Assembly: GCA_944391955.1 (NCBI GenBank)
Contig: CALXVG010000002.1
Span: 1-64,000, forward strand
DNA: 64,000 nucleotides
Source: an uncultured Clostridia bacterium
GTDB lineage: Bacteria; Bacillota; Clostridia; TANB77; CAG-508
Direction of reading: 5' to 3'
Part shown: positions 1 through 64,000 of the stretch, piece after piece
Numbering within the stretch: position 1 is the stretch's first letter
Layout: each line of letters begins with the position of its first letter
The notes under the pieces: generated by a model
Told to the model about the DNA's origin: nothing
The model's input: only the letters and a program-made list of their open reading frames with translations
Databases searched by the model: none
Made by a program: the position numbers and the translations under genes

Positions 1-1
1 T

Positions 2-700
2 GCAACAAATTATAATAAGAAAAATAAAAATGCCAAATTATTTGAAATGGGCAGAACCTATTTAGACGAAAGAGGAAGCATCGAAAAAGGAGAACTTCCA
101 GAAGAAATAGATCAAATTGCTTTTGCTGTATACGGAGAAAATGCAGACTTTTATACTACTAAGGGAATCATTGAAAATATACTAGAAACATCAAGCATAG
201 CAAAATATCAAATAAAAAGAGCTGAAGACCCAAATTTACATCCAGGAAGAAGTGCACAAATATTAATAGGAAAAGACTCAATAGCAAAATTTGGAGAAAT
301 ACATCCTCAAATATTAGAAAATTATGGAATAAGCGAAAAAGTATATTATGCTGTAATTGATGTGGCAAAATGCGTAAAATATGGAAAAGATAATAAAAAG
401 TATACTCCAATTCCAAAATTTCCAGCAGTAGAAAGAGATTTAGCAATTGTTGTTGATGAAGATGTTGAAGTTGGACAAATAGAAGCAATAATAACAAAGA
501 GAGCAAAAAATGTATTAGAAAAACTAAATCTATTTGATGTATATAGAAACGAAAAATTAGGAGCAAATAAAAAGAGTGTTGCATATGCTTTGATATTTAG
601 AGTACAAGATAGAACTTTAACAGATGATGAAATATCAGGAATAATGGATGCAATAATTGTTGATTTAAAGAACAATTTAAATGCTGAATTAAGAGCATAA
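2..700 (+). CDS. pheT: Phenylalanyl-tRNA synthetase beta subunit, C-terminal part
   Basis: This is the last 232 codons of PheT, open at the left window edge. The frame runs upstream of the first internal ATG (position 47) without a stop, and the residues before it (AKLFEMGRTY) fit the catalytic-like core domain. The final 100 or so residues, from YTPIPKFPAVERDLAI onward, are the FDX-ACB anticodon-binding domain. PheT pairs with PheS as an alpha2beta2 enzyme that charges tRNA-Phe in the cytosol. It ends just before a consensus promoter, so it closes its own transcription unit. Identification is firm; the N-terminal B1-B5 domains lie outside the window. Confidence 0.95.
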   Translation, partial: ATNYNKKNKNAKLFEMGRTYLDERGSIEKGELPEEIDQIAFAVYGENADFYTTKGIIENILETSSIAKYQIKRAEDPNLHPGRSAQILIGKDSIAKFGEIHPQILENYGISEKVYYAVIDVAKCVKYGKDNKKYTPIPKFPAVERDLAIVVDEDVEVGQIEAIITKRAKNVLEKLNLFDVYRNEKLGANKKSVAYALIFRVQDRTLTDDEISGIMDAIIVDLKNNLNAELRA

Positions 701-701
701 T

Positions 702-730
702 TTGACAAAATCCTTGTTTGATGGTAAAAT
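702..730 (+). promoter_or_regulatory. Sigma-A type promoter
   Basis: TTGACA (702-707), a 17-nt spacer and TAAAAT (725-730) lie directly after the pheT stop codon. It should drive the 78-aa gene at 772. Near-consensus boxes and exact spacing make this a strong call. Confidence 0.8.
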
Positions 731-771
731 AAAAGAGGATGGTAATTATGTAAACAGAAAGGAGAACAATT

Positions 772-1008
772 ATGGGAGCATTAAAAGATATTGTAAGTCT
801 CATGAAAGGAAAAAAGATAGATGATCCAAAATTAATACAAGAAATAGAAAAAGTTGGACAAGGAGATGCAGAAAAAATTGCAGAAAGAATGGGACAAACA
901 ACTAAAAAAGAAATTTCGCCTAAAGTAGATGTATCAAACTTACCACCAATTGAAATGCCAAAACAAAGAAAACAAGAAGAAAATGAAAAAGAAGATGAAG
1001 GCAGATAA
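772..1008 (+). CDS. Small charged hypothetical protein
   Basis: A 78-aa protein with a good ribosome-binding site (AAAGGAG) and its own promoter. The first 45 residues are predicted helical (MGALKDIVSLMKGKKIDD...), and the tail after a Pro-rich stretch (NLPPIEMPKQ) is a Lys/Glu-rich, probably disordered segment. There is no signal peptide or membrane segment, so it is likely cytosolic. It is monocistronic between a promoter and a terminator. I do not recognise the family. That it is a real gene rests on the promoter, SD, codon use and terminator. Confidence 0.7.
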   Translation: MGALKDIVSLMKGKKIDDPKLIQEIEKVGQGDAEKIAERMGQTTKKEISPKVDVSNLPPIEMPKQRKQEENEKEDEGR

Positions 1009-1026
1009 ATAAGTTTATAATATTAA

Positions 1027-1063
1027 GGACCTTTGACTATCTTAGGATAGCCAGAGGTTTTTA
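1027..1063 (+). terminator. Intrinsic terminator after the 78-aa gene
   Basis: An imperfect hairpin pairs ACCTTTGACTATC (1029-1041) with GATAGCCAGAGGT (1046-1058), allowing G-U pairs, and is followed by five T residues. Confidence 0.65.
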
Positions 1064-1070
1064 GCATTTC

Positions 1071-1175
1071 AGACACAGGGACGGGGATTATGTCTGTAGG
1101 GTTTGAGCCTTTGCTACATTAAAACCTGTCCCTGATTGGGCATTTTGTCTCAATTAAAATACGTCCCCAATTGGG
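1071..1175. repeat. Intergenic dispersed-repeat remnant (TGTCCCC/GGGACAGG type)
   Basis: This non-coding stretch has CAGACA/TGTCTG arms (1071-1097) and GGGACGGGG facing CCTGTCCCT and ACGTCCCC, so it can fold on itself. The word GTCCCCAATTGGG at its right end recurs at about 62630, where CCTGTCCCCAATTGGG is seen. It looks like a degraded dispersed palindromic repeat. No gene is visible. Confidence 0.45.
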
Positions 1176-1210
1176 ATAACTGATAAAATTAAAAAAAATC
1201 AAAAAAATAG

Positions 1211-1265
1211 TTGTAAAAACTTGGATTAATTGATATACTTATATATACGAAAAAGTATATCAATT
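1211..1265 (+). promoter_or_regulatory. Promoter with overlapping palindrome upstream of the Asp23 operon
   Basis: TTGTAA (1211-1216), 17 nt, then TATACT (1234-1239). A perfect 13-bp inverted repeat (1228-1240 with 1253-1265) covers the -10 box and the expected start point, and six T follow. Transcription should begin near 1246, so the left arm is not transcribed. The palindrome therefore fits an operator better than an attenuator. Confidence 0.55.
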
Positions 1266-1287
1266 TTTTTGTAAGGAGGTCTTGAAT

Positions 1288-1710
1288 ATGGAAAATGAAA
1301 ATCAAGAGGTGCAAGATTTACAAGAAATAACTCCACAAAATGATGAAAGTATAAAAATTGCAAATGATGTTGTTGCATCTATTGCAGGTGTTGCAGTTTC
1401 AGAAGTTCCAGGGGTTTATGGAATGGCTGGAGGATTTGCAGGAGGTATTTCAGAAGTTTTAAGTGGAAAGAAAAGTTTGTCAAAGGGAATTAAAGTTGAC
1501 GTAACAGAAAAGGAAACTAAAATTGATGTTAATATCATTGTAGAATATGGTACAAGAATACCAGATGTTGCATTTGAAATTCAAAAGAGAGTAAAAAAAG
1601 CTGTTGAAACAATGACAGGGTTAAAGGTAGTTAATGTAAATATTCACATACAAGGAATTAATATCCCAGAAAACCGTAAAGAAAGTGCAGAACAACAAGA
1701 ACAAATATAA
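1288..1710 (+). CDS. Asp23/Gls24 family envelope stress protein
   Basis: A 140-aa Asp23/Gls24 (DUF322) protein. The ATG at 1288 is chosen over the in-frame TTG at 1282 because AAGGAGG (1273-1279) is then correctly spaced. After an acidic Gln/Glu-rich N-terminus the core begins at IKIANDVVASIAGVAVSEV, followed by the conserved GVYGMAGG and the VDVNIIVEYG region. In staphylococci Asp23 sits under the membrane, held by AmaP, and affects cell-wall stress responses; in Clostridia the family is usually in this same gene order. It is the first gene of asp23-amaP-DUF2273, which supports a shared complex. The exact biochemical role is unknown. Confidence 0.88.
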   Translation: MENENQEVQDLQEITPQNDESIKIANDVVASIAGVAVSEVPGVYGMAGGFAGGISEVLSGKKSLSKGIKVDVTEKETKIDVNIIVEYGTRIPDVAFEIQKRVKKAVETMTGLKVVNVNIHIQGINIPENRKESAEQQEQI

Positions 1711-1736
1711 ATTTAAAAATAAAGGAGATAAAAAAT

Positions 1737-2309
1737 ATGAAAATTTTAGATAAAATAGGATTAATAATATTTTCAACAATAGTATTATTACTTTCAGTAG
1801 TATTATGTATAACAGTATTAGGAGTTTTAGAATTAGACTTAATAAATGATGCAATAGAACTAATAACAACTGATGAAATAGGAGGAAAAATAACGTTAGG
1901 AGTATCTATTGTATTAGCGTTATTAGCACTAAAATGTATATTCTTTAGTTCTCCTTCATCTAGTGAAAAATCTAGCAAAGGTGGAATATTATTACAAAAT
2001 GATAATGGAAAATTATTAGTATCAAAAGAAACAATTGAAAGTTTAGCAAACTCAGTAGTTAAAAATTTTGCAGCAGCTCAAAGTGTAATGACAAGAGTTG
2101 ATGTTGATGAACAAAGTAATTTAAAAATATTTATAACTTTATTTGTATATCCAGATGCAGTTATTAAAGATATAACAGCACAAATACAAAAAGATATAAA
2201 AGAAGCAATTAAAAATTCTTTAGATTTAGAAGCAAAAGAAATAAATGTTAGAATAAAAAACATAGCTGATAAAAAAGAAGTTATTAAAGAAACTAAGAAA
2301 GAAAATTAA
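1737..2309 (+). CDS. amaP: AmaP-like Asp23 membrane anchor
   Basis: A 190-aa protein with two N-terminal membrane segments (about residues 8-30 and 50-70) forming a hairpin, then a cytosolic Asp23-like domain (SLANSVVKNFAAAQSVMTRV, then ITLFVYPDAVIKDITAQIQ) ending in a Lys/Glu tail. This is the AmaP layout: a membrane anchor that recruits Asp23. It follows the asp23-type gene by 26 bp with SD AAAGGAG and precedes a DUF2273 membrane protein, so the three are almost certainly co-transcribed. Length matches the family. Confidence 0.82.
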   Translation: MKILDKIGLIIFSTIVLLLSVVLCITVLGVLELDLINDAIELITTDEIGGKITLGVSIVLALLALKCIFFSSPSSSEKSSKGGILLQNDNGKLLVSKETIESLANSVVKNFAAAQSVMTRVDVDEQSNLKIFITLFVYPDAVIKDITAQIQKDIKEAIKNSLDLEAKEINVRIKNIADKKEVIKETKKEN

Positions 2310-2335
2310 AAGTATTTTGAAAGGAAATTTTAAAC

Positions 2336-2539
2336 ATGGAAAAATTCAGAGACTTTCTTATAGAGTATAGAGGGGCAATAATAGGTGGAATTATAGCCAT
2401 AATATTGCTTATATTCCAAATATATAAATTCTTAGTAGGTTGTTTGATTATATTAGCAGGAATATTTGTAGGAAACTATGTACAAAGAAATAAAGAAACT
2501 GTAAAAGAAAAAATACAAAAAATTTTAGATAGATGGTAA
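2336..2539 (+). CDS. DUF2273 small membrane protein
   Basis: A 67-aa protein with two closely spaced hydrophobic helices (about residues 14-30 and 33-47) and a positively charged C-terminal tail (RNKETVKEKIQKILDRW). DUF2273 proteins are small membrane proteins found with asp23 and amaP in many Firmicutes. The start has SD AAAGGAAA and spacing fits. It is probably a partner in the Asp23/AmaP membrane complex. Function beyond that is inferred from the neighbourhood only. Confidence 0.8.
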   Translation: MEKFRDFLIEYRGAIIGGIIAIILLIFQIYKFLVGCLIILAGIFVGNYVQRNKETVKEKIQKILDRW

Positions 2540-2610
2540 AATCTATCTAAAAATAATTTCTTATAATTTAATAATGTGGCAATAACAGTAATAGGAAGGA
2601 TGAACATAAA

Positions 2611-3015
2611 ATGAATAGATCTCAAATGCGAGAATTGACATTTCAATTATTATACCAAATAGAAATCCAAAAAGAAATTAATGAAGAGACAATCGACATA
2701 TTCTGTGAAAATAATCAAATAGACGAAGAAGAAGTAAAAGCATATATGACCAATATTGTATATGGAATTTCTAAAAACCAAGAAAAAATAAATGAACTAA
2801 TTTCAAAAAATTTAAAATCAGACTGGAAAATTGAAAGAATTACTAGAATAAATATAGCACTTTTAAAATTATCAATTTATGAAATGATTTATAATGAAAT
2901 TCCATATAAAGTAGCAATAAATGAGGTAATAGAATTAGCCAAAAAATATGGTGATGAAAGTGCACCAAATTTTATAAATGGTGTTTTAGCAAGTATTGTT
3001 AAGGAGAACTTATGA
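2611..3015 (+). CDS. nusB: Transcription antitermination factor NusB
   Basis: A 134-aa all-helical NusB. The start [18 protein letters not shown] is the usual NusB N-terminus, and [36 protein letters not shown] is the conserved C-terminal half (shown here across positions of roughly residues 86-121). With NusE (S10) it binds boxA RNA and supports antitermination in rRNA transcription. It overlaps xseA by four bases (ATGA), so the two are translationally coupled. Confidence 0.95.
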
Positions 3016-4211
3016 AACCAACAGCAATAACTGTAAGTGAATTAAATAAATATATAAAAAATAAAGTAGATGCAGATGAATATTTAAACAATGTGTATAT
3101 AAAAGGTGAAATATCTAACTTTAAACACCATTATACAGGACACATGTATTTTACACTAAAAGATGAAAAATCATTAATTAAATGTGTAATGTTTAAAGCA
3201 GCCACATCTACTTTAACTTTTATGCCAAAAGATGGAATGAAAGTTTTAATTTTAGGAACTGTATCAATCTATGAAGCAGGTGGAGTATATCAAATATATT
3301 GTAAAGCAATGCAGGAAGATGGAATAGGGGATTTGTATAAAGCTTTTGAAGAATTAAAAGAAAAACTAGAAAAAGAAGGATTATTTGATAAAGCTCATAA
3401 AAAGAAAATTCCTATCATGCCTAATACTATAGGAGTGTTAACGTCTCAAACAGGTGCAGTAATAAGAGATATTATAAATGTATCAACTAGGAGAAATCCA
3501 AATGTATACATAAAACTATATCCTATACCAGTCCAAGGAAAAGGGGCAGAAATTAAGATAGTAGAAGCAATTGAAACAATGAATAAATATAAATTGTCAG
3601 ATGTTATAATTCTTGCTAGAGGAGGAGGCTCATTAGAAGATTTATGGCCATTTAATGAGGAAATAGTTGCACGAGCCATATATGCCTCAGAAATACCAAT
3701 CATTTCAGCAGTAGGACACGAAACAGATTTCACAATAGCGGATTTTGTTGCAGACTTAAGAGCGCCAACACCATCTGCTGCAGCAGAACTAGCACAAGTT
3801 GATGTTAAAGAGATTGAGGAAAAAATAAATTCATATAGAAATAGATTTAAAATTGCTTTAAAGAAAAAAGTAGAATATATGAGATTAAGATATGAGAAGG
3901 CATTGGCATCAAAAGTATTTAAAGAACCAACTCAAAAAATAAATGAATACTATATGAATATTGATATAAAGTTAAAAAATATGGAAGTGATTGTACAAAA
4001 TAAGATAAAAGAAGCAAAACTAAAAGCAACAAATTCTATAGCTAGATTAGATACACTAAGTCCACTAAAAACTTTAGTAAGAGGTTATAGTATTGTTGAA
4101 GAAAAAGGCAAAGTTATAAAAAGCATAAAACAAGTGCAAGAAAATGACATAATAACTGTCAGAATGTATGATGGTAGAATTTCTACCAAAGTACAAAAAG
4201 TCGAGGAATAA
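3012..4211 (+). CDS. xseA: Exodeoxyribonuclease VII large subunit
   Basis: A 399-aa XseA. An N-terminal OB-fold ([20 protein letters not shown]) is followed by the catalytic region with [14 protein letters not shown] and [20 protein letters not shown], then a long coiled-coil and the C-terminal [15 protein letters not shown] segment. Together with XseB it degrades single-stranded DNA from both ends. Length is close to the 400-450 aa norm. Its ATG overlaps the nusB stop. The partner gene xseB lies downstream after one intervening gene. Confidence 0.95.
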
Positions 4212-4238
4212 TACAAGTTAGGGAATGGAGGTATATAG

Positions 4239-4691
4239 ATGAGTAAGAAAATAATTTTTGTAATAATATTAATTATTGTTATTATAGCAGGAGTTTCTAT
4301 TGCAAAAAATATAGTTAAAAATGATGAAACAAAAGAAACTGCCAGCCAAGATGTAATAAATCAAATTACAAATGAAACAACAAACAATGTTATAGAAAAT
4401 ACTAATGAAATTAGCAACGAAGTAGTAAATAATTCAGAAACAAATAATAATGAAGAAAATAGTGATGCAGAAAATACTAACAACGACGAAAATACACAAC
4501 CACAAACAGACGAAGAAAAAGCAATTGCAATTGCAGAAGATACATGGGGTTCAGATAGTTCAGTAAAATTTGTTGTAGAAAATATAAATCAAAATGGTGA
4601 ATATATTATTTCTGTAAGAGATGAAAATACAACAGCAGCAATTGAATGGTACATTGTAAACTTAACAAATAATACATGTACTACAAGGTAA
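4239..4691 (+). CDS. Membrane-anchored hypothetical protein between xseA and xseB
   Basis: A 150-aa protein with an N-terminal membrane helix or uncleaved signal anchor (residues 4-23), a long Asn/Glu/Thr linker (about 30-90), and a C-terminal domain from EEKAIAIAEDTWG to NTCTTR. That final domain resembles the small PepSY-like or YpmB-like folds of secreted Clostridial proteins, but I cannot assign a family. SD GGAGG precedes the ATG. It sits between two subunits of one nuclease, which is unusual; no functional link to DNA repair can be seen. Confidence 0.7.
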   Translation: MSKKIIFVIILIIVIIAGVSIAKNIVKNDETKETASQDVINQITNETTNNVIENTNEISNEVVNNSETNNNEENSDAENTNNDENTQPQTDEEKAIAIAEDTWGSDSSVKFVVENINQNGEYIISVRDENTTAAIEWYIVNLTNNTCTTR

Positions 4692-4734
4692 TTAGCAAAT
4701 TTAAGAGTAGTTATAAAAGAAAAAGGGGATAGAA

Positions 4735-4950
4735 ATGGAAAGAACAAATAGTTTCGAAGAAAACATGCAAAATTTAGAAAATATTGTACAAGAATTAGAA
4801 AAAGGAGAACTAAATTTAGAAGATTCAATAAAAAAATTTGAAGAAGGAATAGAAATTTCTAAAAAATGTAATGAAATATTAGAAAATGCAGAAAAAAAGA
4901 TAACTATATTGATAAAAAAAGAAGATGAAATTACAGAGGAAAACATGTAA
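4735..4950 (+). CDS. xseB: Exodeoxyribonuclease VII small subunit
   Basis: A 71-aa XseB of normal length. The family core is visible: SFEENMQNLENIVQELEKGE, then LNLEDSIKKFEEGIEISKKC. It forms a helical hairpin that binds the XseA coiled-coil. SD AAAAGGGG lies ahead of the ATG. A strong hairpin follows, so this is likely the last gene of the asp23-to-xseB run. Confidence 0.92.
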   Translation: MERTNSFEENMQNLENIVQELEKGELNLEDSIKKFEEGIEISKKCNEILENAEKKITILIKKEDEITEENM

Positions 4951-4976
4951 TGAGAAGAATAGAATTTTGGTATAAA

Positions 4977-5016
4977 AAACCACCCTATTGTAAACAATAA
5001 CAAAAAAGGGTGGTTT
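4977..5016 (+). terminator. Hairpin terminator whose 3' arm overlaps the SleB ribosome-binding site
   Basis: AAACCACCCT (4977-4986) pairs with AGGGTGGTTT (5007-5016), with a small inner ATTG/CAAT stem. The 3' arm, AGGGTGG, is also the only SD-like sequence before the ATG at 5022. Confidence 0.7.
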
Positions 5017-5021
5017 TATTT

Positions 5022-5708
5022 ATGAAAAAGAAAAAAATTTTGTCATTATTTATATTATTAATATTAACTTTATCATTAACAACATATTGGGTGTTTTTAA
5101 AAGAGGAAGGAAATGAAAGTTATGCTTTATCAAAATATGGCTCTAGAGGTGAAGAAGTAAGACAAATACAAACAAAACTTAAACGCTGGGGATATTATAG
5201 TGGTGAAATTGATGGAATATATGGAAGCCAAACATTGGCAGCAGTAAAATGGTTTCAATCTAAAAATGGATTACAAGTTGATGGAATTGCAGGACCTAAA
5301 ACTTTAGCTGCAATGGGAATTACAAGTACCAACACAAATACTGGTGGAGGATATTCAAATTCAGACTTAAATTTGCTAGCTCGTTTAGTATATGCAGAAG
5401 CAAGAGGAGAAAGCTATACAGGACAAGTTGCCGTTGCAGCTGTTGTATTAAATAGAGTAAAAAGTAGTTCTTTTCCAAATACAGTAGCAGGAGTAATTTA
5501 TCAAAGTGGAGCATTTAGTGTTGTAGCAGATGGTCAAATAAATTTAACTCCTAATCAAACAGCAATATCAGCAGCACAGGATGCAATTAACGGTTGGGAT
5601 CCAACATATGGGGCAATATATTATTTTAATCCAAATACTGCAACAAACAGTTGGATTTGGTCAAGACCTGTAACAGTAGTTATAGGAAATCATAGATTTT
5701 GTAAATAA
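5022..5708 (+). CDS. SleB-like cell wall hydrolase with peptidoglycan-binding domain
   Basis: A 228-aa secreted enzyme. Residues 5-25 form a signal peptide or anchor; about 40-95 is a PG_binding_1 domain (GSRGEEVRQIQTKLKRWGYY, then LQVDGIAGPKTLAAMG); about 110-228 is a Hydrolase_2 (SleB/CwlJ) domain with LLARLVYAEARGESYTGQVA and the final IWSRPVTVVIGNHRFCK. The Glu in AEARGE is the expected catalytic residue. SleB cleaves muramic-lactam cortex peptidoglycan during spore germination, though related enzymes act in vegetative growth. I chose ATG 5022 over GTG 5010, which lies in the terminator stem. The family suggests a spore-forming ancestry. Confidence 0.85.
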   Translation: MKKKKILSLFILLILTLSLTTYWVFLKEEGNESYALSKYGSRGEEVRQIQTKLKRWGYYSGEIDGIYGSQTLAAVKWFQSKNGLQVDGIAGPKTLAAMGITSTNTNTGGGYSNSDLNLLARLVYAEARGESYTGQVAVAAVVLNRVKSSSFPNTVAGVIYQSGAFSVVADGQINLTPNQTAISAAQDAINGWDPTYGAIYYFNPNTATNSWIWSRPVTVVIGNHRFCK

Positions 5709-5713
5709 AAAAC

Positions 5714-5742
5714 TTGTATAAAATAATAATATATGATAAAAT
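5714..5742 (+). promoter_or_regulatory. Promoter of rlmN-prpC-prkC
   Basis: TTGTAT (5714-5719), 17 nt, TAAAAT (5737-5742), about 35 bp ahead of the rlmN start. Confidence 0.6.
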
Positions 5743-5777
5743 AAACACTGAAAAAATGAAAATTTAGAAGGAATTGT

Positions 5778-6809
5778 ATGTTAAAAGAAAATATCAAGAA
5801 TTATGATTTAGACGACCTCAAGGTTAAAATAGAACAATTAAGGGAAAAAAAGTATAGAGCTGAACAGATTTTTAATTGGATTTATAAAGAAAATGTAATG
5901 AGTTTTGATGAAATGACAAATCTATCTCTAGAACTAAGAGAAAAATTAAAAGCAAATTTTGATATGCACAATTTTAATATAATAACAAAACAAGAATCTA
6001 AAGATGGCACTAAAAAATATTTATTTGATGTGTTAGATAATAATGCAATAGAAACTGTTCTTATGCAATATAAATATGGAAAAACAATTTGTGTATCAAG
6101 CCAAATTGGTTGTAAAATGGGGTGCAAATTCTGTGCTTCAACAGGTGTAAAATTTGCAAGAAGCCTAGAAGCAGGAGAAATTGTAGAACAATTGCTAGCA
6201 ATAGAAAGAGATGAAAACATAAAAATTTCTAATCTAGTTTTTATGGGAATAGGTGAACCTTTAGACAATTTTGATAATGTAATGAAAGCAATAAAAATAT
6301 TAAATAACCCAAAAGGTATAAATATGGGAGCAAGACATATAAGCATATCTACAAGTGGATTAGTTCCTAAAATATATGAATTAGCAGATAGAAATATTCA
6401 ATGCACATTATCAATCTCTCTACATAGTGCAAAAGACGAGAAAAGAAGTCAAATGATGCCAATAAACAAAACATATGATATAGCACAGCTGATGGAAGCT
6501 TGCAGATATTACATAAACAAAACGAATAGAAGAATTTCGTTTGAATATGCACTTGCGAAAGACAATAATGATAATTTAGATGATGCAGAGAGTTTGTCTA
6601 AATTGTTAAAAGGAATGCTTTGCCATGTAAATTTAATACCTATTAATAAAATAGAAAATGGTAAATACGCTAAAAGCACAAACGAAAATATTATAAAATT
6701 TAGAGACTATTTAAACTCAAAAGGAATTGTAGCAACTATAAGAAGAGAATTAGGCTCTGACATAGATGCAGCATGTGGACAGTTGAGAAAAAAAGAGGTG
6801 AGTAAATGA
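5778..6809 (+). CDS. rlmN: Dual-specificity 23S rRNA/tRNA adenine-C2 methyltransferase RlmN
   Basis: A 343-aa radical-SAM enzyme that methylates C2 of A2503 in 23S rRNA and A37 in some tRNAs. The CxxxCxxC cluster motif is visible in SQIGCKMGCKFCAS, the SAM-binding GIGEPLDNFDNV region follows, and the C-terminal methyl-carrying Cys is in DAACGQLR. Length is typical. The ATG of prpC overlaps its stop codon by four bases, so translation is coupled. The rlmN-prpC-prkC order is standard in Firmicutes. Confidence 0.96.
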   Translation: MLKENIKNYDLDDLKVKIEQLREKKYRAEQIFNWIYKENVMSFDEMTNLSLELREKLKANFDMHNFNIITKQESKDGTKKYLFDVLDNNAIETVLMQYKYGKTICVSSQIGCKMGCKFCASTGVKFARSLEAGEIVEQLLAIERDENIKISNLVFMGIGEPLDNFDNVMKAIKILNNPKGINMGARHISISTSGLVPKIYELADRNIQCTLSISLHSAKDEKRSQMMPINKTYDIAQLMEACRYYINKTNRRISFEYALAKDNNDNLDDAESLSKLLKGMLCHVNLIPINKIENGKYAKSTNENIIKFRDYLNSKGIVATIRRELGSDIDAACGQLRKKEVSK

Positions 6810-7537
6810 AGATAGAAGCAAAAACAGATATAGGAATGCAAAGACAAATGAACCAAGATGCATACTGTATATCACAAGACAATGAAAAATATGTATTATG
6901 TGTTCTTGCAGATGGAATGGGTGGCTATACAGGTGGAGAGATTGCAAGTAATTTGGCAGCAACAAGTGTTGAAAAATACATAAAAGAACACTTCGAAAAT
7001 AACAAAGACTATACTAAGGAAGAGTTACAAGAATTAGTCAAACAAGCAATAACATATGCAAATTTAGAAGTATATAGTAGAGCACAGCAAGAAGAAGAAT
7101 TAGAACAAATGGGTACTACTTTAGAAATTTGCTTAATATATAATAATAGAGCATTTATAGGTCATATTGGTGACAGCAGAATTTACAGAATTAGACAAGA
7201 TATAATGAGAAAAATAACAGTTGACCATAGTTATGTGCAGAAACTAGTAAAAGAGGGAAAAATAACAAAAGAAGAAGCAGACCATCACCCTAAAAAGAAT
7301 ATGTTAATGAAAGCACTTGGTTGTGAGCCAATAATAGAACCAGATGTAACAGTAAAAGGATTTAATGAAGGAGACATTATATTAGTATGTTCAGATGGAC
7401 TTACAAATATGATATCAGAGGAAGAAATCTATAACATAATAAGAAATGACTTTGAAACAGCAGCAGATAATTTAATAAAAAGAGCAAATGAAATGGGTGG
7501 AAAAGACAATATTACAGTTATTCTAATTAAAAATTAG
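6806..7537 (+). CDS. prpC: PP2C-family Ser/Thr protein phosphatase
   Basis: A 243-aa PP2C phosphatase that reverses PrkC phosphorylation. Metal-binding motifs are present: MNQDAYC near the start, ADGMGGYTGGEIAS, GHIGDSRIYRI, CSDGLTNMISEEEI and the terminal GGKDNITVIL. No membrane segment is seen. It lies between rlmN (4-base overlap) and prkC (16 bp gap). Confidence 0.94.
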   Translation: MKIEAKTDIGMQRQMNQDAYCISQDNEKYVLCVLADGMGGYTGGEIASNLAATSVEKYIKEHFENNKDYTKEELQELVKQAITYANLEVYSRAQQEEELEQMGTTLEICLIYNNRAFIGHIGDSRIYRIRQDIMRKITVDHSYVQKLVKEGKITKEEADHHPKKNMLMKALGCEPIIEPDVTVKGFNEGDIILVCSDGLTNMISEEEIYNIIRNDFETAADNLIKRANEMGGKDNITVILIKN

Positions 7538-7553
7538 TTGGAGGTAAGTAACA

Positions 7554-9554
7554 ATGAATTTAGTAGGAAAATTACTTGGAAATAGATATGAAATTGTAGA
7601 AAAAGTTGGAAACGGTGGGATGGCAACAGTATATCAAGCCAAGGATTTAGTATTAAAAAGATACGTAGCAGTAAAAGTATTAAGAGAAGAATATACAACA
7701 GATAATGAATTTATAAAAAGATTTAATATAGAAGCAGAATCAGCAGCAAGTTTAACACATCCAAATATAGTATCTGTTTATGATGTTGGTCAAGAAGGAA
7801 ATTTATACTATATAGTAATGGAGTTAATAAAAGGCAAGACACTAAAAGAAATTATAATAGAACAAGGAAAATTAGGTTGGAAATGGTCTATTAAAGTTGC
7901 AATGCAAATAGCTTCCGCACTAGAAACAGCACACAGAAATCATATTGTTCATAGAGATATAAAACCACATAATATTATTATAACAGAAGATGGAACTGCA
8001 AAAGTAACAGACTTTGGAATAGCAAAAGCAGTATCAAATTCGACAATAACTGCATTCGGAACAACTTTAGGTTCAGTACATTATTTCTCACCAGAACATG
8101 CAAGAGGTGGATACACAGATGCAAAATCAGATTTATACTCATTAGGTGTTGTATTATATGAGATGGTAACAGGAAGAGTTCCATTTGATGCAGATACTCC
8201 AGTATCAGTTGCATTAAAACACATGCAAGAAACACCGGTAGAGCCAATAACATTAAATCCTAGTTTACCACAGAGTGTGAATGACATAATAATGAAAGCA
8301 ATGCAAAAAGATCCAAATATGAGATATTCAACAGCAACACAAATGATTAGTGATTTGGAATTTGCGTTAAGAAATCCAACTAAAGACATTGATACAGAAG
8401 AAAGTCGAGATTTTGCAACACAGAGAATAAATGTAATAAATAATAATGCAACAGAAAAAAATAAAAAAGAAGAAACTAAAAACAAAAAAGGAAAACTTGC
8501 AAAGTTTAAAAAATATTTAAAAGAACATCCTGTAGTAAAATGGATACTAATTATTGTAATATTATTAACAGTATTTATAGGTTCAATTGGTATAACAATA
8601 TTAGGATTAAATGCTTCAGCACCAAAACAAATAGATTTACCAAACTTAGTAGGACTAACACTTGATGAAGCCAAAGCTCAACACTCTAATGTAAATATAG
8701 AAGTAACAGAAGAAGCTTTTGACCCAGAAATAGAAGAAGGTAAAATAATATCACAAAAACCAGGATATCAAGCAAATTACTCAATTGCAGAAGGAGCAAC
8801 AATTGAAGTAGTAATAAGTAAAGGGCAAGAAATAATAAAAATGACTAAATTAGTCGGAAAAACGAAAGATGAAGTTTTAAAAGAAGCAAAAGAAATAGGA
8901 TTTGTATTAAAGATAGAAGAAGAATATAGTGATGAAGTTGAAGAAGGAATAGTAATAGAACAAAGTGTTCCAGAAGAAGAGGAAATACTTGCAGGAAGCG
9001 AAGTAACAGTAAAAATAAGTATAGGAATAGAGCAAGTTGAAGTGCCAGACTTAACAGGAATGACAGAAGAAGAAGCAAGAACAGCTCTAACAAATGCAAA
9101 ATTGAAACTTAAAGCAGCATATACAAAAACAGATTCAAGTAAAGGTAGTGGAGTAATTGAGCAAAGTATATCTCCAAAGAGTATAGTAAATAAAAATGAA
9201 GAAATAACAATATATATTAATGACTATCAAGCAATAAAACAAGGAACAGCAATAATAAATATTGCAAAACTTACAAACTATGAAGAGCAATATACCAAGG
9301 TCGATACAGGAGAAGTAGATGAAGATGGTAATAAAATATATAAAGAAGAATTAGTACCAGCTAAAGATGTACATTTAATAGTAAGAGTAGATGGTACACA
9401 AGTAGAATCTACAACTGTAAAACAAAATGAAGATGCTTTCTCAGTACGTGTTGAGGGAACAGGAACAGTAACAATAGAAGTAGTAATAGATGGTAGTAGA
9501 AAAGCAACAAGAGACTTAAATTTAAATGCATCAACATCAATTACAATTGATTAA
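7554..9554 (+). CDS. prkC: PASTA-domain Ser/Thr protein kinase
   Basis: A 666-aa membrane kinase. The cytosolic N-terminal kinase domain (about 10-275) has the Gly loop VGNGGMATVY, Lys in VAVKVLR, HRDIKPHN and DFGIAK. A charged juxtamembrane segment precedes one membrane helix (about 325-347, WILIIVILLTVFIG). Three PASTA repeats follow outside the cell (DLPNLVGLTLDEAKAQ, MTKLVGKTKDEVLKEA, VPDLTGMTEEEARTAL), then a roughly 100-residue C-terminal domain without a family I recognise. PrkC senses muropeptides and controls growth, wall metabolism and germination. The rsgA gene that often follows is absent. Confidence 0.95.
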   Translation: MNLVGKLLGNRYEIVEKVGNGGMATVYQAKDLVLKRYVAVKVLREEYTTDNEFIKRFNIEAESAASLTHPNIVSVYDVGQEGNLYYIVMELIKGKTLKEIIIEQGKLGWKWSIKVAMQIASALETAHRNHIVHRDIKPHNIIITEDGTAKVTDFGIAKAVSNSTITAFGTTLGSVHYFSPEHARGGYTDAKSDLYSLGVVLYEMVTGRVPFDADTPVSVALKHMQETPVEPITLNPSLPQSVNDIIMKAMQKDPNMRYSTATQMISDLEFALRNPTKDIDTEESRDFATQRINVINNNATEKNKKEETKNKKGKLAKFKKYLKEHPVVKWILIIVILLTVFIGSIGITILGLNASAPKQIDLPNLVGLTLDEAKAQHSNVNIEVTEEAFDPEIEEGKIISQKPGYQANYSIAEGATIEVVISKGQEIIKMTKLVGKTKDEVLKEAKEIGFVLKIEEEYSDEVEEGIVIEQSVPEEEEILAGSEVTVKISIGIEQVEVPDLTGMTEEEARTALTNAKLKLKAAYTKTDSSKGSGVIEQSISPKSIVNKNEEITIYINDYQAIKQGTAIINIAKLTNYEEQYTKVDTGEVDEDGNKIYKEELVPAKDVHLIVRVDGTQVESTTVKQNEDAFSVRVEGTGTVTIEVVIDGSRKATRDLNLNASTSITID

Positions 9555-9567
9555 ATATAAAAAGTAA

Positions 9568-9593
9568 ATGGGTCGCAGAGCTCGGCGACCCAT
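9568..9593 (+). terminator. Hairpin between prkC and ftsY
   Basis: A perfect 9-bp stem, ATGGGTCGC/GCGACCCAT, with an 8-nt loop, in the gap after prkC. No T run follows, so it may be a weak terminator or an mRNA-processing structure. Its ATG is in frame with ftsY but is not a plausible start. Confidence 0.5.
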
Positions 9594-9621
9594 TAAAAGA
9601 ATATATAGAAAGGATAAGACA

Positions 9622-10527
9622 ATGGGGTTTTTTGACAAATTAAAATCAGGTTTAGGAAAAACGAGAAATTCATTTAATGAAAAAATAAATAGTGTATTTA
9701 GTAATTTCAGAAAAGTAGATGAAGAGTTTTTAGAAGAGCTGGAAGAAATCCTTATAATGTCAGATATAGGAGTAGAAACTTCTAGTGAAATAATTTCAAA
9801 ATTAAGAGAGAAAATAAAACTAGAAAAAATACAAGATGAAGATAAAGTAAAAGAAGCACTAAAACAAGAAATGCAAGAAATATTAGATAAACCACAAAAA
9901 GACCTAAACATAGAAACAAGCCCAACAGTAATTTTAGTAGTGGGAGTAAATGGAGTAGGAAAAACTACTTCAATAGGAAAAATAGCAAATAATTTAAAAA
10001 CAAAAGGAAAAAAAGTAGTAGTTGCAGCAGCAGATACATTTAGAGCAGCTGCAGTAGAACAACTAGAAATATGGGCAAATAGAGCAGGTGTTGACATAGT
10101 AAAAAGAGCAGAAGGAGCAGACCCAGCTTCAGTTGTATATGATGCAATACAAATAACAAAACAAAAAAATGCAGATGTATTAATTTGTGATACAGCAGGA
10201 AGACTTCATAACAAAAAATATTTGATGGACGAGTTATTAAAAATAGGAAAAGTAATTGAAAGAGAATTACCAGAAGCAACAAAAGAAACATTAATGGTAA
10301 TAGATGCAACAACTGGACAAAATGCAATTATGCAGGTAAAAGCATTCAAGGAAGTTGTACCATTAACAGGATTGGTACTAACAAAATTGGATGGAACAGC
10401 AAAAGGTGGAGTAGTAGTAGGAATTGTACACGAAAACAATATACCTGTAAAATTTGTAGGTGTAGGTGAACAAATAGATGACATGGAAACTTTCAACTCC
10501 GAAGAATTTGTAAATGCAATAATATAA
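9622..10527 (+). CDS. ftsY: Signal recognition particle receptor FtsY
   Basis: A 301-aa SRP receptor GTPase. The N domain starts at MGFFDKLKSGLGKTRNSF; the G domain shows GVNGVGKTTSIGKIA (P loop), DTFRAAAVEQL, DTAGR, TKLDGTAKGG and the C-terminal GVGEQIDDMETF. It docks the SRP-ribosome complex at SecYEG. I chose ATG 9622 because AGAAAGGA is correctly spaced there; the upstream in-frame ATG at 9568 lies in a hairpin and would add a non-homologous MGRRARRPIK tail. It has the short acidic-domain-free form common in Gram-positives. Confidence 0.96.
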   Translation: MGFFDKLKSGLGKTRNSFNEKINSVFSNFRKVDEEFLEELEEILIMSDIGVETSSEIISKLREKIKLEKIQDEDKVKEALKQEMQEILDKPQKDLNIETSPTVILVVGVNGVGKTTSIGKIANNLKTKGKKVVVAAADTFRAAAVEQLEIWANRAGVDIVKRAEGADPASVVYDAIQITKQKNADVLICDTAGRLHNKKYLMDELLKIGKVIERELPEATKETLMVIDATTGQNAIMQVKAFKEVVPLTGLVLTKLDGTAKGGVVVGIVHENNIPVKFVGVGEQIDDMETFNSEEFVNAII

Positions 10528-10550
10528 GCATAAAATGAAAGGAAAGGAAA

Positions 10551-13283
10551 ATGAAATTAAAAGTTAAAAAAAGAGTAATATTTGTAACATTATTTCTTAT
10601 AGCTTTTGCAATATATTTATATATTGCTTTAAGAGGCTCATATTTAGAAATGTTAGGAATAGGCGAACAATATGTAGAAATATATAAACAGAATGTTATA
10701 CAAAAAGTAAGAGTATTTATAATATCTTTTATAGTGGTATACATAATGACATATGTAACAACAGCAGTAATAAAAAGAGGGTTGAAACATTTCTTTGTAG
10801 AAGATAAAAAAGAAATGCCAAAGTTACCAAATAAATCAATTTCAATGGCTTTTGCAGCAATAACAGGAGTAATAATGACTTTTACAATTACAGAAAAAGC
10901 AATACTAGCATTTAGCGGAAGACAATTCTGGCAAAATGACCCAATCTTTAATATGGATGTAAGCTATTATATTTTTCAAAGACCTTTTATACAAGCTATA
11001 CTAGCAAGTTTGGGAATAATCATGGCAATACTATCTGTTTATATTATAGTATATTACTTATTAGCATTTAGAAAATTCTTTGAAAAAGGAATTAGTGTAG
11101 AAACACTAAAACAAAATACAGTAATAAAACAATTAACATTTAATTTGTTTTTCATAATTATAATAATATGTGCATTAACAATTTTAAATATACAAAATAT
11201 AGTATCAAGCAAATTTATGACAATAAGTAATGGCACATCATTATATGGAGCAGGAGTATTAGAAGTTACAATAAAAAAATGGGGATATATTATATTTTCA
11301 GTATTTATCTTCATTAGTGCAATACGATTTGTAAGAAAAATAAAACAAGAAAAATATAGAAAAGCAATTGCAACATTAATATCAATACCACTATATTTAG
11401 CAGCAATGTTTGGAGTGGTTTTAGGAGTAGACGTATTTTATTTAAAACATAATGAATTAGACAAACAAAAATATTATATAGAGCAAAATATAGAGTATAC
11501 AAAAGAAGCATATGATATAAATATTGATGAAATTGAATTAACAACTAGTGGAACAATTACAGCAGAAGATATAGAAAACAACAAAGAAGTAATTAATAAT
11601 ATAAACATATTTAATAAACAAAGAGTTCTTACATATCTTCAAGAATATCAAACTAATTTAGGATATTATACATATAGTTCAACACAAGTAGGAGTTTATA
11701 ATGTAAATGGAGAAAAAAGATTAACATATATAACACCTAGAGAAATAATAAGTAATGAAACAAGAACATATAATAATAAAACATATGAATATACACATGG
11801 ATATGGAGTAATAATAACAGATGCATCAAAAACAACAGAAAATGGAGGACTTAGTTATATAAAAAGCGATTTCTCCCAAATGTTAAATGAACCAACAATA
11901 ACACAACCAAGAATTTATTTTGGGTTAGAAACAAATAATATTGCGGTTACGAGTGAAGATGAGAAAAATGAGTATGATTATCCATTAACAAGTACTACAA
12001 ACAGTTATAGTGCATATGATGGAGAAGCAGGAATTCAATTAGGCTTAATAGATAGATTGATTTTAGGTATAAAAACTGGAAACATGAAATTAGTTTTCTC
12101 AAGCAATATGACTAAAGATAGTAATATTTTAATAAAAAGAAATATAATTGAGAGAGCAAAAACTGTAATGCCATATTTGAAATATGATGAAGAACCATAT
12201 ATGGTTATAACAGATGAAGGAAAATTAGTATGGGTTCTAGACGCATATACTGTTTCAGATAGCTATCCATTTTCACAAATTACAGTGATACAAAAAGAAA
12301 ATGGACAAACAGAAAGAATAAATTACATAAGAAATTCTGTTAAAGTTATAATAGATAGCTATGATGGTACAATGAAATTCTATATAACTGACACAACAGA
12401 CCCAATCGTAATGGCATACTGGGCTATGTATCCAAGTTTATTTGAAGATACTGATGCAAAAATACCAGAAGATATAGCCAAACATTTCGTATATCCTAAA
12501 TACTTATTTAATGTTCAAAAAGAGGTTTTAAAACAATATCATAATGTAAAAGCAGAGGTACTATATAGAGCAGATGATATATGGGATATTGCTAAAGAAA
12601 ATACTACAAAAGTATCTTCAATAGTTGGAACAGATATTGAACCATATTATACTATGGTAAAAACAGTGGATTCAGAACAAGCACAATTAGGACTAGTTAT
12701 TCCATATACAATAGTAGACAAACAGAACATTAATGCATATCTAGTTGGAACATGTGATGAGAATGGCGAAAAACACTTAAAATTATATAAATGCAGTACA
12801 GAAGAACCAATATTAGGAACATTACAACTAGACACACTAATTGAACAAGATGAAACAATATCAAAAGAATTAGAATCTATAGAGGTAACAGGAACTAAAA
12901 TAGAGAAAAACATTATAGTTGTGCCAATTAATAATACATTATTATATATAGAGCCAATATATCAAGTTCTACAAAATGAGAACCAAAACGCACCAATTTT
13001 GAAAAAAGTGATAGTGGCATCAGGAAATAAAGTAGCAATAGGAAATAATCTTCAAGAAGCATTAAGAAATTTATTATCACAAGCAGCAGTTAGTATTAAA
13101 ATTGAAACAACTAATGTAGAAGATTTACTACAAGAAATAATAGAAGCAAATGAAAATTTAAAGCAATCAAATCAAAGTAATGATTGGCAACTTATTGGTC
13201 AAGATATAGACAAGCTACAATCACTGATAGACCAATTAGATAAATTATTAAAAGAAGAAAATAGTGAAAATAGAGATACATAA
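10551..13283 (+). CDS. UPF0182 family large membrane protein
   Basis: A 910-aa UPF0182 protein. The first 300 residues carry about seven membrane helices; a large extracellular domain follows, with the family signatures FWQNDPIFNMDVSYYIFQRP, RLTYITPREI, NYIRNSVKVIIDSYDGTM and YWAMYPSLFED. The final 60 residues are acidic and coiled-coil-like (LIGQDIDKLQSLIDQLDKLL), as in other members. Function is unknown for the family; it is widespread in Actinobacteria and Clostridia. A terminator directly follows. Confidence 0.9.
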   Translation: MKLKVKKRVIFVTLFLIAFAIYLYIALRGSYLEMLGIGEQYVEIYKQNVIQKVRVFIISFIVVYIMTYVTTAVIKRGLKHFFVEDKKEMPKLPNKSISMAFAAITGVIMTFTITEKAILAFSGRQFWQNDPIFNMDVSYYIFQRPFIQAILASLGIIMAILSVYIIVYYLLAFRKFFEKGISVETLKQNTVIKQLTFNLFFIIIIICALTILNIQNIVSSKFMTISNGTSLYGAGVLEVTIKKWGYIIFSVFIFISAIRFVRKIKQEKYRKAIATLISIPLYLAAMFGVVLGVDVFYLKHNELDKQKYYIEQNIEYTKEAYDINIDEIELTTSGTITAEDIENNKEVINNINIFNKQRVLTYLQEYQTNLGYYTYSSTQVGVYNVNGEKRLTYITPREIISNETRTYNNKTYEYTHGYGVIITDASKTTENGGLSYIKSDFSQMLNEPTITQPRIYFGLETNNIAVTSEDEKNEYDYPLTSTTNSYSAYDGEAGIQLGLIDRLILGIKTGNMKLVFSSNMTKDSNILIKRNIIERAKTVMPYLKYDEEPYMVITDEGKLVWVLDAYTVSDSYPFSQITVIQKENGQTERINYIRNSVKVIIDSYDGTMKFYITDTTDPIVMAYWAMYPSLFEDTDAKIPEDIAKHFVYPKYLFNVQKEVLKQYHNVKAEVLYRADDIWDIAKENTTKVSSIVGTDIEPYYTMVKTVDSEQAQLGLVIPYTIVDKQNINAYLVGTCDENGEKHLKLYKCSTEEPILGTLQLDTLIEQDETISKELESIEVTGTKIEKNIIVVPINNTLLYIEPIYQVLQNENQNAPILKKVIVASGNKVAIGNNLQEALRNLLSQAAVSIKIETTNVEDLLQEIIEANENLKQSNQSNDWQLIGQDIDKLQSLIDQLDKLLKEENSENRDT

Positions 13284-13290
13284 AATTGCT

Positions 13291-13321
13291 AAAAACACCC
13301 AAACTATAATTGGGTGTTTTT
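13291..13321 (+). terminator. Terminator abutting the DUF5665 start codon
   Basis: AAAAACACCCA (13291-13301) pairs with TGGGTGTTTTT (13311-13321): an 11-bp perfect stem with T tail. The next base starts the ATG of the following gene, whose only SD-like sequence, GGGTG, lies in the stem. Confidence 0.75.
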
Positions 13322-13594
13322 ATGTTTAAGAAGATAAATAAAAAAATTGATGATATAAATGATAAACTAGATAAAGCAAATTTAATAGAATTATCATATA
13401 TATTGGGAAGTAAAAAAGAAATAATAAAAAGAAACTTGTTAGCAGGAATTTTTAGAGGAGTAGGTATTGGAATAGGTATAACAATAATTTCTGCAATGAT
13501 AATATACTTCTTACAAAGGCTAATAAGACTAAACATTCCAATAATAGGAGAATATATAAGTGATATAGTATCAATAGTACAAAAAAACATATAA
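13322..13594 (+). CDS. DUF5665 membrane protein
   Basis: A 90-aa protein. The N-terminal half is a charged amphipathic helix (KINKKIDDINDKLDKANL), then YILGSKKEIIKRNLLAGIFRG and one membrane helix rich in Gly/Ile (about 48-68), then an amphipathic C-terminus. This matches DUF5665, small Firmicute membrane proteins of unknown role. ATG 13322 is chosen over TTG 13310, which lies inside the terminator stem. There is no normal SD. Confidence 0.78.
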   Translation: MFKKINKKIDDINDKLDKANLIELSYILGSKKEIIKRNLLAGIFRGVGIGIGITIISAMIIYFLQRLIRLNIPIIGEYISDIVSIVQKNI

Positions 13595-13682
13595 AATTGA
13601 GATAATATTGACAGAGATTCTTGCCAATACACATGTTGCAAAAATTTCTGTCAATACTAAACGAAAAAATGTAATTTGATAG
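13595..13682. other. Non-coding stretch with a spaced inverted repeat
   Basis: TATTGACAGA (13606-13615) and TCTGTCAATA (13647-13656) form a perfect 10-bp inverted repeat with a 31-nt spacer that itself contains TTGC and GCAA. No gene is seen. It could be a hairpin or a two-half-site protein-binding sequence. Confidence 0.4.
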
Positions 13683-13720
13683 GTCAGTTTGAGGATAATA
13701 AAAATCCTCACTGACTTTTT
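13683..13720 (+). terminator. Strong terminator before the S10 operon
   Basis: GTCAGTTTGAGGAT faces ATCCTCACTGAC (stem with a two-base bulge), followed by TTTTT and a further T run. It insulates the ribosomal operon promoter from upstream transcription. Confidence 0.8.
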
Positions 13721-13740
13721 AATTTTTTTTCATAAAATGC

Positions 13741-13770
13741 TTGACATATATATGTAAAACGTAGTAAAAT
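13741..13770 (+). promoter_or_regulatory. Main promoter of the ribosomal-protein operon
   Basis: TTGACA (13741-13746), 18-nt spacer, TAAAAT (13765-13770). It lies just after a strong terminator and about 230 bp before rpsJ, so it gives a long leader. Confidence 0.8.
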
Positions 13771-13776
13771 ATATGT

Positions 13777-14002
13777 TGCGTTTAGATTTGCGATGAAGCG
13801 AAATGTGGCTACACTATATAGTGGAGGGAACTTTCGTGGAGTATGTCTTGGCATAGACCAGGCGGATAAGTTAGCTATTTAAGTACACTTGTCCTAGCGA
13901 TATACTAGGATTTTAAAATGGACTTAAATGAAACACCAGGGTGTGTTAATAACTTTCCTACCTAAGGTAAAAACAATTATATTTTAAGGAGGGAATTTAA
14001 CA
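13777..14002 (+). ncRNA. Structured 5' leader of the S10 operon
   Basis: About 225 nt of untranslated leader. Visible helices: CACTATATAGTG (13812-13823); CCTAG/CTAGG (13893-13897 with 13905-13909) enclosed by TTTAAGT/ACTTAAA (13878-13884 with 13922-13928); AACAC/GTGTT (13932-13936 with 13943-13947). GTCC (13891-13894) can instead pair with GGAC (13920-13923), so alternative folds exist. It has no T-box motif. Leaders of ribosomal operons are often sites of autoregulation by a ribosomal protein; here that is inference. Confidence 0.5.
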
Positions 14003-14416
14003 ATGGCAAATGTAGCAGAAAGCGAGAAAGCAAAAAAAGTTCAAAAAGGAACAGCCAAAAAAGTAGCACCAAAAATAGAAAAGGCTACAAAAACAACAAA
14101 GGTGGTAACAACTAGTGAAAAAATTAGAATAAGATTAAAAGCTTATGATCACGTTCTTATAGATCAGTCTGCTGAAAAGATAGTAGATACTGCTAAAAGA
14201 ACAGGAGCTAAAGTTTCAGGTCCTATTCCACTACCAACAAAAAAAGAAGTAATCACAGTTATTCGTTCACCACACAAACACAAAGATTCAAGAGAACAAT
14301 TTGAAATGAGAACACATAAGAGAGTAATCGATATATTATATCCAACTCAAACTACAGTTGATAGTCTAATGAAATTAGATTTACCAGCAGGCGTTGAAAT
14401 AGAAATAAAACTTTAA
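14003..14416 (+). CDS. rpsJ: 30S ribosomal protein S10 (NusE) with N-terminal extension
   Basis: A 137-aa S10; the usual length is about 102. The family core begins at [15 protein letters not shown] near residue 40 and ends [11 protein letters not shown]. The first 38 or so residues are a Lys/Ala/Thr-rich extension ([20 protein letters not shown]...). The start is secure: AAGGAGGG lies 8 nt before ATG 14003, and no internal ATG with an SD precedes the core. S10 binds the 30S head and, as NusE, pairs with NusB in antitermination. Confidence 0.95.
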
Positions 14417-14499
14417 GGTTAAAGGTTAAAAATAGATACCTTCAGCCAAGCTAGTATAAAGATATATTAGCCAATAGTGATAAAGGGAGGAAAATAGAA

Positions 14500-15132
14500 A
14501 TGAAAAAAGCAATTTTAGGAAGAAAACTAGGAATGACACAAGTATTTGATAATACAGGAAAAGCAATTCCAGTTACAGTAATAGAAGCTGGACCATGTAC
14601 AGTTGTTCAAATAAAAACAACAGACTGTGATGGATATGATGCAGTTCAATTAGGTTTTGGAGAAGTTAAAGAAAAGAAATTAATAAAACCTAAAAAAGGA
14701 CACTTCACAAAAGCAAGTGTAACTCCAAAGAAACATTTAAGAGAATTCAGACTAGAAGAACATTCTTATAATGTTGGAGATGAAATAAAAGTTGATATAT
14801 TTAAAGATGGAGAATCAGTTGACGTTACAGGAACAACAAAAGGAAAAGGATTCCAAGGTGTTATAAAACGTCATGGACAATCAAGAGGACCAATGGGACA
14901 TGGTTCAATGTATCATAGAAGACCAGGTTCAATGGGTTCTACATCAACACCAGGTAGAGTTTTCAAAGGAAAGAACTTACCAGGACATATGGGTGTAGAA
15001 ACAGTTACAGTTGAAAACCTAGAAATTATAAAAGTTGATTTAGATAAAAATGTATTATTAGTAAAAGGTAGCGTTCCAGGAAATAAAGGGGCAATCCTAA
15101 AAATAAGAAATACAGTAAAAAGTGCAAAATAG
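14500..15132 (+). CDS. rplC: 50S ribosomal protein L3
   Basis: A 210-aa L3 of normal length. [19 protein letters not shown] at the N-terminus and [20 protein letters not shown] in the loop reaching the peptidyl-transferase centre are clear. SD GGGAGGAAAA. Before it, the rpsJ stop is followed by two GGTTAAA heptads and an unremarkable 80-bp gap. Confidence 0.97.
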
Positions 15133-15153
15133 TGAGAAGGGAGAGAAAAGAAA

Positions 15154-15777
15154 ATGCCTAAAATAGATGTATACAATATAGAAGGTAAAAAAGTTAAAGA
15201 CATAGAATTAAATGAAAGCATTTTTGGTATTAAACCAAATGAAAAAGTAGTTCATATTGCTTTAGTAAACTATATGGCAAATCAAAGACAAGGTACAGCT
15301 AATACAAAAACAAGAGCAGAAGTATCTGGCGGTGGAAAAAAACCTTGGAGACAAAAAGGTACAGGTAGAGCAAGACAAGGAAGTATAAGAGCACCACAAT
15401 GGATTAAAGGTGGTATTGCATTAGGTCCAAAACCAAGAGATTATAGTTATAGAATTAATAAAAAAGAAAAACAATTAGCTATAAAATCAGTATTAAGCTC
15501 TAAAGTATTAGAAAACAACTTAGTAGTTGTAGATAAATTAGAATTAAAAGAAATTAAAACAAAAAATATGGTAAAAGCATTAGAAAACTTAAAAGTAGAA
15601 GGAAAAACTCTAATATTATTACCAGAAAAAAATGAAAATGTTCAAAAATCAGCAAGAAATATTGAAGGTGTTAAAACAAGTTTAACAAGTACAATAAACA
15701 TTCATGACTTATTAAATTATAACAAACTAATATTAACTGTTGATAGCATTAAAAAACTAGAGGAGGTGTATGCTTAA
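15154..15777 (+). CDS. rplD: 50S ribosomal protein L4
   Basis: A 207-aa L4 with the exit-tunnel loop SGGGKKPWRQKGTGRARQGS. In gammaproteobacteria L4 represses its own S10 operon; whether it acts on the leader here is unknown. Its stop codon overlaps the rplW start (TAATG), so the two are translationally coupled. Confidence 0.97.
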   Translation: MPKIDVYNIEGKKVKDIELNESIFGIKPNEKVVHIALVNYMANQRQGTANTKTRAEVSGGGKKPWRQKGTGRARQGSIRAPQWIKGGIALGPKPRDYSYRINKKEKQLAIKSVLSSKVLENNLVVVDKLELKEIKTKNMVKALENLKVEGKTLILLPEKNENVQKSARNIEGVKTSLTSTINIHDLLNYNKLILTVDSIKKLEEVYA

Positions 15778-16124
15778 TGAGACCAGAAGAAATTATAATA
15801 AAACCAATAATTACAGAAAGAAGTAATAGTGAATTAGAGAAAGGCAAATACACCTTTAAAGTAGCAAAAAATGCTACAAAAGTTCAAGTGGCAAAAGCTG
15901 TTGAAACTTTATTTAATGTAAAAGTATTAAGTGTTAATACAATGAATGTTCAAGGAAAAGTAAAAAGAGTGGGTGCACATGAAGGAAAAAGACCTGATTG
16001 GAAAAAAGCAATTGTAACTATTGATACTAACCCACAAGAAACATCTTACTTAACAAAAGGTGGAAAAGAAGTTAAGGTTAACAAAAAGTATAGTGCTTCA
16101 ATTGATGAGTTCATGGGTGCTTAG
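15777..16124 (+). CDS. rplW: 50S ribosomal protein L23
   Basis: A 115-aa L23, a little longer than the common 95-100 aa because of a C-terminal tail (VNKKYSASIDEFMGA). The core IIKPIITERSNSELEKGKYTF is typical. L23 lies at the tunnel exit and docks SRP and trigger factor. SD AGGAGGTG lies inside the end of rplD. Confidence 0.96.
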   Translation: MRPEEIIIKPIITERSNSELEKGKYTFKVAKNATKVQVAKAVETLFNVKVLSVNTMNVQGKVKRVGAHEGKRPDWKKAIVTIDTNPQETSYLTKGGKEVKVNKKYSASIDEFMGA

Positions 16125-16247
16125 TCAAATGAAATAAAGTATAAATCAAACATTACAATTCAAATATTATAAATATCCAGAAAAAACTGGGAAAATAAAT
16201 AGTTATCTGCGGTGGAGCAGGAAAAAAATCCACAATAATAAGTAGAG
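16125..16247. other. Non-coding part of the rplW-rplB gap
   Basis: About 120 bp with no ORF, promoter or clear hairpin. It precedes the reverse-oriented palindromic repeat copy. Nothing else is recognised. Confidence 0.4.
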
Positions 16248-16366
16248 GACAAATCAAAAACGAGTATTGCAAGGAAAACGAACAAAAAAATTTGAGACTA
16301 TACATGGTATGTCGAAAAATCTTTTTGTGAAGTTTGACACAGCAAGACGAAGTTTTTCATTTGGAC
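16248..16366 (-). repeat. MITE-like palindromic element, copy A (reverse orientation)
   Basis: Read on the minus strand this 119-bp block matches the three plus-strand copies at 19513, 21322 and 22480: it starts GTCCAAATGAAAAAC, holds TCGACATACCATGTATAGTCT in the centre (positions 16295-16315) and ends GTTTTTGATTTGTC. The ends are inverted repeats of each other. It lies between rplW and rplB and stops about 20 bp short of the rplB start. Confidence 0.75.
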
Positions 16367-16387
16367 GATGAGAGAGGAGAAAAGAAA

Positions 16388-17215
16388 ATGGGAATAAAGA
16401 CATACAAACCATATACACCATCAAGAAGAAACATGACAAGTTCTACTTTTGATGAAATAACAAAAAAGACACCAGAAAAATCTTTATTAGCAAAGAAAAA
16501 GAAAAATGCTGGTAGAAATTCTTATGGAAGAATAACAGTAAGACATCAAGGTGGTGGAAACAGACAAAAATATAGAATAATTGATTTTAAGAGACAAAAA
16601 GATGATATGGTTGCAACAGTAATTGGAATCGAATATGATCCAAATCGTACAAGCAATATAGCATTAATTAAATATGAAGATGGAGTTTTAAATTATATAT
16701 TAGCTCCAGTAGGATTAACAGAAGGAGACAAAGTAGTATCTGGAAAAAATGTTGATATAAAACCAGGAAACTGCTTACCAATAGAAAACATACCAGTTGG
16801 TACATTAATTCATAATATAGAATTAAACCCTGGTCAAGGTGGAAAAATGGTAAAAGCTGCTGGTGGAGAAGCTCAACTTATGGCAAAAGAAGGAAATTAT
16901 GCACATATTAGATTACCTTCAGGAGAAATGAGATTAGTAAGAGCTAAATGTAGAGCAACAATAGGAACTATTGGAAACACAGACCACAGCAACATAAAAT
17001 TAGGAAAAGCAGGAAGAAAAAGACATATGGGAATCAGACCAACAGTTAGAGGTTCTGTAATGAACCCAGTAGATCACCCACATGGTGGTGGTGAAGGTAG
17101 AGCACCAGTAGGACATAGTGGACCACTTACTCCTTGGGGCAAACCAGCATTAGGATATAAAACAAGAAAGAAAAACAATAGAACAGACAAATATATTGTA
17201 AAGAGAAGAAAATAA
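16388..17215 (+). CDS. rplB: 50S ribosomal protein L2
   Basis: A 275-aa L2 starting [32 protein letters not shown] near residue 225 is the peptidyl-transferase-associated signature. I chose ATG 16388 (SD GAGAGGAGAAAAG) over the in-frame ATG at 16334, which would translate the end of the palindromic repeat. Confidence 0.97.
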
Positions 17216-17231
17216 AAAGGAGGAAAAGTTA

Positions 17232-17510
17232 ATGTCAAGATCTAGTAAGAAAAAACCATTTGTAGAAGAAAAACTATTAAAAAGAATTGAAGCTATGAAT
17301 GAAAGCGGACAAAAAAGTGTATTAAAAACTTGGTCAAGAGCTTCTACAATATATCCTCAAATGGTAGGTCATACAATAGCAGTTCATGATGGAAGAAAAC
17401 ATGTTCCAATTTATATATCAGAAGAGATGATAGGACATAAATTAGGAGAATTCGCTCCAACAAGAACATTCAGAGGACATTCAGGAGATAAAAAAACAAG
17501 TGTAAAATAG
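17232..17510 (+). CDS. rpsS: 30S ribosomal protein S19
   Basis: A 92-aa S19: [20 protein letters not shown], then [20 protein letters not shown]. It sits in the 30S head with S13. SD AAAAGGAGG; 16 bp after rplB. Confidence 0.97.
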
Positions 17511-17547
17511 AGAATTATATAACATGGTATAAGGAGGTAAATGAAAA

Positions 17548-17901
17548 ATGCCAGAAGAAAATAAAGTACTAGAAGCAACAGCTACATTAAGATTTGCAAG
17601 AATTTCAGCTAGAAAAGTAAAAATTGTTGCAGACCTTATAAGAGGTAAAAACGTAGATGAAGCATTAGCAATAGTAAAATTTACACCAAAAGCATCATCT
17701 GCAATTATAGAAAAATTACTTAAATCTGCAATAGCAAATGCAGAAAATAACCATGGTATGAATAGAGGAAACTTAGTAGTTAGTGAAATCTATGCAAACC
17801 AAGGACCTACAATGAAAAGAATAAGAGCAGCAGCTAAAGGTTCAGCTGTAAGAATAAGAAAAAGAACCAGTCATATAACAATTAAATTAAGAGAAGTTTA
17901 A
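17548..17901 (+). CDS. rplV: 50S ribosomal protein L22
   Basis: A 117-aa L22 with the core [20 protein letters not shown] and the C-terminal hairpin reaching the exit tunnel ([20 protein letters not shown]). SD AAGGAGG. Confidence 0.97.
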
Positions 17902-17919
17902 GAGGAGGGAAAATAAAAA

Positions 17920-18582
17920 ATGGGACAAAAAATGCATCCACATGGATTAAGAGTTGGTGTTATCAAAGATTGGAGTTCAAAATGGTATGCTGATTCAAAA
18001 AATTTCAGTGATTATCTAATCGAAGACCACAAAATCCGTGAATATGTAAAGAAAAAATTATTTCTTAGCGGTATTTCTAAAATAGAAATAGAAAGAACAG
18101 CTAAATTTGTAAAAGTAAATGTTTATACAGCAAAACCAGGTCTAGTAATAGGAAAAGGTGGTAATTTAGCTGAAAGCTTAAAACAAGAATTAGTAAAAAT
18201 GATTAACAAAGATGTAAATTTAAATATAGTTGAAGTAAAAGATGTTGATACAAATGCTCAATTAGTAGCAGAAAACATCTGTAATCAACTAGAAAGAAGA
18301 ATTTCTTTTAGAAGAGCAATGAAACAATGTATGCAAAAAGCAATGAAAGCAGGAGCTTTAGGAATAAAAACATCTGTATCTGGAAGATTAGGTGGAGCTG
18401 ATATGGCTAGAACAGAATTCTACAAAGAAGGAACAATTCCACTACAAACAATAAGAGCAGATATTGATTATGGATTCTATGAAGCAGATACAACTTATGG
18501 AAAAATAGGTGTAAAAGTTTGGATATATAAAGGAGAAGTTCTTCCTACTAAGAAAAATAAAACAGAAGGAGGAAATGTATAA
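17920..18582 (+). CDS. rpsC: 30S ribosomal protein S3
   Basis: A 220-aa S3: [20 protein letters not shown], the KH motif [18 protein letters not shown], and the C-terminal domain [19 protein letters not shown]. It lines the mRNA entry channel. Its stop overlaps the rplP ATG. Confidence 0.97.
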
Positions 18583-19025
18583 TGCCAGTAATGCCAAAAA
18601 GAACAAAATATAGAAAAATGCAAAAGGGTAGAAACAGAGGAAAAGCAACAAGAGGAAATGTTGTTAACGAAGGTCAATTCGGATTACAAACAATGGATGC
18701 TGGATTAATCACAGCAAACCAAATAGAAGCAGCCCGTATTGCAATGACACGTTATATAAAAAGAGGTGGAAAAGTTTGGATTAAAATATTCCCAAACAAA
18801 CCAATAAGCAAGAAACCAGCTGAAACTCGTATGGGTAAAGGTAAAGGTGCAGTAGAATATTGGGTAGCACCAGTAAAACCAGGAAGAATTCTATTTGAAT
18901 TAGCAGAAGTTTCAGAAGATACAGCTAGAGAAGCTTTAAGATTAGCTTCACATAAACTACCAGTAAAAACAAAATTTGTAGTAAGAGAAAATAATCAAGG
19001 TGGTGATGTTGATGAAGATAAATAA
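18582..19025 (+). CDS. rplP: 50S ribosomal protein L16
   Basis: A 147-aa L16: [20 protein letters not shown] and the central [20 protein letters not shown]. It helps place the A-site tRNA. Its 3' end overlaps the rpmC start by 14 bp. Confidence 0.97.
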
Positions 19026-19215
19026 GATAAGAGAAATGTCTTCACCAGACTTAGAAAAAGAATTAGGTGAACTAAAAACAGAATTATTTAAGCTAAGATT
19101 TAATTTAGCAACAAATGGATTAGATAACCCAATGAAAATAAAGGAAACTAAGAAAGACATTGCTAGAATAAATACAGTTTTAAAAGAGAGAGAATTAGAA
19201 AAAAAGAATGCATAA
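19012..19215 (+). CDS. rpmC: 50S ribosomal protein L29
   Basis: A 67-aa L29, helical throughout: [20 protein letters not shown] then [22 protein letters not shown] 19012 is chosen because AAGGTGG (18997-19003) is well spaced; an upstream in-frame GTG/ATG would add four residues. It overlaps rplP. Confidence 0.95.
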
Positions 19216-19250
19216 TTTAAGAAAATAGATTCTGAGAAAGGGGATAAAAA

Positions 19251-19514
19251 ATGGAAGAAAGAAATCTTCGTAAAGTTATGATTGGTACAGTAACATCTAA
19301 TAAAATGGATAAAACAATTGTAGTATCAGTTGAAACAAGCGTAAAACACCCATTATATGGTAAATTCGTTAAAAGAACATATAAATTAAAAGCACATGAC
19401 GAAAAAAATGAATGCCAAATCGGAGATAAAGTAAAAGTAATGGAAACTAGACCTTTATCAAAGGATAAGAGATGGAGATTGGTTGAGATAGTTGAAAAAG
19501 CAGTTATAAAATAA
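19251..19514 (+). CDS. rpsQ: 30S ribosomal protein S17
   Basis: An 87-aa S17: [20 protein letters not shown] then [21 protein letters not shown]-fold protein of the 30S body. Its stop codon is the left border of repeat copy B. Confidence 0.97.
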
Positions 19515-19634
19515 AATTAATGAAAAGCATCGTCTTGCGGTGTCAAGCGTCGCAAAAAATTTATCGATGTATCATCATACAATCTCAAAATTTTTTGCTA
19601 GCTTTCCTAGCAATACTCGCTTTTGATTAATTTT
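19513..19634 (+). repeat. MITE-like palindromic element, copy B
   Basis: It begins at the rpsQ stop codon. Ends AAAATTAATGAAAAGC and GCTTTTGATTAATTTT are inverted repeats with one mismatch. The interior shares CGTCTTG, TGTCAAG, TATCGATGTAT, CTCAAAATTTTTTGCTAG, TTTCCTAGCAATACTCG with copies C and D. Confidence 0.75.
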
Positions 19635-19639
19635 AAGTG

Positions 19640-19710
19640 GATTATACTCAAAATTTTGCTAGCTTCCCTAGCATACTCGTTTATGATTTATTTTAAGTAA
19701 ATCATAAAAT
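19640..19710 (+). repeat. Extra 3'-half copy of the palindromic element
   Basis: ATACTCAAAATTTTGCTAGC, then TTCCCTAGCATACTCGTT and ATGATTTATTTTAAGT repeat the right half of copy B directly after it, so the right half is tandemly duplicated. It ends in a small hairpin ATGATTTA/TAAATCAT. Confidence 0.65.
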
Positions 19711-19749
19711 AAAAAAGTTAAAAGAAATATGAAAAAGGAGGAAACCTAA

Positions 19750-20118
19750 ATGATTCAACAACAATCTAGATTAAAAGTAGCAGATAACACAGGTGCAAAA
19801 GAACTTATGTGCATTAGATGTTTAGGTGGTTCACATAGAAAATTTGCAGGTGTAGGTGATGTTATAATCGCATCAGTAAAAAATGCTATACCAAATGGTG
19901 TTGTAAAAAAAGGTGATGTTGTAAAAGCAGTTATAGTTAGAACAAAAAAACCTATAAAAAGAGCTGATGGTTCTTATGTAAGATTTGATGAGAATGCAGC
20001 AGTTATTATAAGAGATGACGGTACTCCAAAAGGAACCCGTATATTTGGTCCTATAGCAAGAGAATTAAGAGAAAAAGATTATATGAAAATATTATCATTA
20101 GCTCCAGAGGTATTATAA
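19750..20118 (+). CDS. rplN: 50S ribosomal protein L14
   Basis: A 122-aa L14: [20 protein letters not shown] and [20 protein letters not shown]. Forms intersubunit bridges with 16S rRNA. SD AAAAGGAGG. Confidence 0.97.
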
Positions 20119-20190
20119 ACGGATGTCGGATGTCGGATGTCAGAGGACGGAAGCCAGAGGACGGAAGTCGGATGACGGAGGGCAGATGTA
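20119..20190 (+). repeat. GC-richer 7-bp tandem array after rplN
   Basis: About ten degenerate heptads of the form CRGANGN (CGGATGT, CGGATGT, CGGATGT, CAGAGGA, CGGAAGC, CAGAGGA, CGGAAGT, CGGATGA, CGGAGGG, CAGATGT) start one base after the rplN stop codon. Base composition differs sharply from the surrounding A+T-rich DNA. Confidence 0.8.
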
Positions 20191-20240
20191 GTTTGGATAA
20201 TATAGGAGTAAAAAATAGTAGATAAGGAGGGAATACCTTA

Positions 20241-20549
20241 ATGAAAATAAAAAAAGGTGATACAGTTCAAGTTTTATCTGGAAATGATAAAGGGAAAACT
20301 GGAGAAGTTTTAGAAGTAATACCAAAACAAAATAAAGTTATTGTAAAAGGTGTAAATATCAGAAAAAAACACATCAAACCTAAAAAACAAGGTGAAGAAG
20401 GTGGAATTATTCCAGTAGAATGTGAAATCAATTCTAGTAAAGTAAATGTAGTATGCTCTAAATGCAATAAACCAGCAAGAGTAGGATATAAAATGGAAAA
20501 TAATTCTAAAGTTCGTATTTGTAAAAGATGTGGAACAGTAATAAAATAA
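20241..20549 (+). CDS. rplX: 50S ribosomal protein L24
   Basis: A 102-aa L24 with the KOW motif KKGDTVQVLSGNDKGKTGEV and a C-terminal CxxC pair (VCSKCNKPARVG, then CKRCGTVIK), the zinc-binding form. An early assembly protein. SD AAGGAGGG. Confidence 0.97.
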   Translation: MKIKKGDTVQVLSGNDKGKTGEVLEVIPKQNKVIVKGVNIRKKHIKPKKQGEEGGIIPVECEINSSKVNVVCSKCNKPARVGYKMENNSKVRICKRCGTVIK

Positions 20550-20563
20550 AAGGAGGATAAATA

Positions 20564-21103
20564 ATGGAAACTTTAAGAGAACAATATCAAAAAGAAGTAG
20601 TTCCTGCATTAATGAAAAAATTTCAATATAAATCAGTTATGCAAGTTCCAAAATTAGAGAAAATTGTTATCAACATAGGTTTAGGCGATATAAAAGATAA
20701 TCCTAAATCATTAGATAATGCAATAAATGATTTAACAGCTATAACAGGTCAAAAACCAGTTATAACAAAAGCTAAAAAATCAATAGCTGCATTCAAATTA
20801 AGAGAAGGTGCTAATGTTGGTTGTAAAGTTACATTAAGACAAGGAAAAATGTATGATTTTGCATACAAACTATTTAATGTAGCACTACCAAGAGTAAGAG
20901 ATTTTAGAGGTCTTTCAAAAAATTCTTTTGATGGAAAAGGAAACTATTCTTTAGGAATAAAAGAACAATTAATATTTCCTGAAATAGAATATGACAAAAT
21001 AGATAAAACAAGAGGTATGGATATAATATTCGTAACAACAGCAAATTCTGATGAAGAAGCTAAAGAATTGTTAAATCTATTAGGAATGCCTTTTAGAAAT
21101 TAA
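20564..21103 (+). CDS. rplE: 50S ribosomal protein L5
   Basis: A 179-aa L5: [20 protein letters not shown] region and [20 protein letters not shown]. Binds 5S rRNA with L18. SD AAAGGAGG. Confidence 0.97.
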
Positions 21104-21129
21104 AATAAAAAGGGAGGAAATGGAAATAA

Positions 21130-21315
21130 ATGGCTAAAAAAGCAATGATTGTTAAACAACAAAAACAACAAAAATATAAGACAAGAGAATATAATAGATG
21201 TAAAATATGCGGAAGACCACATGCATATATAAGAAAATATGGTATTTGCCGTATTTGCTTTAGAGAATTAGCACATAAGGGAGAGATTCCTGGTGTTAAG
21301 AAGTCTAGCTGGTAA
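21130..21315 (+). CDS. rpsN: 30S ribosomal protein S14, zinc type
   Basis: A 61-aa short S14 with four zinc Cys ([20 protein letters not shown] plus ICF). The start [20 protein letters not shown] is normal for the type-Z form. SD AGGGAGG. Confidence 0.96.
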
Positions 21316-21321
21316 TCTGGC

Positions 21322-21444
21322 AAAACAAATGAAAAACATCGTCTTACATTGTCAAACTGCGTAAAAATTTTTTCGACATACAGTGTATAGTCTAAAAAAG
21401 TTTTTACTTGTTTTCCTAGTAATACTCGTTTTTGATTTGTTTTT
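21322..21444 (+). repeat. MITE-like palindromic element, copy C
   Basis: Ends AAAACAAATGAAAAAC and GTTTTTGATTTGTTTT are near-perfect inverted repeats. The centre is a strong hairpin: GTAAAAATTTTTTCGACATAC (21361-21381) faces GTATAGTCTAAAAAAG and TTTTTAC. It starts a few bases after the rpsN stop. Confidence 0.8.
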
Positions 21445-21498
21445 AGATAATAATAGAACATATAAATTATCATTAATTAAAGAAAAGGAGGAAAAAAG

Positions 21499-21897
21499 AT
21501 GGTTACAACTGATCCAATTGCAGATATGCTAACAAGAATTAGAAATGCAGGTCAAGCAAAATTCAAAACAGTTGATGTTCCAGCTTCAAATATAAAAAAG
21601 GACATTGCTGAGATTTTATTTAATGAAGGTTATATAAAATCTTATGAAGAGATAAAGACAGATAATCAAGGAATTATAAGAATAACTTTAAAATATACAG
21701 AAAAAGGTAAAAAAGTTATATCTGGATTAAAAAGAATAAGCAAACCAGGATTAAGAATATATGCTTCTAAAGAAGAATTACCTAAAGTTTTAAATGGTTT
21801 AGGTATAGCATTAATATCAACATCAAAAGGTATCATGACAGACAAAAAAGCTAGAGAACTAGGTGTTGGTGGAGAAGTATTAGCTTATGTATGGTAA
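21499..21897 (+). CDS. rpsH: 30S ribosomal protein S8
   Basis: A 132-aa S8: [18 protein letters not shown] and the C-terminal [20 protein letters not shown]. Central 16S binding protein; in E. coli it represses the spc operon. SD AAAAGGAGG. Confidence 0.97.
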
Positions 21898-21939
21898 TAT
21901 AATTTAGACATTATAATAAAAAAGAAAGGAGTTTTAAAA

Positions 21940-22479
21940 ATGTCAAGAATAGGAAATAAACCAATTACAGTTCCAGATTCAGTAGAAGTAAAAATCGAAG
22001 GACAAAAAATTACTGTAAAAGGGCCTAAGGGTACACTTGAAAAAGAAATGCATCCAAATATGAAAATTGAATTAAATGACAAAGTAATAACAGTTACAAG
22101 ACCAAATGATGAACCATTCAATAGAAGTATACATGGATTAACAAGAACCTTAATAAATAATATGATACAAGGTGTTTTAAATGAATACACTAGAGAATTA
22201 GAAATAAATGGTGTAGGTTATAGAGCTGCAAAACAAGGAAACAAACTAGTTCTAACATTAGGTTATTCACACCCTATAGAAATGATAGAACCAGAAGGAA
22301 TAAAATATGAAGTTCCAACTCCAAACCAAATAATTGTAAAAGGAATTGATAAAGAATTAGTTGGAGAAATGGCAGCAGTTATAAGAACAAAAAGACCACC
22401 AGAAGTTTATAGAGGAAAAGGTATTAAATATGTTGATGAACATATTAGACGTAAGGAAGGTAAGACTGGTAAAAAATAA
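21940..22479 (+). CDS. rplF: 50S ribosomal protein L6
   Basis: A 179-aa L6: [20 protein letters not shown] and the C-terminal [20 protein letters not shown]. Two-domain protein near the factor-binding site. Its stop codon borders repeat copy D. Confidence 0.97.
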
Positions 22480-22602
22480 TCAAACAAATGAAAAGCGGCA
22501 TCTTGCGTTGTCAAGCTGCATAAAAATTTTATCGACATACTTTTGTATAGTCTCAAAAATTTTTATTTGCTTTCCTAGCAATATACCACTTTTGCTTTGT
22601 TT
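22480..22602 (+). repeat. MITE-like palindromic element, copy D
   Basis: It begins at the base after the rplF stop. Ends CAAACAAATGAAAAG and CTTTTGCTTTGTTTG are inverted repeats. It shares CATCTTGCGTTGTCAAGCTG, TTATCGACATAC, TGTATAGTCTCAAAAATTTT and TTTCCTAGCAATA with the other copies. Confidence 0.8.
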
Positions 22603-22635
22603 GTATCAGTAGATATAATAGAAAGGAGTAAGAAA

Positions 22636-22995
22636 ATGGTTTCTAAAACTAATAGAAAATTAGAAAGAGAAAGAAGACATAAAAGAGTTCGTACAAAAAT
22701 TAGCGGAACATCAGAATGCCCAAGATTATGTGTATTCAGGAGTAATACAAACTTATATGCTCAAATAATTGACGACTCTAAGGGAATTACATTAGTTCAA
22801 GCTTCTACTTTAGATAAAGAAGTTAAAACAAAACATTCAAATAAAGAAGCAGCAAAAGAAGTAGGAACATTAATTGCTAAAAGAGCTTTAGCAAAGAAAA
22901 TAGAAAATGTAGTTTATGATAGAGGTGGATATGTATACCACGGTGTTGTAAAAGAATTAGCAGAATCTGCAAGAGAAGCAGGACTAAAATTCTAG
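22636..22995 (+). CDS. rplR: 50S ribosomal protein L18
   Basis: A 119-aa L18: [20 protein letters not shown] and [20 protein letters not shown]. Binds 5S rRNA. ATG 22636 (SD AAAGGAG) is chosen over the in-frame upstream start at 22597, which falls in repeat copy D. Confidence 0.96.
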
Positions 22996-23060
22996 GACAA
23001 ATATAAGATTCTTATGAAAGACATAAGAAATTTGTAAAATGAAAGGAGAAATTAATTTCA

Positions 23061-23549
23061 ATGGAAGAAAAAACAGTTGAATATAAAGAAAAAGTTGTAG
23101 CTATTAACAGAGTTGCAAAAGTTGTTAAAGGTGGTAGAAACTTTAGATTTAGTGCTGTTGTAGTTGTAGGAGACGAAAATGGTCATGTAGGTATTGGAAA
23201 TGGTAAAGCAGCTGAAGTTCCAGATGCTATAAAAAAAGCTATTGAAGATGCTAAAAAGAATCTAATTGAAGTTCCAATTGTTGGAACAACAGTGCCACAT
23301 GAATTTATTGGAAAATTTGGTTCAGCTAGTGTTCTAATAAAACCAGCACCTCAAGGTTCTGGACTTATAGCTGGAGGAAGTGTTAGACCAATATTAGAAT
23401 TAGCAGGATATAGAGACATTAAAACAAAAATTATTGGTACAAACAATCCAAGAAATGTAGGATATGCAACAATAGATGCATTACAAAATATCTCTACATC
23501 TGAAGAAATAGCTAAAAAAAGAAATAAAAAAGTTGAAGAAATTATCTAA
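23061..23549 (+). CDS. rpsE: 30S ribosomal protein S5
   Basis: A 162-aa S5: [20 protein letters not shown], then [20 protein letters not shown]. Lines the mRNA entry and affects fidelity. In most bacteria rpmD follows; here the 49-bp gap to rplO holds no gene. Confidence 0.97.
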
Positions 23550-23598
23550 TGGCATATATGTATAATAACTAATTTTAAGAATGGAGGGAAATTAAAAC

Positions 23599-24033
23599 AT
23601 GGAATTAGGAAACATTAAAGCTGCTACTAAAAATGAAACAAAGAAAAGAGTAGGACGCGGAATTGGTTCAGGACTTGGCAAAACCTCAGGAAGAGGACAT
23701 AAAGGTCAAAAAGCTAGAACAGGTGGAGGAGTAAGACGTGGTTTTGAAGGCGGTCAAACACCTCTATATAGAAGATTACCTAAAAGAGGATTTACAAATA
23801 TCCATGCAAACACATATACAGAAGTAACTTTAACAATGTTAAACAAAGTAACAACAGAAGAAGTTACAGCTGAATCTTTAATAAAAGATGGAATAATAAG
23901 TAAAGCAAACGATGGTATCGTTATTTTAGGAACCGGAAAACTAGACAAAAAATTAACAGTAAAAGCTACAAGATTCACAAAAACAGCTACTGAAGCAATT
24001 GAAAAAGCCGGTGGAAAAGCAGAGGTGATCTAA
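23599..24033 (+). CDS. rplO: 50S ribosomal protein L15
   Basis: A 144-aa L15: [20 protein letters not shown] then [20 protein letters not shown]. Follows rpsE directly with rpmD (L30) missing. SD GGAGGG. Confidence 0.97.
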
Positions 24034-24034
24034 T

Positions 24035-25369
24035 TTGTTTAAAACACTTAAGAACGCCATAAAAAGTCCAGATATTAGAAAAAGACTTTTATATACATTA
24101 CTATTAATTGTTATATTTAGATTTGGATGTTATGTAACAGTACCAGGAGTAGATGCATTAGCATTAGAAAACATTACATCAGGTTCAGGAACAAGTTTAT
24201 CAAATTTAATTGATATAATTTCTGGTGGAGCATTTTCTAATTTATCTATATTTGCAATGTCAATTACTCCGTACATTACAGCATCTATAGTAATTCAATT
24301 ATTAGGAATGGTAATTCCTTCTTTGGAAAGAGCAATCAAAGAAGGTGGAGAAGAAGGAAAAGCTAAAGTAAATAGATATACAAAAATGCTAACATTAGTA
24401 TTAGCATTTGTTGAAGCAATGGGATTATATTTAACATATAGCAATGCTTACCAAGGATATGGAGTATTTGTAAACCCAGGATTTGGAACAGCTTTCTTAT
24501 TTGTAATCTCTTTAATTGCAGGAACAGCACTATTAATGTGGTTAGGAGAACAAATAACCAATAAAGGTATTGGAAATGGTATATCAATGATTATCTTTAT
24601 AGGTATAATATCTTCTCTTCCACAAGCAGTAAGTTTATTATATAACTTAATTGTTGTAGATGCTGCATTTAATACAACAGGATTAATAATGGCTTTAGCA
24701 ATAATTGCCGGTGCAATACTTTTAGTTTCAGGTGTTGTATTTGTACAAGAAGCAGAGAGAAGAGTGCCTGTACAATATGCTAAAAAAGTAGTAGGAAGAA
24801 AAATGTATGGTGGACAAAATACACATATACCATTAAAATTAGCAATGGCAGGTGTAATACCAGTTATATTTGCATCATCTTTCTTAACATTTCCAGCTAT
24901 GATTATACCAATGTTTAATGCAAATATAGCAACTTCAACAGGATTTTGGGCAACAATTTACAAATTTTCAATGTCTACATCAACAGCACAATTTGGAATA
25001 GGCTACACAATAGCTAATGCTATAGTTTATTTATTACTAATTGTAGGATTCACATATTTCTATACTTATGCAACATTCAATCCTGCAGAAGTAGCAAATA
25101 ATATTAAGAAAAACGGTGGATTTATACCAGGAATAAGAGCAGGAAAACCTACAGCAGATTATTTATCATCAATAATGAAAAAATTAACATTATTTGGAGG
25201 AATTTTCCTAAGTATAATAGCAATTTTACCTATGCTATTAAGTTTTACAGGATTAAATATATCTTTTGGAGGAACTTCAATATTAATCGTAGTAGGTGTT
25301 GCATTAGAATTAGTACAACAATTAGAATCAAGATTAGTAATGAGACACTATAAAGGATTTTTAGAATAG
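24035..25369 (+). CDS. secY: Protein translocase subunit SecY
   Basis: A 444-aa SecY with ten membrane helices. MFKTLKNAIKSPDIRKRLLY starts the protein, with FGCYVTVPGVD at the plug side, SNLSIFAMSITPYITASI in helix 2, and QEAERRVPVQYAKKVVGRK in the cytosolic loop. The start is TTG at 24035, two bases after the rplO stop, with AGAGGTGA as SD; no better ATG exists. It forms the SecYEG channel that FtsY delivers to. Confidence 0.97.
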   Translation: MFKTLKNAIKSPDIRKRLLYTLLLIVIFRFGCYVTVPGVDALALENITSGSGTSLSNLIDIISGGAFSNLSIFAMSITPYITASIVIQLLGMVIPSLERAIKEGGEEGKAKVNRYTKMLTLVLAFVEAMGLYLTYSNAYQGYGVFVNPGFGTAFLFVISLIAGTALLMWLGEQITNKGIGNGISMIIFIGIISSLPQAVSLLYNLIVVDAAFNTTGLIMALAIIAGAILLVSGVVFVQEAERRVPVQYAKKVVGRKMYGGQNTHIPLKLAMAGVIPVIFASSFLTFPAMIIPMFNANIATSTGFWATIYKFSMSTSTAQFGIGYTIANAIVYLLLIVGFTYFYTYATFNPAEVANNIKKNGGFIPGIRAGKPTADYLSSIMKKLTLFGGIFLSIIAILPMLLSFTGLNISFGGTSILIVVGVALELVQQLESRLVMRHYKGFLE

Positions 25370-25445
25370 AGTTTGGAATTTGGAGTTTAGAATTTGGAGT
25401 TTGGAGTTTGGAATTTAGAGTTTAGAACCCTAGATTCTAAATTCT
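25369..25445 (+). repeat. A+T-rich 7-bp tandem array after secY
   Basis: Eight heptads of GARTTTR (GAGTTTG, GAATTTG, GAGTTTA, GAATTTG, GAGTTTG, GAGTTTG, GAATTTA, GAGTTTA) start on the last base of the secY stop codon. The array ends in TCTAAATTC, an inverted copy that can pair with GAATTTAGA of the array. Confidence 0.8.
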
Positions 25446-25464
25446 TGCTCAATAGGAGGAATTT

Positions 25465-26121
25465 ATGGTTATAGTATTATTAGGAGCACCAGGAAGTGGA
25501 AAAGGAACTATAGGAAAAATTTTAGCAGAAAATTTAAAGTTAGCACATATATCAACAGGAGACTTATTCAGAGAGAATTTAAAAAATGAAACAGAATTAG
25601 GGAAAAAAGCCAAAGAATATATGGACAAAGGCGAATTAGTACCAGATGAAATAACAGTAAAAATGTTAGAAAAAAGAATGGAAGAACCAGATGTTGCAAA
25701 TGGAGCAATTTTAGATGGTTTCCCAAGAACAAAAAATCAAGCAGTTGTGTTGGATGAACTATTAGAATCAAAAGGAAAAAAAGTTAATATGGCATTAAAC
25801 ATAGATGTACCATTTGATGAAATAGTTGAAAGAATTGCAAATAGAAGAAGTTGTAGAGGTTGTTCAGAAATATATAATGTAGTGTTTAATCCACCTAAAA
25901 AAGAGGGAATTTGTGATGTATGTGGAGGAGAACTATATCAAAGAGAAGATCAAAAACCAGAAGTTGTTCAAAATAGATTAAAAGTATATGAAAATACAGC
26001 AGAAGAATTAATCAAATATTATAATACTAAAAATGTATTAAGAACAGAAAAAGCTGGAGATAAAGCAGGCAAATCATCATATGAAGTAGCAGAAGAAATA
26101 GAAAAAGAATTGAAAAAATAA
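25465..26121 (+). CDS. adk: Adenylate kinase, zinc LID type
   Basis: A 218-aa kinase interconverting ATP + AMP and 2 ADP. P loop GAPGSGKGTIGK, AMP-site DGFPRTKNQA, and a Cys4 zinc LID (CRGCSEIYNVV, then CDVCGGELYQR) typical of Gram-positives. SD AGGAGG. Confidence 0.97.
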   Translation: MVIVLLGAPGSGKGTIGKILAENLKLAHISTGDLFRENLKNETELGKKAKEYMDKGELVPDEITVKMLEKRMEEPDVANGAILDGFPRTKNQAVVLDELLESKGKKVNMALNIDVPFDEIVERIANRRSCRGCSEIYNVVFNPPKKEGICDVCGGELYQREDQKPEVVQNRLKVYENTAEELIKYYNTKNVLRTEKAGDKAGKSSYEVAEEIEKELKK

Positions 26122-26141
26122 TATTAGAGGATGGGATAATA

Positions 26142-26909
26142 GTGGTTGAAATAAAATCAAAACGAGAAATTGAAATAATGAAAGAAGCATGTAAATTAGC
26201 AAGAGCAACACAAAAAAAAGTTGAAGAAGCTATAAAGCCAGGTATATCTACTTGGGAATTAGATAAAATTGCTGAAGATTTTATTAGACAAAATAATGCA
26301 ATACCAGCACAAAAAAATTATCCACATCCAGACAGTAGAATAAAACCGTTTCCTGCAACATTATGTATATCTATAAATGATGAAGTTATTCATGGCATAC
26401 CATCAAAAAAAGTATTTTTAAGAGAAGGAGACATTGTAAGTGTAGACCTAGTAGTTTATAAAAATGGTTTTAATGGTGATTGTGCTAGAACATATATTGT
26501 AGGAAATGCTTCAGAAGAAGCAAAAAAATTAGTTGATATTACCCGAAAAGCATTTTTTGAAGGAATTAAATATGCAAAAAAAGGCAATAGAGTAGGAGAT
26601 ATATCACATGCCATAGGAGAATTTGTTACAAAAAATGGATATTCTGTAGTTAAAGAATTCCAAGGACATGGTATAGGAAGAGAAATGCACGAAGACCCAG
26701 CTGTTCCAAATTATGGAAAAGCTGGTAAAGGAATAAGACTAGAACCAGGAATGACAATAGCAGTAGAACCTATGGTAATGATAGGTAATGACAGTATTGT
26801 AGAATTAGATGATGGCTGGACAATAGTAACAGAAAGTGGAAACTTAGCAGCACATTATGAAAACACAATATTAATTACAGAAAAAGAACCAGAAATATTG
26901 ACAAATTAA
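26142..26909 (+). CDS. map: Methionine aminopeptidase type I
   Basis: A 255-aa MetAP that removes the initiator Met. Metal ligands are seen in SVDLVVYKNGFNGDCART (D, D), FQGHGIGREMHEDP (H), VEPMV (E) and the final NLAAHYENTI (E). The start is GTG at 26142 with SD AGAGGATG; the next ATG (codon 13) would cut the conserved N-terminus. A promoter for infA overlaps its 3' end. Confidence 0.96.
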   Translation: MVEIKSKREIEIMKEACKLARATQKKVEEAIKPGISTWELDKIAEDFIRQNNAIPAQKNYPHPDSRIKPFPATLCISINDEVIHGIPSKKVFLREGDIVSVDLVVYKNGFNGDCARTYIVGNASEEAKKLVDITRKAFFEGIKYAKKGNRVGDISHAIGEFVTKNGYSVVKEFQGHGIGREMHEDPAVPNYGKAGKGIRLEPGMTIAVEPMVMIGNDSIVELDDGWTIVTESGNLAAHYENTILITEKEPEILTN

Positions 26910-26926
26910 AGAAAATGGTATATAAT
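26898..26926 (+). promoter_or_regulatory. Internal promoter for infA-rpmJ-rpsM and the alpha operon
   Basis: TTGACA (26898-26903), 17 nt, TATAAT (26921-26926): a full consensus promoter whose -35 lies in the last codons of map. It would give infA, rpmJ, rpsM, rpsK, rpsD, rpoA and rplQ their own transcript. Confidence 0.8.
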
Positions 26927-26978
26927 TTAAAAGTTATTTAGTGTATAAATAAAATTCATTGTAGGAGGAAGAAAAAAA

Positions 26979-27197
26979 GTGTCAAAAGAGGACGTTATAG
27001 AAGTTGAAGGAATAGTGGTAGAAAGCTTACCTAATACACAATTCAAGGTTGAATTAGAAAACGGACACCAAGTATTAGCACATATTTCAGGAAAACTTAG
27101 AATGAATTATATAAAAATACTTCCAGGCGACAAAGTAAAATTAGAGTTATCTCCATATGACCTTACAAAAGGACGTATAACATGGAGAGACAAATAA
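26979..27197 (+). CDS. infA: Translation initiation factor IF-1
   Basis: A 72-aa S1/OB-fold IF-1: [20 protein letters not shown] and [23 protein letters not shown] start at 26979 after SD AGGAGGAAG. It blocks the A site during initiation. Confidence 0.97.
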
Positions 27198-27215
27198 AAT
27201 AATGAGGTGAAAAAA

Positions 27216-27329
27216 ATGAAAGTAAGACCATCAGTTAAAAAAATGTGTGAAAAATGCAAAGTTATAAAAAGAAAAGGTGTTACAAGAGTAATTTGTGAAA
27301 ACCCTAAACACAAACAAAGACAAGGATAA
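27216..27329 (+). CDS. rpmJ: 50S ribosomal protein L36
   Basis: A 37-aa L36 with the zinc ligands of the C+ form ([20 protein letters not shown] then PKHKQRQG). SD GAGGTG. It is 18 bp after infA. Confidence 0.96.
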
Positions 27330-27375
27330 TTAATCCTAATTAAATTAGCTAATAATATAAAAATAGTGCGGCTGT

Positions 27376-27412
27376 CCTAAAATTTTAAATTTTAGGAATA
27401 TCTGTTTTTATT
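27376..27412 (+). terminator. Hairpin between rpmJ and rpsM
   Basis: CCTAAAATTT and AAATTTTAGG (27376-27396) form a stem, with TTTTT about 12 bases later. It may partly terminate, or may be a control site ahead of rpsM. Confidence 0.4.
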
Positions 27413-27462
27413 TATTATATATACAATCCAAAAAAAAATTAATAAAGAGGTGAAAATTTATT

Positions 27463-27828
27463 ATGGCAAGAATTGCAGGAGTGGACTTACCTAAGGAAAA
27501 AAGAGTTGAAATAGGACTAACTTATATTTATGGTATAGGAAGAACAAGTTCTAACAAAATTTTAAAAGCAGCTGATGTAAATCCAGATATTAGAGTTAAA
27601 GATTTAACAGATGACCAAGTACAAAGCATAAGAAAAGCAATGGATGGTTATAAAGTTGAAGGAGACTTACGTAGAGAAGTTGCTCTAAATATTAAAAGAC
27701 TTACAGAAATAGGATGCTTTAGAGGAATGAGACATAAAAGAGGGTTACCAGTTAGAGGGCAAAGAACAAAAACTAATGCTCGTACAAGAAAAGGACCTAG
27801 AAAAGTTGTAAGCAGAAAAAGTAAATAA
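27463..27828 (+). CDS. rpsM: 30S ribosomal protein S13
   Basis: A 121-aa S13: [20 protein letters not shown], then [20 protein letters not shown]. 30S head protein contacting tRNA and L5. Confidence 0.97.
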
Positions 27829-27864
27829 ATTTTAAATTCCAAGTAAAAGGAGGAAAAACTAAAA

Positions 27865-28269
27865 ATGGCAAAAGTATCAAGTGCACAAAAAAAACCAATA
27901 ACTAGAAGAAGAGATAGAAAAAACATAGAAAAAGGTCAAGCTCATATTCATTCTAGTTTTAATAATACAATAGTTACAATCACAGATGAAAAGGGAAATG
28001 TTATTTCTTGGTCAAGTGCTGGAGGACTAGGTTTTAAAGGTTCAAGAAAAAGCACACCATATGCTGCAGGAGAAGTAGCTTTAACAGCTGCAAAAGCAGG
28101 TATGGAACATGGATTAAGAAGTGTAGCAGTATTTGTAAAAGGACCAGGTTCTGGAAGAGAAGCTGCTATTAGATCTTTACAAACAGCAGGATTAGAAATA
28201 AGCGCAATTAAAGATGTAACACCAATCCCACACAATGGTTGTAGACCACCAAAAAGAAGAAGAGTATAA
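27865..28269 (+). CDS. rpsK: 30S ribosomal protein S11
   Basis: A 134-aa S11: [20 protein letters not shown], then [16 protein letters not shown]. Platform protein of the 30S. SD AAAGGAGG. Confidence 0.97.
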
Positions 28270-28330
28270 AACGGAAGTCTGAGGACGGATGTCGGATGAC
28301 AGATGTCGGATGTCGGAAGACAGAAATGGG
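28270..28330 (+). repeat. GC-richer 7-bp tandem array after rpsK
   Basis: Eight degenerate heptads (CGGAAGT, CTGAGGA, CGGATGT, CGGATGA, CAGATGT, CGGATGT, CGGAAGA, CAGAAAT) start two bases after the rpsK stop codon. Same family as the array at 20119. Confidence 0.8.
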
Positions 28331-28354
28331 AATTTTTAAGAAGGAGGAAATAAA

Positions 28355-28981
28355 ATGTCAAGATATAAAGACGAACAATGCCGTATTTGCCGTAGAGAAG
28401 GGCAAAAATTGTTCTTAAAAGGTTCAAGATGCTATACAGATAAGTGCAGTATTACAAGAAGAAATTATGCACCAGGAGAACATGGACAAGGTAAGAAAAA
28501 ATTATCTGAATATGGAATGCAATTAAGAGAAAAACAAAAAACAAAATATTTCTATGGAGTAGGAGAAAAACAATTTAGAAAATACTTCGAAATGGCTGAA
28601 ACAAAAAAAGGTATAACAGGTGAAAACCTATTACAAATATTAGAAAGCAGATTAGACAATGTTGTTTATAGAGCAGGATTTGGTTCATCTAGAGCACAAG
28701 CAAGACAACTTGTTAATCATGGACATTTTGACGTAAATGGAAAAAAAGTAAATATTCCATCATATTTAGTAAAAGCTGGAGATGTTATATCAGTTAGAGA
28801 AATTAAAAAAGACAATAAAACAATTAAAGAAAACTTAGAAGTAAATAAAGCAAAACCAGTTCCAGAATGGTTAGAAAAAGATAATAAAAACTTACAAGTA
28901 AAAGTTGTAAGATTAGCATCTAGAGAAGATGTAGATATTCCAGTTGAAGAACACTTAATAGTAGAGTTATATTCAAAATAG
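28355..28981 (+). CDS. rpsD: 30S ribosomal protein S4
   Basis: A 208-aa S4 of the zinc form ([23 protein letters not shown]) followed by [20 protein letters not shown] and the S4 domain [20 protein letters not shown]. It starts 30S assembly. SD AAGGAGG. Confidence 0.97.
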
Positions 28982-29060
28982 AATTTAGAATTTAGAGTTT
29001 AGAATTTGGAATTTGGAATTTAGAGTTTGGAATTTAGAAATTTTCATATATTTCTAAATA
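28981..29060 (+). repeat. A+T-rich 7-bp tandem array after rpsD
   Basis: Eight heptads of GARTTTR (GAATTTA, GAATTTA, GAGTTTA, GAATTTG, GAATTTG, GAATTTA, GAGTTTG, GAATTTA) start on the last base of the rpsD stop codon. ATTTAGAAA at the array end pairs with TTTCTAAAT downstream, giving a terminal hairpin as at 25369. Confidence 0.8.
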
Positions 29061-29087
29061 CAAAACTAAATTAGGAGGTTAAAATTA

Positions 29088-30035
29088 ATGATTGAATTTG
29101 AAAAACCAAATATTGAATGCCTAGCAATAAATGAAGACGAAAGTTATGGAAAATTCGTATGTGAACCATTAGAGAGAGGGTATGGAATGACAATAGGAAA
29201 TTCACTAAGAAGAATATTATTGTCTTCATTACCAGGAGCAGCAATAACAAGTGTTAAAATTGAAGGAGCAGTACACGAATTTTCAAGTATACCAAATGTA
29301 GTTGAAGATGTACCAGAAATTATAGTAAACTTAAAAAGTGTAAGACTAAAAATGCACGAAAATGAAGTAAAAACTATAAGAATAGACTTCAATGGAGAAG
29401 GCGAAGTAAAAGCAGGAGATATAATAACAGATTCATCTGTAGAAATATTAAATCCAGACTTGCATATAGCAACAGTAGCTGAAGGTGGTTTTTTACATAT
29501 GGAAATGACTGTTGATAGAGGAAGAGGATATAATGTTGCAGAAAAAAATAAAACAGAAAATCAATCAATAGATGTATTACCAATAGATTCTATATTTACA
29601 CCAGTAAAAAAAGTAAATTACTCAGTTGAAAATACTAGAGTAGGGCAATCAATTGATTATGATAAATTAACAATAGAAATTTGGACAGACGGAAGCTTAA
29701 AAGCATATGAAGCAATAAGCTTAGCAGCAAAAGTTATGGTTAGCCATTTAGAATTGTTTATTGATTTATCAGAAACAGCAAGAAATACTAAGGTAATGGT
29801 AGAAAAAACAGAATCTAAGAGAGAAAAAATATTGGAAATGCCAATAGAAGAGTTAGAATTATCTGTAAGATCATATAATTGTCTAAAAAGAGCAGGAATA
29901 TCAACAGTTGAAGATTTAGCAAATAAATCTGAAGCAGATATGATGAAAGTAAGAAATTTAGGTAAAAAATCATTAGATGAAGTTATTAACAAATTACATT
30001 CATTAGATTTAAATTTCGCTTCAGAAGAAGAATAA
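29088..30035 (+). CDS. rpoA: RNA polymerase alpha subunit
   Basis: A 315-aa alpha subunit. N-terminal assembly domain with [20 protein letters not shown] and [13 protein letters not shown]; the C-terminal domain (about 245-310) has [20 protein letters not shown] and [11 protein letters not shown], the UP-element contact helices. SD AGGAGG. Confidence 0.97.
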
Positions 30036-30060
30036 AATAATTATAAGGAGGCTGAATAAA

Positions 30061-30579
30061 TTGGCTAGAAAGTTAGGAAGAACAACAGACCAAAGAATGG
30101 CAATGTTGAAAAATTTAACAACAGACTTATTAGTATATGGTAGAATAGAAACAACAGAAGCTAGAGCTAAAGAAGTTAGAGGATTAGCTGAAAACTTAAT
30201 AGCATTAGCAGTAAAGGAAAAAGACAATTACGAAGAAGTTGAAGTAAAAGTTGTTAAAGCAAAATTAGATAGTAAAGGTAATAAAGAATTAGAAAAAGTT
30301 ACAAGTAAAAATGGTAAAGAATATCTAAGAGTAGTTAAAGAAGAAAAAACAGAAAAAAGACAAAAAGATATGCCAACAAGATTAAATGCAAGAAGAAAAA
30401 TAATGGCAAAAACTAACAAAGTTAAAGACAAAGATGGAAATAAGATTGATTTACCAGCAAAATTATTTGGTGAAATAGCAACAAAATATGAAAATAGACA
30501 AGGTGGATATACAAGAATATTAAAACTTGGACCAAGAAAAGGAGATAATGCCGAAAGAGTAATAATTGAATTAGTGTAA
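30061..30579 (+). CDS. rplQ: 50S ribosomal protein L17 with internal insertion
   Basis: A 172-aa L17, about 50 residues longer than the usual 115-125. The N-terminal half [20 protein letters not shown] and the end [20 protein letters not shown] are canonical; residues about 55-105 are a Lys/Glu/Val-rich insertion ([20 protein letters not shown]...). TTG start at 30061 with SD AAGGAGG. L17 lies near the tunnel exit. Confidence 0.95.
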
Positions 30580-30595
30580 GAGGAGATGATAACTT

Positions 30596-30763
30596 ATGTT
30601 AGCAAAATCATGGAAAAAAATAGGAATAATAATTTTAATAATTGCATGTTTGATAAACATAGGTCATAAGCTTGCGACTAAAATATCTTTCAATGATGTT
30701 ATCACAGAAATAAAAAACAGTTTTAATCAAGAAAAAACTGAAAACAACCCAAATAATAATTAA
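30596..30763 (+). CDS. Small single-pass membrane protein
   Basis: A 55-aa ORF, too short for most gene callers: one hydrophobic helix (about 9-24, IGIIILIIACLINIG) and an Asn/Glu-rich polar tail. SD AGAGGAG, 16 bp after rplQ and 31 bp before rpmE, so probably co-transcribed. Family unknown. Confidence 0.55.
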   Translation: MLAKSWKKIGIIILIIACLINIGHKLATKISFNDVITEIKNSFNQEKTENNPNNN

Positions 30764-30794
30764 ATATAGTATGGAAAAGAGAGGTGTATCTTAA

Positions 30795-30995
30795 GTGAAA
30801 AAAGAAATACAACCACAATATGGAGAAACAACAATAACATGTGCTTGTGGAAAAGTATATCATGTAGGATCAACAAAAAAAGATTTAAAAGTCGATATAT
30901 GTTCAAATTGTCATGCTTTCTGGACAGGTAACTTAAAAAGAGATACAACAGGAGGAAGAGCAGACAGATTTAAAAAGAAATATGGTATCGAATAA
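30795..30995 (+). CDS. rpmE: 50S ribosomal protein L31, zinc type
   Basis: A 66-aa L31 with Cys ligands (TITCACGKVYHVGST, then DICSNCHAFWTG) and GGRADRFKKKYG at the end. GTG start at 30795 with SD AGAGGTG. It closes the ribosomal block. Confidence 0.96.
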   Translation: MKKEIQPQYGETTITCACGKVYHVGSTKKDLKVDICSNCHAFWTGNLKRDTTGGRADRFKKKYGIE

Positions 30996-31016
30996 TATGA
31001 AAAAGCATAATAAAAA

Positions 31017-31050
31017 CAGTATAATCAAATTATACTGTCTTTATTTTTGC
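31017..31050 (+). terminator. Terminator after rpmE
   Basis: ACAGTATAAT (31017-31026) and ATTATACTGT (31030-31039) form a perfect 10-bp stem followed by a T-rich tract. Confidence 0.85.
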
Positions 31051-31060
31051 TTTTTTATTT

Positions 31061-31456
31061 TTACTCTTGATCTCCTTTATATAAAAATGCATGTGCAATT
31101 ACTGCAACAACACCTATAACTAAAAGCCAAAAACCAAAACCAGGAGAACCTAGCTCAAAAGCATCACCTGAATCAACTAATATAATAATTGCAGAAAGAA
31201 TACCAGGAACTAAAAGCCATTTTGGATTTCTTAATTTATATAAGAAATTTGCTTTTCCTTCAGGTATTTTTGCAATTATAAAATCAATAAATATTAATAA
31301 TAATGCAATAATTCCTAGAATTAAAGTGAATACTCCGTCTCCCTCTATGAAATTAACACTATGTTTTCTTATAGTCATAAAAGGAAAGAAGTTTCCTATT
31401 ATAAGAAGAATTGCACCTACTGCACCTAAAATTTTAGTCTTTTTTAAATATTCCAT
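31061..31456 (-). CDS. Four-helix membrane protein, hypothetical
   Basis: A 131-aa protein with four membrane helices (about 9-27, 45-65, 82-100, 110-126) and a short loop after the first (FMTIRKHSVNFIEGDG). The start is ATG 31456 (SD AAGAGGTG), not the TTG seven codons upstream. It resembles small DUF-type membrane proteins of Clostridia, but I do not assign a family. It is monocistronic, on the opposite strand to its neighbours, and convergent with rpmE. Confidence 0.7.
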   Translation of the reverse strand: MEYLKKTKILGAVGAILLIIGNFFPFMTIRKHSVNFIEGDGVFTLILGIIALLLIFIDFIIAKIPEGKANFLYKLRNPKWLLVPGILSAIIILVDSGDAFELGSPGFGFWLLVIGVVAVIAHAFLYKGDQE

Positions 31457-31559
31457 TTTTATATCACCTCTTGGCAAATATAATATAACAATTAGTAAAA
31501 AAAGTCAATAAAAAAAAAGACAAAAAATAAGAAAAATGGCGGTAATTACAAGCTAATTA

Positions 31560-31588
31560 TTTACTTTTTTTACTATTTATAGTATAAT
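31560..31588 (+). promoter_or_regulatory. Promoter of the FxLYD-like gene
   Basis: TTTACT (31560-31565), 17 nt, TATAAT (31583-31588), 29 bp before the start codon. Confidence 0.5.
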
Positions 31589-31616
31589 TCAAATATATGA
31601 AAAAAGGAGCAAAATT

Positions 31617-32087
31617 ATGAAAAAAATATTTAGATATATCATTATATTAGTTGTGACATATATTTTAGTAGGAGTATTTACATATTTTATAACAAAACAA
31701 TATTATAGAGATTTTAGCAATTATGAAATATTAACAGAAAATCCACAAATAGAAATTACAGAATGTAAAACATCTTATGCAAAAGGTTATATAAAAGGAA
31801 CGGTTACAAATACAACAGGGGAAATAATAGATGAATCAAATGTACAATTAACAATATATAATAAAAATGGAGAATTTCTAGGATGTGAATATTATACAAT
31901 TCAATATTTCCATCCACAAGAAAATGCAAGTTTTGAGATTAATTTTGCATATAAAAATATAGGAAACATAGAAATAAGAGTAATAAATGAAAAATTAGAA
32001 ACTATTAAAGGAGGACTTCTTAATAGTATAGATGATGAAATGTTAGGATATGGAATAATAACATTTTTACTATTTAAGCCTATTTAG
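31617..32087 (+). CDS. Membrane-anchored protein with FxLYD-like domain
   Basis: A 156-aa protein: one N-terminal membrane helix (about 5-27), then an extracellular beta domain resembling FxLYD (GYIKGTVTNTTGEIIDESNV, then LTIYNKNGEFLGCEYY). Such domains are common in secreted Gram-positive proteins of unknown role. SD AAAAGGAG. It lies upstream of ruvB but has its own promoter. Confidence 0.7.
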   Translation: MKKIFRYIIILVVTYILVGVFTYFITKQYYRDFSNYEILTENPQIEITECKTSYAKGYIKGTVTNTTGEIIDESNVQLTIYNKNGEFLGCEYYTIQYFHPQENASFEINFAYKNIGNIEIRVINEKLETIKGGLLNSIDDEMLGYGIITFLLFKPI

Positions 32088-32129
32088 ATATTATACATTT
32101 TAAACTAATAAAAGAAAGAGGAACATGGG

Positions 32130-33134
32130 ATGGATGACGAAAACCTATTAATTCCTAATTTACAAGATAATGAGGAAGAAAAAGTTGAAAATACATTAAG
32201 ACCACGAACATTAAATGAATATATAGGACAAACTAAAGTAAAAGAAAACATGAAAGTTTATATAGAGGCTGCAAAAAAAAGAAATGAACCTTTAGACCAT
32301 GTTTTACTATATGGTCCACCAGGGCTTGGAAAAACAACATTAGCTAATATAATTGCAACAGAAATGAATTCAAATATCAGAATAACTTCTGGACCAGCAA
32401 TAGAAAAGCCTGGAGATTTAGCTGCTTTACTTACAAACTTGTCGCCAAATGATGTATTGTTTATAGATGAAATTCATAGATTAAACAGAAGCGTAGAAGA
32501 AATCTTATATCCAGCATTAGAAGATTACAACTTAGATATAATCATAGGAAAAGGACCAAGTGCAAGGTCAATAAGATTAGATTTACCTAAATTTACATTA
32601 GTTGCAGCTACAACTAGAGCAGGTTCATTAACTACTCCGTTGAGAGATAGATTTGGAATTGTAAGTAGACTAGAATTATATGATGAAGAACAATTACAAA
32701 CTATTGTAGAAAGATCTGCAGAAATAATGGGAATAAAAATAGATGAATGTGGTTCAATGGAAATTGCAAAACGTTCAAGAGGAACCCCAAGAATAGCTAA
32801 TAGACTATTAAAAAGAGTAAGAGATTATGCATCAGTCTTAGGAGATGGAACAATAACAAGAGATATTGCAGATATATCACTAAGAAAATTAGAAATTGAC
32901 GCTTTAGGACTAGATAATATTGATAGAAAAATATTAGAAACAATAATAACAAACTACTCAGGAGGACCAGTTGGAGTAGAAACACTAGCATCAACAATAG
33001 GAGAAGAAGTTGAAACAATAGAAGATGTTTATGAACCATACTTGATGCAAAAAAACTTTATTGGACGTACTCCAAGGGGAAGAGTAGCACTACCTAAGGC
33101 ATATGAGCATTTAGGCTTAGAAATACAAAAATAA
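32130..33134 (+). CDS. ruvB: Holliday junction branch migration helicase RuvB
   Basis: A 334-aa AAA+ motor. Walker [13 protein letters not shown], Walker [14 protein letters not shown], arginine-finger region [14 protein letters not shown], sensor [18 protein letters not shown], and the winged-helix end [12 protein letters not shown]. It drives branch migration with RuvA, whose gene is not adjacent here. Confidence 0.97.
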
Positions 33135-33156
33135 TAAAATTCGAGAGGAAATTCAT

Positions 33157-33714
33157 ATGAAATTATTATTACATACATGTTGTGCACCTTGTAGTGTATA
33201 TTGTATAGACACATTGAGAAAAGAAGATATAGAACCAACAATATATTGGTATAATCCTAATATTCATCCATACAAAGAATACACAGCAAGGAGAGATTGT
33301 TTAAAAGAATATACAAAACTAATTAATGCTCAAGCTATATTCGAAGAAGAATATGGCTTGAGAAAATTTTGCCAAAATACAATAGAAGATTTAGAAAATA
33401 GATGTTCAAATTATTGTTATAAAGTAAGATTAGAAAAAACAGCAAAATATGCAAAAGAGAACGGATATGATAGTTTTTCAACAACACTATTAGTTAGCCC
33501 ATATCAAAAACATGAAGAACTAAAAATAATAGGTGAACAATTAGCAAAAAAATATGAGATAGAATTTATATATAGAGATTTTAGAATAGGATTTAGAGAA
33601 GGACAAGCAAAAGCAAGAGAACTAGGATTATATATGCAGAAATACTGTGGTTGCATATTTTCAGAAGAAGAAAGGTATAGAAAACAGATTGAAAAAGATA
33701 GAAAAAATAAATAG
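33157..33714 (+). CDS. queH: Epoxyqueuosine reductase QueH
   Basis: A 185-aa QueH (DUF208) that makes queuosine from epoxyqueuosine in tRNA. The paired-Cys motif LLHTCCAPCSVYC starts the protein, WYNPNIHPYKEYTARRDCL follows, and the C-terminal CGC (MQKYCGCIFSEEERY) completes the metal-binding Cys set. It is 22 bp after ruvB. Confidence 0.92.
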   Translation: MKLLLHTCCAPCSVYCIDTLRKEDIEPTIYWYNPNIHPYKEYTARRDCLKEYTKLINAQAIFEEEYGLRKFCQNTIEDLENRCSNYCYKVRLEKTAKYAKENGYDSFSTTLLVSPYQKHEELKIIGEQLAKKYEIEFIYRDFRIGFREGQAKARELGLYMQKYCGCIFSEEERYRKQIEKDRKNK

Positions 33715-33774
33715 CAAAATTGTATTGACGATGGAGAAAAAAATTCGGGGATGTAAAGGAAGTGAAATTTGTAT

Positions 33775-34831
33775 ATGGGTAAGAAGAAAAATGAAATATC
33801 GATTCGTTCTAGTGCAGCGGAATATTTAACTTATGTAGCAGCAATAGGAGATGATAAAAATTCTATAGAAGTTAGATATGAAGATGAAAATATATGGTTA
33901 ACTCAAAGAATGTTGGCAACTATATATGGAGTTAATATTGCAACTATAAATGAGCATATCAAAAATATTTATAAAGACAATGAGCTAGAGAAAGATTCAA
34001 CTATTAGGAAATTCCTAATAGTTCAAAAAGAAGGTAACAGAGAGGTTTCAAGAAATGTTGCACATTATAATCTACAAATGATAATTGCGGTTGGATTTAA
34101 AGTTAATAATGAAAGAGCTGTACAATTTAGAAAATGGGCGAATCAAATTGTAAAAGATTATACCATAAAAGGTTGGGTAATGGATGATGATAGACTAAAA
34201 AATGGTGGGTCAGTCTTAACAGAAAAGTACTTTGAAGAACAACTAGAACGTATTAGAGAGATAAGAATGTCAGAAAGAAAATTTTATCAAAAAATTACTG
34301 ATATTTATGCAACCTCAATTGATTATGATAAAACAGCAAAAGCTACAATTAGATTTTTTAAATCAGTTCAGAATAAGCTTCATTTTGCAGTTTCACGGAA
34401 ATACTGCAGCTGAAATTATCTATAATAGAGCAGACCATAGAAAAGAACATATGGGTTTAACTTCTTGGGAAGGTGCTACAAATAGTAAAATACATAAATA
34501 TGATGTAGTAATAGCAAAGAATTACTTATCTGAAATAGAAATTGTTCAATTAGAAAGAATGGTATCAGCATATTTGGATTTGGCAGAAATGCAAGCAATG
34601 AGACATATTCCAATGACGATGGAAGATTGGGAAGAAAGATTAAATGGATTTTTAAAATTGTGGGATCACGAAATACTACAAGACAACGGGAAAATATCAG
34701 CAGAAATGGCAAAAATACATGCAGAAACAGAGTTTGAAAAATATAGAATTGTACAAGATCAAATTTATATATCAGATTTTGATGAATTGCTTTTAAAAGC
34801 AAAAAAGATAGAAAAAAATGATAAAAAATAG
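33775..34831 (+). pseudogene. RhuM-family (virulence-associated) gene, frameshifted
   Basis: Two overlapping frames make one RhuM protein of about 350 aa. Frame 1 gives the N-terminal part (ISIRSSAAEYLTYVAAIGDD, LTQRMLATIYGV) up to NKLHFA; frame 2 resumes with FHGNTAAEIIYNRADHRKEH and continues to the end (SDFDELLLKAKK). The break is at 34391-34393, where gca-gtttcac has one T too many. RhuM genes are patchily distributed and often carried by mobile DNA or near restriction-modification loci; their biochemical role is unclear. A sequencing error is possible. A TTG at 33769 is an alternative start. Confidence 0.85.
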
Positions 34832-34873
34832 AAAATTAGAAGAAATAGATTATTAGACTAAAAGGAGCTAGTA

Positions 34874-36097
34874 ATGGAAAACAAAGTATTTATAGATTTA
34901 GATAAAAAAGAAGAATTACCATCAATTAATCTATTTACTGGAAGAATTGATATAAAGAAAAATGGAAGAATAATAGTTAAAAATTCTGTACTTGAAGACA
35001 TAGACACTCTTACAGAAAATGAATTAGAATATATACTTACAAATTTTAAGGAATATCTTTCGCCTGTACTAACAAGTATATATATTCCGAATGCAACTCA
35101 AATGGAAGTTATAAAAAAAGTAGCACCTGAATTTAAGGTAAGGTTTAAAACGGAAAAATCAGGTGCTAATAAAATAGTGCCAATAAGCCCAGATGAATTT
35201 TTTGAAGGAGAAAAAATATTTGACAGTATTATAGAGGGAATAAATCCAGAATGGACAGAGCTACAAAAATATAAATACTTATATAATCAAACAGGTACGA
35301 TCCTTTCATATGATTTAAACGTATTACAACATACAAGTAATTCAAACTTTCATGAAAAGTACTCTAGAAATATATTTACATCAGTATCAAAAAATTGGGG
35401 AATATGTGCCGCATTTGCAGCAATATATGATTATTTATGTTATAAATCTAATCTAGACAGTACTATTTTATCAGAAGACGAGCATGATTACGTAATGATA
35501 AGCGATTCCAAAGGAGAAGATTATCTAACAGATCCTACTTATGATGCAGCTAGATTAAAGTTCGGATTAAAAAGTAGAAACTTTGCTGTTCCAAAAGAAA
35601 AATTTGAAGAAAACGCACATAATTTAAAACAAACAGAAGCGGATGAATATGAATTTGCAAGTATAGATGATGACACAATAAATAAAATAGATGAAAGTAT
35701 AGGCTATCTAGAAAATTTCGGAGGAAGCTATACAGATGAAACACTATCTAAAATTGCAAATAACTTAGAAGGAACTACTTTTAATGAAAAAGCAATTAAT
35801 TTTATTGAAAGAATTAGAGAAATAAAAACAATAGGAAGACCAACAGATGCAGACTATGTAGAAATAATAAAATGGATATTATCGCAAAGTACAGATATAG
35901 AGTTTGCAAAAAGAGTAAAAGTAGCTAGTTATGCATATGAAGATACAAAAGAACTACCAAGAAAAATTGTACTAAGAATAGATGATATAAATAAAAGATA
36001 TTATGAATTTGATTATACAACTAAAGAATACCTGGAAATTGCAGAATCAGACTTAATAAGAGAAAATAAAGAACTTGACATGGAAATAAAATATTAA
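34874..36097 (+). CDS. Transglutaminase-like cysteine-protease-fold protein
   Basis: A 407-aa protein without signal peptide. A plausible Cys-His-Asp triad lies in KNWGICAAFAAIYDYLCYKS (C about 177), EDEHDYVMIS (H about 204) and DYLTDPTYD (D). This spacing fits the transglutaminase-like superfamily, which includes peptidases and protein crosslinkers. The N-terminal 120 residues and the C-terminal 170 have no family I recognise. SD AAAGGAG. Monocistronic, ending at a terminator. Function is unknown. Confidence 0.6.
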   Translation: MENKVFIDLDKKEELPSINLFTGRIDIKKNGRIIVKNSVLEDIDTLTENELEYILTNFKEYLSPVLTSIYIPNATQMEVIKKVAPEFKVRFKTEKSGANKIVPISPDEFFEGEKIFDSIIEGINPEWTELQKYKYLYNQTGTILSYDLNVLQHTSNSNFHEKYSRNIFTSVSKNWGICAAFAAIYDYLCYKSNLDSTILSEDEHDYVMISDSKGEDYLTDPTYDAARLKFGLKSRNFAVPKEKFEENAHNLKQTEADEYEFASIDDDTINKIDESIGYLENFGGSYTDETLSKIANNLEGTTFNEKAINFIERIREIKTIGRPTDADYVEIIKWILSQSTDIEFAKRVKVASYAYEDTKELPRKIVLRIDDINKRYYEFDYTTKEYLEIAESDLIRENKELDMEIKY

Positions 36098-36111
36098 TAA
36101 TTACATAAAAA

Positions 36112-36143
36112 AATAAAAAGGGTAAAATTATCCTTTTTTTTTT
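36112..36143 (+). terminator. Terminator after the transglutaminase-like gene
   Basis: AAAGGGTAA faces TTATCCTTT with a long T run after it. Confidence 0.75.
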
Positions 36144-36150
36144 GAAAATA

Positions 36151-36179
36151 TTGTTTATTTATTATATAAATAGTATAAT
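36151..36179 (+). promoter_or_regulatory. Promoter of the serpin gene
   Basis: TTGTTT (36151-36156), 17 nt, TATAAT (36174-36179). Confidence 0.65.
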
Positions 36180-36208
36180 AAATTATATTAAACTAAGGAG
36201 GAGAAAAA

Positions 36209-37558
36209 ATGGGTGATAAGAAACAATTAAAAATCAAACTATCTATAGCAATACTTATAAGCATAATCATCATAGCACTAATTTGTGCAACAATTTATTT
36301 CACATTCTTTTATAGCAAAAACACAGAAAATAATAATCAAATTCAGAGTAGTACCGAAGATAATTCTACATATCAGGAACCAACAATAGAAGGAGAAAAA
36401 AAGAATCCTACTGTTGTAGGAGATAAAGATTTTGAACTAAGTTTTTTACAAATAGAAAACAAGCAAGAAAATATGGTATATAGTCCATTATCAATAAAAT
36501 ATGCATTAAAAATGTTACAAGAAGGGGCAAATGGAAACACATATGAGCAAATAGGAAAAGTAGTAGGAAATTCAGATTTGCAAAAATACCCAAATATTGA
36601 AAACACCCTATCACTAGCAAACGGAATATTTATAAGAGATACATATTATCAATATGTAAAAGATAATTATATAAACATATTAACTAATAAATATAATGCT
36701 GAAATAAAACAAGATGAATTTCAAAATGCAAAGAATGCAAATGATTGGATATCAGAAAAAACTTTTGGAAAAATTGAAAATATGTTAAATGATGACTTAG
36801 TAACAAATCCTGACTTACAAATGTTATTAATTAATGCTTTGGCAATAGACATGGAATGGAAAGTTCAATTTGAAAAAAGAATGACATATGGACGAGATTT
36901 TTATTTAGCAGATGGAACAAATATGACAGCAACTACAATGAAAAGGGAAACATCATCAGATGATATATCATATTATATAGGAGATAATATAACAGCTTTA
37001 ACAATAGATTTAAAGGAATATGAAGGAACACAGTTAGAATTTATGGCAATTATGCCAGATGATGATTTAGAAGGATATGTAAATACTTTAACAACTCAAA
37101 CAATAGAAGAAATAACTAAAAATCTAAAATTAGCATCAAATACAAAAGCAGGAGTAGATATATATATACCAAAATTTGAATTTGATTATAATTTAGGACT
37201 AAAAACAGATTTAATAAACTTAGGCATTACAGATGCATTTGACAGAAACTTAGCAGATTTTTCTAATATGGCAGATTTAGAAAAAACACAAAAAAACTTA
37301 TATGTATCAGAGGCACTTCATAAAGCAAATATAGAATTTTCAGAAGAAGGAATAAAAGCAGCAGCAGTTACAGTTATTATGGTAAGTGATAATGCCTCAA
37401 TAATAATTGAAGAAGAAAAACCAATAGAAATAAAAATAGATAAACCATTTGTATTTTTAATTAGAGACAAGGAGACAAAAGAAATATGGTTTGTTGGAAC
37501 AGTGTATGAACCTAATTCTTGGGAAGATGATAAAGAAGAATATAGTATGCAACATTAA
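36209..37558 (+). CDS. Membrane-anchored serpin
   Basis: A 449-aa serpin. A signal-anchor helix (about 10-34) and an Asn/Ser/Glu linker (to about 70) precede the serpin fold: VYSPLSIKYALKMLQEGANG, NDWISEKTFGKIENML, LINALAIDMEWKVQF, the hinge EFSEEGIKAAAVTVIMV and the C-terminal IKIDKPFVFLIRDKETKE. The small-residue hinge means it is probably inhibitory. Counting from the hinge puts the scissile bond near Ser-Asp-Asn/Ala-Ser, but P1 is uncertain. It would act outside the cell against host or microbial proteases. Serpins are sporadic in bacteria. SD AAGGAGGAG. Confidence 0.9.
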   Translation: MGDKKQLKIKLSIAILISIIIIALICATIYFTFFYSKNTENNNQIQSSTEDNSTYQEPTIEGEKKNPTVVGDKDFELSFLQIENKQENMVYSPLSIKYALKMLQEGANGNTYEQIGKVVGNSDLQKYPNIENTLSLANGIFIRDTYYQYVKDNYINILTNKYNAEIKQDEFQNAKNANDWISEKTFGKIENMLNDDLVTNPDLQMLLINALAIDMEWKVQFEKRMTYGRDFYLADGTNMTATTMKRETSSDDISYYIGDNITALTIDLKEYEGTQLEFMAIMPDDDLEGYVNTLTTQTIEEITKNLKLASNTKAGVDIYIPKFEFDYNLGLKTDLINLGITDAFDRNLADFSNMADLEKTQKNLYVSEALHKANIEFSEEGIKAAAVTVIMVSDNASIIIEEEKPIEIKIDKPFVFLIRDKETKEIWFVGTVYEPNSWEDDKEEYSMQH

Positions 37559-37567
37559 TTAATAAAA

Positions 37568-37600
37568 AGAAATAGTAGATTTTATCTACTATTTTTTTAA
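37568..37600 (+). terminator. Terminator after the serpin gene
   Basis: AAATAGTAGA faces TCTACTATTT with T tail. Confidence 0.85.
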
Positions 37601-37704
37601 ATTATTATTCACAATTAGTGGAAAAAAACTATTAAATGTGATATAGTATTTTTGATTTTCATAAAATAAATATTAGTAAAGATAAAATAAGAATAGGAGA
37701 CAAA

Positions 37705-38745
37705 ATGAACAGGAATGTAAGGAACATTAGAAATTTCATATTATTTTTAGCATTAATTATTTTAACTTTTTACATATTATTAAAAGATGAAGATATTACA
37801 CAAATATTAGACATTTTGAAATCAGTAAAAATACAATATGTGATTATAGGGATGGCATGTATGGCGATATATGTACTCTGTGAAGCAATTAATATAGGTA
37901 GATCTTTAAAAATGCTACACGAAAAATCAAATATTATAAAAAACATAAAATATGCACTAATTGGTTTCTTTTTCAGTAGCATCACACCAGCAGCCAGTGG
38001 TGGTCAACCAATGCAAATATATTATATGAGTAAAGAAAAAATTCCAGTTGCAAGTTCAACACTAGCACTTTTGGTGAACTTAACAAGTATGCAAATAATA
38101 ACAATAAGTGTTGCATTAATAAGTTTATGTTTTTGTAACCAATACTTAAACAACTTTTTAATTATCTTTTTTTGTATAGGAATATTATTAAATGCATCAG
38201 CTTTAGCATTATTATTTGTAGCAATTTTTTCTAAGAAATTATCAAATGGATTAATAAGTATATCTGTGAAATTTTTAAAATTTTTCAGAATAAAAAATAT
38301 AGAAGGAAAAAAAGAAAAACTTGAAAAAGCAGTACAAGATTATCAAGAAAATGCGATAATTCTAAAAAATCATAAAAAACTTATGATAAAAGTAATATTA
38401 ACAACATTTATTCAATTTATGTTTTATTATAGTACAACATATTGGACATATAGAGCACTAGGATTTGCAGAACATAGTATAATTGAGATAATAATGATGC
38501 AATCTGTATTATTTGCAACAGTTTCAGGGATACCTTCTCCAGGAGCGGTTGGAGTAACAGAAGGAGCATTCACAGAAATATTTAGAAATATATATGCATC
38601 AAGCATGATGAGTACAGCAGTATTACTAAATAGAGGAATTAATTTCTATTTACTAGTACTTGTTAGCGGTATTATTACAATTATAAACCATGTAAAAGTA
38701 AACATTAAAACTAAAAAAGTTGAAATGGCAAGTACAGAAAACTAA
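37705..38745 (+). CDS. Flippase-like membrane protein (LPG synthase TM/UPF0104 family)
   Basis: A 346-aa protein with about eight membrane helices. The family motif FFSSITPAASGGQPMQIYYM and the later SGIPSPGAVGVTEGAFTEIF identify the lysylphosphatidylglycerol-synthase TM-region/AglD-like flippase family, lacking the MprF catalytic domain. Such proteins move or modify lipid-linked intermediates. It is followed at 29 bp by a GT-C glycosyltransferase, so a role in handling lipid-linked sugars is likely. Confidence 0.85.
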   Translation: MNRNVRNIRNFILFLALIILTFYILLKDEDITQILDILKSVKIQYVIIGMACMAIYVLCEAINIGRSLKMLHEKSNIIKNIKYALIGFFFSSITPAASGGQPMQIYYMSKEKIPVASSTLALLVNLTSMQIITISVALISLCFCNQYLNNFLIIFFCIGILLNASALALLFVAIFSKKLSNGLISISVKFLKFFRIKNIEGKKEKLEKAVQDYQENAIILKNHKKLMIKVILTTFIQFMFYYSTTYWTYRALGFAEHSIIEIIMMQSVLFATVSGIPSPGAVGVTEGAFTEIFRNIYASSMMSTAVLLNRGINFYLLVLVSGIITIINHVKVNIKTKKVEMASTEN

Positions 38746-38774
38746 TTTTCATCATAATTTTTAAGGAGAAAAAA

Positions 38775-40469
38775 GTGAATAAAAGAAAATTTATTTTTCA
38801 AATAATTTTTATAAGCATATTTGCTCTATTTATACGTTCATTATTGATTAAATATATATCTGGCGATATGCGTGATTATTTATTAGTATGGATGGAACAG
38901 ATAGAAAATAATGGAGGGATAAGAGCATTAAGCCTAGAAATAGGAAACTATAATATAATATATCTCTTCTTTTTAGCAATATTCACATATATTCCATTAC
39001 CTGGAATAGTAACAATTAAGATGTTTTCAATTATTTTTGACTTTATATTAGCCATAGCAGGTGCAACAATTGTTAAGCATTTAACAAAAAATTCAGAACA
39101 TAAAAATGAAATATTTTTATCATCATATTTCATATTATTAATGTTGCCTACAGTTGTGCTTAATTCATCACTGTGGGGACAATGTGATTCAATATATACT
39201 GCATTTATAATATTATCTATTATGTTTCTAATAAAAGAAAAATACTTATTATCAATTATAATGTTAGGAATTTCTTTTTCATTTAAATTACAAGCAGTAT
39301 TTATATTTCCTTTATATGGTCTTATCTATTTAGGAAAAAGAAAATTTCCATTTTACTATTTCTTTTTAATACCAATTATAAATGTTGTTAGCTGGTTACC
39401 AGCATTATTAAATGGAAGAAGCTTTTTAAGTTGCCTAGAAATTTATTTAGGACAAACAGAGATGATGAACAATCATATAAACAAAAACTTTATAAATATT
39501 TATAACTTTATAGCACAATCTAATACTACGCTTATTCCTGATATGAGTGGCACTATGGGATATATAGGCATGACAATTTTAGCAATAATATTTGTTATAG
39601 TTTCGATTTTAACAGTTATGAAAAAGCCAGATATAAAAGGAGAATCGATGCTCTTAATTGGAATATGGGGAATAATAATCTCAACATTTCTTTTACCTAA
39701 TATGCATGAAAGATATATATATTTAGCAGATGTATTATCAATTATTTATGTTATAACATATAAGAAAAATATTTTAATGGCTTTAATAATAAACTTCATA
39801 TCACTTTATCTATATTATATCTATTTAGAAGGAAAATTGTTGATTGCTATTCCACCAATTTTAATGGCAATAGTATATCTAGCATTAGTTACATATTTAA
39901 CTGTTGAGATTATATATATGATTATCAAATTAAACAGTATTAAAGTCAGAGTAAATAAACAGAATGAAGGAATAATAAAATTCCCAAACTATAACATTAA
40001 TGGAACAGCTTTTTTTGGAAAAAATGGATTAACAAAAGATAAAAAAGAAGGAGATTTAAAAACTCCTATTGGTAAATTCAAATTGGGAATAATTCTAGGA
40101 ATGAAACCAAAAGATGAAATAAAATTAGATGAGAAATTAAATTATAAACAAATTACAAAAAATATGTATTGGGTAGATGATTCAAAATCAAAGTATTATA
40201 ATCAATTAGTAGATATTACAGAAGTTGAAAAAGACTGGAAAACAGCCGAACACTTAATTGATTTCCCAGAACAATATGAATATCTAATTGAAATAAAAAC
40301 TAACCCAAAAAACATACCAGAAAAGGGTAGTGCAATATTTTTGCATTGTTCTAAAAAGAAATATACAGCAGGGTGTGTATCAACAGACTCAAAAACAATG
40401 CAAGAACTATTAACAAAAATCAATAAAAAAACTATGATAGAAATAACATCAGAGACAATAACAACTTAA
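38775..40469 (+). CDS. GT-C glycosyltransferase fused to an L,D-transpeptidase-like domain
   Basis: A 564-aa fusion. Residues 1-390 hold 9-11 membrane helices of a PMT-like GT-C transferase: SGDMRDYLLVWMEQIENNGG carries the acidic first-loop motif, and SSLWGQCDSIYTAF and LPNMHERYIYLADV are typical of the mannosyltransferase group. Residues about 400-564 match a YkuD-like (COG3786 type) fold: KKEGDLKTPIGKFKLG, and IFLHCSKKKYTAGCVS with His524 and Cys534 as likely catalytic residues. The start is ATG or GTG near 38775 (GTG with SD AAGGAG). The domain pairing would join sugar transfer from a lipid donor with peptidoglycan attachment on the same outer face of the membrane; that is inference. Confidence 0.8.
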   Translation: MNKRKFIFQIIFISIFALFIRSLLIKYISGDMRDYLLVWMEQIENNGGIRALSLEIGNYNIIYLFFLAIFTYIPLPGIVTIKMFSIIFDFILAIAGATIVKHLTKNSEHKNEIFLSSYFILLMLPTVVLNSSLWGQCDSIYTAFIILSIMFLIKEKYLLSIIMLGISFSFKLQAVFIFPLYGLIYLGKRKFPFYYFFLIPIINVVSWLPALLNGRSFLSCLEIYLGQTEMMNNHINKNFINIYNFIAQSNTTLIPDMSGTMGYIGMTILAIIFVIVSILTVMKKPDIKGESMLLIGIWGIIISTFLLPNMHERYIYLADVLSIIYVITYKKNILMALIINFISLYLYYIYLEGKLLIAIPPILMAIVYLALVTYLTVEIIYMIIKLNSIKVRVNKQNEGIIKFPNYNINGTAFFGKNGLTKDKKEGDLKTPIGKFKLGIILGMKPKDEIKLDEKLNYKQITKNMYWVDDSKSKYYNQLVDITEVEKDWKTAEHLIDFPEQYEYLIEIKTNPKNIPEKGSAIFLHCSKKKYTAGCVSTDSKTMQELLTKINKKTMIEITSETITT

Positions 40470-40506
40470 TAAGATAGCAAAACAATATTTAAGAGGAGAA
40501 CAACAA

Positions 40507-42060
40507 ATGAATGTAAAAGAAAAAATAAAAAAATGTTCCAAAGCAGATATATTATTAATGTTAATATTAGTAATAGGAATACTAATTAGAATTATTGGAA
40601 TTGATAGTATGCCAAATGCTATAAATTGTGATGAAGCATCTTCTGCATATGAAGCGTATTCAATGCTAAACTATGGAACAGACAGAAATGGAAATCAGCT
40701 ACCAGCATTTTTAGTATCATGGGGTGGAGGACAAAATGTATTACTATCATATTTAATGATACCATTTATCAAGATATTAGGATTAAATCTATTTGCTATA
40801 AGATTACCAATGGCACTTCTTGGCTGTATATCATTAATTATTATGTATTTATTGTTAAGAAAGATAGCTAATAAAAAAATAGCTATAATAGGATTAGCAT
40901 TTTTTGCAATATGCCCATGGCATATAATGAAAAGCAGATGGGGGTTAGAATCTAATTTATTTCCTGATTTAATACTTATATTTGCATATTTATTAATAAA
41001 AGGTTTAGAAGATAAAAACAAGATAGTATATTATTTAGCCTTTGTAGTAGCAGGACTAAGTGCATATTCATATGGTACATCATATTATTTTTTACCAGTG
41101 CTTTTAATACCATTATTAATAGTTTTGATAAAAAAAGAAAAAGTAACTATAAAACAAGCAATTATATCAATTGCAATTGTAGGATTTGTCTCACTACCAG
41201 TAATATTATATGTTATTATAAATACATTAGGTTTAGAACAAATAAACTTGCCATTTTTAACAGTACCAAAATTAGAAGTAAATAGATATCAAGAATTAAC
41301 ATCAATTTTTTCAAGTGAATTTTTTAAAGAAAGCTTTACAAATTTAATTACTGGGTTAGGAATATTAATATGGCAGACAGATGGACTACCATGGAATAGT
41401 TTACCATATTTCGGTACAATATATATGTATTCTATATTGTTTACAGTAATAGGAATTATCAATTCTTTCAAAAGGAAAAAATTAATTAAAGTAGAATATA
41501 ATTATTTATTTAATATATGGTTTATTGTATCTATGATTTTAATGATTATTTGTGAACCAAACATAAATAGAATAAATATTATTATGATACCAATAATCTA
41601 TTACACAATAATGGGAATATGTATTGTTGTAACAAAATTGAAAAAAATATGGATTCCCATATTGGCATTATACATAATTTCTTTTGGATTATTTACTTAT
41701 AAATATTTCCAAGAAGATTGTGATACATATGGTACTTTCCAAGGACATCTGCAAGAAGTAATAGAGTATGTAGACAAAATCGAAGACAGAGATATTTATA
41801 TAACAAACAGCATTCATTCAAATTATATATATGTATTATTCTATACACAATATAACACAAGAGATTTTGTGGAAACAGTGAACTATGAGAATGAATATGT
41901 TCAATTTAAAAATGTATTATCATTCGGAAAATATCATTTCGAAAATATAAAAGAGATAAATCCAGAAAATGTATATGTTATGAGAAAATCTGACATGAAA
42001 AAATATGATTTAGAAGGATATAAAATTACAGAATTTGAAAAATATATCGTAATAGAATAG
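40507..42060 (+). CDS. GT-C family glycosyltransferase (ArnT/PMT-like)
   Basis: A 517-aa membrane enzyme with about ten helices. The first extracellular loop has INCDEASSAYEAYSMLNYG with the acidic residues of ArnT/PMT enzymes, and RLPMALLGCISLIIMYLLLR follows. The C-terminal 90 residues are a soluble extracellular domain. It uses a polyprenyl-phosphate sugar donor; acceptor unknown. SD AGAGGAG. It is the third gene of the flippase-GT-GT run. Confidence 0.85.
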   Translation: MNVKEKIKKCSKADILLMLILVIGILIRIIGIDSMPNAINCDEASSAYEAYSMLNYGTDRNGNQLPAFLVSWGGGQNVLLSYLMIPFIKILGLNLFAIRLPMALLGCISLIIMYLLLRKIANKKIAIIGLAFFAICPWHIMKSRWGLESNLFPDLILIFAYLLIKGLEDKNKIVYYLAFVVAGLSAYSYGTSYYFLPVLLIPLLIVLIKKEKVTIKQAIISIAIVGFVSLPVILYVIINTLGLEQINLPFLTVPKLEVNRYQELTSIFSSEFFKESFTNLITGLGILIWQTDGLPWNSLPYFGTIYMYSILFTVIGIINSFKRKKLIKVEYNYLFNIWFIVSMILMIICEPNINRINIIMIPIIYYTIMGICIVVTKLKKIWIPILALYIISFGLFTYKYFQEDCDTYGTFQGHLQEVIEYVDKIEDRDIYITNSIHSNYIYVLFYTQYNTRDFVETVNYENEYVQFKNVLSFGKYHFENIKEINPENVYVMRKSDMKKYDLEGYKITEFEKYIVIE

Positions 42061-42077
42061 AGTTTGAGGAGGACATA

Positions 42078-44747
42078 TTGGAAAAGTTAGTTTTAATTGA
42101 TGGAAATAGTATAATAAATAGAGCATTTTACGGAGTTATGAATAATAGACTTCTTATGACAGAAGATGGAACATATACAAATGCAATTTATGGATTTCTA
42201 GCTATACTATTTAAAATTACAGAAGACATTAATCCAGAATATTTAGTAGTAGCATTTGATTTAAAAGCACCAACATTTAGACATAAGATGTATGAAGGAT
42301 ATAAAGCAAACAGAAAGGGTATGCCAAATGAACTTGCTATGCAAATGCCAATACTAAAAGACATTTTAAGAGCAATGAATATCAAAGTGATAGAAAAAGA
42401 AGGATATGAGGCAGATGACATATTAGGAACTTTGGCAAAATGGGGACAAAAAGAAAACTTAGATGTAACTATATTAACAGGAGATAGAGATAGTTTTCAA
42501 TTAGTAGATAAAAATATAAGAGTTAGAATACCACACACGTCTCAAGGAAAAACTGAAACAGATGAATATACAGTAGAGAAAATCATCGAAAAATATGGTT
42601 TGCCACCAAAAAGTCTAATAGAAGTAAAAGGATTAGCAGGAGACAGTTCAGACAATATACCAGGAATTCCAGGAGTAGGAGAAAAAACAGCAATAAACCT
42701 AGTAAAACAATATAAAAATATAGAAGAAATATACAAAAATATAAACGACTTTAAGGGAAAATTAAAAGAAAAAATAGAGCAAAATGAGGAATTAGCATTA
42801 TTATCTAGAAAACTAGGAACTATCAATATAGACTCACCGATAGAGAAAAACTTAAGTGAAATGAAATTAGAAGAATGGAATAAGGAAGAAGTATACAAAA
42901 TATTTAAAAAGCTACAATTTAATAAGTTTATAGAAAGATTTAATTTGCGTAATGAAGCAAAAGAAGAAACAGAATTAGAAATCCAATATGATAAAAATAT
43001 AACTTTAGAGAAAATAGAAAAAATAAAAAATGAAATAGAAACAAAGAAAAAAATGTTTTACTATATAGTTACTCAAGAAGAACAAGGACAAGGCATTATA
43101 AATAAAAAAATAGTTGGAGTAGCAATATATTCAGAAGCGGAAAATAAATCATATATAATGGGTGATATACAAGAATTAAAAAATATATTTGAAGATACAT
43201 CTATTTTAAAAATAGGATATAAACAAAAACAAGATTATATTTTATTAAAAGAATTGGGAATAAATCCAGAAAACTTAATGTTTGATGCGGAGATTGCAGG
43301 CTATTTATTAAATTCGAATATAAATAAATATAGTATAGAATATCTAACAAATGAATATTTAGGAAAAGATATATCAGAATATTTAGATAAAAAAAGTACA
43401 AATCAAAATGAACAATTAAACATTTTTGATATACAACCAGAAGAAAATGATATAACACCATACATTTATAGTTATTTCATAAATAAACTATATTATGTAT
43501 TAACAGAAAAAATGAAAGAAACAGAAACACTACAATTATTTGAAGAAATAGAGATGCCACTTATTGAAGTCTTAGCAGATATGCAATATACAGGAATATA
43601 TGCAGACAAAGAAGAATTATTAGAATTCGGAAATGACTTAAAAGAAAGATTAGAACAGTTATCAAAAGAAATATATGAATTAGCTGGAGAAGAGTTTAAT
43701 ATAAATTCTCCAAAACAATTAGGAGAAATATTATTTGAAAAATTAAAATTACCACTAGGAAAGAAGAATAAAACAGGATATTCAACAAATGTAGAAATAC
43801 TAGAAAAATTAAAGAAAACACATCCAATAATAAATAAACTATTAGAATATAGGCAAATAGGAAAGCTTAATTCAACATATGTTGAAGGACTATTACCATA
43901 TATAAACAAAAAAGACAATAAAATACACTCATATTTTCATCAAACAGTAACAGCAACAGGTAGAATAAGCAGTACAGAGCCTAACTTACAAAATATACCA
44001 ACACGATTTGAACTTGGAAAAAATCTAAGAAAAGTATTCAAACCAACAGAAAATAACATATTTATAGATGCAGACTATTCACAAATAGAACTACGAGTAT
44101 TAGCACATATTTCAAATGATGAAAATATGATACAAGCATTTAACAATGATGAAGATATACACAAACAAGTTGCTTCAAAAGTATTTGATGTTCCAATGGA
44201 AGAAGTTACTGATGAAGAAAGAATGAGAGCAAAAGCAGTAAACTTTGGAATAGTGTATGGAATATCAGATTATGGGTTAGGAGAACAAATTGGGATAACT
44301 AGAAAAGAAGCAAAAGAATATATAGAACAATATTTGCAAAAATATAGAGGAATAAAACAATTTATGGACAACATTGTAGACACAGCAAAAGAACAAACAT
44401 ATGTAGAAACATTATTTCATAGAAGAAGATATGTTCCAGAATTACAATCTAATAACTATATGATAAGGCAATTTGGAAGTAGAGTAGCTATGAATACACC
44501 AATACAAGGAACAGCAGCAGATATTATGAAAAAAGCAATGTTAGAAATTTACAATGAACTAAAAAGATTAAAAATGAAATCAAAACTTATATTACAAGTT
44601 CATGATGAAGTATTAATTGAAACAAATGAAGATGAAAAAGAACAAGTAAAAGAAATATTAAAAAATAAAATGGAAAAGGTTATAAGCCTAAAAGTACCAT
44701 TAAAAATCGACATAGAAGAAGGCAAAACTCTATATGAAGCTAAATAG
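42078..44747 (+). CDS. polA: DNA polymerase I
   Basis: An 889-aa Pol I. The 5' nuclease domain (1-300) has VAFDLKAPTFRHKMYEGYKA, YEADDILGTLA and GDSSDNIPGIPGVGEKTA. The middle 3'-5' exonuclease-like domain lacks the DxE at its start (MFYYIVTQEEQGQG) and is probably inactive, as in other Firmicutes. The polymerase domain has DADYSQIELRVLAHIS, RAKAVNFGIVYGIS and QVHDEVLIE. TTG start at 42078 with SD GAGGAGG. It repairs and fills gaps. Its place among envelope genes looks positional rather than functional. Confidence 0.97.
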   Translation: MEKLVLIDGNSIINRAFYGVMNNRLLMTEDGTYTNAIYGFLAILFKITEDINPEYLVVAFDLKAPTFRHKMYEGYKANRKGMPNELAMQMPILKDILRAMNIKVIEKEGYEADDILGTLAKWGQKENLDVTILTGDRDSFQLVDKNIRVRIPHTSQGKTETDEYTVEKIIEKYGLPPKSLIEVKGLAGDSSDNIPGIPGVGEKTAINLVKQYKNIEEIYKNINDFKGKLKEKIEQNEELALLSRKLGTINIDSPIEKNLSEMKLEEWNKEEVYKIFKKLQFNKFIERFNLRNEAKEETELEIQYDKNITLEKIEKIKNEIETKKKMFYYIVTQEEQGQGIINKKIVGVAIYSEAENKSYIMGDIQELKNIFEDTSILKIGYKQKQDYILLKELGINPENLMFDAEIAGYLLNSNINKYSIEYLTNEYLGKDISEYLDKKSTNQNEQLNIFDIQPEENDITPYIYSYFINKLYYVLTEKMKETETLQLFEEIEMPLIEVLADMQYTGIYADKEELLEFGNDLKERLEQLSKEIYELAGEEFNINSPKQLGEILFEKLKLPLGKKNKTGYSTNVEILEKLKKTHPIINKLLEYRQIGKLNSTYVEGLLPYINKKDNKIHSYFHQTVTATGRISSTEPNLQNIPTRFELGKNLRKVFKPTENNIFIDADYSQIELRVLAHISNDENMIQAFNNDEDIHKQVASKVFDVPMEEVTDEERMRAKAVNFGIVYGISDYGLGEQIGITRKEAKEYIEQYLQKYRGIKQFMDNIVDTAKEQTYVETLFHRRRYVPELQSNNYMIRQFGSRVAMNTPIQGTAADIMKKAMLEIYNELKRLKMKSKLILQVHDEVLIETNEDEKEQVKEILKNKMEKVISLKVPLKIDIEEGKTLYEAK

Positions 44748-44761
44748 CAAAGGAGAAAAAT

Positions 44762-45310
44762 TTGAAAAAATTAGTAAAAACGATTATAATATTAGGAGTG
44801 GCAATTGCAATACTCCTATATGCATTCAAACCACAAATCCTGAAAAAAATATATCCAATAAAATATAAAGAATATGTGGAAGAAGCTGCAAAAGCTAATG
44901 AAGTTGACAAATTACTAATATATAGTATAATAAAGGCGGAAAGTGGATTTAAAGAAAATGTAAAATCTTCAAGTGGAGCAATAGGTTTAATGCAAATAAT
45001 GTTACCAACAGCCCAAGAAATTGCCCAAAAAATAGATATTCAAAATTTAACAGAAGAGCAATTATATGAACCAAAAATGAATATAATTATAGGAACAAAA
45101 TATTTTGCAACACTGTTAGAAACATATGACAATAATATTAATCTAGCAATAATAGCATATAATGCAGGAATGGGAAATGTAAACAAATGGATAGCAAATG
45201 GAATAATAAATGAAGACGGAACAGATGTTGATAATATTCCATTTGAAGAAACAAAAATGTATGTAAAAAAAATATTGCAAAATTATGAAATATATAAAGA
45301 AATATATTAA
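44762..45310 (+). CDS. SLT-family lytic transglycosylase
   Basis: A 182-aa enzyme: N-terminal membrane anchor (about 4-22), then an SLT domain with the catalytic Glu in IIKAESGFKENVKSSSGAIG, LMQIMLPTAQEIA, and AIIAYNAGMGNVNKW. It cleaves peptidoglycan glycan strands to 1,6-anhydro ends. TTG start at 44762 with SD AAAGGAG, 14 bp after polA; no other start keeps the anchor. Confidence 0.92.
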   Translation: MKKLVKTIIILGVAIAILLYAFKPQILKKIYPIKYKEYVEEAAKANEVDKLLIYSIIKAESGFKENVKSSSGAIGLMQIMLPTAQEIAQKIDIQNLTEEQLYEPKMNIIIGTKYFATLLETYDNNINLAIIAYNAGMGNVNKWIANGIINEDGTDVDNIPFEETKMYVKKILQNYEIYKEIY

Positions 45311-45327
45311 TTGAAAGGGGAATCACA

Positions 45328-46326
45328 ATGAGTAAAATTTTAGTAACAGGAGGAACAGGATACATAGGAAGTCATACAGTTGTTGAATTAGTTGAAAATG
45401 GAGAAGATGTAGTTATTGTAGATAATTTTTCAAATAGTTCACCAGACGTTCTAGACAGAATAGAAGAGATAACAGGAAAAAGAGTTAAATTCTATGAAGT
45501 AGACATATTAGACGAAGAAAAGTTAGAACAAGTTTTTAAAGAAAACGAAATAGAATCAGTAGTACATTTTGCTGGATTAAAAGCAGTTGGAGAATCTGTT
45601 GCAAAACCAGTAGAATATTATCATAACAACATAACAGGAACATTAGTACTATTAAAATTAATGCAAAAATATAATTGTAAAAAAATTGTATTTAGTTCAT
45701 CAGCAACAGTATATGGAAATCCTGGAAAGTTACCAATTAAAGAAAATTTCCCACTATCAACGACAAACCCATATGGTTCAACAAAATTGGTGATAGAAAA
45801 TATATTACAAGATGTTAATGTAGCAGACCAAAATTTTAGAGTAGCAATACTTAGATATTTTAATCCAATAGGAGCACATGAAAGTGGATTAATAGGAGAA
45901 AGACCAAATGGCATACCAAATAATGTAATGCCATATATAGTAAAAGTAGCAACAGGAGAATACGAAAAATTAACAGTTTTTGGAAATGATTATCCTACAC
46001 CAGACGGAACAGGAGTAAGAGATTATATACATGTTGTAGACTTAGCACAAGGACACTTAAAAGCATTAGACAAAATAAGAGAAGAAAAAGGAGTAAAAAT
46101 ATATAATCTAGGAACAGGTCATGGATATTCAGTATTAGATTTAGTACAAAATTTTGAAAAAACAAACAACATAAAAGTAAACTATGTAATAGGTGCAAGA
46201 AGACCAGGAGATATACCAGCTTGCTATGCAGATGCAAGTAAAGCAGAAAAAGAATTAGGCTGGAAAGCAGAAAAAAATATAGAAGATATGTGCAAAGACA
46301 CATGGCATTTTGCAACAACCAAATAA
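45328..46326 (+). CDS. galE: UDP-glucose 4-epimerase
   Basis: A 332-aa short-chain epimerase/dehydrogenase. NAD-binding TGGTGYIGSHTVVEL, SSSATVYG, the catalytic YGSTK, and RPNGIPNNVMPYI. It interconverts UDP-glucose and UDP-galactose. Next to two GT8 enzymes it may supply UDP-galactose for surface glycans or glycolipids. SD AAAGGGG. Confidence 0.95.
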   Translation: MSKILVTGGTGYIGSHTVVELVENGEDVVIVDNFSNSSPDVLDRIEEITGKRVKFYEVDILDEEKLEQVFKENEIESVVHFAGLKAVGESVAKPVEYYHNNITGTLVLLKLMQKYNCKKIVFSSSATVYGNPGKLPIKENFPLSTTNPYGSTKLVIENILQDVNVADQNFRVAILRYFNPIGAHESGLIGERPNGIPNNVMPYIVKVATGEYEKLTVFGNDYPTPDGTGVRDYIHVVDLAQGHLKALDKIREEKGVKIYNLGTGHGYSVLDLVQNFEKTNNIKVNYVIGARRPGDIPACYADASKAEKELGWKAEKNIEDMCKDTWHFATTK

Positions 46327-46344
46327 AATATGGAAGGGAAAAAT

Positions 46345-47175
46345 ATGATAAACGTACTATTATGTGGAAATGAAAAAGTGTTTGATGGAGCTCTTACACA
46401 ATTAATTTCTGCAACAAATAAAACGAGAGAACCAATAAAATGCTATATTTTTACTATGAATCTTCAAAGAGTAAATCCTGAATTTACAAGTATAAAGGAT
46501 GAACAAATAGAATTTTTAAATAAAGTAGTAAAATTAAAAAATAAAAAAAATGAAGTAATAAAAATTGATGTAACAGACTTATATGAAAAAGAATTTCACC
46601 AGTGTGCTAATGAAGGTGCATATTGTACACCATATACTCTGTTAAGACTTTTTGCAGATATGATACCAAATATGCCAGATAAATTGTTATATTTGGATAT
46701 CGACATAATGATTGCAGATGATTTAACAAAACTATACAGCATAAATATTGATAATTACGAATATGCAGCAGTTAAAGAAAAATATGGATGTTGGTTAATA
46801 AGACCAGACTATATAAATGCAGGAATGTTATTATTCAATATGAAAAAAATAAGAGAAACGAAACTACTTGAAAAAGCAAGACATTTAATAAAAACAAAAA
46901 AGATGTTATTTGCAGACCAAGATGCAATTTTTAGGTCTACAACTAAAAAACTTATTATATCAAGGATATATAATGAGCAATCTAAATTTAATAGAAAAGG
47001 AACTGTGGTATGTCATTTTTGTAAAAGATTAATGTTTTTACCATATCCACATACAGAAAACTATAAACAATGGCATATAGAAGAAATACATAAGTACTTA
47101 AAGTGTCATACTTTTGATGAAGATTTAAAAGAATATTTAGAATGGAAAGAAAAATATAATAAAGGAGAGGCATAA
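46345..47175 (+). CDS. GT8 family glycosyltransferase
   Basis: A 276-aa GT8 enzyme (GT-A fold). NVLLCGNEKVFDGALTQLIS starts the domain; LLYLDIDIMIADDLTKLYS has the DxD metal site; NAGMLLFNMKKIRE and the late HFCKRLMFLPY are typical. ATG 46345 is chosen (GGAAGGG SD) over ATG 46330. It transfers a hexose, likely glucose or galactose, from a UDP-sugar. It follows galE by 18 bp. Confidence 0.9.
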   Translation: MINVLLCGNEKVFDGALTQLISATNKTREPIKCYIFTMNLQRVNPEFTSIKDEQIEFLNKVVKLKNKKNEVIKIDVTDLYEKEFHQCANEGAYCTPYTLLRLFADMIPNMPDKLLYLDIDIMIADDLTKLYSINIDNYEYAAVKEKYGCWLIRPDYINAGMLLFNMKKIRETKLLEKARHLIKTKKMLFADQDAIFRSTTKKLIISRIYNEQSKFNRKGTVVCHFCKRLMFLPYPHTENYKQWHIEEIHKYLKCHTFDEDLKEYLEWKEKYNKGEA

Positions 47176-47180
47176 TAGAA

Positions 47181-48995
47181 ATGAACAATGAATTAGAAAA
47201 GATACCTATATTTTTTGCAGTGGATGATAGCTATACACATTTTTTAGCAGTAGCACTGCAATCTTTAATAGATAACTCAAGCAAAGAATATTATTACTTA
47301 ATAAAAATATTACACACAAATGTAAGCAAAAAAAATATGAATATGATATTAAAATATGAAAGAGACAATGTAGACATAGAATTTGTTGATTTAAACTATT
47401 ATATAAAGCAAGTAGCAGACAAATTATATACAAGAGATTACTATACAAAAACAACATATTTTAGACTATTCATACCAAATCTTTATCCACAATATGATAA
47501 AGCATTATATCTAGATAGTGATATTACAATATTAGGAGATGTTGCTGATTTATATCATACAGAAATGGGAACAAATCTAGTTGCAGCAGCACCAGATGAT
47601 ATAATAAATTTTAATAAAGTATTTCAAGATTATGCAGAAAAAGTAGTAGGAGTAGCAGATTATAAAAAATACTTTAATGCAGGTGTATTATTAATGAATC
47701 TAGATGAACTTAGAAAGTTCAATTTTCAAGACAAATTTTTATACCTACTAGAAACAGTAAAATTTTCTGTTGCACAAGATCAAGACTATTTAAATAGATT
47801 ATGCAAAGGAAGAACAACAATAATATCAAAAAAATGGAACAGAATGCCAATTCCTTCAGATGAAATAGAAACAAAAGACATAAAATTAATACATTATAAT
47901 TTTGCATGTAAGCCATGGCATTTTGAAAATATATTATATAATGAATTCTTCTGGGAATATGCACAAAAAACAGAATGTTATGAAGAAATTAAGAAAATAA
48001 AAGAAAATTATACAGAAGAAGAAAAATTTAGAGATAGAGAATCTGAACAAAAATTAAGAGAACTTGCACAAAAAGAATGTGACTGTGTTGGAGACGACAG
48101 GGAATATAGAAGAAACATAAATTCAGTTATTGAAAAATCTAAAGAAAGATTAGCAATTATAGAAAAAATAAAAAAATTAGAAAAAGAAGGTAAATTTGAT
48201 ATTGATGCTGAAGAGGATCCACCAACAATAGAATTAACCCCAGAAAATATAGACTATCTAAGGGAGAGACGTTATAGCAAAATAAAAAATAAAGTAGCAA
48301 ATAGATTAGGAGCTAGATTTTTAGACAGATTATTAAAAAATGATAAATTGATTATAAAAGATGTAAAAGGAATTGAAAATTTAGAAAACTTATCAACAGG
48401 AGCTATTATAACATGTAATCACTTTAACCCATACGACTGCTTCGCAATAGAAGAAGTGTTTAGAGCATCTAACATATCTGATAAAAAGAAATTATTTAAA
48501 GTAATTAGAGAAGGGAATTATACAAACTTTCCAGGATTATATGGGTTCTTCTTTAGAAATTGTAATACATTACCATTAAGTTCTAACAGAAGAACAATGA
48601 TAGAATTTGTAAAAGCAGTAGAAAAAATTCTTGAAAGAGGAGATTATATATTAATCTATCCAGAACAAAGTTTATGGTGGAATTACAGAAAACCAAAGCC
48701 ACTAAAAAATGGTGCATTCAATTTAGCAGCTAAAAACAATGTTCCTGTATTACCAATATTTATAACAATGGAAGACAGTAATATAATAGGAGAAGACGGT
48801 TTCCCAGTGCAAGAATATATAATAAACATTGAAAAACCAATATATGCAAACCATAATTTATCAGTAAGAGAAAATATGGAAAACATGAAAAATAAAAATT
48901 TTGAAGTATGGAAAAATATATATGAAGATTTTTATAAAATTCCATTAGAATATACAACAGAAAAAAAGGTAATAAAATTAGCTAATGAAGAATAA
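47181..48995 (+). CDS. GT8 glycosyltransferase fused to a PlsC-type acyltransferase
   Basis: A 604-aa bifunctional protein. Residues 8-270 are GT8: IFFAVDDSYTHFLAVALQSL, ALYLDSDITILGDVADLYH (DxD) and NAGVLLMNLDELRKF. A charged helical linker (about 270-370) follows. Residues 375-600 are a lysophosphatidic-acid-type acyltransferase: TCNHFNPYD with the HX4D motif (H414, D419), FRNCNTLPLSSNR, and YPEQSLWW. No membrane helix is obvious, so it is probably peripheral. It could glycosylate and acylate a glycerol-based lipid in one chain; the product is unknown. It overlaps the next gene by 11 bp. Confidence 0.85.
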   Translation: MNNELEKIPIFFAVDDSYTHFLAVALQSLIDNSSKEYYYLIKILHTNVSKKNMNMILKYERDNVDIEFVDLNYYIKQVADKLYTRDYYTKTTYFRLFIPNLYPQYDKALYLDSDITILGDVADLYHTEMGTNLVAAAPDDIINFNKVFQDYAEKVVGVADYKKYFNAGVLLMNLDELRKFNFQDKFLYLLETVKFSVAQDQDYLNRLCKGRTTIISKKWNRMPIPSDEIETKDIKLIHYNFACKPWHFENILYNEFFWEYAQKTECYEEIKKIKENYTEEEKFRDRESEQKLRELAQKECDCVGDDREYRRNINSVIEKSKERLAIIEKIKKLEKEGKFDIDAEEDPPTIELTPENIDYLRERRYSKIKNKVANRLGARFLDRLLKNDKLIIKDVKGIENLENLSTGAIITCNHFNPYDCFAIEEVFRASNISDKKKLFKVIREGNYTNFPGLYGFFFRNCNTLPLSSNRRTMIEFVKAVEKILERGDYILIYPEQSLWWNYRKPKPLKNGAFNLAAKNNVPVLPIFITMEDSNIIGEDGFPVQEYIINIEKPIYANHNLSVRENMENMKNKNFEVWKNIYEDFYKIPLEYTTEKKVIKLANEE

Positions 48996-49758
48996 AGAAA
49001 TATATTATTATGAAGATGAATTAAATGATGAATTTTCAAAAGCACAAATAACACCAAGAAAGATAGATGAAAACTATATATATCTTCATAAAAATCCAAT
49101 ATGGAATATATGCTCAATACTTGCACAAAATGTATTGAGCATGCCTATAAAAATCTCATATTTAAAATTCAAGTTAAAAATAAAATATATCGGAAAAGAA
49201 AAAATAAAAAAATATAAAAAACTAGGATATTTCATATATGCAAACCATACCCAAGTATTTGCAGATACTTTTATTCCAAGTATTCCAGTATATCCAAAAC
49301 GTAACTTTTTTATTGTAAATCCAGCAAATGTTTCAATGAAAGGGTCAGGTACAATAATAGAAATGTTAGGTGCAATGCCAATACCAAATGAAAGAAATGG
49401 AATGAAAAATTTTCTAGAAGCAATCGAAAATAGAATAAACAAAAATTATTCTATAACAATTTATCCAGAAGCACACATATGGCCATACTATACAAAAATC
49501 AGACCATTTAAATCAGTATCATTTAAATATCCTGTAAAAATGGGCAAACCAGCATTTTGTATGACAAACACATATAAAGCATATGGAAAAAATAAAGACA
49601 AAGCAAAAATGATAACATATATAGATGGACCATTTTTTGCAGACAAAACATTACCAATAAAAGAACAACAAGAAGACCTAAGAAACAAAATATATAATTG
49701 CATGGTAGAAAGAAGTAAAAATAATGATATAGAAATAATAAAATATGAAAAAAAATAA
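48985..49758 (+). CDS. PlsC-like acyltransferase with an HX5D motif
   Basis: A 257-aa acyltransferase. YANHTQVFADTFIP gives His88 and Asp94, one residue longer than the classical HX4D; GTIIEMLGAMPIPNE and ITIYPEAHIWPYY are the later family blocks. An NHTQxxxD variant is known to me from related Firmicute proteins, so it is probably active. Its ATG lies inside the previous gene, so translation is coupled. It likely adds the second acyl chain in a glycerolipid route. Confidence 0.82.
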   Translation: MKNKEIYYYEDELNDEFSKAQITPRKIDENYIYLHKNPIWNICSILAQNVLSMPIKISYLKFKLKIKYIGKEKIKKYKKLGYFIYANHTQVFADTFIPSIPVYPKRNFFIVNPANVSMKGSGTIIEMLGAMPIPNERNGMKNFLEAIENRINKNYSITIYPEAHIWPYYTKIRPFKSVSFKYPVKMGKPAFCMTNTYKAYGKNKDKAKMITYIDGPFFADKTLPIKEQQEDLRNKIYNCMVERSKNNDIEIIKYEKK

Positions 49759-49762
49759 ACAA

Positions 49763-49802
49763 AACTCTGTCCCAAATCTGGAACAGAGCTTTTATTTTTT
49801 TA
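49763..49802 (+). terminator. Terminator after the acyltransferase genes
   Basis: CTCTGT (49765-49770) with inner CC/GG faces ACAGAG (49783-49788), followed by a T-rich run. Confidence 0.75.
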
Positions 49803-49854
49803 ATTATAAAATCTAATTTTGCCAGTATTTTGATTGTATAGTACAAAATGTAGA

Positions 49855-49873
49855 GGCAGGTCTTGTGCCTGCC
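49855..49873 (-). terminator. Hairpin downstream of pncB
   Basis: GGCAGG/CCTGCC with a 7-base loop lies 8 bp past the pncB stop on the minus strand. There is no clear T run. Confidence 0.45.
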
Positions 49874-49880
49874 CAAATGA

Positions 49881-51311
49881 TTAATTCTTTCTTAACATCT
49901 TATTTTTTAATTCCCACAAATCTGCAGATAAATCTACATAATACCTATGAGGATTTTCCATACGCCTAACTTCATCCCATAATGTATTAAGTTCTTTTTT
50001 GCATGTAGTAGCAATATCAGAAAGAGAAGGAGAGTTATAAACTAATTTACCATCTATAAAAATATCTTCTTGTAAAGTTCTAACAGTATAACTATGTAAA
50101 ACTTTTTTCTTCCAAGGATTTTGAGCATCAAATATTGAATAATTATTTTTAGGAATGTTTTCACCAGCTAGGGTAATTACATCAGCTAAAGCTTTGTTAG
50201 TATCTTTTGAGTAGAAACGATAAATTTTCTTAAATCCAGGATTTGTAATTTTAGTAGTATTTTCAGAAATCTTAATTTTAGGAATTATTTTTCCATGTTT
50301 CTCAATAGCAGACAGTTTATAAACTGCACCAAAAACAGGATTGCTTTTTGCAGTAATTAAATTTTCTCCAACACCAAATGAATCAATACAAGCACCTTGA
50401 TTCAAAAGAGAAGAAATTAATCTTTCATCAAGAGAATTGCTAACACAAATTTTGCAATCAGGAAAACCAGCGTCATCTAATATTTTCCTTATTTTCTTTG
50501 ATAGATAAGCTAAATCCCCACTATCCAATCTTACACCTTTTGGTCTAAATCCTTTTGGAACAACAACTTCATTAAAAACTTTAATTGCATTAACAATACC
50601 AGATTCAATAGAATTATAAGTGTCTATAAGTAATAAACAATCATCAGGATATGTTTCTGCATATGTTTTAAAAGCTTCATATTCAGAATCAAAACTCTGA
50701 ACAAAACTATGAGCCATAGTTCCGCTGGCTATACTATTAAATTTTTGAGCAGTATATGTACAAGATGTACCAACACAACCACCTATAATGGCAGCCCTTG
50801 CACCAAAAACTGCTGAATCAACGTTATGAGCTCTTCTTGCTCCAAATTCCATAACAGGTCTACCAGCAGCTGCAGCAACAATTCTTGAAGCTTTTGTTGC
50901 AATTAAAGATTGGTGATTTAAAATCATTAAAATAGTAGTTTCTAACAGTTGGGCCTCTATAATAGGAGCTTTAATAGTAATCAAAGGTTCATTCGGAAAT
51001 ACAACAGTACCTTCAGGTACAGCCCATATACTTCCGGAAAATTTAAAATTTTTTAAATAATCTAAAAATTCAGCCGAAAATTTATTTAAACTTTTTAAAT
51101 AAGAAATATCCTCATCTGTAAATCTAAGATTTTTAATATAATCAATAATTTGTTCTAGACCAGCACATATGGCATAACCACCATTATCAGGAACTTGTCT
51201 AAAAAATACATCAAAATAGGCAATAGTATTTTGCATATTCTTTTTAAAATATGCATTAGACATAGTCAACTCATAAAAGTCAGTAACTAAACTTAAATTT
51301 CTATTTTCCAT
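49881..51311 (-). CDS. pncB: Nicotinate phosphoribosyltransferase
   Basis: A 476-aa NAPRTase of NAD salvage, making nicotinate mononucleotide. MENRNLSLVTDFYELTMSNA starts it; FGARRAHNVDSAVFGARAAI, GVRLDSGDLAYLSKKIRK and SFGVGENLITAKSNPVFG are family blocks. ATG 51311 with SD AAGAGGTG is chosen over the GTG three codons earlier. It stands alone on the minus strand. Confidence 0.95.
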   Translation of the reverse strand: MENRNLSLVTDFYELTMSNAYFKKNMQNTIAYFDVFFRQVPDNGGYAICAGLEQIIDYIKNLRFTDEDISYLKSLNKFSAEFLDYLKNFKFSGSIWAVPEGTVVFPNEPLITIKAPIIEAQLLETTILMILNHQSLIATKASRIVAAAAGRPVMEFGARRAHNVDSAVFGARAAIIGGCVGTSCTYTAQKFNSIASGTMAHSFVQSFDSEYEAFKTYAETYPDDCLLLIDTYNSIESGIVNAIKVFNEVVVPKGFRPKGVRLDSGDLAYLSKKIRKILDDAGFPDCKICVSNSLDERLISSLLNQGACIDSFGVGENLITAKSNPVFGAVYKLSAIEKHGKIIPKIKISENTTKITNPGFKKIYRFYSKDTNKALADVITLAGENIPKNNYSIFDAQNPWKKKVLHSYTVRTLQEDIFIDGKLVYNSPSLSDIATTCKKELNTLWDEVRRMENPHRYYVDLSADLWELKNKMLRKN

Positions 51312-51334
51312 AAAATACACCTCTTAGCAATTTT

Positions 51335-51375
51335 TCATATGAATTATAACACACTTGTCAACAAGTTTAAAGATT
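51335..51375 (-). promoter_or_regulatory. pncB promoter region with a palindrome
   Basis: On the minus strand TATAAT lies about 30 bp before the SD, and ACTTGTTGACAAGT (a 6-bp inverted repeat) lies just upstream, between the expected -35 and -10 boxes. It may be an operator; I could not match it to a known NAD-regulator site. Confidence 0.4.
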
Positions 51376-51390
51376 AAATACTTCTAGAAA

Positions 51391-51419
51391 TTGTCAAATT
51401 ATGTAAAACGTGGTATAAT
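51391..51419 (+). promoter_or_regulatory. Promoter of the 167-aa gene
   Basis: TTGTCA (51391-51396), 17 nt, TATAAT (51414-51419). Confidence 0.75.
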
Positions 51420-51464
51420 ATCAATATTACCTAGCACTTTGCTAGAAATAGGAGGCATGAAAAC

Positions 51465-51968
51465 ATGTTCTTTAGCGAACTGCAAGACAGATTTGATATC
51501 TGTCAAAAAGAAAAGGCAATCAAACACAAACCAATGGAAGCATGGAGGGAGGATGTAATAGAGCAAATTCTTGTACCGATTCTTGCAAAAAACTTTCAAG
51601 CTCGGCAAAAACTAAATCCAGAGGCAAATGAAATTTTTCTTCGAGTGTATGTAGTAGAAGAGGGAACGGAATTCTTTATTCCAACGGAAGATAATGCAAG
51701 TGAAGCATATGCATACAACCTGGAGGAAAGAATTGCAACCCATAAATGGCAAAAGCCAGAAATGACTAGAACGACACTGAAAAACAATGAAATCTTAAAG
51801 ATTTTCAGAACCATGTGCAAAATTGCTCCTCGGATTTTTTACGGATTTTCTACATTTGAAAACGAAGAACAAAAGCAGGTTTGGGAAAAACGTGGCAACA
51901 TTGTTGTTTTCGATTTACTTATTACCTTTACAACTCCAGAGTATGAAGCCTATTTAGAAACTCTGTGA
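51465..51968 (+). CDS. Hypothetical protein of atypical codon use
   Basis: A 167-aa soluble protein I do not recognise. Features: FSELQDRFDICQKEKAIKHK at the start, WREDVIEQILVPILAKNFQA, then a beta-rich half with IFLRVYVVEEGTEFFIPTE and GNIVVFDLLITFTTPEYEAY. Codons such as CGG, CGA, CTC and CTT appear here while neighbours use AGA and TTA, and the gene is visibly richer in G+C. It has its own promoter, SD AGGAGG and terminator. Recent transfer is plausible. Confidence 0.75.
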   Translation: MFFSELQDRFDICQKEKAIKHKPMEAWREDVIEQILVPILAKNFQARQKLNPEANEIFLRVYVVEEGTEFFIPTEDNASEAYAYNLEERIATHKWQKPEMTRTTLKNNEILKIFRTMCKIAPRIFYGFSTFENEEQKQVWEKRGNIVVFDLLITFTTPEYEAYLETL

Positions 51969-52007
51969 AATAAGCCAAAAGCTGTTTTCACAAAAAGTTC
52001 GCAAAAC

Positions 52008-52045
52008 AAAAACTCCCACAAGGATAAATCCAAGTGGGAGTTTTT
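52008..52045 (+). terminator. Terminator after the 167-aa gene
   Basis: AAAAACTCCCAC (52008-52019) and GTGGGAGTTTTT (52034-52045): a perfect 12-bp stem with T tail; the inner bases pair too. It works in both directions. Confidence 0.9.
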
Positions 52046-52081
52046 GTATGTTTAAAAGTTATATTATATTTTGTAACATCG

Positions 52082-52110
52082 TTGACAAGAGCAGCATAAT
52101 ATGATAATAT
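52082..52110 (+). promoter_or_regulatory. Promoter of the 6S-like RNA
   Basis: TTGACA (52082-52087), 17 nt, TAATAT (52105-52110): a strong stand-alone promoter with no ORF after it. Confidence 0.8.
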
Positions 52111-52139
52111 AATACTAACAAAATAAGTAATTAATTTTT

Positions 52140-52333
52140 CCCTGCATAGTGCGAGAGCAATAAGAAATTTTAGAACCAACAGTTAAGGAAAGGGAGTCCA
52201 AAGCTCTGAATATGGCGTGCAAGCTTACACGTAAAAGGTAGTAAGAAGCCCAGGAGTATTCAGGCAGACACCCACCTGTGTAAGAGCAGGTCCTTAAAAT
52301 TTCTTTAACAACGGCTAATGTGGGGACTTTTTT
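52140..52333 (+). ncRNA. ssrS: Probable 6S RNA
   Basis: A non-coding transcript unit of about 190 nt. The ends pair: CCCTGCAT (52140-52147) with ATGTGGGG (52318-52325), and AAGAAATTTTA pairs with TAAAATTTCTT further in. Inside are CTGAATAT/GTATTCAG, GTGCAAGCTTACAC and ACCTGTGTAAGAGCAGGT. A long closing stem, an open middle and the GACACCCACCT block are what I expect of Firmicute 6S RNA, which traps sigma-A RNA polymerase. ACTTTTTT ends it. The call rests on remembered features; a covariance search would settle it. RNase P, tmRNA and SRP RNA hallmarks are absent. Confidence 0.68.
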
Positions 52334-52390
52334 GCAGAAAAACAGTCAAATAATTTACATATATCATAATATAAATATTTTATAAATCTA

Positions 52391-52419
52391 TTGCAAATAA
52401 TAAAACTATATGATATAAG
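52391..52419 (+). promoter_or_regulatory. Promoter of the DUF1292 gene
   Basis: TTGCAA (52391-52396), 17 nt, TATAAG (52414-52419). Confidence 0.6.
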
Positions 52420-52449
52420 AAAAGTATAAAAACGTGAAAGGAGATTAAT

Positions 52450-52761
52450 ATGGATTTTGAAGATGAAGTACCAGGAATGGATGAAGAATTAGATAATATT
52501 ATTACATTAAATGATGAAGACGGAAATGAAGTGAAATTTGAATTTTTAGATTTAATTGAATATAACTCAGAAGAGTATGTAATATTATTACCAACAGAGG
52601 AAGAAGAGGCAGACGAAGTAGTAATATTAAAGGTTGAAGAAACAGATTCAGAGGACGAAGAATCATATGTTGGAGTAGATGATCAAGAAACATTAAATGC
52701 AGTATTCCAAATCTTTAAAGATAAATTTAAAGATGAGTTTAATTTTATAGATGAACAATAA
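52450..52761 (+). CDS. DUF1292 acidic protein (YrzB-like)
   Basis: A 103-aa very acidic protein. The DUF1292 core is seen in ITLNDEDGNEVKFEFLDLIE, YVILLPTEEEEADEVVILKV and a final LNAVFQIFKDKFKDEF. Members are widespread in Firmicutes, often near yrrK/ruvX or mltG; here it stands alone. Function unknown. SD AAAGGAG. Confidence 0.88.
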   Translation: MDFEDEVPGMDEELDNIITLNDEDGNEVKFEFLDLIEYNSEEYVILLPTEEEEADEVVILKVEETDSEDEESYVGVDDQETLNAVFQIFKDKFKDEFNFIDEQ

Positions 52762-52765
52762 TTCA

Positions 52766-52791
52766 TAGAGGTCAGTGAAAACTGACCTCTA
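52766..52791 (+). terminator. Terminator after DUF1292
   Basis: TAGAGGTCAGT/ACTGACCTCTA, a perfect 11-bp stem with a GAAA loop. The T run after it is short. Confidence 0.7.
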
Positions 52792-52833
52792 TAAAATTTA
52801 AAAAAATTTAAAAAATTTATACTATTTTTGAAT

Positions 52834-52848
52834 ATGTTATGGTATAAT
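52834..52848 (+). promoter_or_regulatory. Extended -10 promoter of the lipoprotein gene
   Basis: TGGTATAAT (TGn-TATAAT) at 52840-52848 with no good -35. Confidence 0.4.
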
Positions 52849-52880
52849 GCATATAGAAAAATATTGGAGGTGATTTATAA

Positions 52881-53300
52881 ATGAAAAAAACATTAAAATT
52901 ACTAGCAGTTGTAGCAGTTCTTTTAGTTATGTTAATAGCTTTAACAGGTTGTGGAAACAAAATAGTTGCAACAAGAGAAACTGAAGACGGTGGAGTTTCA
53001 TATGAGGAAAAACTTGAAATTAAATTAAAAGACGATAAAATTAATAATGTAAAAGTAACAATGACATTTGAAGACAAAGAAACAGCAGAAAAAATGAAAG
53101 TACGATTAGATGCTGCAATGGCTATGATTACTGCATTTAGTGGAGGAGATTCTGGCATGGAAATAAAACAAAAAAGTAAAAAAATAATAATAGAATTAGA
53201 TGCAGAACAATATGCTGACATGTATGGTGCAGAAATTGAAGAAATTTCAAAAGACGAGTTAAAAGCTCAACTTGAAGAAGAGGGATATAAAGTAAAATAA
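52881..53300 (+). CDS. Lipoprotein, hypothetical
   Basis: A 139-aa lipoprotein. Signal peptide with lipobox LTGC (Cys at about residue 24); the mature part has VATRETEDGGVSYEEKLEIK, KVTMTFEDKETAEKMKVRLD and a KKIIIELDAEQYADM strand, resembling the DUF1307/YehR-like lipoprotein fold. SD GGAGGTG. Monocistronic. Family placement is tentative. Confidence 0.75.
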   Translation: MKKTLKLLAVVAVLLVMLIALTGCGNKIVATRETEDGGVSYEEKLEIKLKDDKINNVKVTMTFEDKETAEKMKVRLDAAMAMITAFSGGDSGMEIKQKSKKIIIELDAEQYADMYGAEIEEISKDELKAQLEEEGYKVK

Positions 53301-53306
53301 TCCGAA

Positions 53307-53344
53307 AAATAAGACTCTATTATTGTAAGAGTCTTATTTTTTAT
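53307..53344 (+). terminator. Terminator after the lipoprotein gene
   Basis: AAATAAGACTCT faces AGAGTCTTATTT with T tail; 12-bp perfect stem. Confidence 0.9.
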
Positions 53345-53354
53345 GCTTATAGTA

Positions 53355-53382
53355 TTGCAAAAATATAAATTTATGGTATAAT
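53355..53382 (+). promoter_or_regulatory. Promoter of tig
   Basis: TTGCAA (53355-53360), 16 nt ending in TGG, TATAAT (53377-53382). Confidence 0.65.
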
Positions 53383-53425
53383 TATATGGTTAACTTTACA
53401 ATATAGAAAGGATTGAAAATAAGCA

Positions 53426-54712
53426 ATGAAAGTAAAAGTAGAAAATGTAAAAAACAAAGCAAATGAGGTTAAATTACAATTTACAGTTGAAGCAAAAAAA
53501 TTTGAAGAAGCAATTCAAAAAGTGTATACAAAAAATGCAAAATATTTCAGTATACCAGGATTCAGAAAAGGAAAAGCACCTTTTAAAATGGTAGAAAAAG
53601 CTTATGGTATACAAATATTCTATGAAGATGCATTTAATGAAGTAGCTTCAGAAGTATATCCAAAAGGAATAGAAGATAATAAAATAGAAGCTGTAAGTAA
53701 ACCAGAAATAGATATAAAACAAATGGAATCTGGAAAAGATTTAATATTTACAGCAGTTGTTCAAACAAAACCAGAAGTTCAATTAGGAAAATATGAAGGT
53801 ATAGAAATAAAAAAAGTAGAGTATAATGTATCTGATGAAGATGTAGAACATGAATTATCACATATAGCAGAACATAATGCAAGATTAGTTACAGTAGAAA
53901 ATAAACCTGTTGAAAAATCAAATATTGTAATAATAGATTTTGAAGGTTTTGCAGATGGAGTTGCTTTTGAAGGTGGAAAAGCAGAAAATTATGAATTAGA
54001 AATAGGCAGTGGGAAATTCATACCAGGATTTGAAGACCAATTAATTGGAATGAAGACAGATGAAGAAAAAGATATAAAAGTAACATTCCCAAAAGATTAC
54101 CCATCAGGAAATTTAGCAGGTAAAGAAGCTACATTTAAAATTAAATTACACGAAATCAAGAAAAAAGAACTTCCAGAAATTAATGATGATTTCGCAAAAG
54201 ATGCAAGCGAATTTGATACATTAGAAGAATGGAAAAAATCTATAAGAGAAAAACAAGAAGAGGATAACAAAGCTAGAGCAAAATATGAAACAGAAGAAGC
54301 TGCTATTGAAGCAGTTTGCAAAGAAGCAAAAGTAGATATCCCTTCAGGAATGATAGAAACACAAATAGATAATATGGAACAAGATTTTTCTACAAGATTA
54401 AGCTATCAAGGAATGCAATTAGACCAATACCTACAAATGGTAGGAAAAACAAAACAAGAATTTAGAGATGAATGTAAAGAACAAGCTGAAAGACAAGTTA
54501 AAGTTAATTTAGTATTAGAAGCAATTACAAAAGCTGCAAAAATAGAAGTAACAGAAGAAGAAATTTCAGATAAAGTAAAAGAAATGGCTAAAATGTACGG
54601 ACAAAAAGAAGAAGACGCAAAAAATAATGTACAACTAAATAAATATGTAGAAGACAACTTAAAAACAGAGAAAACAGTTAAATACATAGTTGATAATGCT
54701 AAAATTAAATAA
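53426..54712 (+). CDS. tig: Trigger factor
   Basis: A 428-aa ribosome-bound chaperone and prolyl isomerase. Ribosome-binding signature FSIPGFRKGKAPFKMVEKAY near residue 45; the FKBP domain (about 165-245) has IVIIDFEGFADGVAFEGGKA and GSGKFIPGFEDQLIGMK; the rest is the helical substrate cradle. It is first in the tig-clpP-clpX order typical of bacteria. Confidence 0.97.
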   Translation: MKVKVENVKNKANEVKLQFTVEAKKFEEAIQKVYTKNAKYFSIPGFRKGKAPFKMVEKAYGIQIFYEDAFNEVASEVYPKGIEDNKIEAVSKPEIDIKQMESGKDLIFTAVVQTKPEVQLGKYEGIEIKKVEYNVSDEDVEHELSHIAEHNARLVTVENKPVEKSNIVIIDFEGFADGVAFEGGKAENYELEIGSGKFIPGFEDQLIGMKTDEEKDIKVTFPKDYPSGNLAGKEATFKIKLHEIKKKELPEINDDFAKDASEFDTLEEWKKSIREKQEEDNKARAKYETEEAAIEAVCKEAKVDIPSGMIETQIDNMEQDFSTRLSYQGMQLDQYLQMVGKTKQEFRDECKEQAERQVKVNLVLEAITKAAKIEVTEEEISDKVKEMAKMYGQKEEDAKNNVQLNKYVEDNLKTEKTVKYIVDNAKIK

Positions 54713-54720
54713 CAAAAAAC

Positions 54721-54753
54721 AATAGGGTGAAGCTTATATAAACTCGCCCTATT
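54721..54753 (+). other. Hairpin between tig and clpP
   Basis: AATAGGGTGA pairs with TCGCCCTATT (one G-U) over a 13-base loop. No T run follows. It may stabilise or process the mRNA between tig and clpP. Confidence 0.5.
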
Positions 54754-54777
54754 AAATGTATATAGGAGGAAAGTATT

Positions 54778-55380
54778 ATGGAAAAAAATAGTTTAGTACC
54801 TTATGTGCTTGAACAAACAAGCAGAGGAGAAAGATCATATGATATATTTTCAAGATTATTAAAAGATAGAATAGTATTTTTAAGTGAAGATGTTAACCAA
54901 ACAACAGCTAGTTTAGTAGTAGCACAGTTATTATTCTTAGAATCAGAAGACCCAGACAAAGAAATATCATTCTATATAAATAGCCCAGGAGGTTCTATAA
55001 CAGATGGAATGGCAATTTATGATACAATGAATTATATTAAATGCCCAGTATCTACAATATGTGTAGGTATGGCAGCAAGTATGGGTGCAGTGCTATTATC
55101 AGCAGGAACAAAAGGAAAAAGATTTGCAACACCAAACTCAGAAATATTAATACATCAACCATTAATAGCAGGAGGAGGACTTTCAGGACAAACAACAGAA
55201 ATAAAAATTCATGCAGACCATATGGTAAGAACTAGAGATAAATTAAATAGAATATTAAGTGAAAGAACAGGAAAACCACTAGAACAAATAGAAAAAGATA
55301 CAGAAAGAGATAATTACATGACAGCACAAGAAGCTTTAGAATACGGATTAATAGACGGAATTTTTGACCATAGAAATTAG
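54778..55380 (+). CDS. clpP: ATP-dependent Clp protease proteolytic subunit
   Basis: A 200-aa serine protease. Catalytic Ser in [14 protein letters not shown], His in [10 protein letters not shown], Asp in [10 protein letters not shown]. It forms the 14-mer chamber served by ClpX just downstream. SD AGGAGG. Confidence 0.97.
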
Positions 55381-55390
55381 GAGGGATTAA

Positions 55391-56707
55391 ATGGCAAATA
55401 AAAAAGATTTAAATGATATAAGATGTTCTTTTTGTGGAAAAGCACAAGAGATGGTAAAAAGGATTATTGCTGGACCTAAATCAGTATATATTTGTGATGA
55501 ATGTATTAATGTATGTAACAGTATTATTGAAAATGACGCATATGAAGAAGATTTAGGATATGAAGATGTATCTACTGACGAAATTCCAACACCAGCAGAA
55601 ATCAAAAAAATATTAGATGACTATGTTATAGGTCAAGATGAAGCCAAAAAAACATTATCAGTTGCAGTATATAATCATTATAAAAGAATTAATTGCAAAG
55701 AAATAATAGATGATGTAGAAATACAAAAAAGTAATGTTCTATTATTAGGACCAACAGGTTCTGGTAAAACACTTCTTGCACAAACATTAGCTAAGATTTT
55801 AAATGTACCTTTTGCAATTGCAGATGCAACAACACTAACAGAAGCAGGGTATGTAGGAGAAGACGTAGAAAATATCCTTTTAAAACTTATTCAAGCAGCA
55901 GGTTATGATATAGCAAAAGCACAAAAAGGTATTATATATATAGATGAGATTGATAAAATTTCAAGAAAATCAGAAAATCCTTCAATAACAAGAGATGTAA
56001 GTGGAGAAGGAGTTCAACAAGCATTATTAAAAATAGTTGAAGGAATGGTTGCTTCTGTACCACCACAAGGAGGAAGAAAACATCCACATCAAGAATTTAT
56101 ACAAATAGATACTACAAATATATTATTCATATGTGGAGGAGCATTTGAAGGATTAGAAAAAATAGTAAAAGATAGAACAAATAAAAAATCATTGGGATTT
56201 GGAGCACAAATAGAAAGTAAATCAGAGCAAAAGAAATATGAAATATTTGACCAATTATTACCACAAGATTTATTAAAATTTGGCTTAATTCCAGAATTTG
56301 TAGGAAGATTGCCAATAATAGCTACATTACATGAATTAGATAGAGATGCATTGGTAAAAATAATGACAGAACCAAAAAATGCTCTAATTAAGCAATATAA
56401 AAAATTACTAGAATTAGATGGAGTAGAACTAGAATTTGAAGAAGATGCACTTAGTGCAATTGTTGATAAAGCAATTCAAAGAAATACAGGTGCAAGGGGA
56501 TTACGTTCAATAATAGAAGACATAATGAGAGACATTATGTTTGATGTTCCTACAGATGCTAGAATTGAAAAATGCATTATAACAAGAGAAACAGTAGAAA
56601 ATAAAAAAGAACCAAAATTAATTCTAGATGAAACAATAGATAAAGGACAAAGAAAAGGAATTGTAAGAAAGAAAAAAATTGACAAAACCAAAAAAGAAAC
56701 AGCATAA
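55391..56707 (+). CDS. clpX: Clp protease ATP-binding subunit ClpX
   Basis: A 438-aa AAA+ unfoldase. Zinc-binding N-domain ([19 protein letters not shown]), Walker [13 protein letters not shown], Walker [11 protein letters not shown], the pore-2/IGF region [10 protein letters not shown], and the [10 protein letters not shown] sensor-2. Starts 10 bp after clpP. It recognises and feeds substrates to ClpP. Confidence 0.97.
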
Positions 56708-56726
56708 GAAAAAAGAGGAATAAAAA

Positions 56727-57275
56727 ATGAAAGAAAAAATACAAGAATTATTAAATCAAATAAATAGAAATGGAATAGAAGACCTAAAAGCATTTTTAGA
56801 AAGTTCAGATTTTTACGAAGCACCAGCAAGCACAAGATATCATGGAGCATATAAAGGCGGACTAATAGAACATAGCTATAAAGTTTATGAAATATTAAAA
56901 GACAAAATAAAATTTCATAATCTAGAAGTGAACGAAGAAACTCTTGTAATAGTAGCAATATTACATGATATTTGCAAAGTGAATTTCTATAAAACTGATT
57001 ATAGGAATGCAAAAAATAGTAAAGGCGAATGGGAAAAAGTGCCATATTATACAATAGAAGATACAATTCCATATGGACATGGAGAAAAATCAGTGATGAT
57101 GATTACTGAATTCATAAAACTAACAAATGAAGAAAAATATGCAATACGTTGGCACATGGGATTTTCAGAACCAAAAGAACAATATGGAACACTAGGGCAG
57201 GCATATAAAAAATACCCATTAGCACTTTATCTACATGAAGCAGACTTAGAAGCAACATATATTTACAATATTTAA
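56727..57275 (+). CDS. HD-domain phosphohydrolase-like protein
   Basis: A 182-aa protein with HD-superfamily metal ligands: RYHGAYKGGLIEHSYKVYEI, ILHDICKVNF (HD), YGHGEKSVMM and IRWHMGF, ending LHEADLEATYI. Probably a nucleotide or nucleic-acid-linked phosphohydrolase; the substrate cannot be told. It is 19 bp after clpX and may be co-transcribed. Confidence 0.82.
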   Translation: MKEKIQELLNQINRNGIEDLKAFLESSDFYEAPASTRYHGAYKGGLIEHSYKVYEILKDKIKFHNLEVNEETLVIVAILHDICKVNFYKTDYRNAKNSKGEWEKVPYYTIEDTIPYGHGEKSVMMITEFIKLTNEEKYAIRWHMGFSEPKEQYGTLGQAYKKYPLALYLHEADLEATYIYNI

Positions 57276-57286
57276 ATCATATATCT

Positions 57287-57315
57287 TTAACATTTTTACA
57301 AGCCCAGCATATAAT
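57287..57315 (+). promoter_or_regulatory. Promoter of the 142-aa gene
   Basis: TTAACA (57287-57292), 17 nt, TATAAT (57310-57315). Confidence 0.7.
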
Positions 57316-57353
57316 ATTATTAGTAAAGAGAAATATTTTGATTTACTAATAAT
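57316..57353 (+). promoter_or_regulatory. Leader inverted repeat before the 142-aa gene
   Basis: ATTATTAGTAAA (57316-57327) and TTTACTAATAAT (57342-57353) form a perfect 12-bp stem with a 14-nt loop between the promoter and the SD. It could be an operator or an mRNA-stabilising hairpin. Confidence 0.55.
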
Positions 57354-57369
57354 AGAAAGGGTGTATAAG

Positions 57370-57798
57370 ATGGATTTTGAAGACAAAAAAGATTGTGCAG
57401 ATGTTAAAGTTGATGGATTTATAGAAAAAGGAAAACAATTTGATTTAGAAATCAATCTTCCAGAAGATAATAGAAATGTTATTTATGGAATCGTTAGAGA
57501 TTGTTATAAAGAACCAGTTGAAGATGCAGTTGTAAAACTAATAGAGGTATCTGATGAGTATGGAAAAAATGAAAGAAAACCAGTATCTCATACTTTTACA
57601 GATAAGCATGGAGAATTTGTATTTGGACCTTTATGTCCAGACAAATCATATGAAGTACAAATTTGGGCTAGCAAAATAAAACATACAAAAATTTGTACAG
57701 AGGGAAAACGAGCAGGTAAATGCTTAAAAGGTGTAAAAATGGAATGCAAAGACTATAAACCATGTTTTGAAGAAGAAACAAAACCAGAATGTAAATAA
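57370..57798 (+). CDS. Carboxypeptidase-regulatory-like domain protein, Cys-rich end
   Basis: A 142-aa protein with one transthyretin-like/carboxypeptidase-regulatory beta domain: YGIVRDCYKEPVEDAVVKLI, FTDKHGEFVFGPLCPDKSYE. The C-terminus is Cys-rich (KICTEGKRAGKCLKGVKMEC and following Cys). There is no signal peptide. Similar small proteins are found in spore-forming Clostridia, and a coat or surface role is possible but not shown. ATG 57370 is preferred to GTG 57361 for SD spacing. Confidence 0.65.
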   Translation: MDFEDKKDCADVKVDGFIEKGKQFDLEINLPEDNRNVIYGIVRDCYKEPVEDAVVKLIEVSDEYGKNERKPVSHTFTDKHGEFVFGPLCPDKSYEVQIWASKIKHTKICTEGKRAGKCLKGVKMECKDYKPCFEEETKPECK

Positions 57799-57809
57799 AC
57801 CAATATTTT

Positions 57810-57837
57810 AAAAGACAGATAGAAATATCTGTCTTTT
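57810..57837. terminator. Bidirectional terminator
   Basis: AAAAGACAGATA/TATCTGTCTTTT, perfect 12-bp stem with GAAA loop, between convergent genes. Confidence 0.9.
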
Positions 57838-57854
57838 AGTCATTTTATTAATAT

Positions 57855-58175
57855 TTAAAATTCATTGTTTTTAATAAAAACGGCAAGTTTTTGCAATAAT
57901 TCACAACCAGTTTGAATTTGGTCTTGACTAAAATCAGTTAAAGTTTCTTTAGTTTTATTAACAATTGTTTCATCTTTTCCAAATAAAATATAATCAGCAG
58001 ACAAGCCTGTTAAATCGCACAAAATTTTCAACTTATTAACAGACAAACAGCTTTCACCTCGTTCTACAATACCAAGATATTGTCCAGACACACCTAACGA
58101 TTTAGCAAAAGCTTCTTTAGTTAATCCCATTTGCTCACGAATACATTTAATTCTTGCTCCAATTTCTTTTTTCAT
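57855..58175 (-). CDS. XRE-family transcriptional regulator
   Basis: A 106-aa regulator. The helix-turn-helix is at about residues 7-60: IGARIKCIREQMGLTKEAFA, KSLGVSGQYLGIVERGESCL. The C-terminal 40 residues are a helical tail with a KNNEF end. It diverges from the Spo0A-like gene across 174 bp, so it may control that gene or itself. SD AAGAGTGAT. Confidence 0.85.
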   Translation of the reverse strand: MKKEIGARIKCIREQMGLTKEAFAKSLGVSGQYLGIVERGESCLSVNKLKILCDLTGLSADYILFGKDETIVNKTKETLTDFSQDQIQTGCELLQKLAVFIKNNEF

Positions 58176-58296
58176 ATAAATATCACTCTTTTTCTTTTTA
58201 TATTTTGGTTCAATTTTACTATGGGTTTATTGTAAAGCTAAAAATAAGCAAAAAACTGAAAAGTAGTAGTGATTTTTTATGGAAAAACATGAAAAA

Positions 58297-58308
58297 ATAT
58301 GATAATAT
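58297..58308 (+). promoter_or_regulatory. Extended -10 promoter of the Spo0A-like gene
   Basis: TATGATAATAT gives TGn-TAATAT (-10 at 58303-58308); the -35 is weak. Confidence 0.4.
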
Positions 58309-58349
58309 ATTACAAAAATAAAATGTAATAAAAAATGGGGAACAAATAT

Positions 58350-59123
58350 ATGAAACTATTATTAATAGAAGATGATGTAAGTGAATGCAATATTTATAAG
58401 AAAATTGCAGACAAAAGAACGGACATAGAATTTGTAGCAATTACAGATTCTGATATTGAAGGAATAAAATATGTAAAACAATATCAACCAGATGGGATAA
58501 TCTTAGATTTAGAATTGAATAAAGGAAATGGCAGTGGAACAGGATTTGATTTTATTGAAGCACTTAATAAATTAAATCTAAAAGACAGACCCAAAATAGT
58601 TGTAACAACCAATATATGTTCAGATACTGTATATGATTTTCTACATCAAAATAAAGTAGAATTTATATTTTATAAAAAGCAAAATAATTATTCTCAAGAA
58701 AATGTAATAAATACCCTATTACTGTTAAATGGATATAAAAGTAATACAACAGCAAATGTAATAGCCAAAGATGATAAAGAAAAAGATATAATTGCTGATA
58801 AAATAAATCATGAACTTGATTTGATAGGAATTGCAACATATTTACAGGGCAGAAAATATTTATTTGACTCAATTTATTACATAATAGAAAATGGGAATGA
58901 TGATAGCAGAATAACTACAATTCAATATCTAGTAAAGAAATACAAAAAATCAAACAGTACTATAAGTAGAGCAATGCAAAATGCAATACTACATGCATGG
59001 AGAGTATCTCCATTAGAAGATTTAAGTACATATTATACAGCAAGAATAAACTACGAAACAGGGATACCAACTCCAACAGAATTTATATACTATTATGTTG
59101 ATAAAATAAAAAAGCAGATTTAA
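58350..59123 (+). CDS. Spo0A-like response regulator
   Basis: A 257-aa two-domain regulator. Receiver domain (1-120): MKLLLIEDDVSE acidic pocket, phospho-acceptor Asp53 in GIILDLELNKG, Thr in VVTTN, Lys in FIFYKKQ. The C-terminal region (about 150-255) resembles the Spo0A DNA-binding domain: LDLIGIATYLQGRKYLFDSI, SNSTISRAMQNAILHAWRV, and ETGIPTPTEFIYYYVDKI. It looks like a divergent Spo0A paralogue rather than Spo0A itself, since the recognition helix and REC loops differ. ATG 58350 is preferred over 58335 (GGGGAA SD). A terminator ends it. A sensor kinase lies downstream. Confidence 0.82.
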   Translation: MKLLLIEDDVSECNIYKKIADKRTDIEFVAITDSDIEGIKYVKQYQPDGIILDLELNKGNGSGTGFDFIEALNKLNLKDRPKIVVTTNICSDTVYDFLHQNKVEFIFYKKQNNYSQENVINTLLLLNGYKSNTTANVIAKDDKEKDIIADKINHELDLIGIATYLQGRKYLFDSIYYIIENGNDDSRITTIQYLVKKYKKSNSTISRAMQNAILHAWRVSPLEDLSTYYTARINYETGIPTPTEFIYYYVDKIKKQI

Positions 59124-59175
59124 TCATTTAAATTAATAAAATGTAAAAAAATGTTATAAAAATAGACTTTCACAA

Positions 59176-59211
59176 ATCACTTATACAAGCCAGTATAAGT
59201 GATATTTTTTT
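59176..59211 (+). terminator. Terminator after the Spo0A-like gene
   Basis: ATCACTTATAC (59176-59186) and GTATAAGTGAT (59193-59203): perfect 11-bp stem, six-base loop, then a T7 run. Confidence 0.9.
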
Positions 59212-59245
59212 AGTATCAAAACTAGAAAAAGTGGAGGTGGAAAAT

Positions 59246-59287
59246 ATGAGCTTTTGGGAATGGGTAAAATATTGGATGGGCTTATAA
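59246..59287 (+). CDS. 13-codon Trp-rich micro-ORF (candidate signal or leader peptide)
   Basis: ATG 59246 to TAA 59287 encodes MSFWEWVKYWMGL. The SD, GGAGGTGG (59233-59240), is among the strongest in the window and is ideally spaced. Three Trp plus Phe and Tyr in 13 residues make an amphipathic aromatic peptide. It lies between a perfect terminator and a 24-bp perfect hairpin whose first base is in the stop codon, and between a Spo0A-like regulator and an AgrC-like kinase. No AgrB-type processing gene is adjacent. It could be a secretion-independent pheromone, a leader peptide, or chance. Confidence 0.5.
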   Translation: MSFWEWVKYWMGL

Positions 59288-59340
59288 TTCATAAAAATAA
59301 ATGATTGAATTATTTATTCAATCATTTATTTTTATGAATT
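59286..59340. terminator. Very long perfect hairpin after the micro-ORF
   Basis: A 24-bp arm (59287-59310) is exactly complementary to 59316-59339, with a 5-base loop, and one further A-T pair outside. It can stop transcription from either side. Confidence 0.85.
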
Positions 59341-59359
59341 GTTAAATTAAATAACTATA

Positions 59360-59390
59360 TTGAATACTTTTAGATTATAGTGTATAATCT
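59360..59390 (+). promoter_or_regulatory. Promoter of the sensor kinase with palindromic -10
   Basis: TTGAAT (59360-59365), 17 nt, TATAAT (59383-59388). AGATTATA-GTG-TATAATCT (59372-59390) is a perfect 8-bp palindrome over the -10 box, an arrangement expected of a repressor site. Confidence 0.75.
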
Positions 59391-59419
59391 AAAAAAATAA
59401 GAACCAAGGAATAGTAGAT

Positions 59420-60886
59420 ATGAATATAGACTTAATAAACTTTATTATTAAAAATTATTTTATTGTAATATTTACATGTTTTATAATATTAAAATTGCTT
59501 AATTATCAAAAATATTCAATAAAAAATATATTGTTAACCATTGTATTTGCTACAATAATTTCAATAGTGTTTATAGTTACAAAATACTATATAAGTGCTA
59601 TGTTTGCTTTCATTGCACTTTTTGCAATATTAAGCATATTTACTGAAAAAATTACTAGTAATAAAACAAGTTTACCAATGATAACTGTTTTAATATCATT
59701 ATCGATATGTTTTATTACTTTTGGAATAGCAATGTCATTGAGTTATATATTTTGTAATCCAGTAGAAATGCATGATACCTTAATAGAAGTTATGAGTATT
59801 ATTTTATTTCAGGGAATTATAATATATTTATTATTTAAAATCAAAAGATATAAAAAAGGTTTATATTTTTTGCAAAAGAATAAAAACAATGAGTATGTTG
59901 ATATTATAATGATAAATATAAGTATAGTAATAATACTAGTGTATAGCCTATTTGGTAATTATCATGGAAATGCAGAACTCATAAAACCGCTATTTATAAC
60001 TCTCATTTCGCTAGGCATTATGATGATATTAATTATTCAAAAAACTTTCGTTATGCATTACAAACAAAAATTATTACATGATACAGTAAAACAATATGAA
60101 ACAGAACTAAAAGAAAAAGACAATATCATCAGAAAACTCTCAAATGAAAAATATGAAATAAGTAGAATAAATCACGAATTCTATAATAGGCAAAAAGCAT
60201 TAGAATTAAAGGTAAAAGAATTCACATCTGAAACAAGTAATGATATAGGTATTTTAGATAGAATAGAAAATCTAACAAAAGAATATTCTCAAAATTTACA
60301 AAATATAAAAGGAAAAGAGAAATTACAATTAACAAGCATACCAGAGCTAGATGATATGTTTAGTTATATGCAATCAGAATGTAAGAACAATAATATAGAT
60401 TTTAAACTGCAAATACAAGGAGAAATATATTATTTAGTAAATAACATAATACCAACAAATAAACTAGAAACATTAATAGGAGATTTGTTAAGAAATGCAA
60501 TAATTGCAATAAATTCAAGTGATAATAAATACAAAAGTATATTAACAATTTTAGGAATAAAGGAAGAATGTTATGAGTTATGCGTATGTGATAGTGGAAT
60601 AGAATTTGAAATAAACACATTACTAAAATTAGGACTAGAAAGAGCAACTACACACAAAGAAACAGGAGGAAGCGGAATAGGATTCATGACAACATTCAAA
60701 ACATTAGAAGAAACTAAGGCAAGTTTAATAATAGAAGAAAAACATGAAATGCAAGAAAACGATTATACAAAAGCAATAAAAATAAGATTTGACGGAAAAA
60801 ACGAATACAAAATAATTTCATATAGAGCAGATAGTATAAAAGAAAAATGCAAAGAAGAAAAAAGAATAATAATAGATAAAATTTAA
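59420..60886 (+). CDS. AgrC/HPK10-like sensor histidine kinase
   Basis: A 488-aa kinase. Residues 1-215 hold six or seven membrane helices, the layout of peptide-sensing HPK10 kinases. A coiled-coil (about 220-245) leads to the likely phospho-acceptor His252 in ISRINHEFYNRQ. The ATPase domain has the N box DLLRNAIIAINSS, a short CDSGIEFE (G1-like) and GGSGIGFMTTFKTLE (G2). HPK10 kinases usually sense AIP-like peptides and phosphorylate LytTR regulators; here the nearest regulator is Spo0A-like. Own promoter. SD is AAGGA. Confidence 0.82.
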   Translation: MNIDLINFIIKNYFIVIFTCFIILKLLNYQKYSIKNILLTIVFATIISIVFIVTKYYISAMFAFIALFAILSIFTEKITSNKTSLPMITVLISLSICFITFGIAMSLSYIFCNPVEMHDTLIEVMSIILFQGIIIYLLFKIKRYKKGLYFLQKNKNNEYVDIIMINISIVIILVYSLFGNYHGNAELIKPLFITLISLGIMMILIIQKTFVMHYKQKLLHDTVKQYETELKEKDNIIRKLSNEKYEISRINHEFYNRQKALELKVKEFTSETSNDIGILDRIENLTKEYSQNLQNIKGKEKLQLTSIPELDDMFSYMQSECKNNNIDFKLQIQGEIYYLVNNIIPTNKLETLIGDLLRNAIIAINSSDNKYKSILTILGIKEECYELCVCDSGIEFEINTLLKLGLERATTHKETGGSGIGFMTTFKTLEETKASLIIEEKHEMQENDYTKAIKIRFDGKNEYKIISYRADSIKEKCKEEKRIIIDKI

Positions 60887-60956
60887 AAAAGAGCAATTTT
60901 CCCGAGAACATCTAGTGTAGTATCTTTAGAAAACGAATAAGATTATACTATCATAT
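60887..60956. other. Non-coding gap after the kinase
   Basis: No ORF, promoter or strong repeat is seen in these 70 bases before the palindrome. Confidence 0.4.
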
Positions 60957-60987
60957 CAGCAGCTCCCTTAGCAAGGGAGCTGTTGCT
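60957..60987. terminator. GC-rich palindrome, terminator-like
   Basis: CAGCTCCCTT and AAGGGAGCTG form a perfect 10-bp stem with an AGC loop. No T run. Palindromes of this type are common intergenic repeats in gut Clostridia, so it may be a REP-like unit. Confidence 0.6.
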
Positions 60988-61050
60988 TGTAAAATCAACT
61001 AGGTGTTTAAATAATATAAACAAATTATAATTATTTTTTTATTTAATATA

Positions 61051-61079
61051 TTGTCTATTAAATTTTATTGTGATAATAT
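61051..61079 (+). promoter_or_regulatory. Promoter of the first pilin-like gene
   Basis: TTGTCT (61051-61056), 17 nt, TAATAT (61074-61079). Confidence 0.65.
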
Positions 61080-61102
61080 ATAAATATAAAGGGGAGATAT
61101 AA

Positions 61103-61306
61103 ATGAAAAACGAAAAAGGAATGGTATTAATATCAATATATGTAGCAATAACTATTTTAGTAACTTTGCTTGCAACAATAACACAAATGTATCAATCATA
61201 CTTATTTGGTAATAGAGAAGTAACATACCAAAATGCAATTGAAACAGAAGAAGAGATGGCAGATGAGATAGAAGAATATATGAAAGAAATAGTTAACGAA
61301 ATATAA
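61103..61306 (+). CDS. Small pilin-like membrane protein
   Basis: A 67-aa protein. MKNEKGMVLISIYVAITILV looks like a class III or pilin-type leader: charged KNEKG, then a hydrophobic helix to about residue 25. It lacks the Glu at +5 of true type IV pilins. The rest is acidic and helical (TEEEMADEIEEYMKEIVNE). It precedes a larger protein with the same KG-hydrophobic start. SD AAAGGGGAG. Confidence 0.6.
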   Translation: MKNEKGMVLISIYVAITILVTLLATITQMYQSYLFGNREVTYQNAIETEEEMADEIEEYMKEIVNEI

Positions 61307-61387
61307 AAAACGAATAAATTTTCAGACGATGCGAAAAGACATTTTTAATATGATAATATATAACTAATCAACAAAGGAGGAGAAAAA

Positions 61388-62530
61388 ATGAAAAACACAA
61401 AAGGAATAACACTTATAGCATTAATAATAACAATAATCATCCTATTGATACTAACAGGAGTAACAATGAACATAGCAGTAAATGGAGGATTATTTAATAA
61501 TGCACAAAGAGCAGTAGATGATACAAATGCAAAAGTATCAAACACACAAGATAGAGTAGATGAATTAAGTGGAATATTAGATGATGTGGTAAGCCAGCGA
61601 GATGAACACAATTGGTATAGAGCAGGAGATAATCTAACCTGTAGCCATTGTGGATTAAGTTTAGTAATAGGAGATTATCTAGGATATACACCAGATACAA
61701 CAAGCCAAACAGTAACAGTAACAGCTACAGAAAGTGGAGATGAAGGAAATCAAACATTTACTCAAGAAGCAGGCAATTATTGGAAGGTATTAGGAATAGA
61801 AGATGGAGATGGAAATGGAACAAATGAAACATTACTAATAAAAAGAGTGAATCCTACAGAAACGCTATTATATTTAGCTGGGGCAGAGGGATATAACAAT
61901 GGTGTAGAGATATTAAATAAAATATGCAAAGAATTATATAGTAGCAGTAGATATGGAGAAGCAAGGAGTATAAAAATAGAAGATATAAACAATTGCTTTC
62001 AATATAAACCAACTGGTGGAACATATATGACATCCGATGGAACACTTTATGAGACAAATGGATTTAATACACAAATAAAAGATTTACCAATATGGGATGA
62101 TATAAAAGCAAATGGAACAAACACACCAGATGGAACAAACACAGAAGCTAAATTAGGTGAATATAAAATAGATGGATACGGATATATGGCAGAATCACCA
62201 TACTATTTAGTAAATCCAACAACTAAATCAAAAACATATATATCACTAACAGAAGCATACACAATATTTTATGATATTAATAGTGATTGGACACCTTACT
62301 GGTTAGCTTCTAGTGGAATTGGAGTAACGCAATGGGCTTCTGTGGCATTTGGAATTGGCATTGTAATTGGACCAGGAAATGAACCAATAATTCATTCAGG
62401 TATTCCTATGTTTGAGTCACAGCAAGACAGAATATATGGCTTTGAAATGGGGATATGTCCAGTAGTTTGCCTAAAGGATGAAATTCCACCAAAAATAAAT
62501 GGACCTGAAGTTGGTGTAAGTAATGAATGA
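61388..62530 (+). CDS. Prepilin-type N-terminal domain protein with DUF6273-like end
   Basis: A 380-aa secreted protein. The KGITLIALIITIIILLI leader is the Clostridial prepilin-type motif (cleavage after Gly; +5 is Leu-Ile rather than Glu). Residues 35-60 form a coiled-coil (FNNAQRAVDDTNAKVSN). A CxxC pair lies in LTCSHCGLS. The C-terminal 150 residues (TPYWLASSGIGV, CPVVCLKDE) resemble DUF6273, found on many surface proteins of gut Clostridia. Likely displayed on the cell surface; partner proteins are not in the window. SD AAAGGAGGAG. Confidence 0.7.
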   Translation: MKNTKGITLIALIITIIILLILTGVTMNIAVNGGLFNNAQRAVDDTNAKVSNTQDRVDELSGILDDVVSQRDEHNWYRAGDNLTCSHCGLSLVIGDYLGYTPDTTSQTVTVTATESGDEGNQTFTQEAGNYWKVLGIEDGDGNGTNETLLIKRVNPTETLLYLAGAEGYNNGVEILNKICKELYSSSRYGEARSIKIEDINNCFQYKPTGGTYMTSDGTLYETNGFNTQIKDLPIWDDIKANGTNTPDGTNTEAKLGEYKIDGYGYMAESPYYLVNPTTKSKTYISLTEAYTIFYDINSDWTPYWLASSGIGVTQWASVAFGIGIVIGPGNEPIIHSGIPMFESQQDRIYGFEMGICPVVCLKDEIPPKINGPEVGVSNE

Positions 62531-62671
62531 TGTTGGTTAATGCAAATGGATAAAAACCAGAACGGAGTTCTTATCTGCCAACATTAGGACAGAATTAATA
62601 TGAAATGCATGGAAGAAAGTATTAAACCTGTCCCCAATTGGGAAAAATTTGAAGGAATTTTCTAATTTTAC
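62531..62671. other. Non-coding gap with dispersed-repeat word
   Basis: Contains AGGACAGAATTAATATG and, near 62626-62642, CCTGTCCCCAATTGGG, shared with the 1071-1175 region. No gene is seen. Confidence 0.45.
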
Positions 62672-62700
62672 TTGATTTTTTCAAGTATTTGTATTATAAT
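62672..62700 (+). promoter_or_regulatory. Promoter of rimP-nusA
   Basis: TTGATT (62672-62677), 17 nt, TATAAT (62695-62700). Confidence 0.75.
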
Positions 62701-62725
62701 AATATAGCAATTGAATATAAATGGC

Positions 62726-62753
62726 TTAAGAGTGGGAAAAATCCCACTCTTAA
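62726..62753 (+). promoter_or_regulatory. Leader hairpin before rimP
   Basis: TTAAGAGTGGGA and TCCCACTCTTAA form a perfect 12-bp stem with an AAAA loop in the 5' leader, 8 bp before the SD. No T run follows, so it is more likely a regulatory or stabilising hairpin than a terminator. Confidence 0.6.
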
Positions 62754-62776
62754 CTTATGAAAAGGAGAATAAAAAA

Positions 62777-63235
62777 TTGGCAAAAATTGAAGAGAAAGTT
62801 GAAGACTTAATAACATCAAAAATAGAAGACCTTGGATATAGTCTATATGATGTAGAATATGTAAAAGAAGGCAAAGATTATTACTTAAGAGTTTATATTG
62901 ATAAAGAGAATGGAATAGACTTAAATGACTGTGAACTTGTAAGTAATAATATAACAGAAATTCTAGACCAAGCAGATTATATCAAAGAACAATATTTTTT
63001 AGAAGTTTCTTCACCAGGAATAGAAAGAGTCTTAAAAAAAGATAAGCATTTACAAGAAAACTTAGAAAACAAAGTATCAGTAAAATTGTTTAAACCAATA
63101 GAAAACCAAAAACAATATGTTGGAATTTTAAAAAGCTTTGATGTAGAAAATGTAGAAATTGAAAATTTAGATAAGATAATAAAATTACCAAGAACAAATA
63201 TTGCACAAATAAAAACAGTGTATACTTGGAATTAG
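62777..63235 (+). CDS. rimP: Ribosome maturation factor RimP
   Basis: A 152-aa RimP: VEDLITSKIEDLGYSLYDVE, YYLRVYIDKENGIDLNDCEL, YFLEVSSPGIERVLKK. It assists 30S assembly. The start is TTG 62777 (SD AAAGGAG); an earlier in-frame ATG (62711) reads through the leader hairpin and is rejected. It precedes nusA as usual. Confidence 0.95.
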   Translation: MAKIEEKVEDLITSKIEDLGYSLYDVEYVKEGKDYYLRVYIDKENGIDLNDCELVSNNITEILDQADYIKEQYFLEVSSPGIERVLKKDKHLQENLENKVSVKLFKPIENQKQYVGILKSFDVENVEIENLDKIIKLPRTNIAQIKTVYTWN

Positions 63236-63247
63236 GAGGAGATAAAA

Positions 63248-64000
63248 ATGAAAAAAAATAACGAGAACAGAGAACTAATAATGGCACTAGATGAACTAGA
63301 AAAAGAAAAAGGAATAAGCAAAGAGTATATTTTAGAATCATTAGAAACAGCATTGGCTTCAGCATATAAAAGAAACTTTGATTCAGCAGAAAATGTAAAA
63401 ATAGAGATGGATGGAAAAACAGGAGAAATACACATTTATGCACAAAAAGAAGTTGTAGAAGAATTAACAGATAGTAATACACAAATATTATTAGATATGG
63501 CTAAAAATATAGAAAAAAAGGCAAAAGTTGGAGATATTATAAATATTGAGATAATGCCAAAAGATTTTGGAAGAATAGCAGCACAAACAGCAAAACAACA
63601 AGTATTACAAAAAATAAGAGAAGCTGAAAGAGACCTAATATTTGATGAATATAATGAAAGAAAAGGGGAAATTGTAACAGGTATAATACAAAAAGCAGAC
63701 AAAGGAGCAGTAATATTAGATTTAGGAAAATTAGAAGGAATAATGCCTGCAAAAGAACAAATACCTACAGAAACATATAAAGTAAACGACAAAATAAAAT
63801 CATATGTACTAAATGTAGGAAAAGGATTAAAAGGTGTTCCTCAAGCACTAGTAACAAGAAGTCATCCAGATTTTGTGAAAAAATTATTTGAATTAGAAAT
63901 ACCAGAAATATATGAGAAAATTATAGAAGTAAAAGCAGTAGCTAGAGATGCAGGTAGCAGAAGCAAAGTAGCTGTTTACTCAAATAATCCAGATATAGAC
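63248..64000 (+). CDS. nusA: Transcription factor NusA, N-terminal part
   Basis: The first 251 codons of NusA, open at the right window edge. The N-domain (MALDELEKEKGISKEYILES, KRNFDSAENVKIEMDGKTGE) and the S1 domain (KGEIVTGIIQKADKGAVILD) are complete, and the KH1 region begins (ELEIPEIYEKIIEVKAVARD). It binds RNA polymerase and controls pausing and termination. It is 12 bp after rimP with SD AGGAGG. Confidence 0.95.
   Translation, partial: MKKNNENRELIMALDELEKEKGISKEYILESLETALASAYKRNFDSAENVKIEMDGKTGEIHIYAQKEVVEELTDSNTQILLDMAKNIEKKAKVGDIINIEIMPKDFGRIAAQTAKQQVLQKIREAERDLIFDEYNERKGEIVTGIIQKADKGAVILDLGKLEGIMPAKEQIPTETYKVNDKIKSYVLNVGKGLKGVPQALVTRSHPDFVKKLFELEIPEIYEKIIEVKAVARDAGSRSKVAVYSNNPDID

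Follow-up and report, generated by a model that had tools for sequence, protein, structure and literature searches.

Phenol-soluble modulins are leaderless amphipathic helices, and kinases of the HPK10 type lack a D-box. The agr and ComCDE systems combine propeptides and their processing with HPK10 kinases, whose sensor domains contain 5-8 transmembrane (TM) helices (PMC4873836). SIP of Streptococcus pyogenes is a leaderless peptide of 8 residues, encoded as the mature signal, that re-enters the cell and binds to RopB, an intracellular receptor, with no tie to a two-component system (PMC6565748). The cassette found in the window (the whole 64,000-nucleotide stretch analysed here) is like the agr/HPK10 systems (AgrBDCA, ComCDE) in its 7-TM polytopic kinase, its response regulator, its small peptide gene and its probable autoregulation, but it differs from them in having no AgrB or processing gene, a peptide without leader, recognition region or conserved Cys, a kinase that lacks HATPase_c_5 and carries a D-box, and a regulator that ends in Spo0A_C rather than LytTR. 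Its peptide shares with SIP the absence of a leader and a very short length, but the presumed partner is a membrane kinase; compared with the phenol-soluble modulins, which are likewise leaderless amphipathic helices, the module peptides are shorter, far richer in Trp, present as one per locus, and accompanied by a kinase and a regulator of their own. We file the module as a new variant among peptide-linked two-component systems. A search of the open literature found no published description of it, an absence that weighs little.

Table 1. Features of the cassette, in positions of the window.
Feature	Position	Strand	Basis or remark
XRE-type HTH regulator, oriented divergently from the response regulator	57855..58175	-	Pfam HTH_3, 40.7 bits
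Tandem 10-bp repeats TGGAAAAACA TGAAAAAATA TGATAATATA, putative autoregulatory operator	58280..58309	+	before the response regulator; sequence
Response regulator, receiver and Spo0A_C DNA-binding domain	58350..59123	+	Pfam Spo0A_C, 5e-15
Two weak 10-bp repeats TGTAAAAAAA TGTTATAAAA	59142..59161	+	before the micro-ORF
Hairpin and T-run, putative response-regulator terminator and/or 5' leader attenuator	59176..59212 (hairpin 59176-59203)	+	terminator scan
Shine-Dalgarno sequence GGAGGTGG	59233..59240	+	sequence; upstream of the micro-ORF ATG
Micro-ORF MSFWEWVKYWMGL, 13 aa, Trp-rich, leaderless family member	59246..59287	+	ATG 59246, TAA 59287
Near-perfect hairpin closing the micro-ORF unit	59286..59340	+	fold
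Predicted kinase promoter TTGAAT-N17-TATAAT	59360..59388	+	promoter prediction
Membrane-bound histidine kinase with seven predicted TM helices, a DHp helix and a D-box-containing HATPase domain	59420..60886	+	alignment, AlphaFold2 model

The conserved module consists of a divergent XRE regulator, a Spo0A_C response regulator, a peptide and a kinase (Table 1). When neighbouring genes were clustered across 95 loci, these four recurred and no other gene was frequent, and an XRE homologue lay divergent to the response regulator in 78 loci. An earlier sequence-only reading had described a three-gene cassette; its regulator, micro-ORF and kinase do recur, but it missed the XRE gene. In some genomes the regulator/kinase pair is present in two to six copies (L034 and L053-L057, in G030 and G034), several of the copies carrying frameshifts or stops, as if decaying. 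Palindromic GGGTCGTCGAGGACGCCGACCC elements that resemble REP/RAYT are inserted between micro-ORF and kinase at four loci (L052:10140-11175, L058, L059 and L062), the L052 copy together with a transposase-like ORF. Downstream of the kinase in the window, two small secreted-looking proteins are encoded at 61103-62530, and the N-terminus of the larger one resembles that of a type IV pilin; they are not conserved with the module.

The micro-ORF belongs to a family of short peptides. Upstream of the kinase, an ORF of 12-18 residues with a strong Shine-Dalgarno sequence is present in 95 of 100 distinct kinase loci, and a further one, MDFWEWLAYWFR (L085), was read by eye, bringing the total to 96, with the weak cases L053 and L057 counted in. 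Among the four loci that lack it, two are cut by contig ends (L060, L115), one has repeat sequence at the position of the micro-ORF (L075), and the last is the second kinase copy in L104. Such an arrangement in about 96 of 100 related gut Clostridia loci marks a real gene family. The earlier claim of a conserved coding gene was open to refutation by loss of the micro-ORF beside flanking genes that are kept, and the micro-ORF survived that comparison; its near-ideal Shine-Dalgarno sequence and its placement between regulator and kinase were also correctly read, and variants GGAGGTGA and GGTGGTGA of the former are kept across the family. All 95 peptide ORFs begin with ATG, and 94 of the 95 sequences are distinct, among them MSFWEWIRYWLG, MSFWDWVRYWFGL, MEWWEAFMRWMHYWMG, MSWYDDFLEWIRFWLF and the Trp-free MLDDLINYIRRLLGR (L063). 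The commonest pattern is W-[WYF]-[DE]-x-[FL]-W-x-W-[LIV]-[SR]-[YRK]-W-L-G, most members carry a net charge between -2 and +1, and Cys makes up 0.8% of residues in these peptides of 12-18 residues in total. At two loci (L116:1-719 and L104:260-960), units of regulator tail, hairpin and peptide are tandemly duplicated, so that two or three diverged peptides stand ahead of one kinase, a pattern that resembles signal-type diversification.

Coding statistics bear directly on the nature of these ORFs. Across the 95, Trp accounts for 19.9% of residues in frame, against 1.4% and 2.0% in the two alternative frames. The procedure used to pick these ORFs returns one with at least two Trp from 93.6% of the real intergenic regions and from 0.4% of dinucleotide shuffles. 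The hydrophobic moment is maximal at 100 degrees, the alpha-helical angle (z 19 against shuffled peptides). Substitution counts over 35 pairs of similar peptides gave a pN/pS of 0.33; since that choice of pairs is biased, the estimate was repeated with 33 pairs picked by kinase similarity, giving 0.46 (p = 5e-11), and because synonymous sites are close to saturation the true value is probably below this. The family peptides are amphipathic helices under purifying selection.

The kinase had been taken for an AgrC-like, HPK10-type protein, and only the topological part of that description holds. Its AlphaFold2 model (pLDDT 78) has seven TM helices, within the 5-8 of polytopic HPK10 sensors, a long DHp helix bearing His252, which is invariant in the alignment of the kinases, and an ATPase domain. 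A search with HATPase_c_5 (PF14501), on the other hand, gave no hit at E<=1, a weak match to PF02518 being the only one, and a D-box is present (CDSG/YDTG, with D391 and G393 invariant in the alignment); the kinase of the genome's agr locus matches HATPase_c_5 at 1e-18 and lacks the D-box at the corresponding position. Judged by its sequence, the kinase is thus not of the HPK10 type. Structure comparison, in which the matches cover the catalytic part and not the TM sensor domain, returned many kinases, with the AgrC CA domain among the tied PDB matches, and a sequence search of solved structures gave catalytic hits (KinB) only, plus coiled-coil and TM noise.

No AgrB lies in or near the cassette, as had been noted, and none is conserved in the neighbour clustering of 95 loci, but the genome does hold one, far off in an agr locus of its own on another contig (G000:C1:103000-105200, L214), with AgrB (131.7 bits), a 65-residue AgrD-like ORF and a GHKL kinase. 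AgrD-type propeptides have a leader, a cyclised core and a recognition region at the C-terminus, which the family peptides do not. Because the agr locus is separate, the peptide cassette is a second, different peptide-type system in this genome.

The Spo0A-like DNA-binding end assigned to the response regulator is confirmed by a PF08769 (Spo0A_C) match of 55.7 bits against a cut-off of 25; the receiver domain falls slightly below the Pfam cut-off, and its acidic residues, D53, T87 and K109 are conserved. The regulator resembles the genome's own Spo0A in its C-terminal DNA-binding domain, in its recognition-helix region, where S/R/A/W positions are shared, and in its putative TGTCGAA-like sites, TGTCGAA being the core of the Spo0A 0A box (PMC3485338). 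Even so, the two proteins are only 21% identical, the putative sites of the regulator come as 10-bp tandem arrays, unlike the 0A box, and its score against the TIGR02875 Spo0A equivalog is 81.3 bits where 200 are needed; the true Spo0A of the genome is a separate gene. About 7 kb from that spo0A lies a further partial match to Spo0A_C (51 bits, with one stop; G000:C18:18205-18345, L003).

The 10-bp arrays are shared by two of the genes in the module. Upstream of the peptide, G/C recurrence is 0.26 at lag 10 against about 0.11 at other lags, and upstream of 81 response regulator genes it is 0.26 at lag 10 and 0.24 at lag 20, while periodicity and repeat arrays of this kind are absent before the kinase. 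Box-like words occur at 9.7 per kb upstream of the peptide, 8.3 upstream of the regulator and 1.7 upstream of the kinase, with about 1.6 in shuffles. The boxes of the window itself are weak, AT-rich matches; elsewhere, upstream of the peptide and ahead of the hairpin, there is a 0A-box-like array TGTCGAATTT TGTCACATTT TGTCA (L040/L042) and a pair of tandem repeats TTTTTCGCCA TTTTTCGCCA (L118). A triple box occurs once in the genome in G092 and once in G104, each time before a peptide. That the peptide and regulator genes are preceded by these repeats, and the kinase gene is not, suggests an autoregulatory loop. A search with the box pattern outside the cassettes returned only scattered sites with 2 mismatches and no common gene, which we treated as background. 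Given a separate true Spo0A and no regulon detected beyond the cassette, nothing found here supports the proposed tie to cell density or to entry into sporulation.

The transcription signals likewise set the peptide gene apart. The hairpin upstream of the micro-ORF is conserved, with a recurring 3' arm motif and a mean folding z of -4.2 over 84 loci, the downstream hairpin has a mean z of -4.0 over 93 loci, and the micro-ORF region of the window has a folding z of -6.8 against shuffles. By this anatomy the micro-ORF forms a separate transcription unit between two hairpins, much as the sequence-only reading described it. The upstream hairpin lies between the boxes and the Shine-Dalgarno sequence with scant room for a promoter after it, and so it may both terminate the regulator gene and serve as an attenuator in the leader. 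Ahead of the kinase, TTG-N-TATAAT is present in 83 of 95 loci, compared with 3.75 in shuffles.

Overall, we think it fairly probable that the peptide is the kinase's signal or direct modulator and that the regulator drives peptide production via the repeats. In such a scheme, the leaderless, Trp-rich, amphipathic helical peptide would bind and modulate the neighbouring polytopic kinase, possibly from outside the cell, and the kinase, expressed from its own predicted promoter, would phosphorylate the Spo0A_C response regulator, which would in turn bind the tandem 10-bp boxes that precede both its own gene and the peptide gene. The outcome would be an autoregulatory loop, probably positive, whose threshold is probably set by the divergently encoded XRE protein. 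The pairing of peptide with kinase, already proposed earlier, is the best reading of the module. In family f5 (L040 and L042), micro-ORF and kinase occur together with the regulator absent, and in G092 (f5) the regulator is found elsewhere, beside an XRE gene and with no micro-ORF; this split indicates that it is the kinase with which the peptide stays. Distances between peptides also track those between kinases when the response regulator is conditioned out (partial Mantel test, permutation p 0.001 with either kinase half), a correlation from which shared ancestry is not fully removed, and the converse test of peptide against response regulator is weaker (p 0.058). The sensor half and the catalytic half correlate equally well, so the sensor is not singled out. 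Somewhat more tentatively, with slightly less than even confidence, we propose a new class of signalling in these gut Clostridia, in which mature, leaderless, Trp-rich peptides of 12-18 residues, made with neither a propeptide nor a dedicated processing or export protein, are sensed by a non-HPK10 polytopic kinase driving a Spo0A-like regulator that controls the peptide gene.

The strongest rival overlaps the direct-modulator half of this explanation, and about a third of the weight we give the latter falls to it: the micro-ORF would encode a membrane-bound intracellular small protein that modulates the kinase, in the way MgrB acts on PhoQ, and would be neither secreted nor involved in signalling between cells. 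Neighbour clustering over the 95 loci found no conserved transporter or processing enzyme beside the module, and a search of four genomes found EcsB, the partner in PptAB/EcsAB, in none of them, so this rival is a serious one. The absence of a leader and the near-constant pairing with the kinase fit it too, and an interfacial Trp-rich amphipathic helix would suit the inner membrane face. Nonetheless, we consider it unlikely, since peptides that differ between related species in all but one case, and that are duplicated and diverged ahead of single kinases in L104 and L116, look more like signals than housekeeping modulators. Somewhat less likely again is that the peptide is an effector rather than a ligand, a phenol-soluble-modulin-like surfactant or an antimicrobial under two-component control. 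A leaderless, amphipathic, Trp-rich peptide expressed from its own strongly translated unit under putative regulator boxes is what that account would predict, but the peptides are not cationic, which does not suit a cationic antimicrobial, a reading that was rejected; they are nearly always single copy and tied to the module kinase, whose divergence theirs follows; and no immunity or exporter gene is conserved beside them. We find it very improbable that the micro-ORF encodes a leader peptide working in cis, by Trp attenuation or ribosome stalling, on the kinase or its own RNA: a short Trp-rich ORF adjoining hairpins does recall trp leaders, but selection for the residue pattern of an amphipathic helix, the Trp-free member, the kinase's own promoter and the transposase-like ORF that separates an intact peptide from its kinase in L052 largely refute this. 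A chance ORF within a conserved regulatory RNA, which the strong flanking hairpins might suggest, is refuted by the frame-specific Trp enrichment, a pN/pS below 1 and the near-universal Shine-Dalgarno sequence and ATG.

The peptide family was seen in only one order of uncultured gut Clostridia. Kinase relatives occur in 29 of 144 related genomes and 73 of 287 genomes of the order, with 80 loci in named metagenome-assembled Clostridia whose hosts, as taken from record titles, include rabbit, goat, sheep, deer and chicken. Outside the order, 291 genomes of the class held only two distant kinases, and at the one of these with a readable gap (L177) regulator and kinase are present with no Trp-rich micro-ORF. 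A mobile or phage origin was rejected, as viral contigs and plasmids contained no kinase relatives. A scan with a degenerate DNA pattern did not find the peptide in viral contigs, and the same kind of scan across the phylum returned nothing, with a pattern too strict to bear on distribution.

Genes as short as this micro-ORF are skipped by standard annotation, and a conserved signalling component has therefore probably gone unseen in these bacteria. If the peptide is the ligand of the kinase, then a membrane kinase can pair with a ready-made leaderless peptide, and synthetic ligands of 13-18 residues, with no modification predicted, would offer a means of addressing uncultured bacteria. The family of 96 loci makes the specificity between peptide and receptor directly testable.
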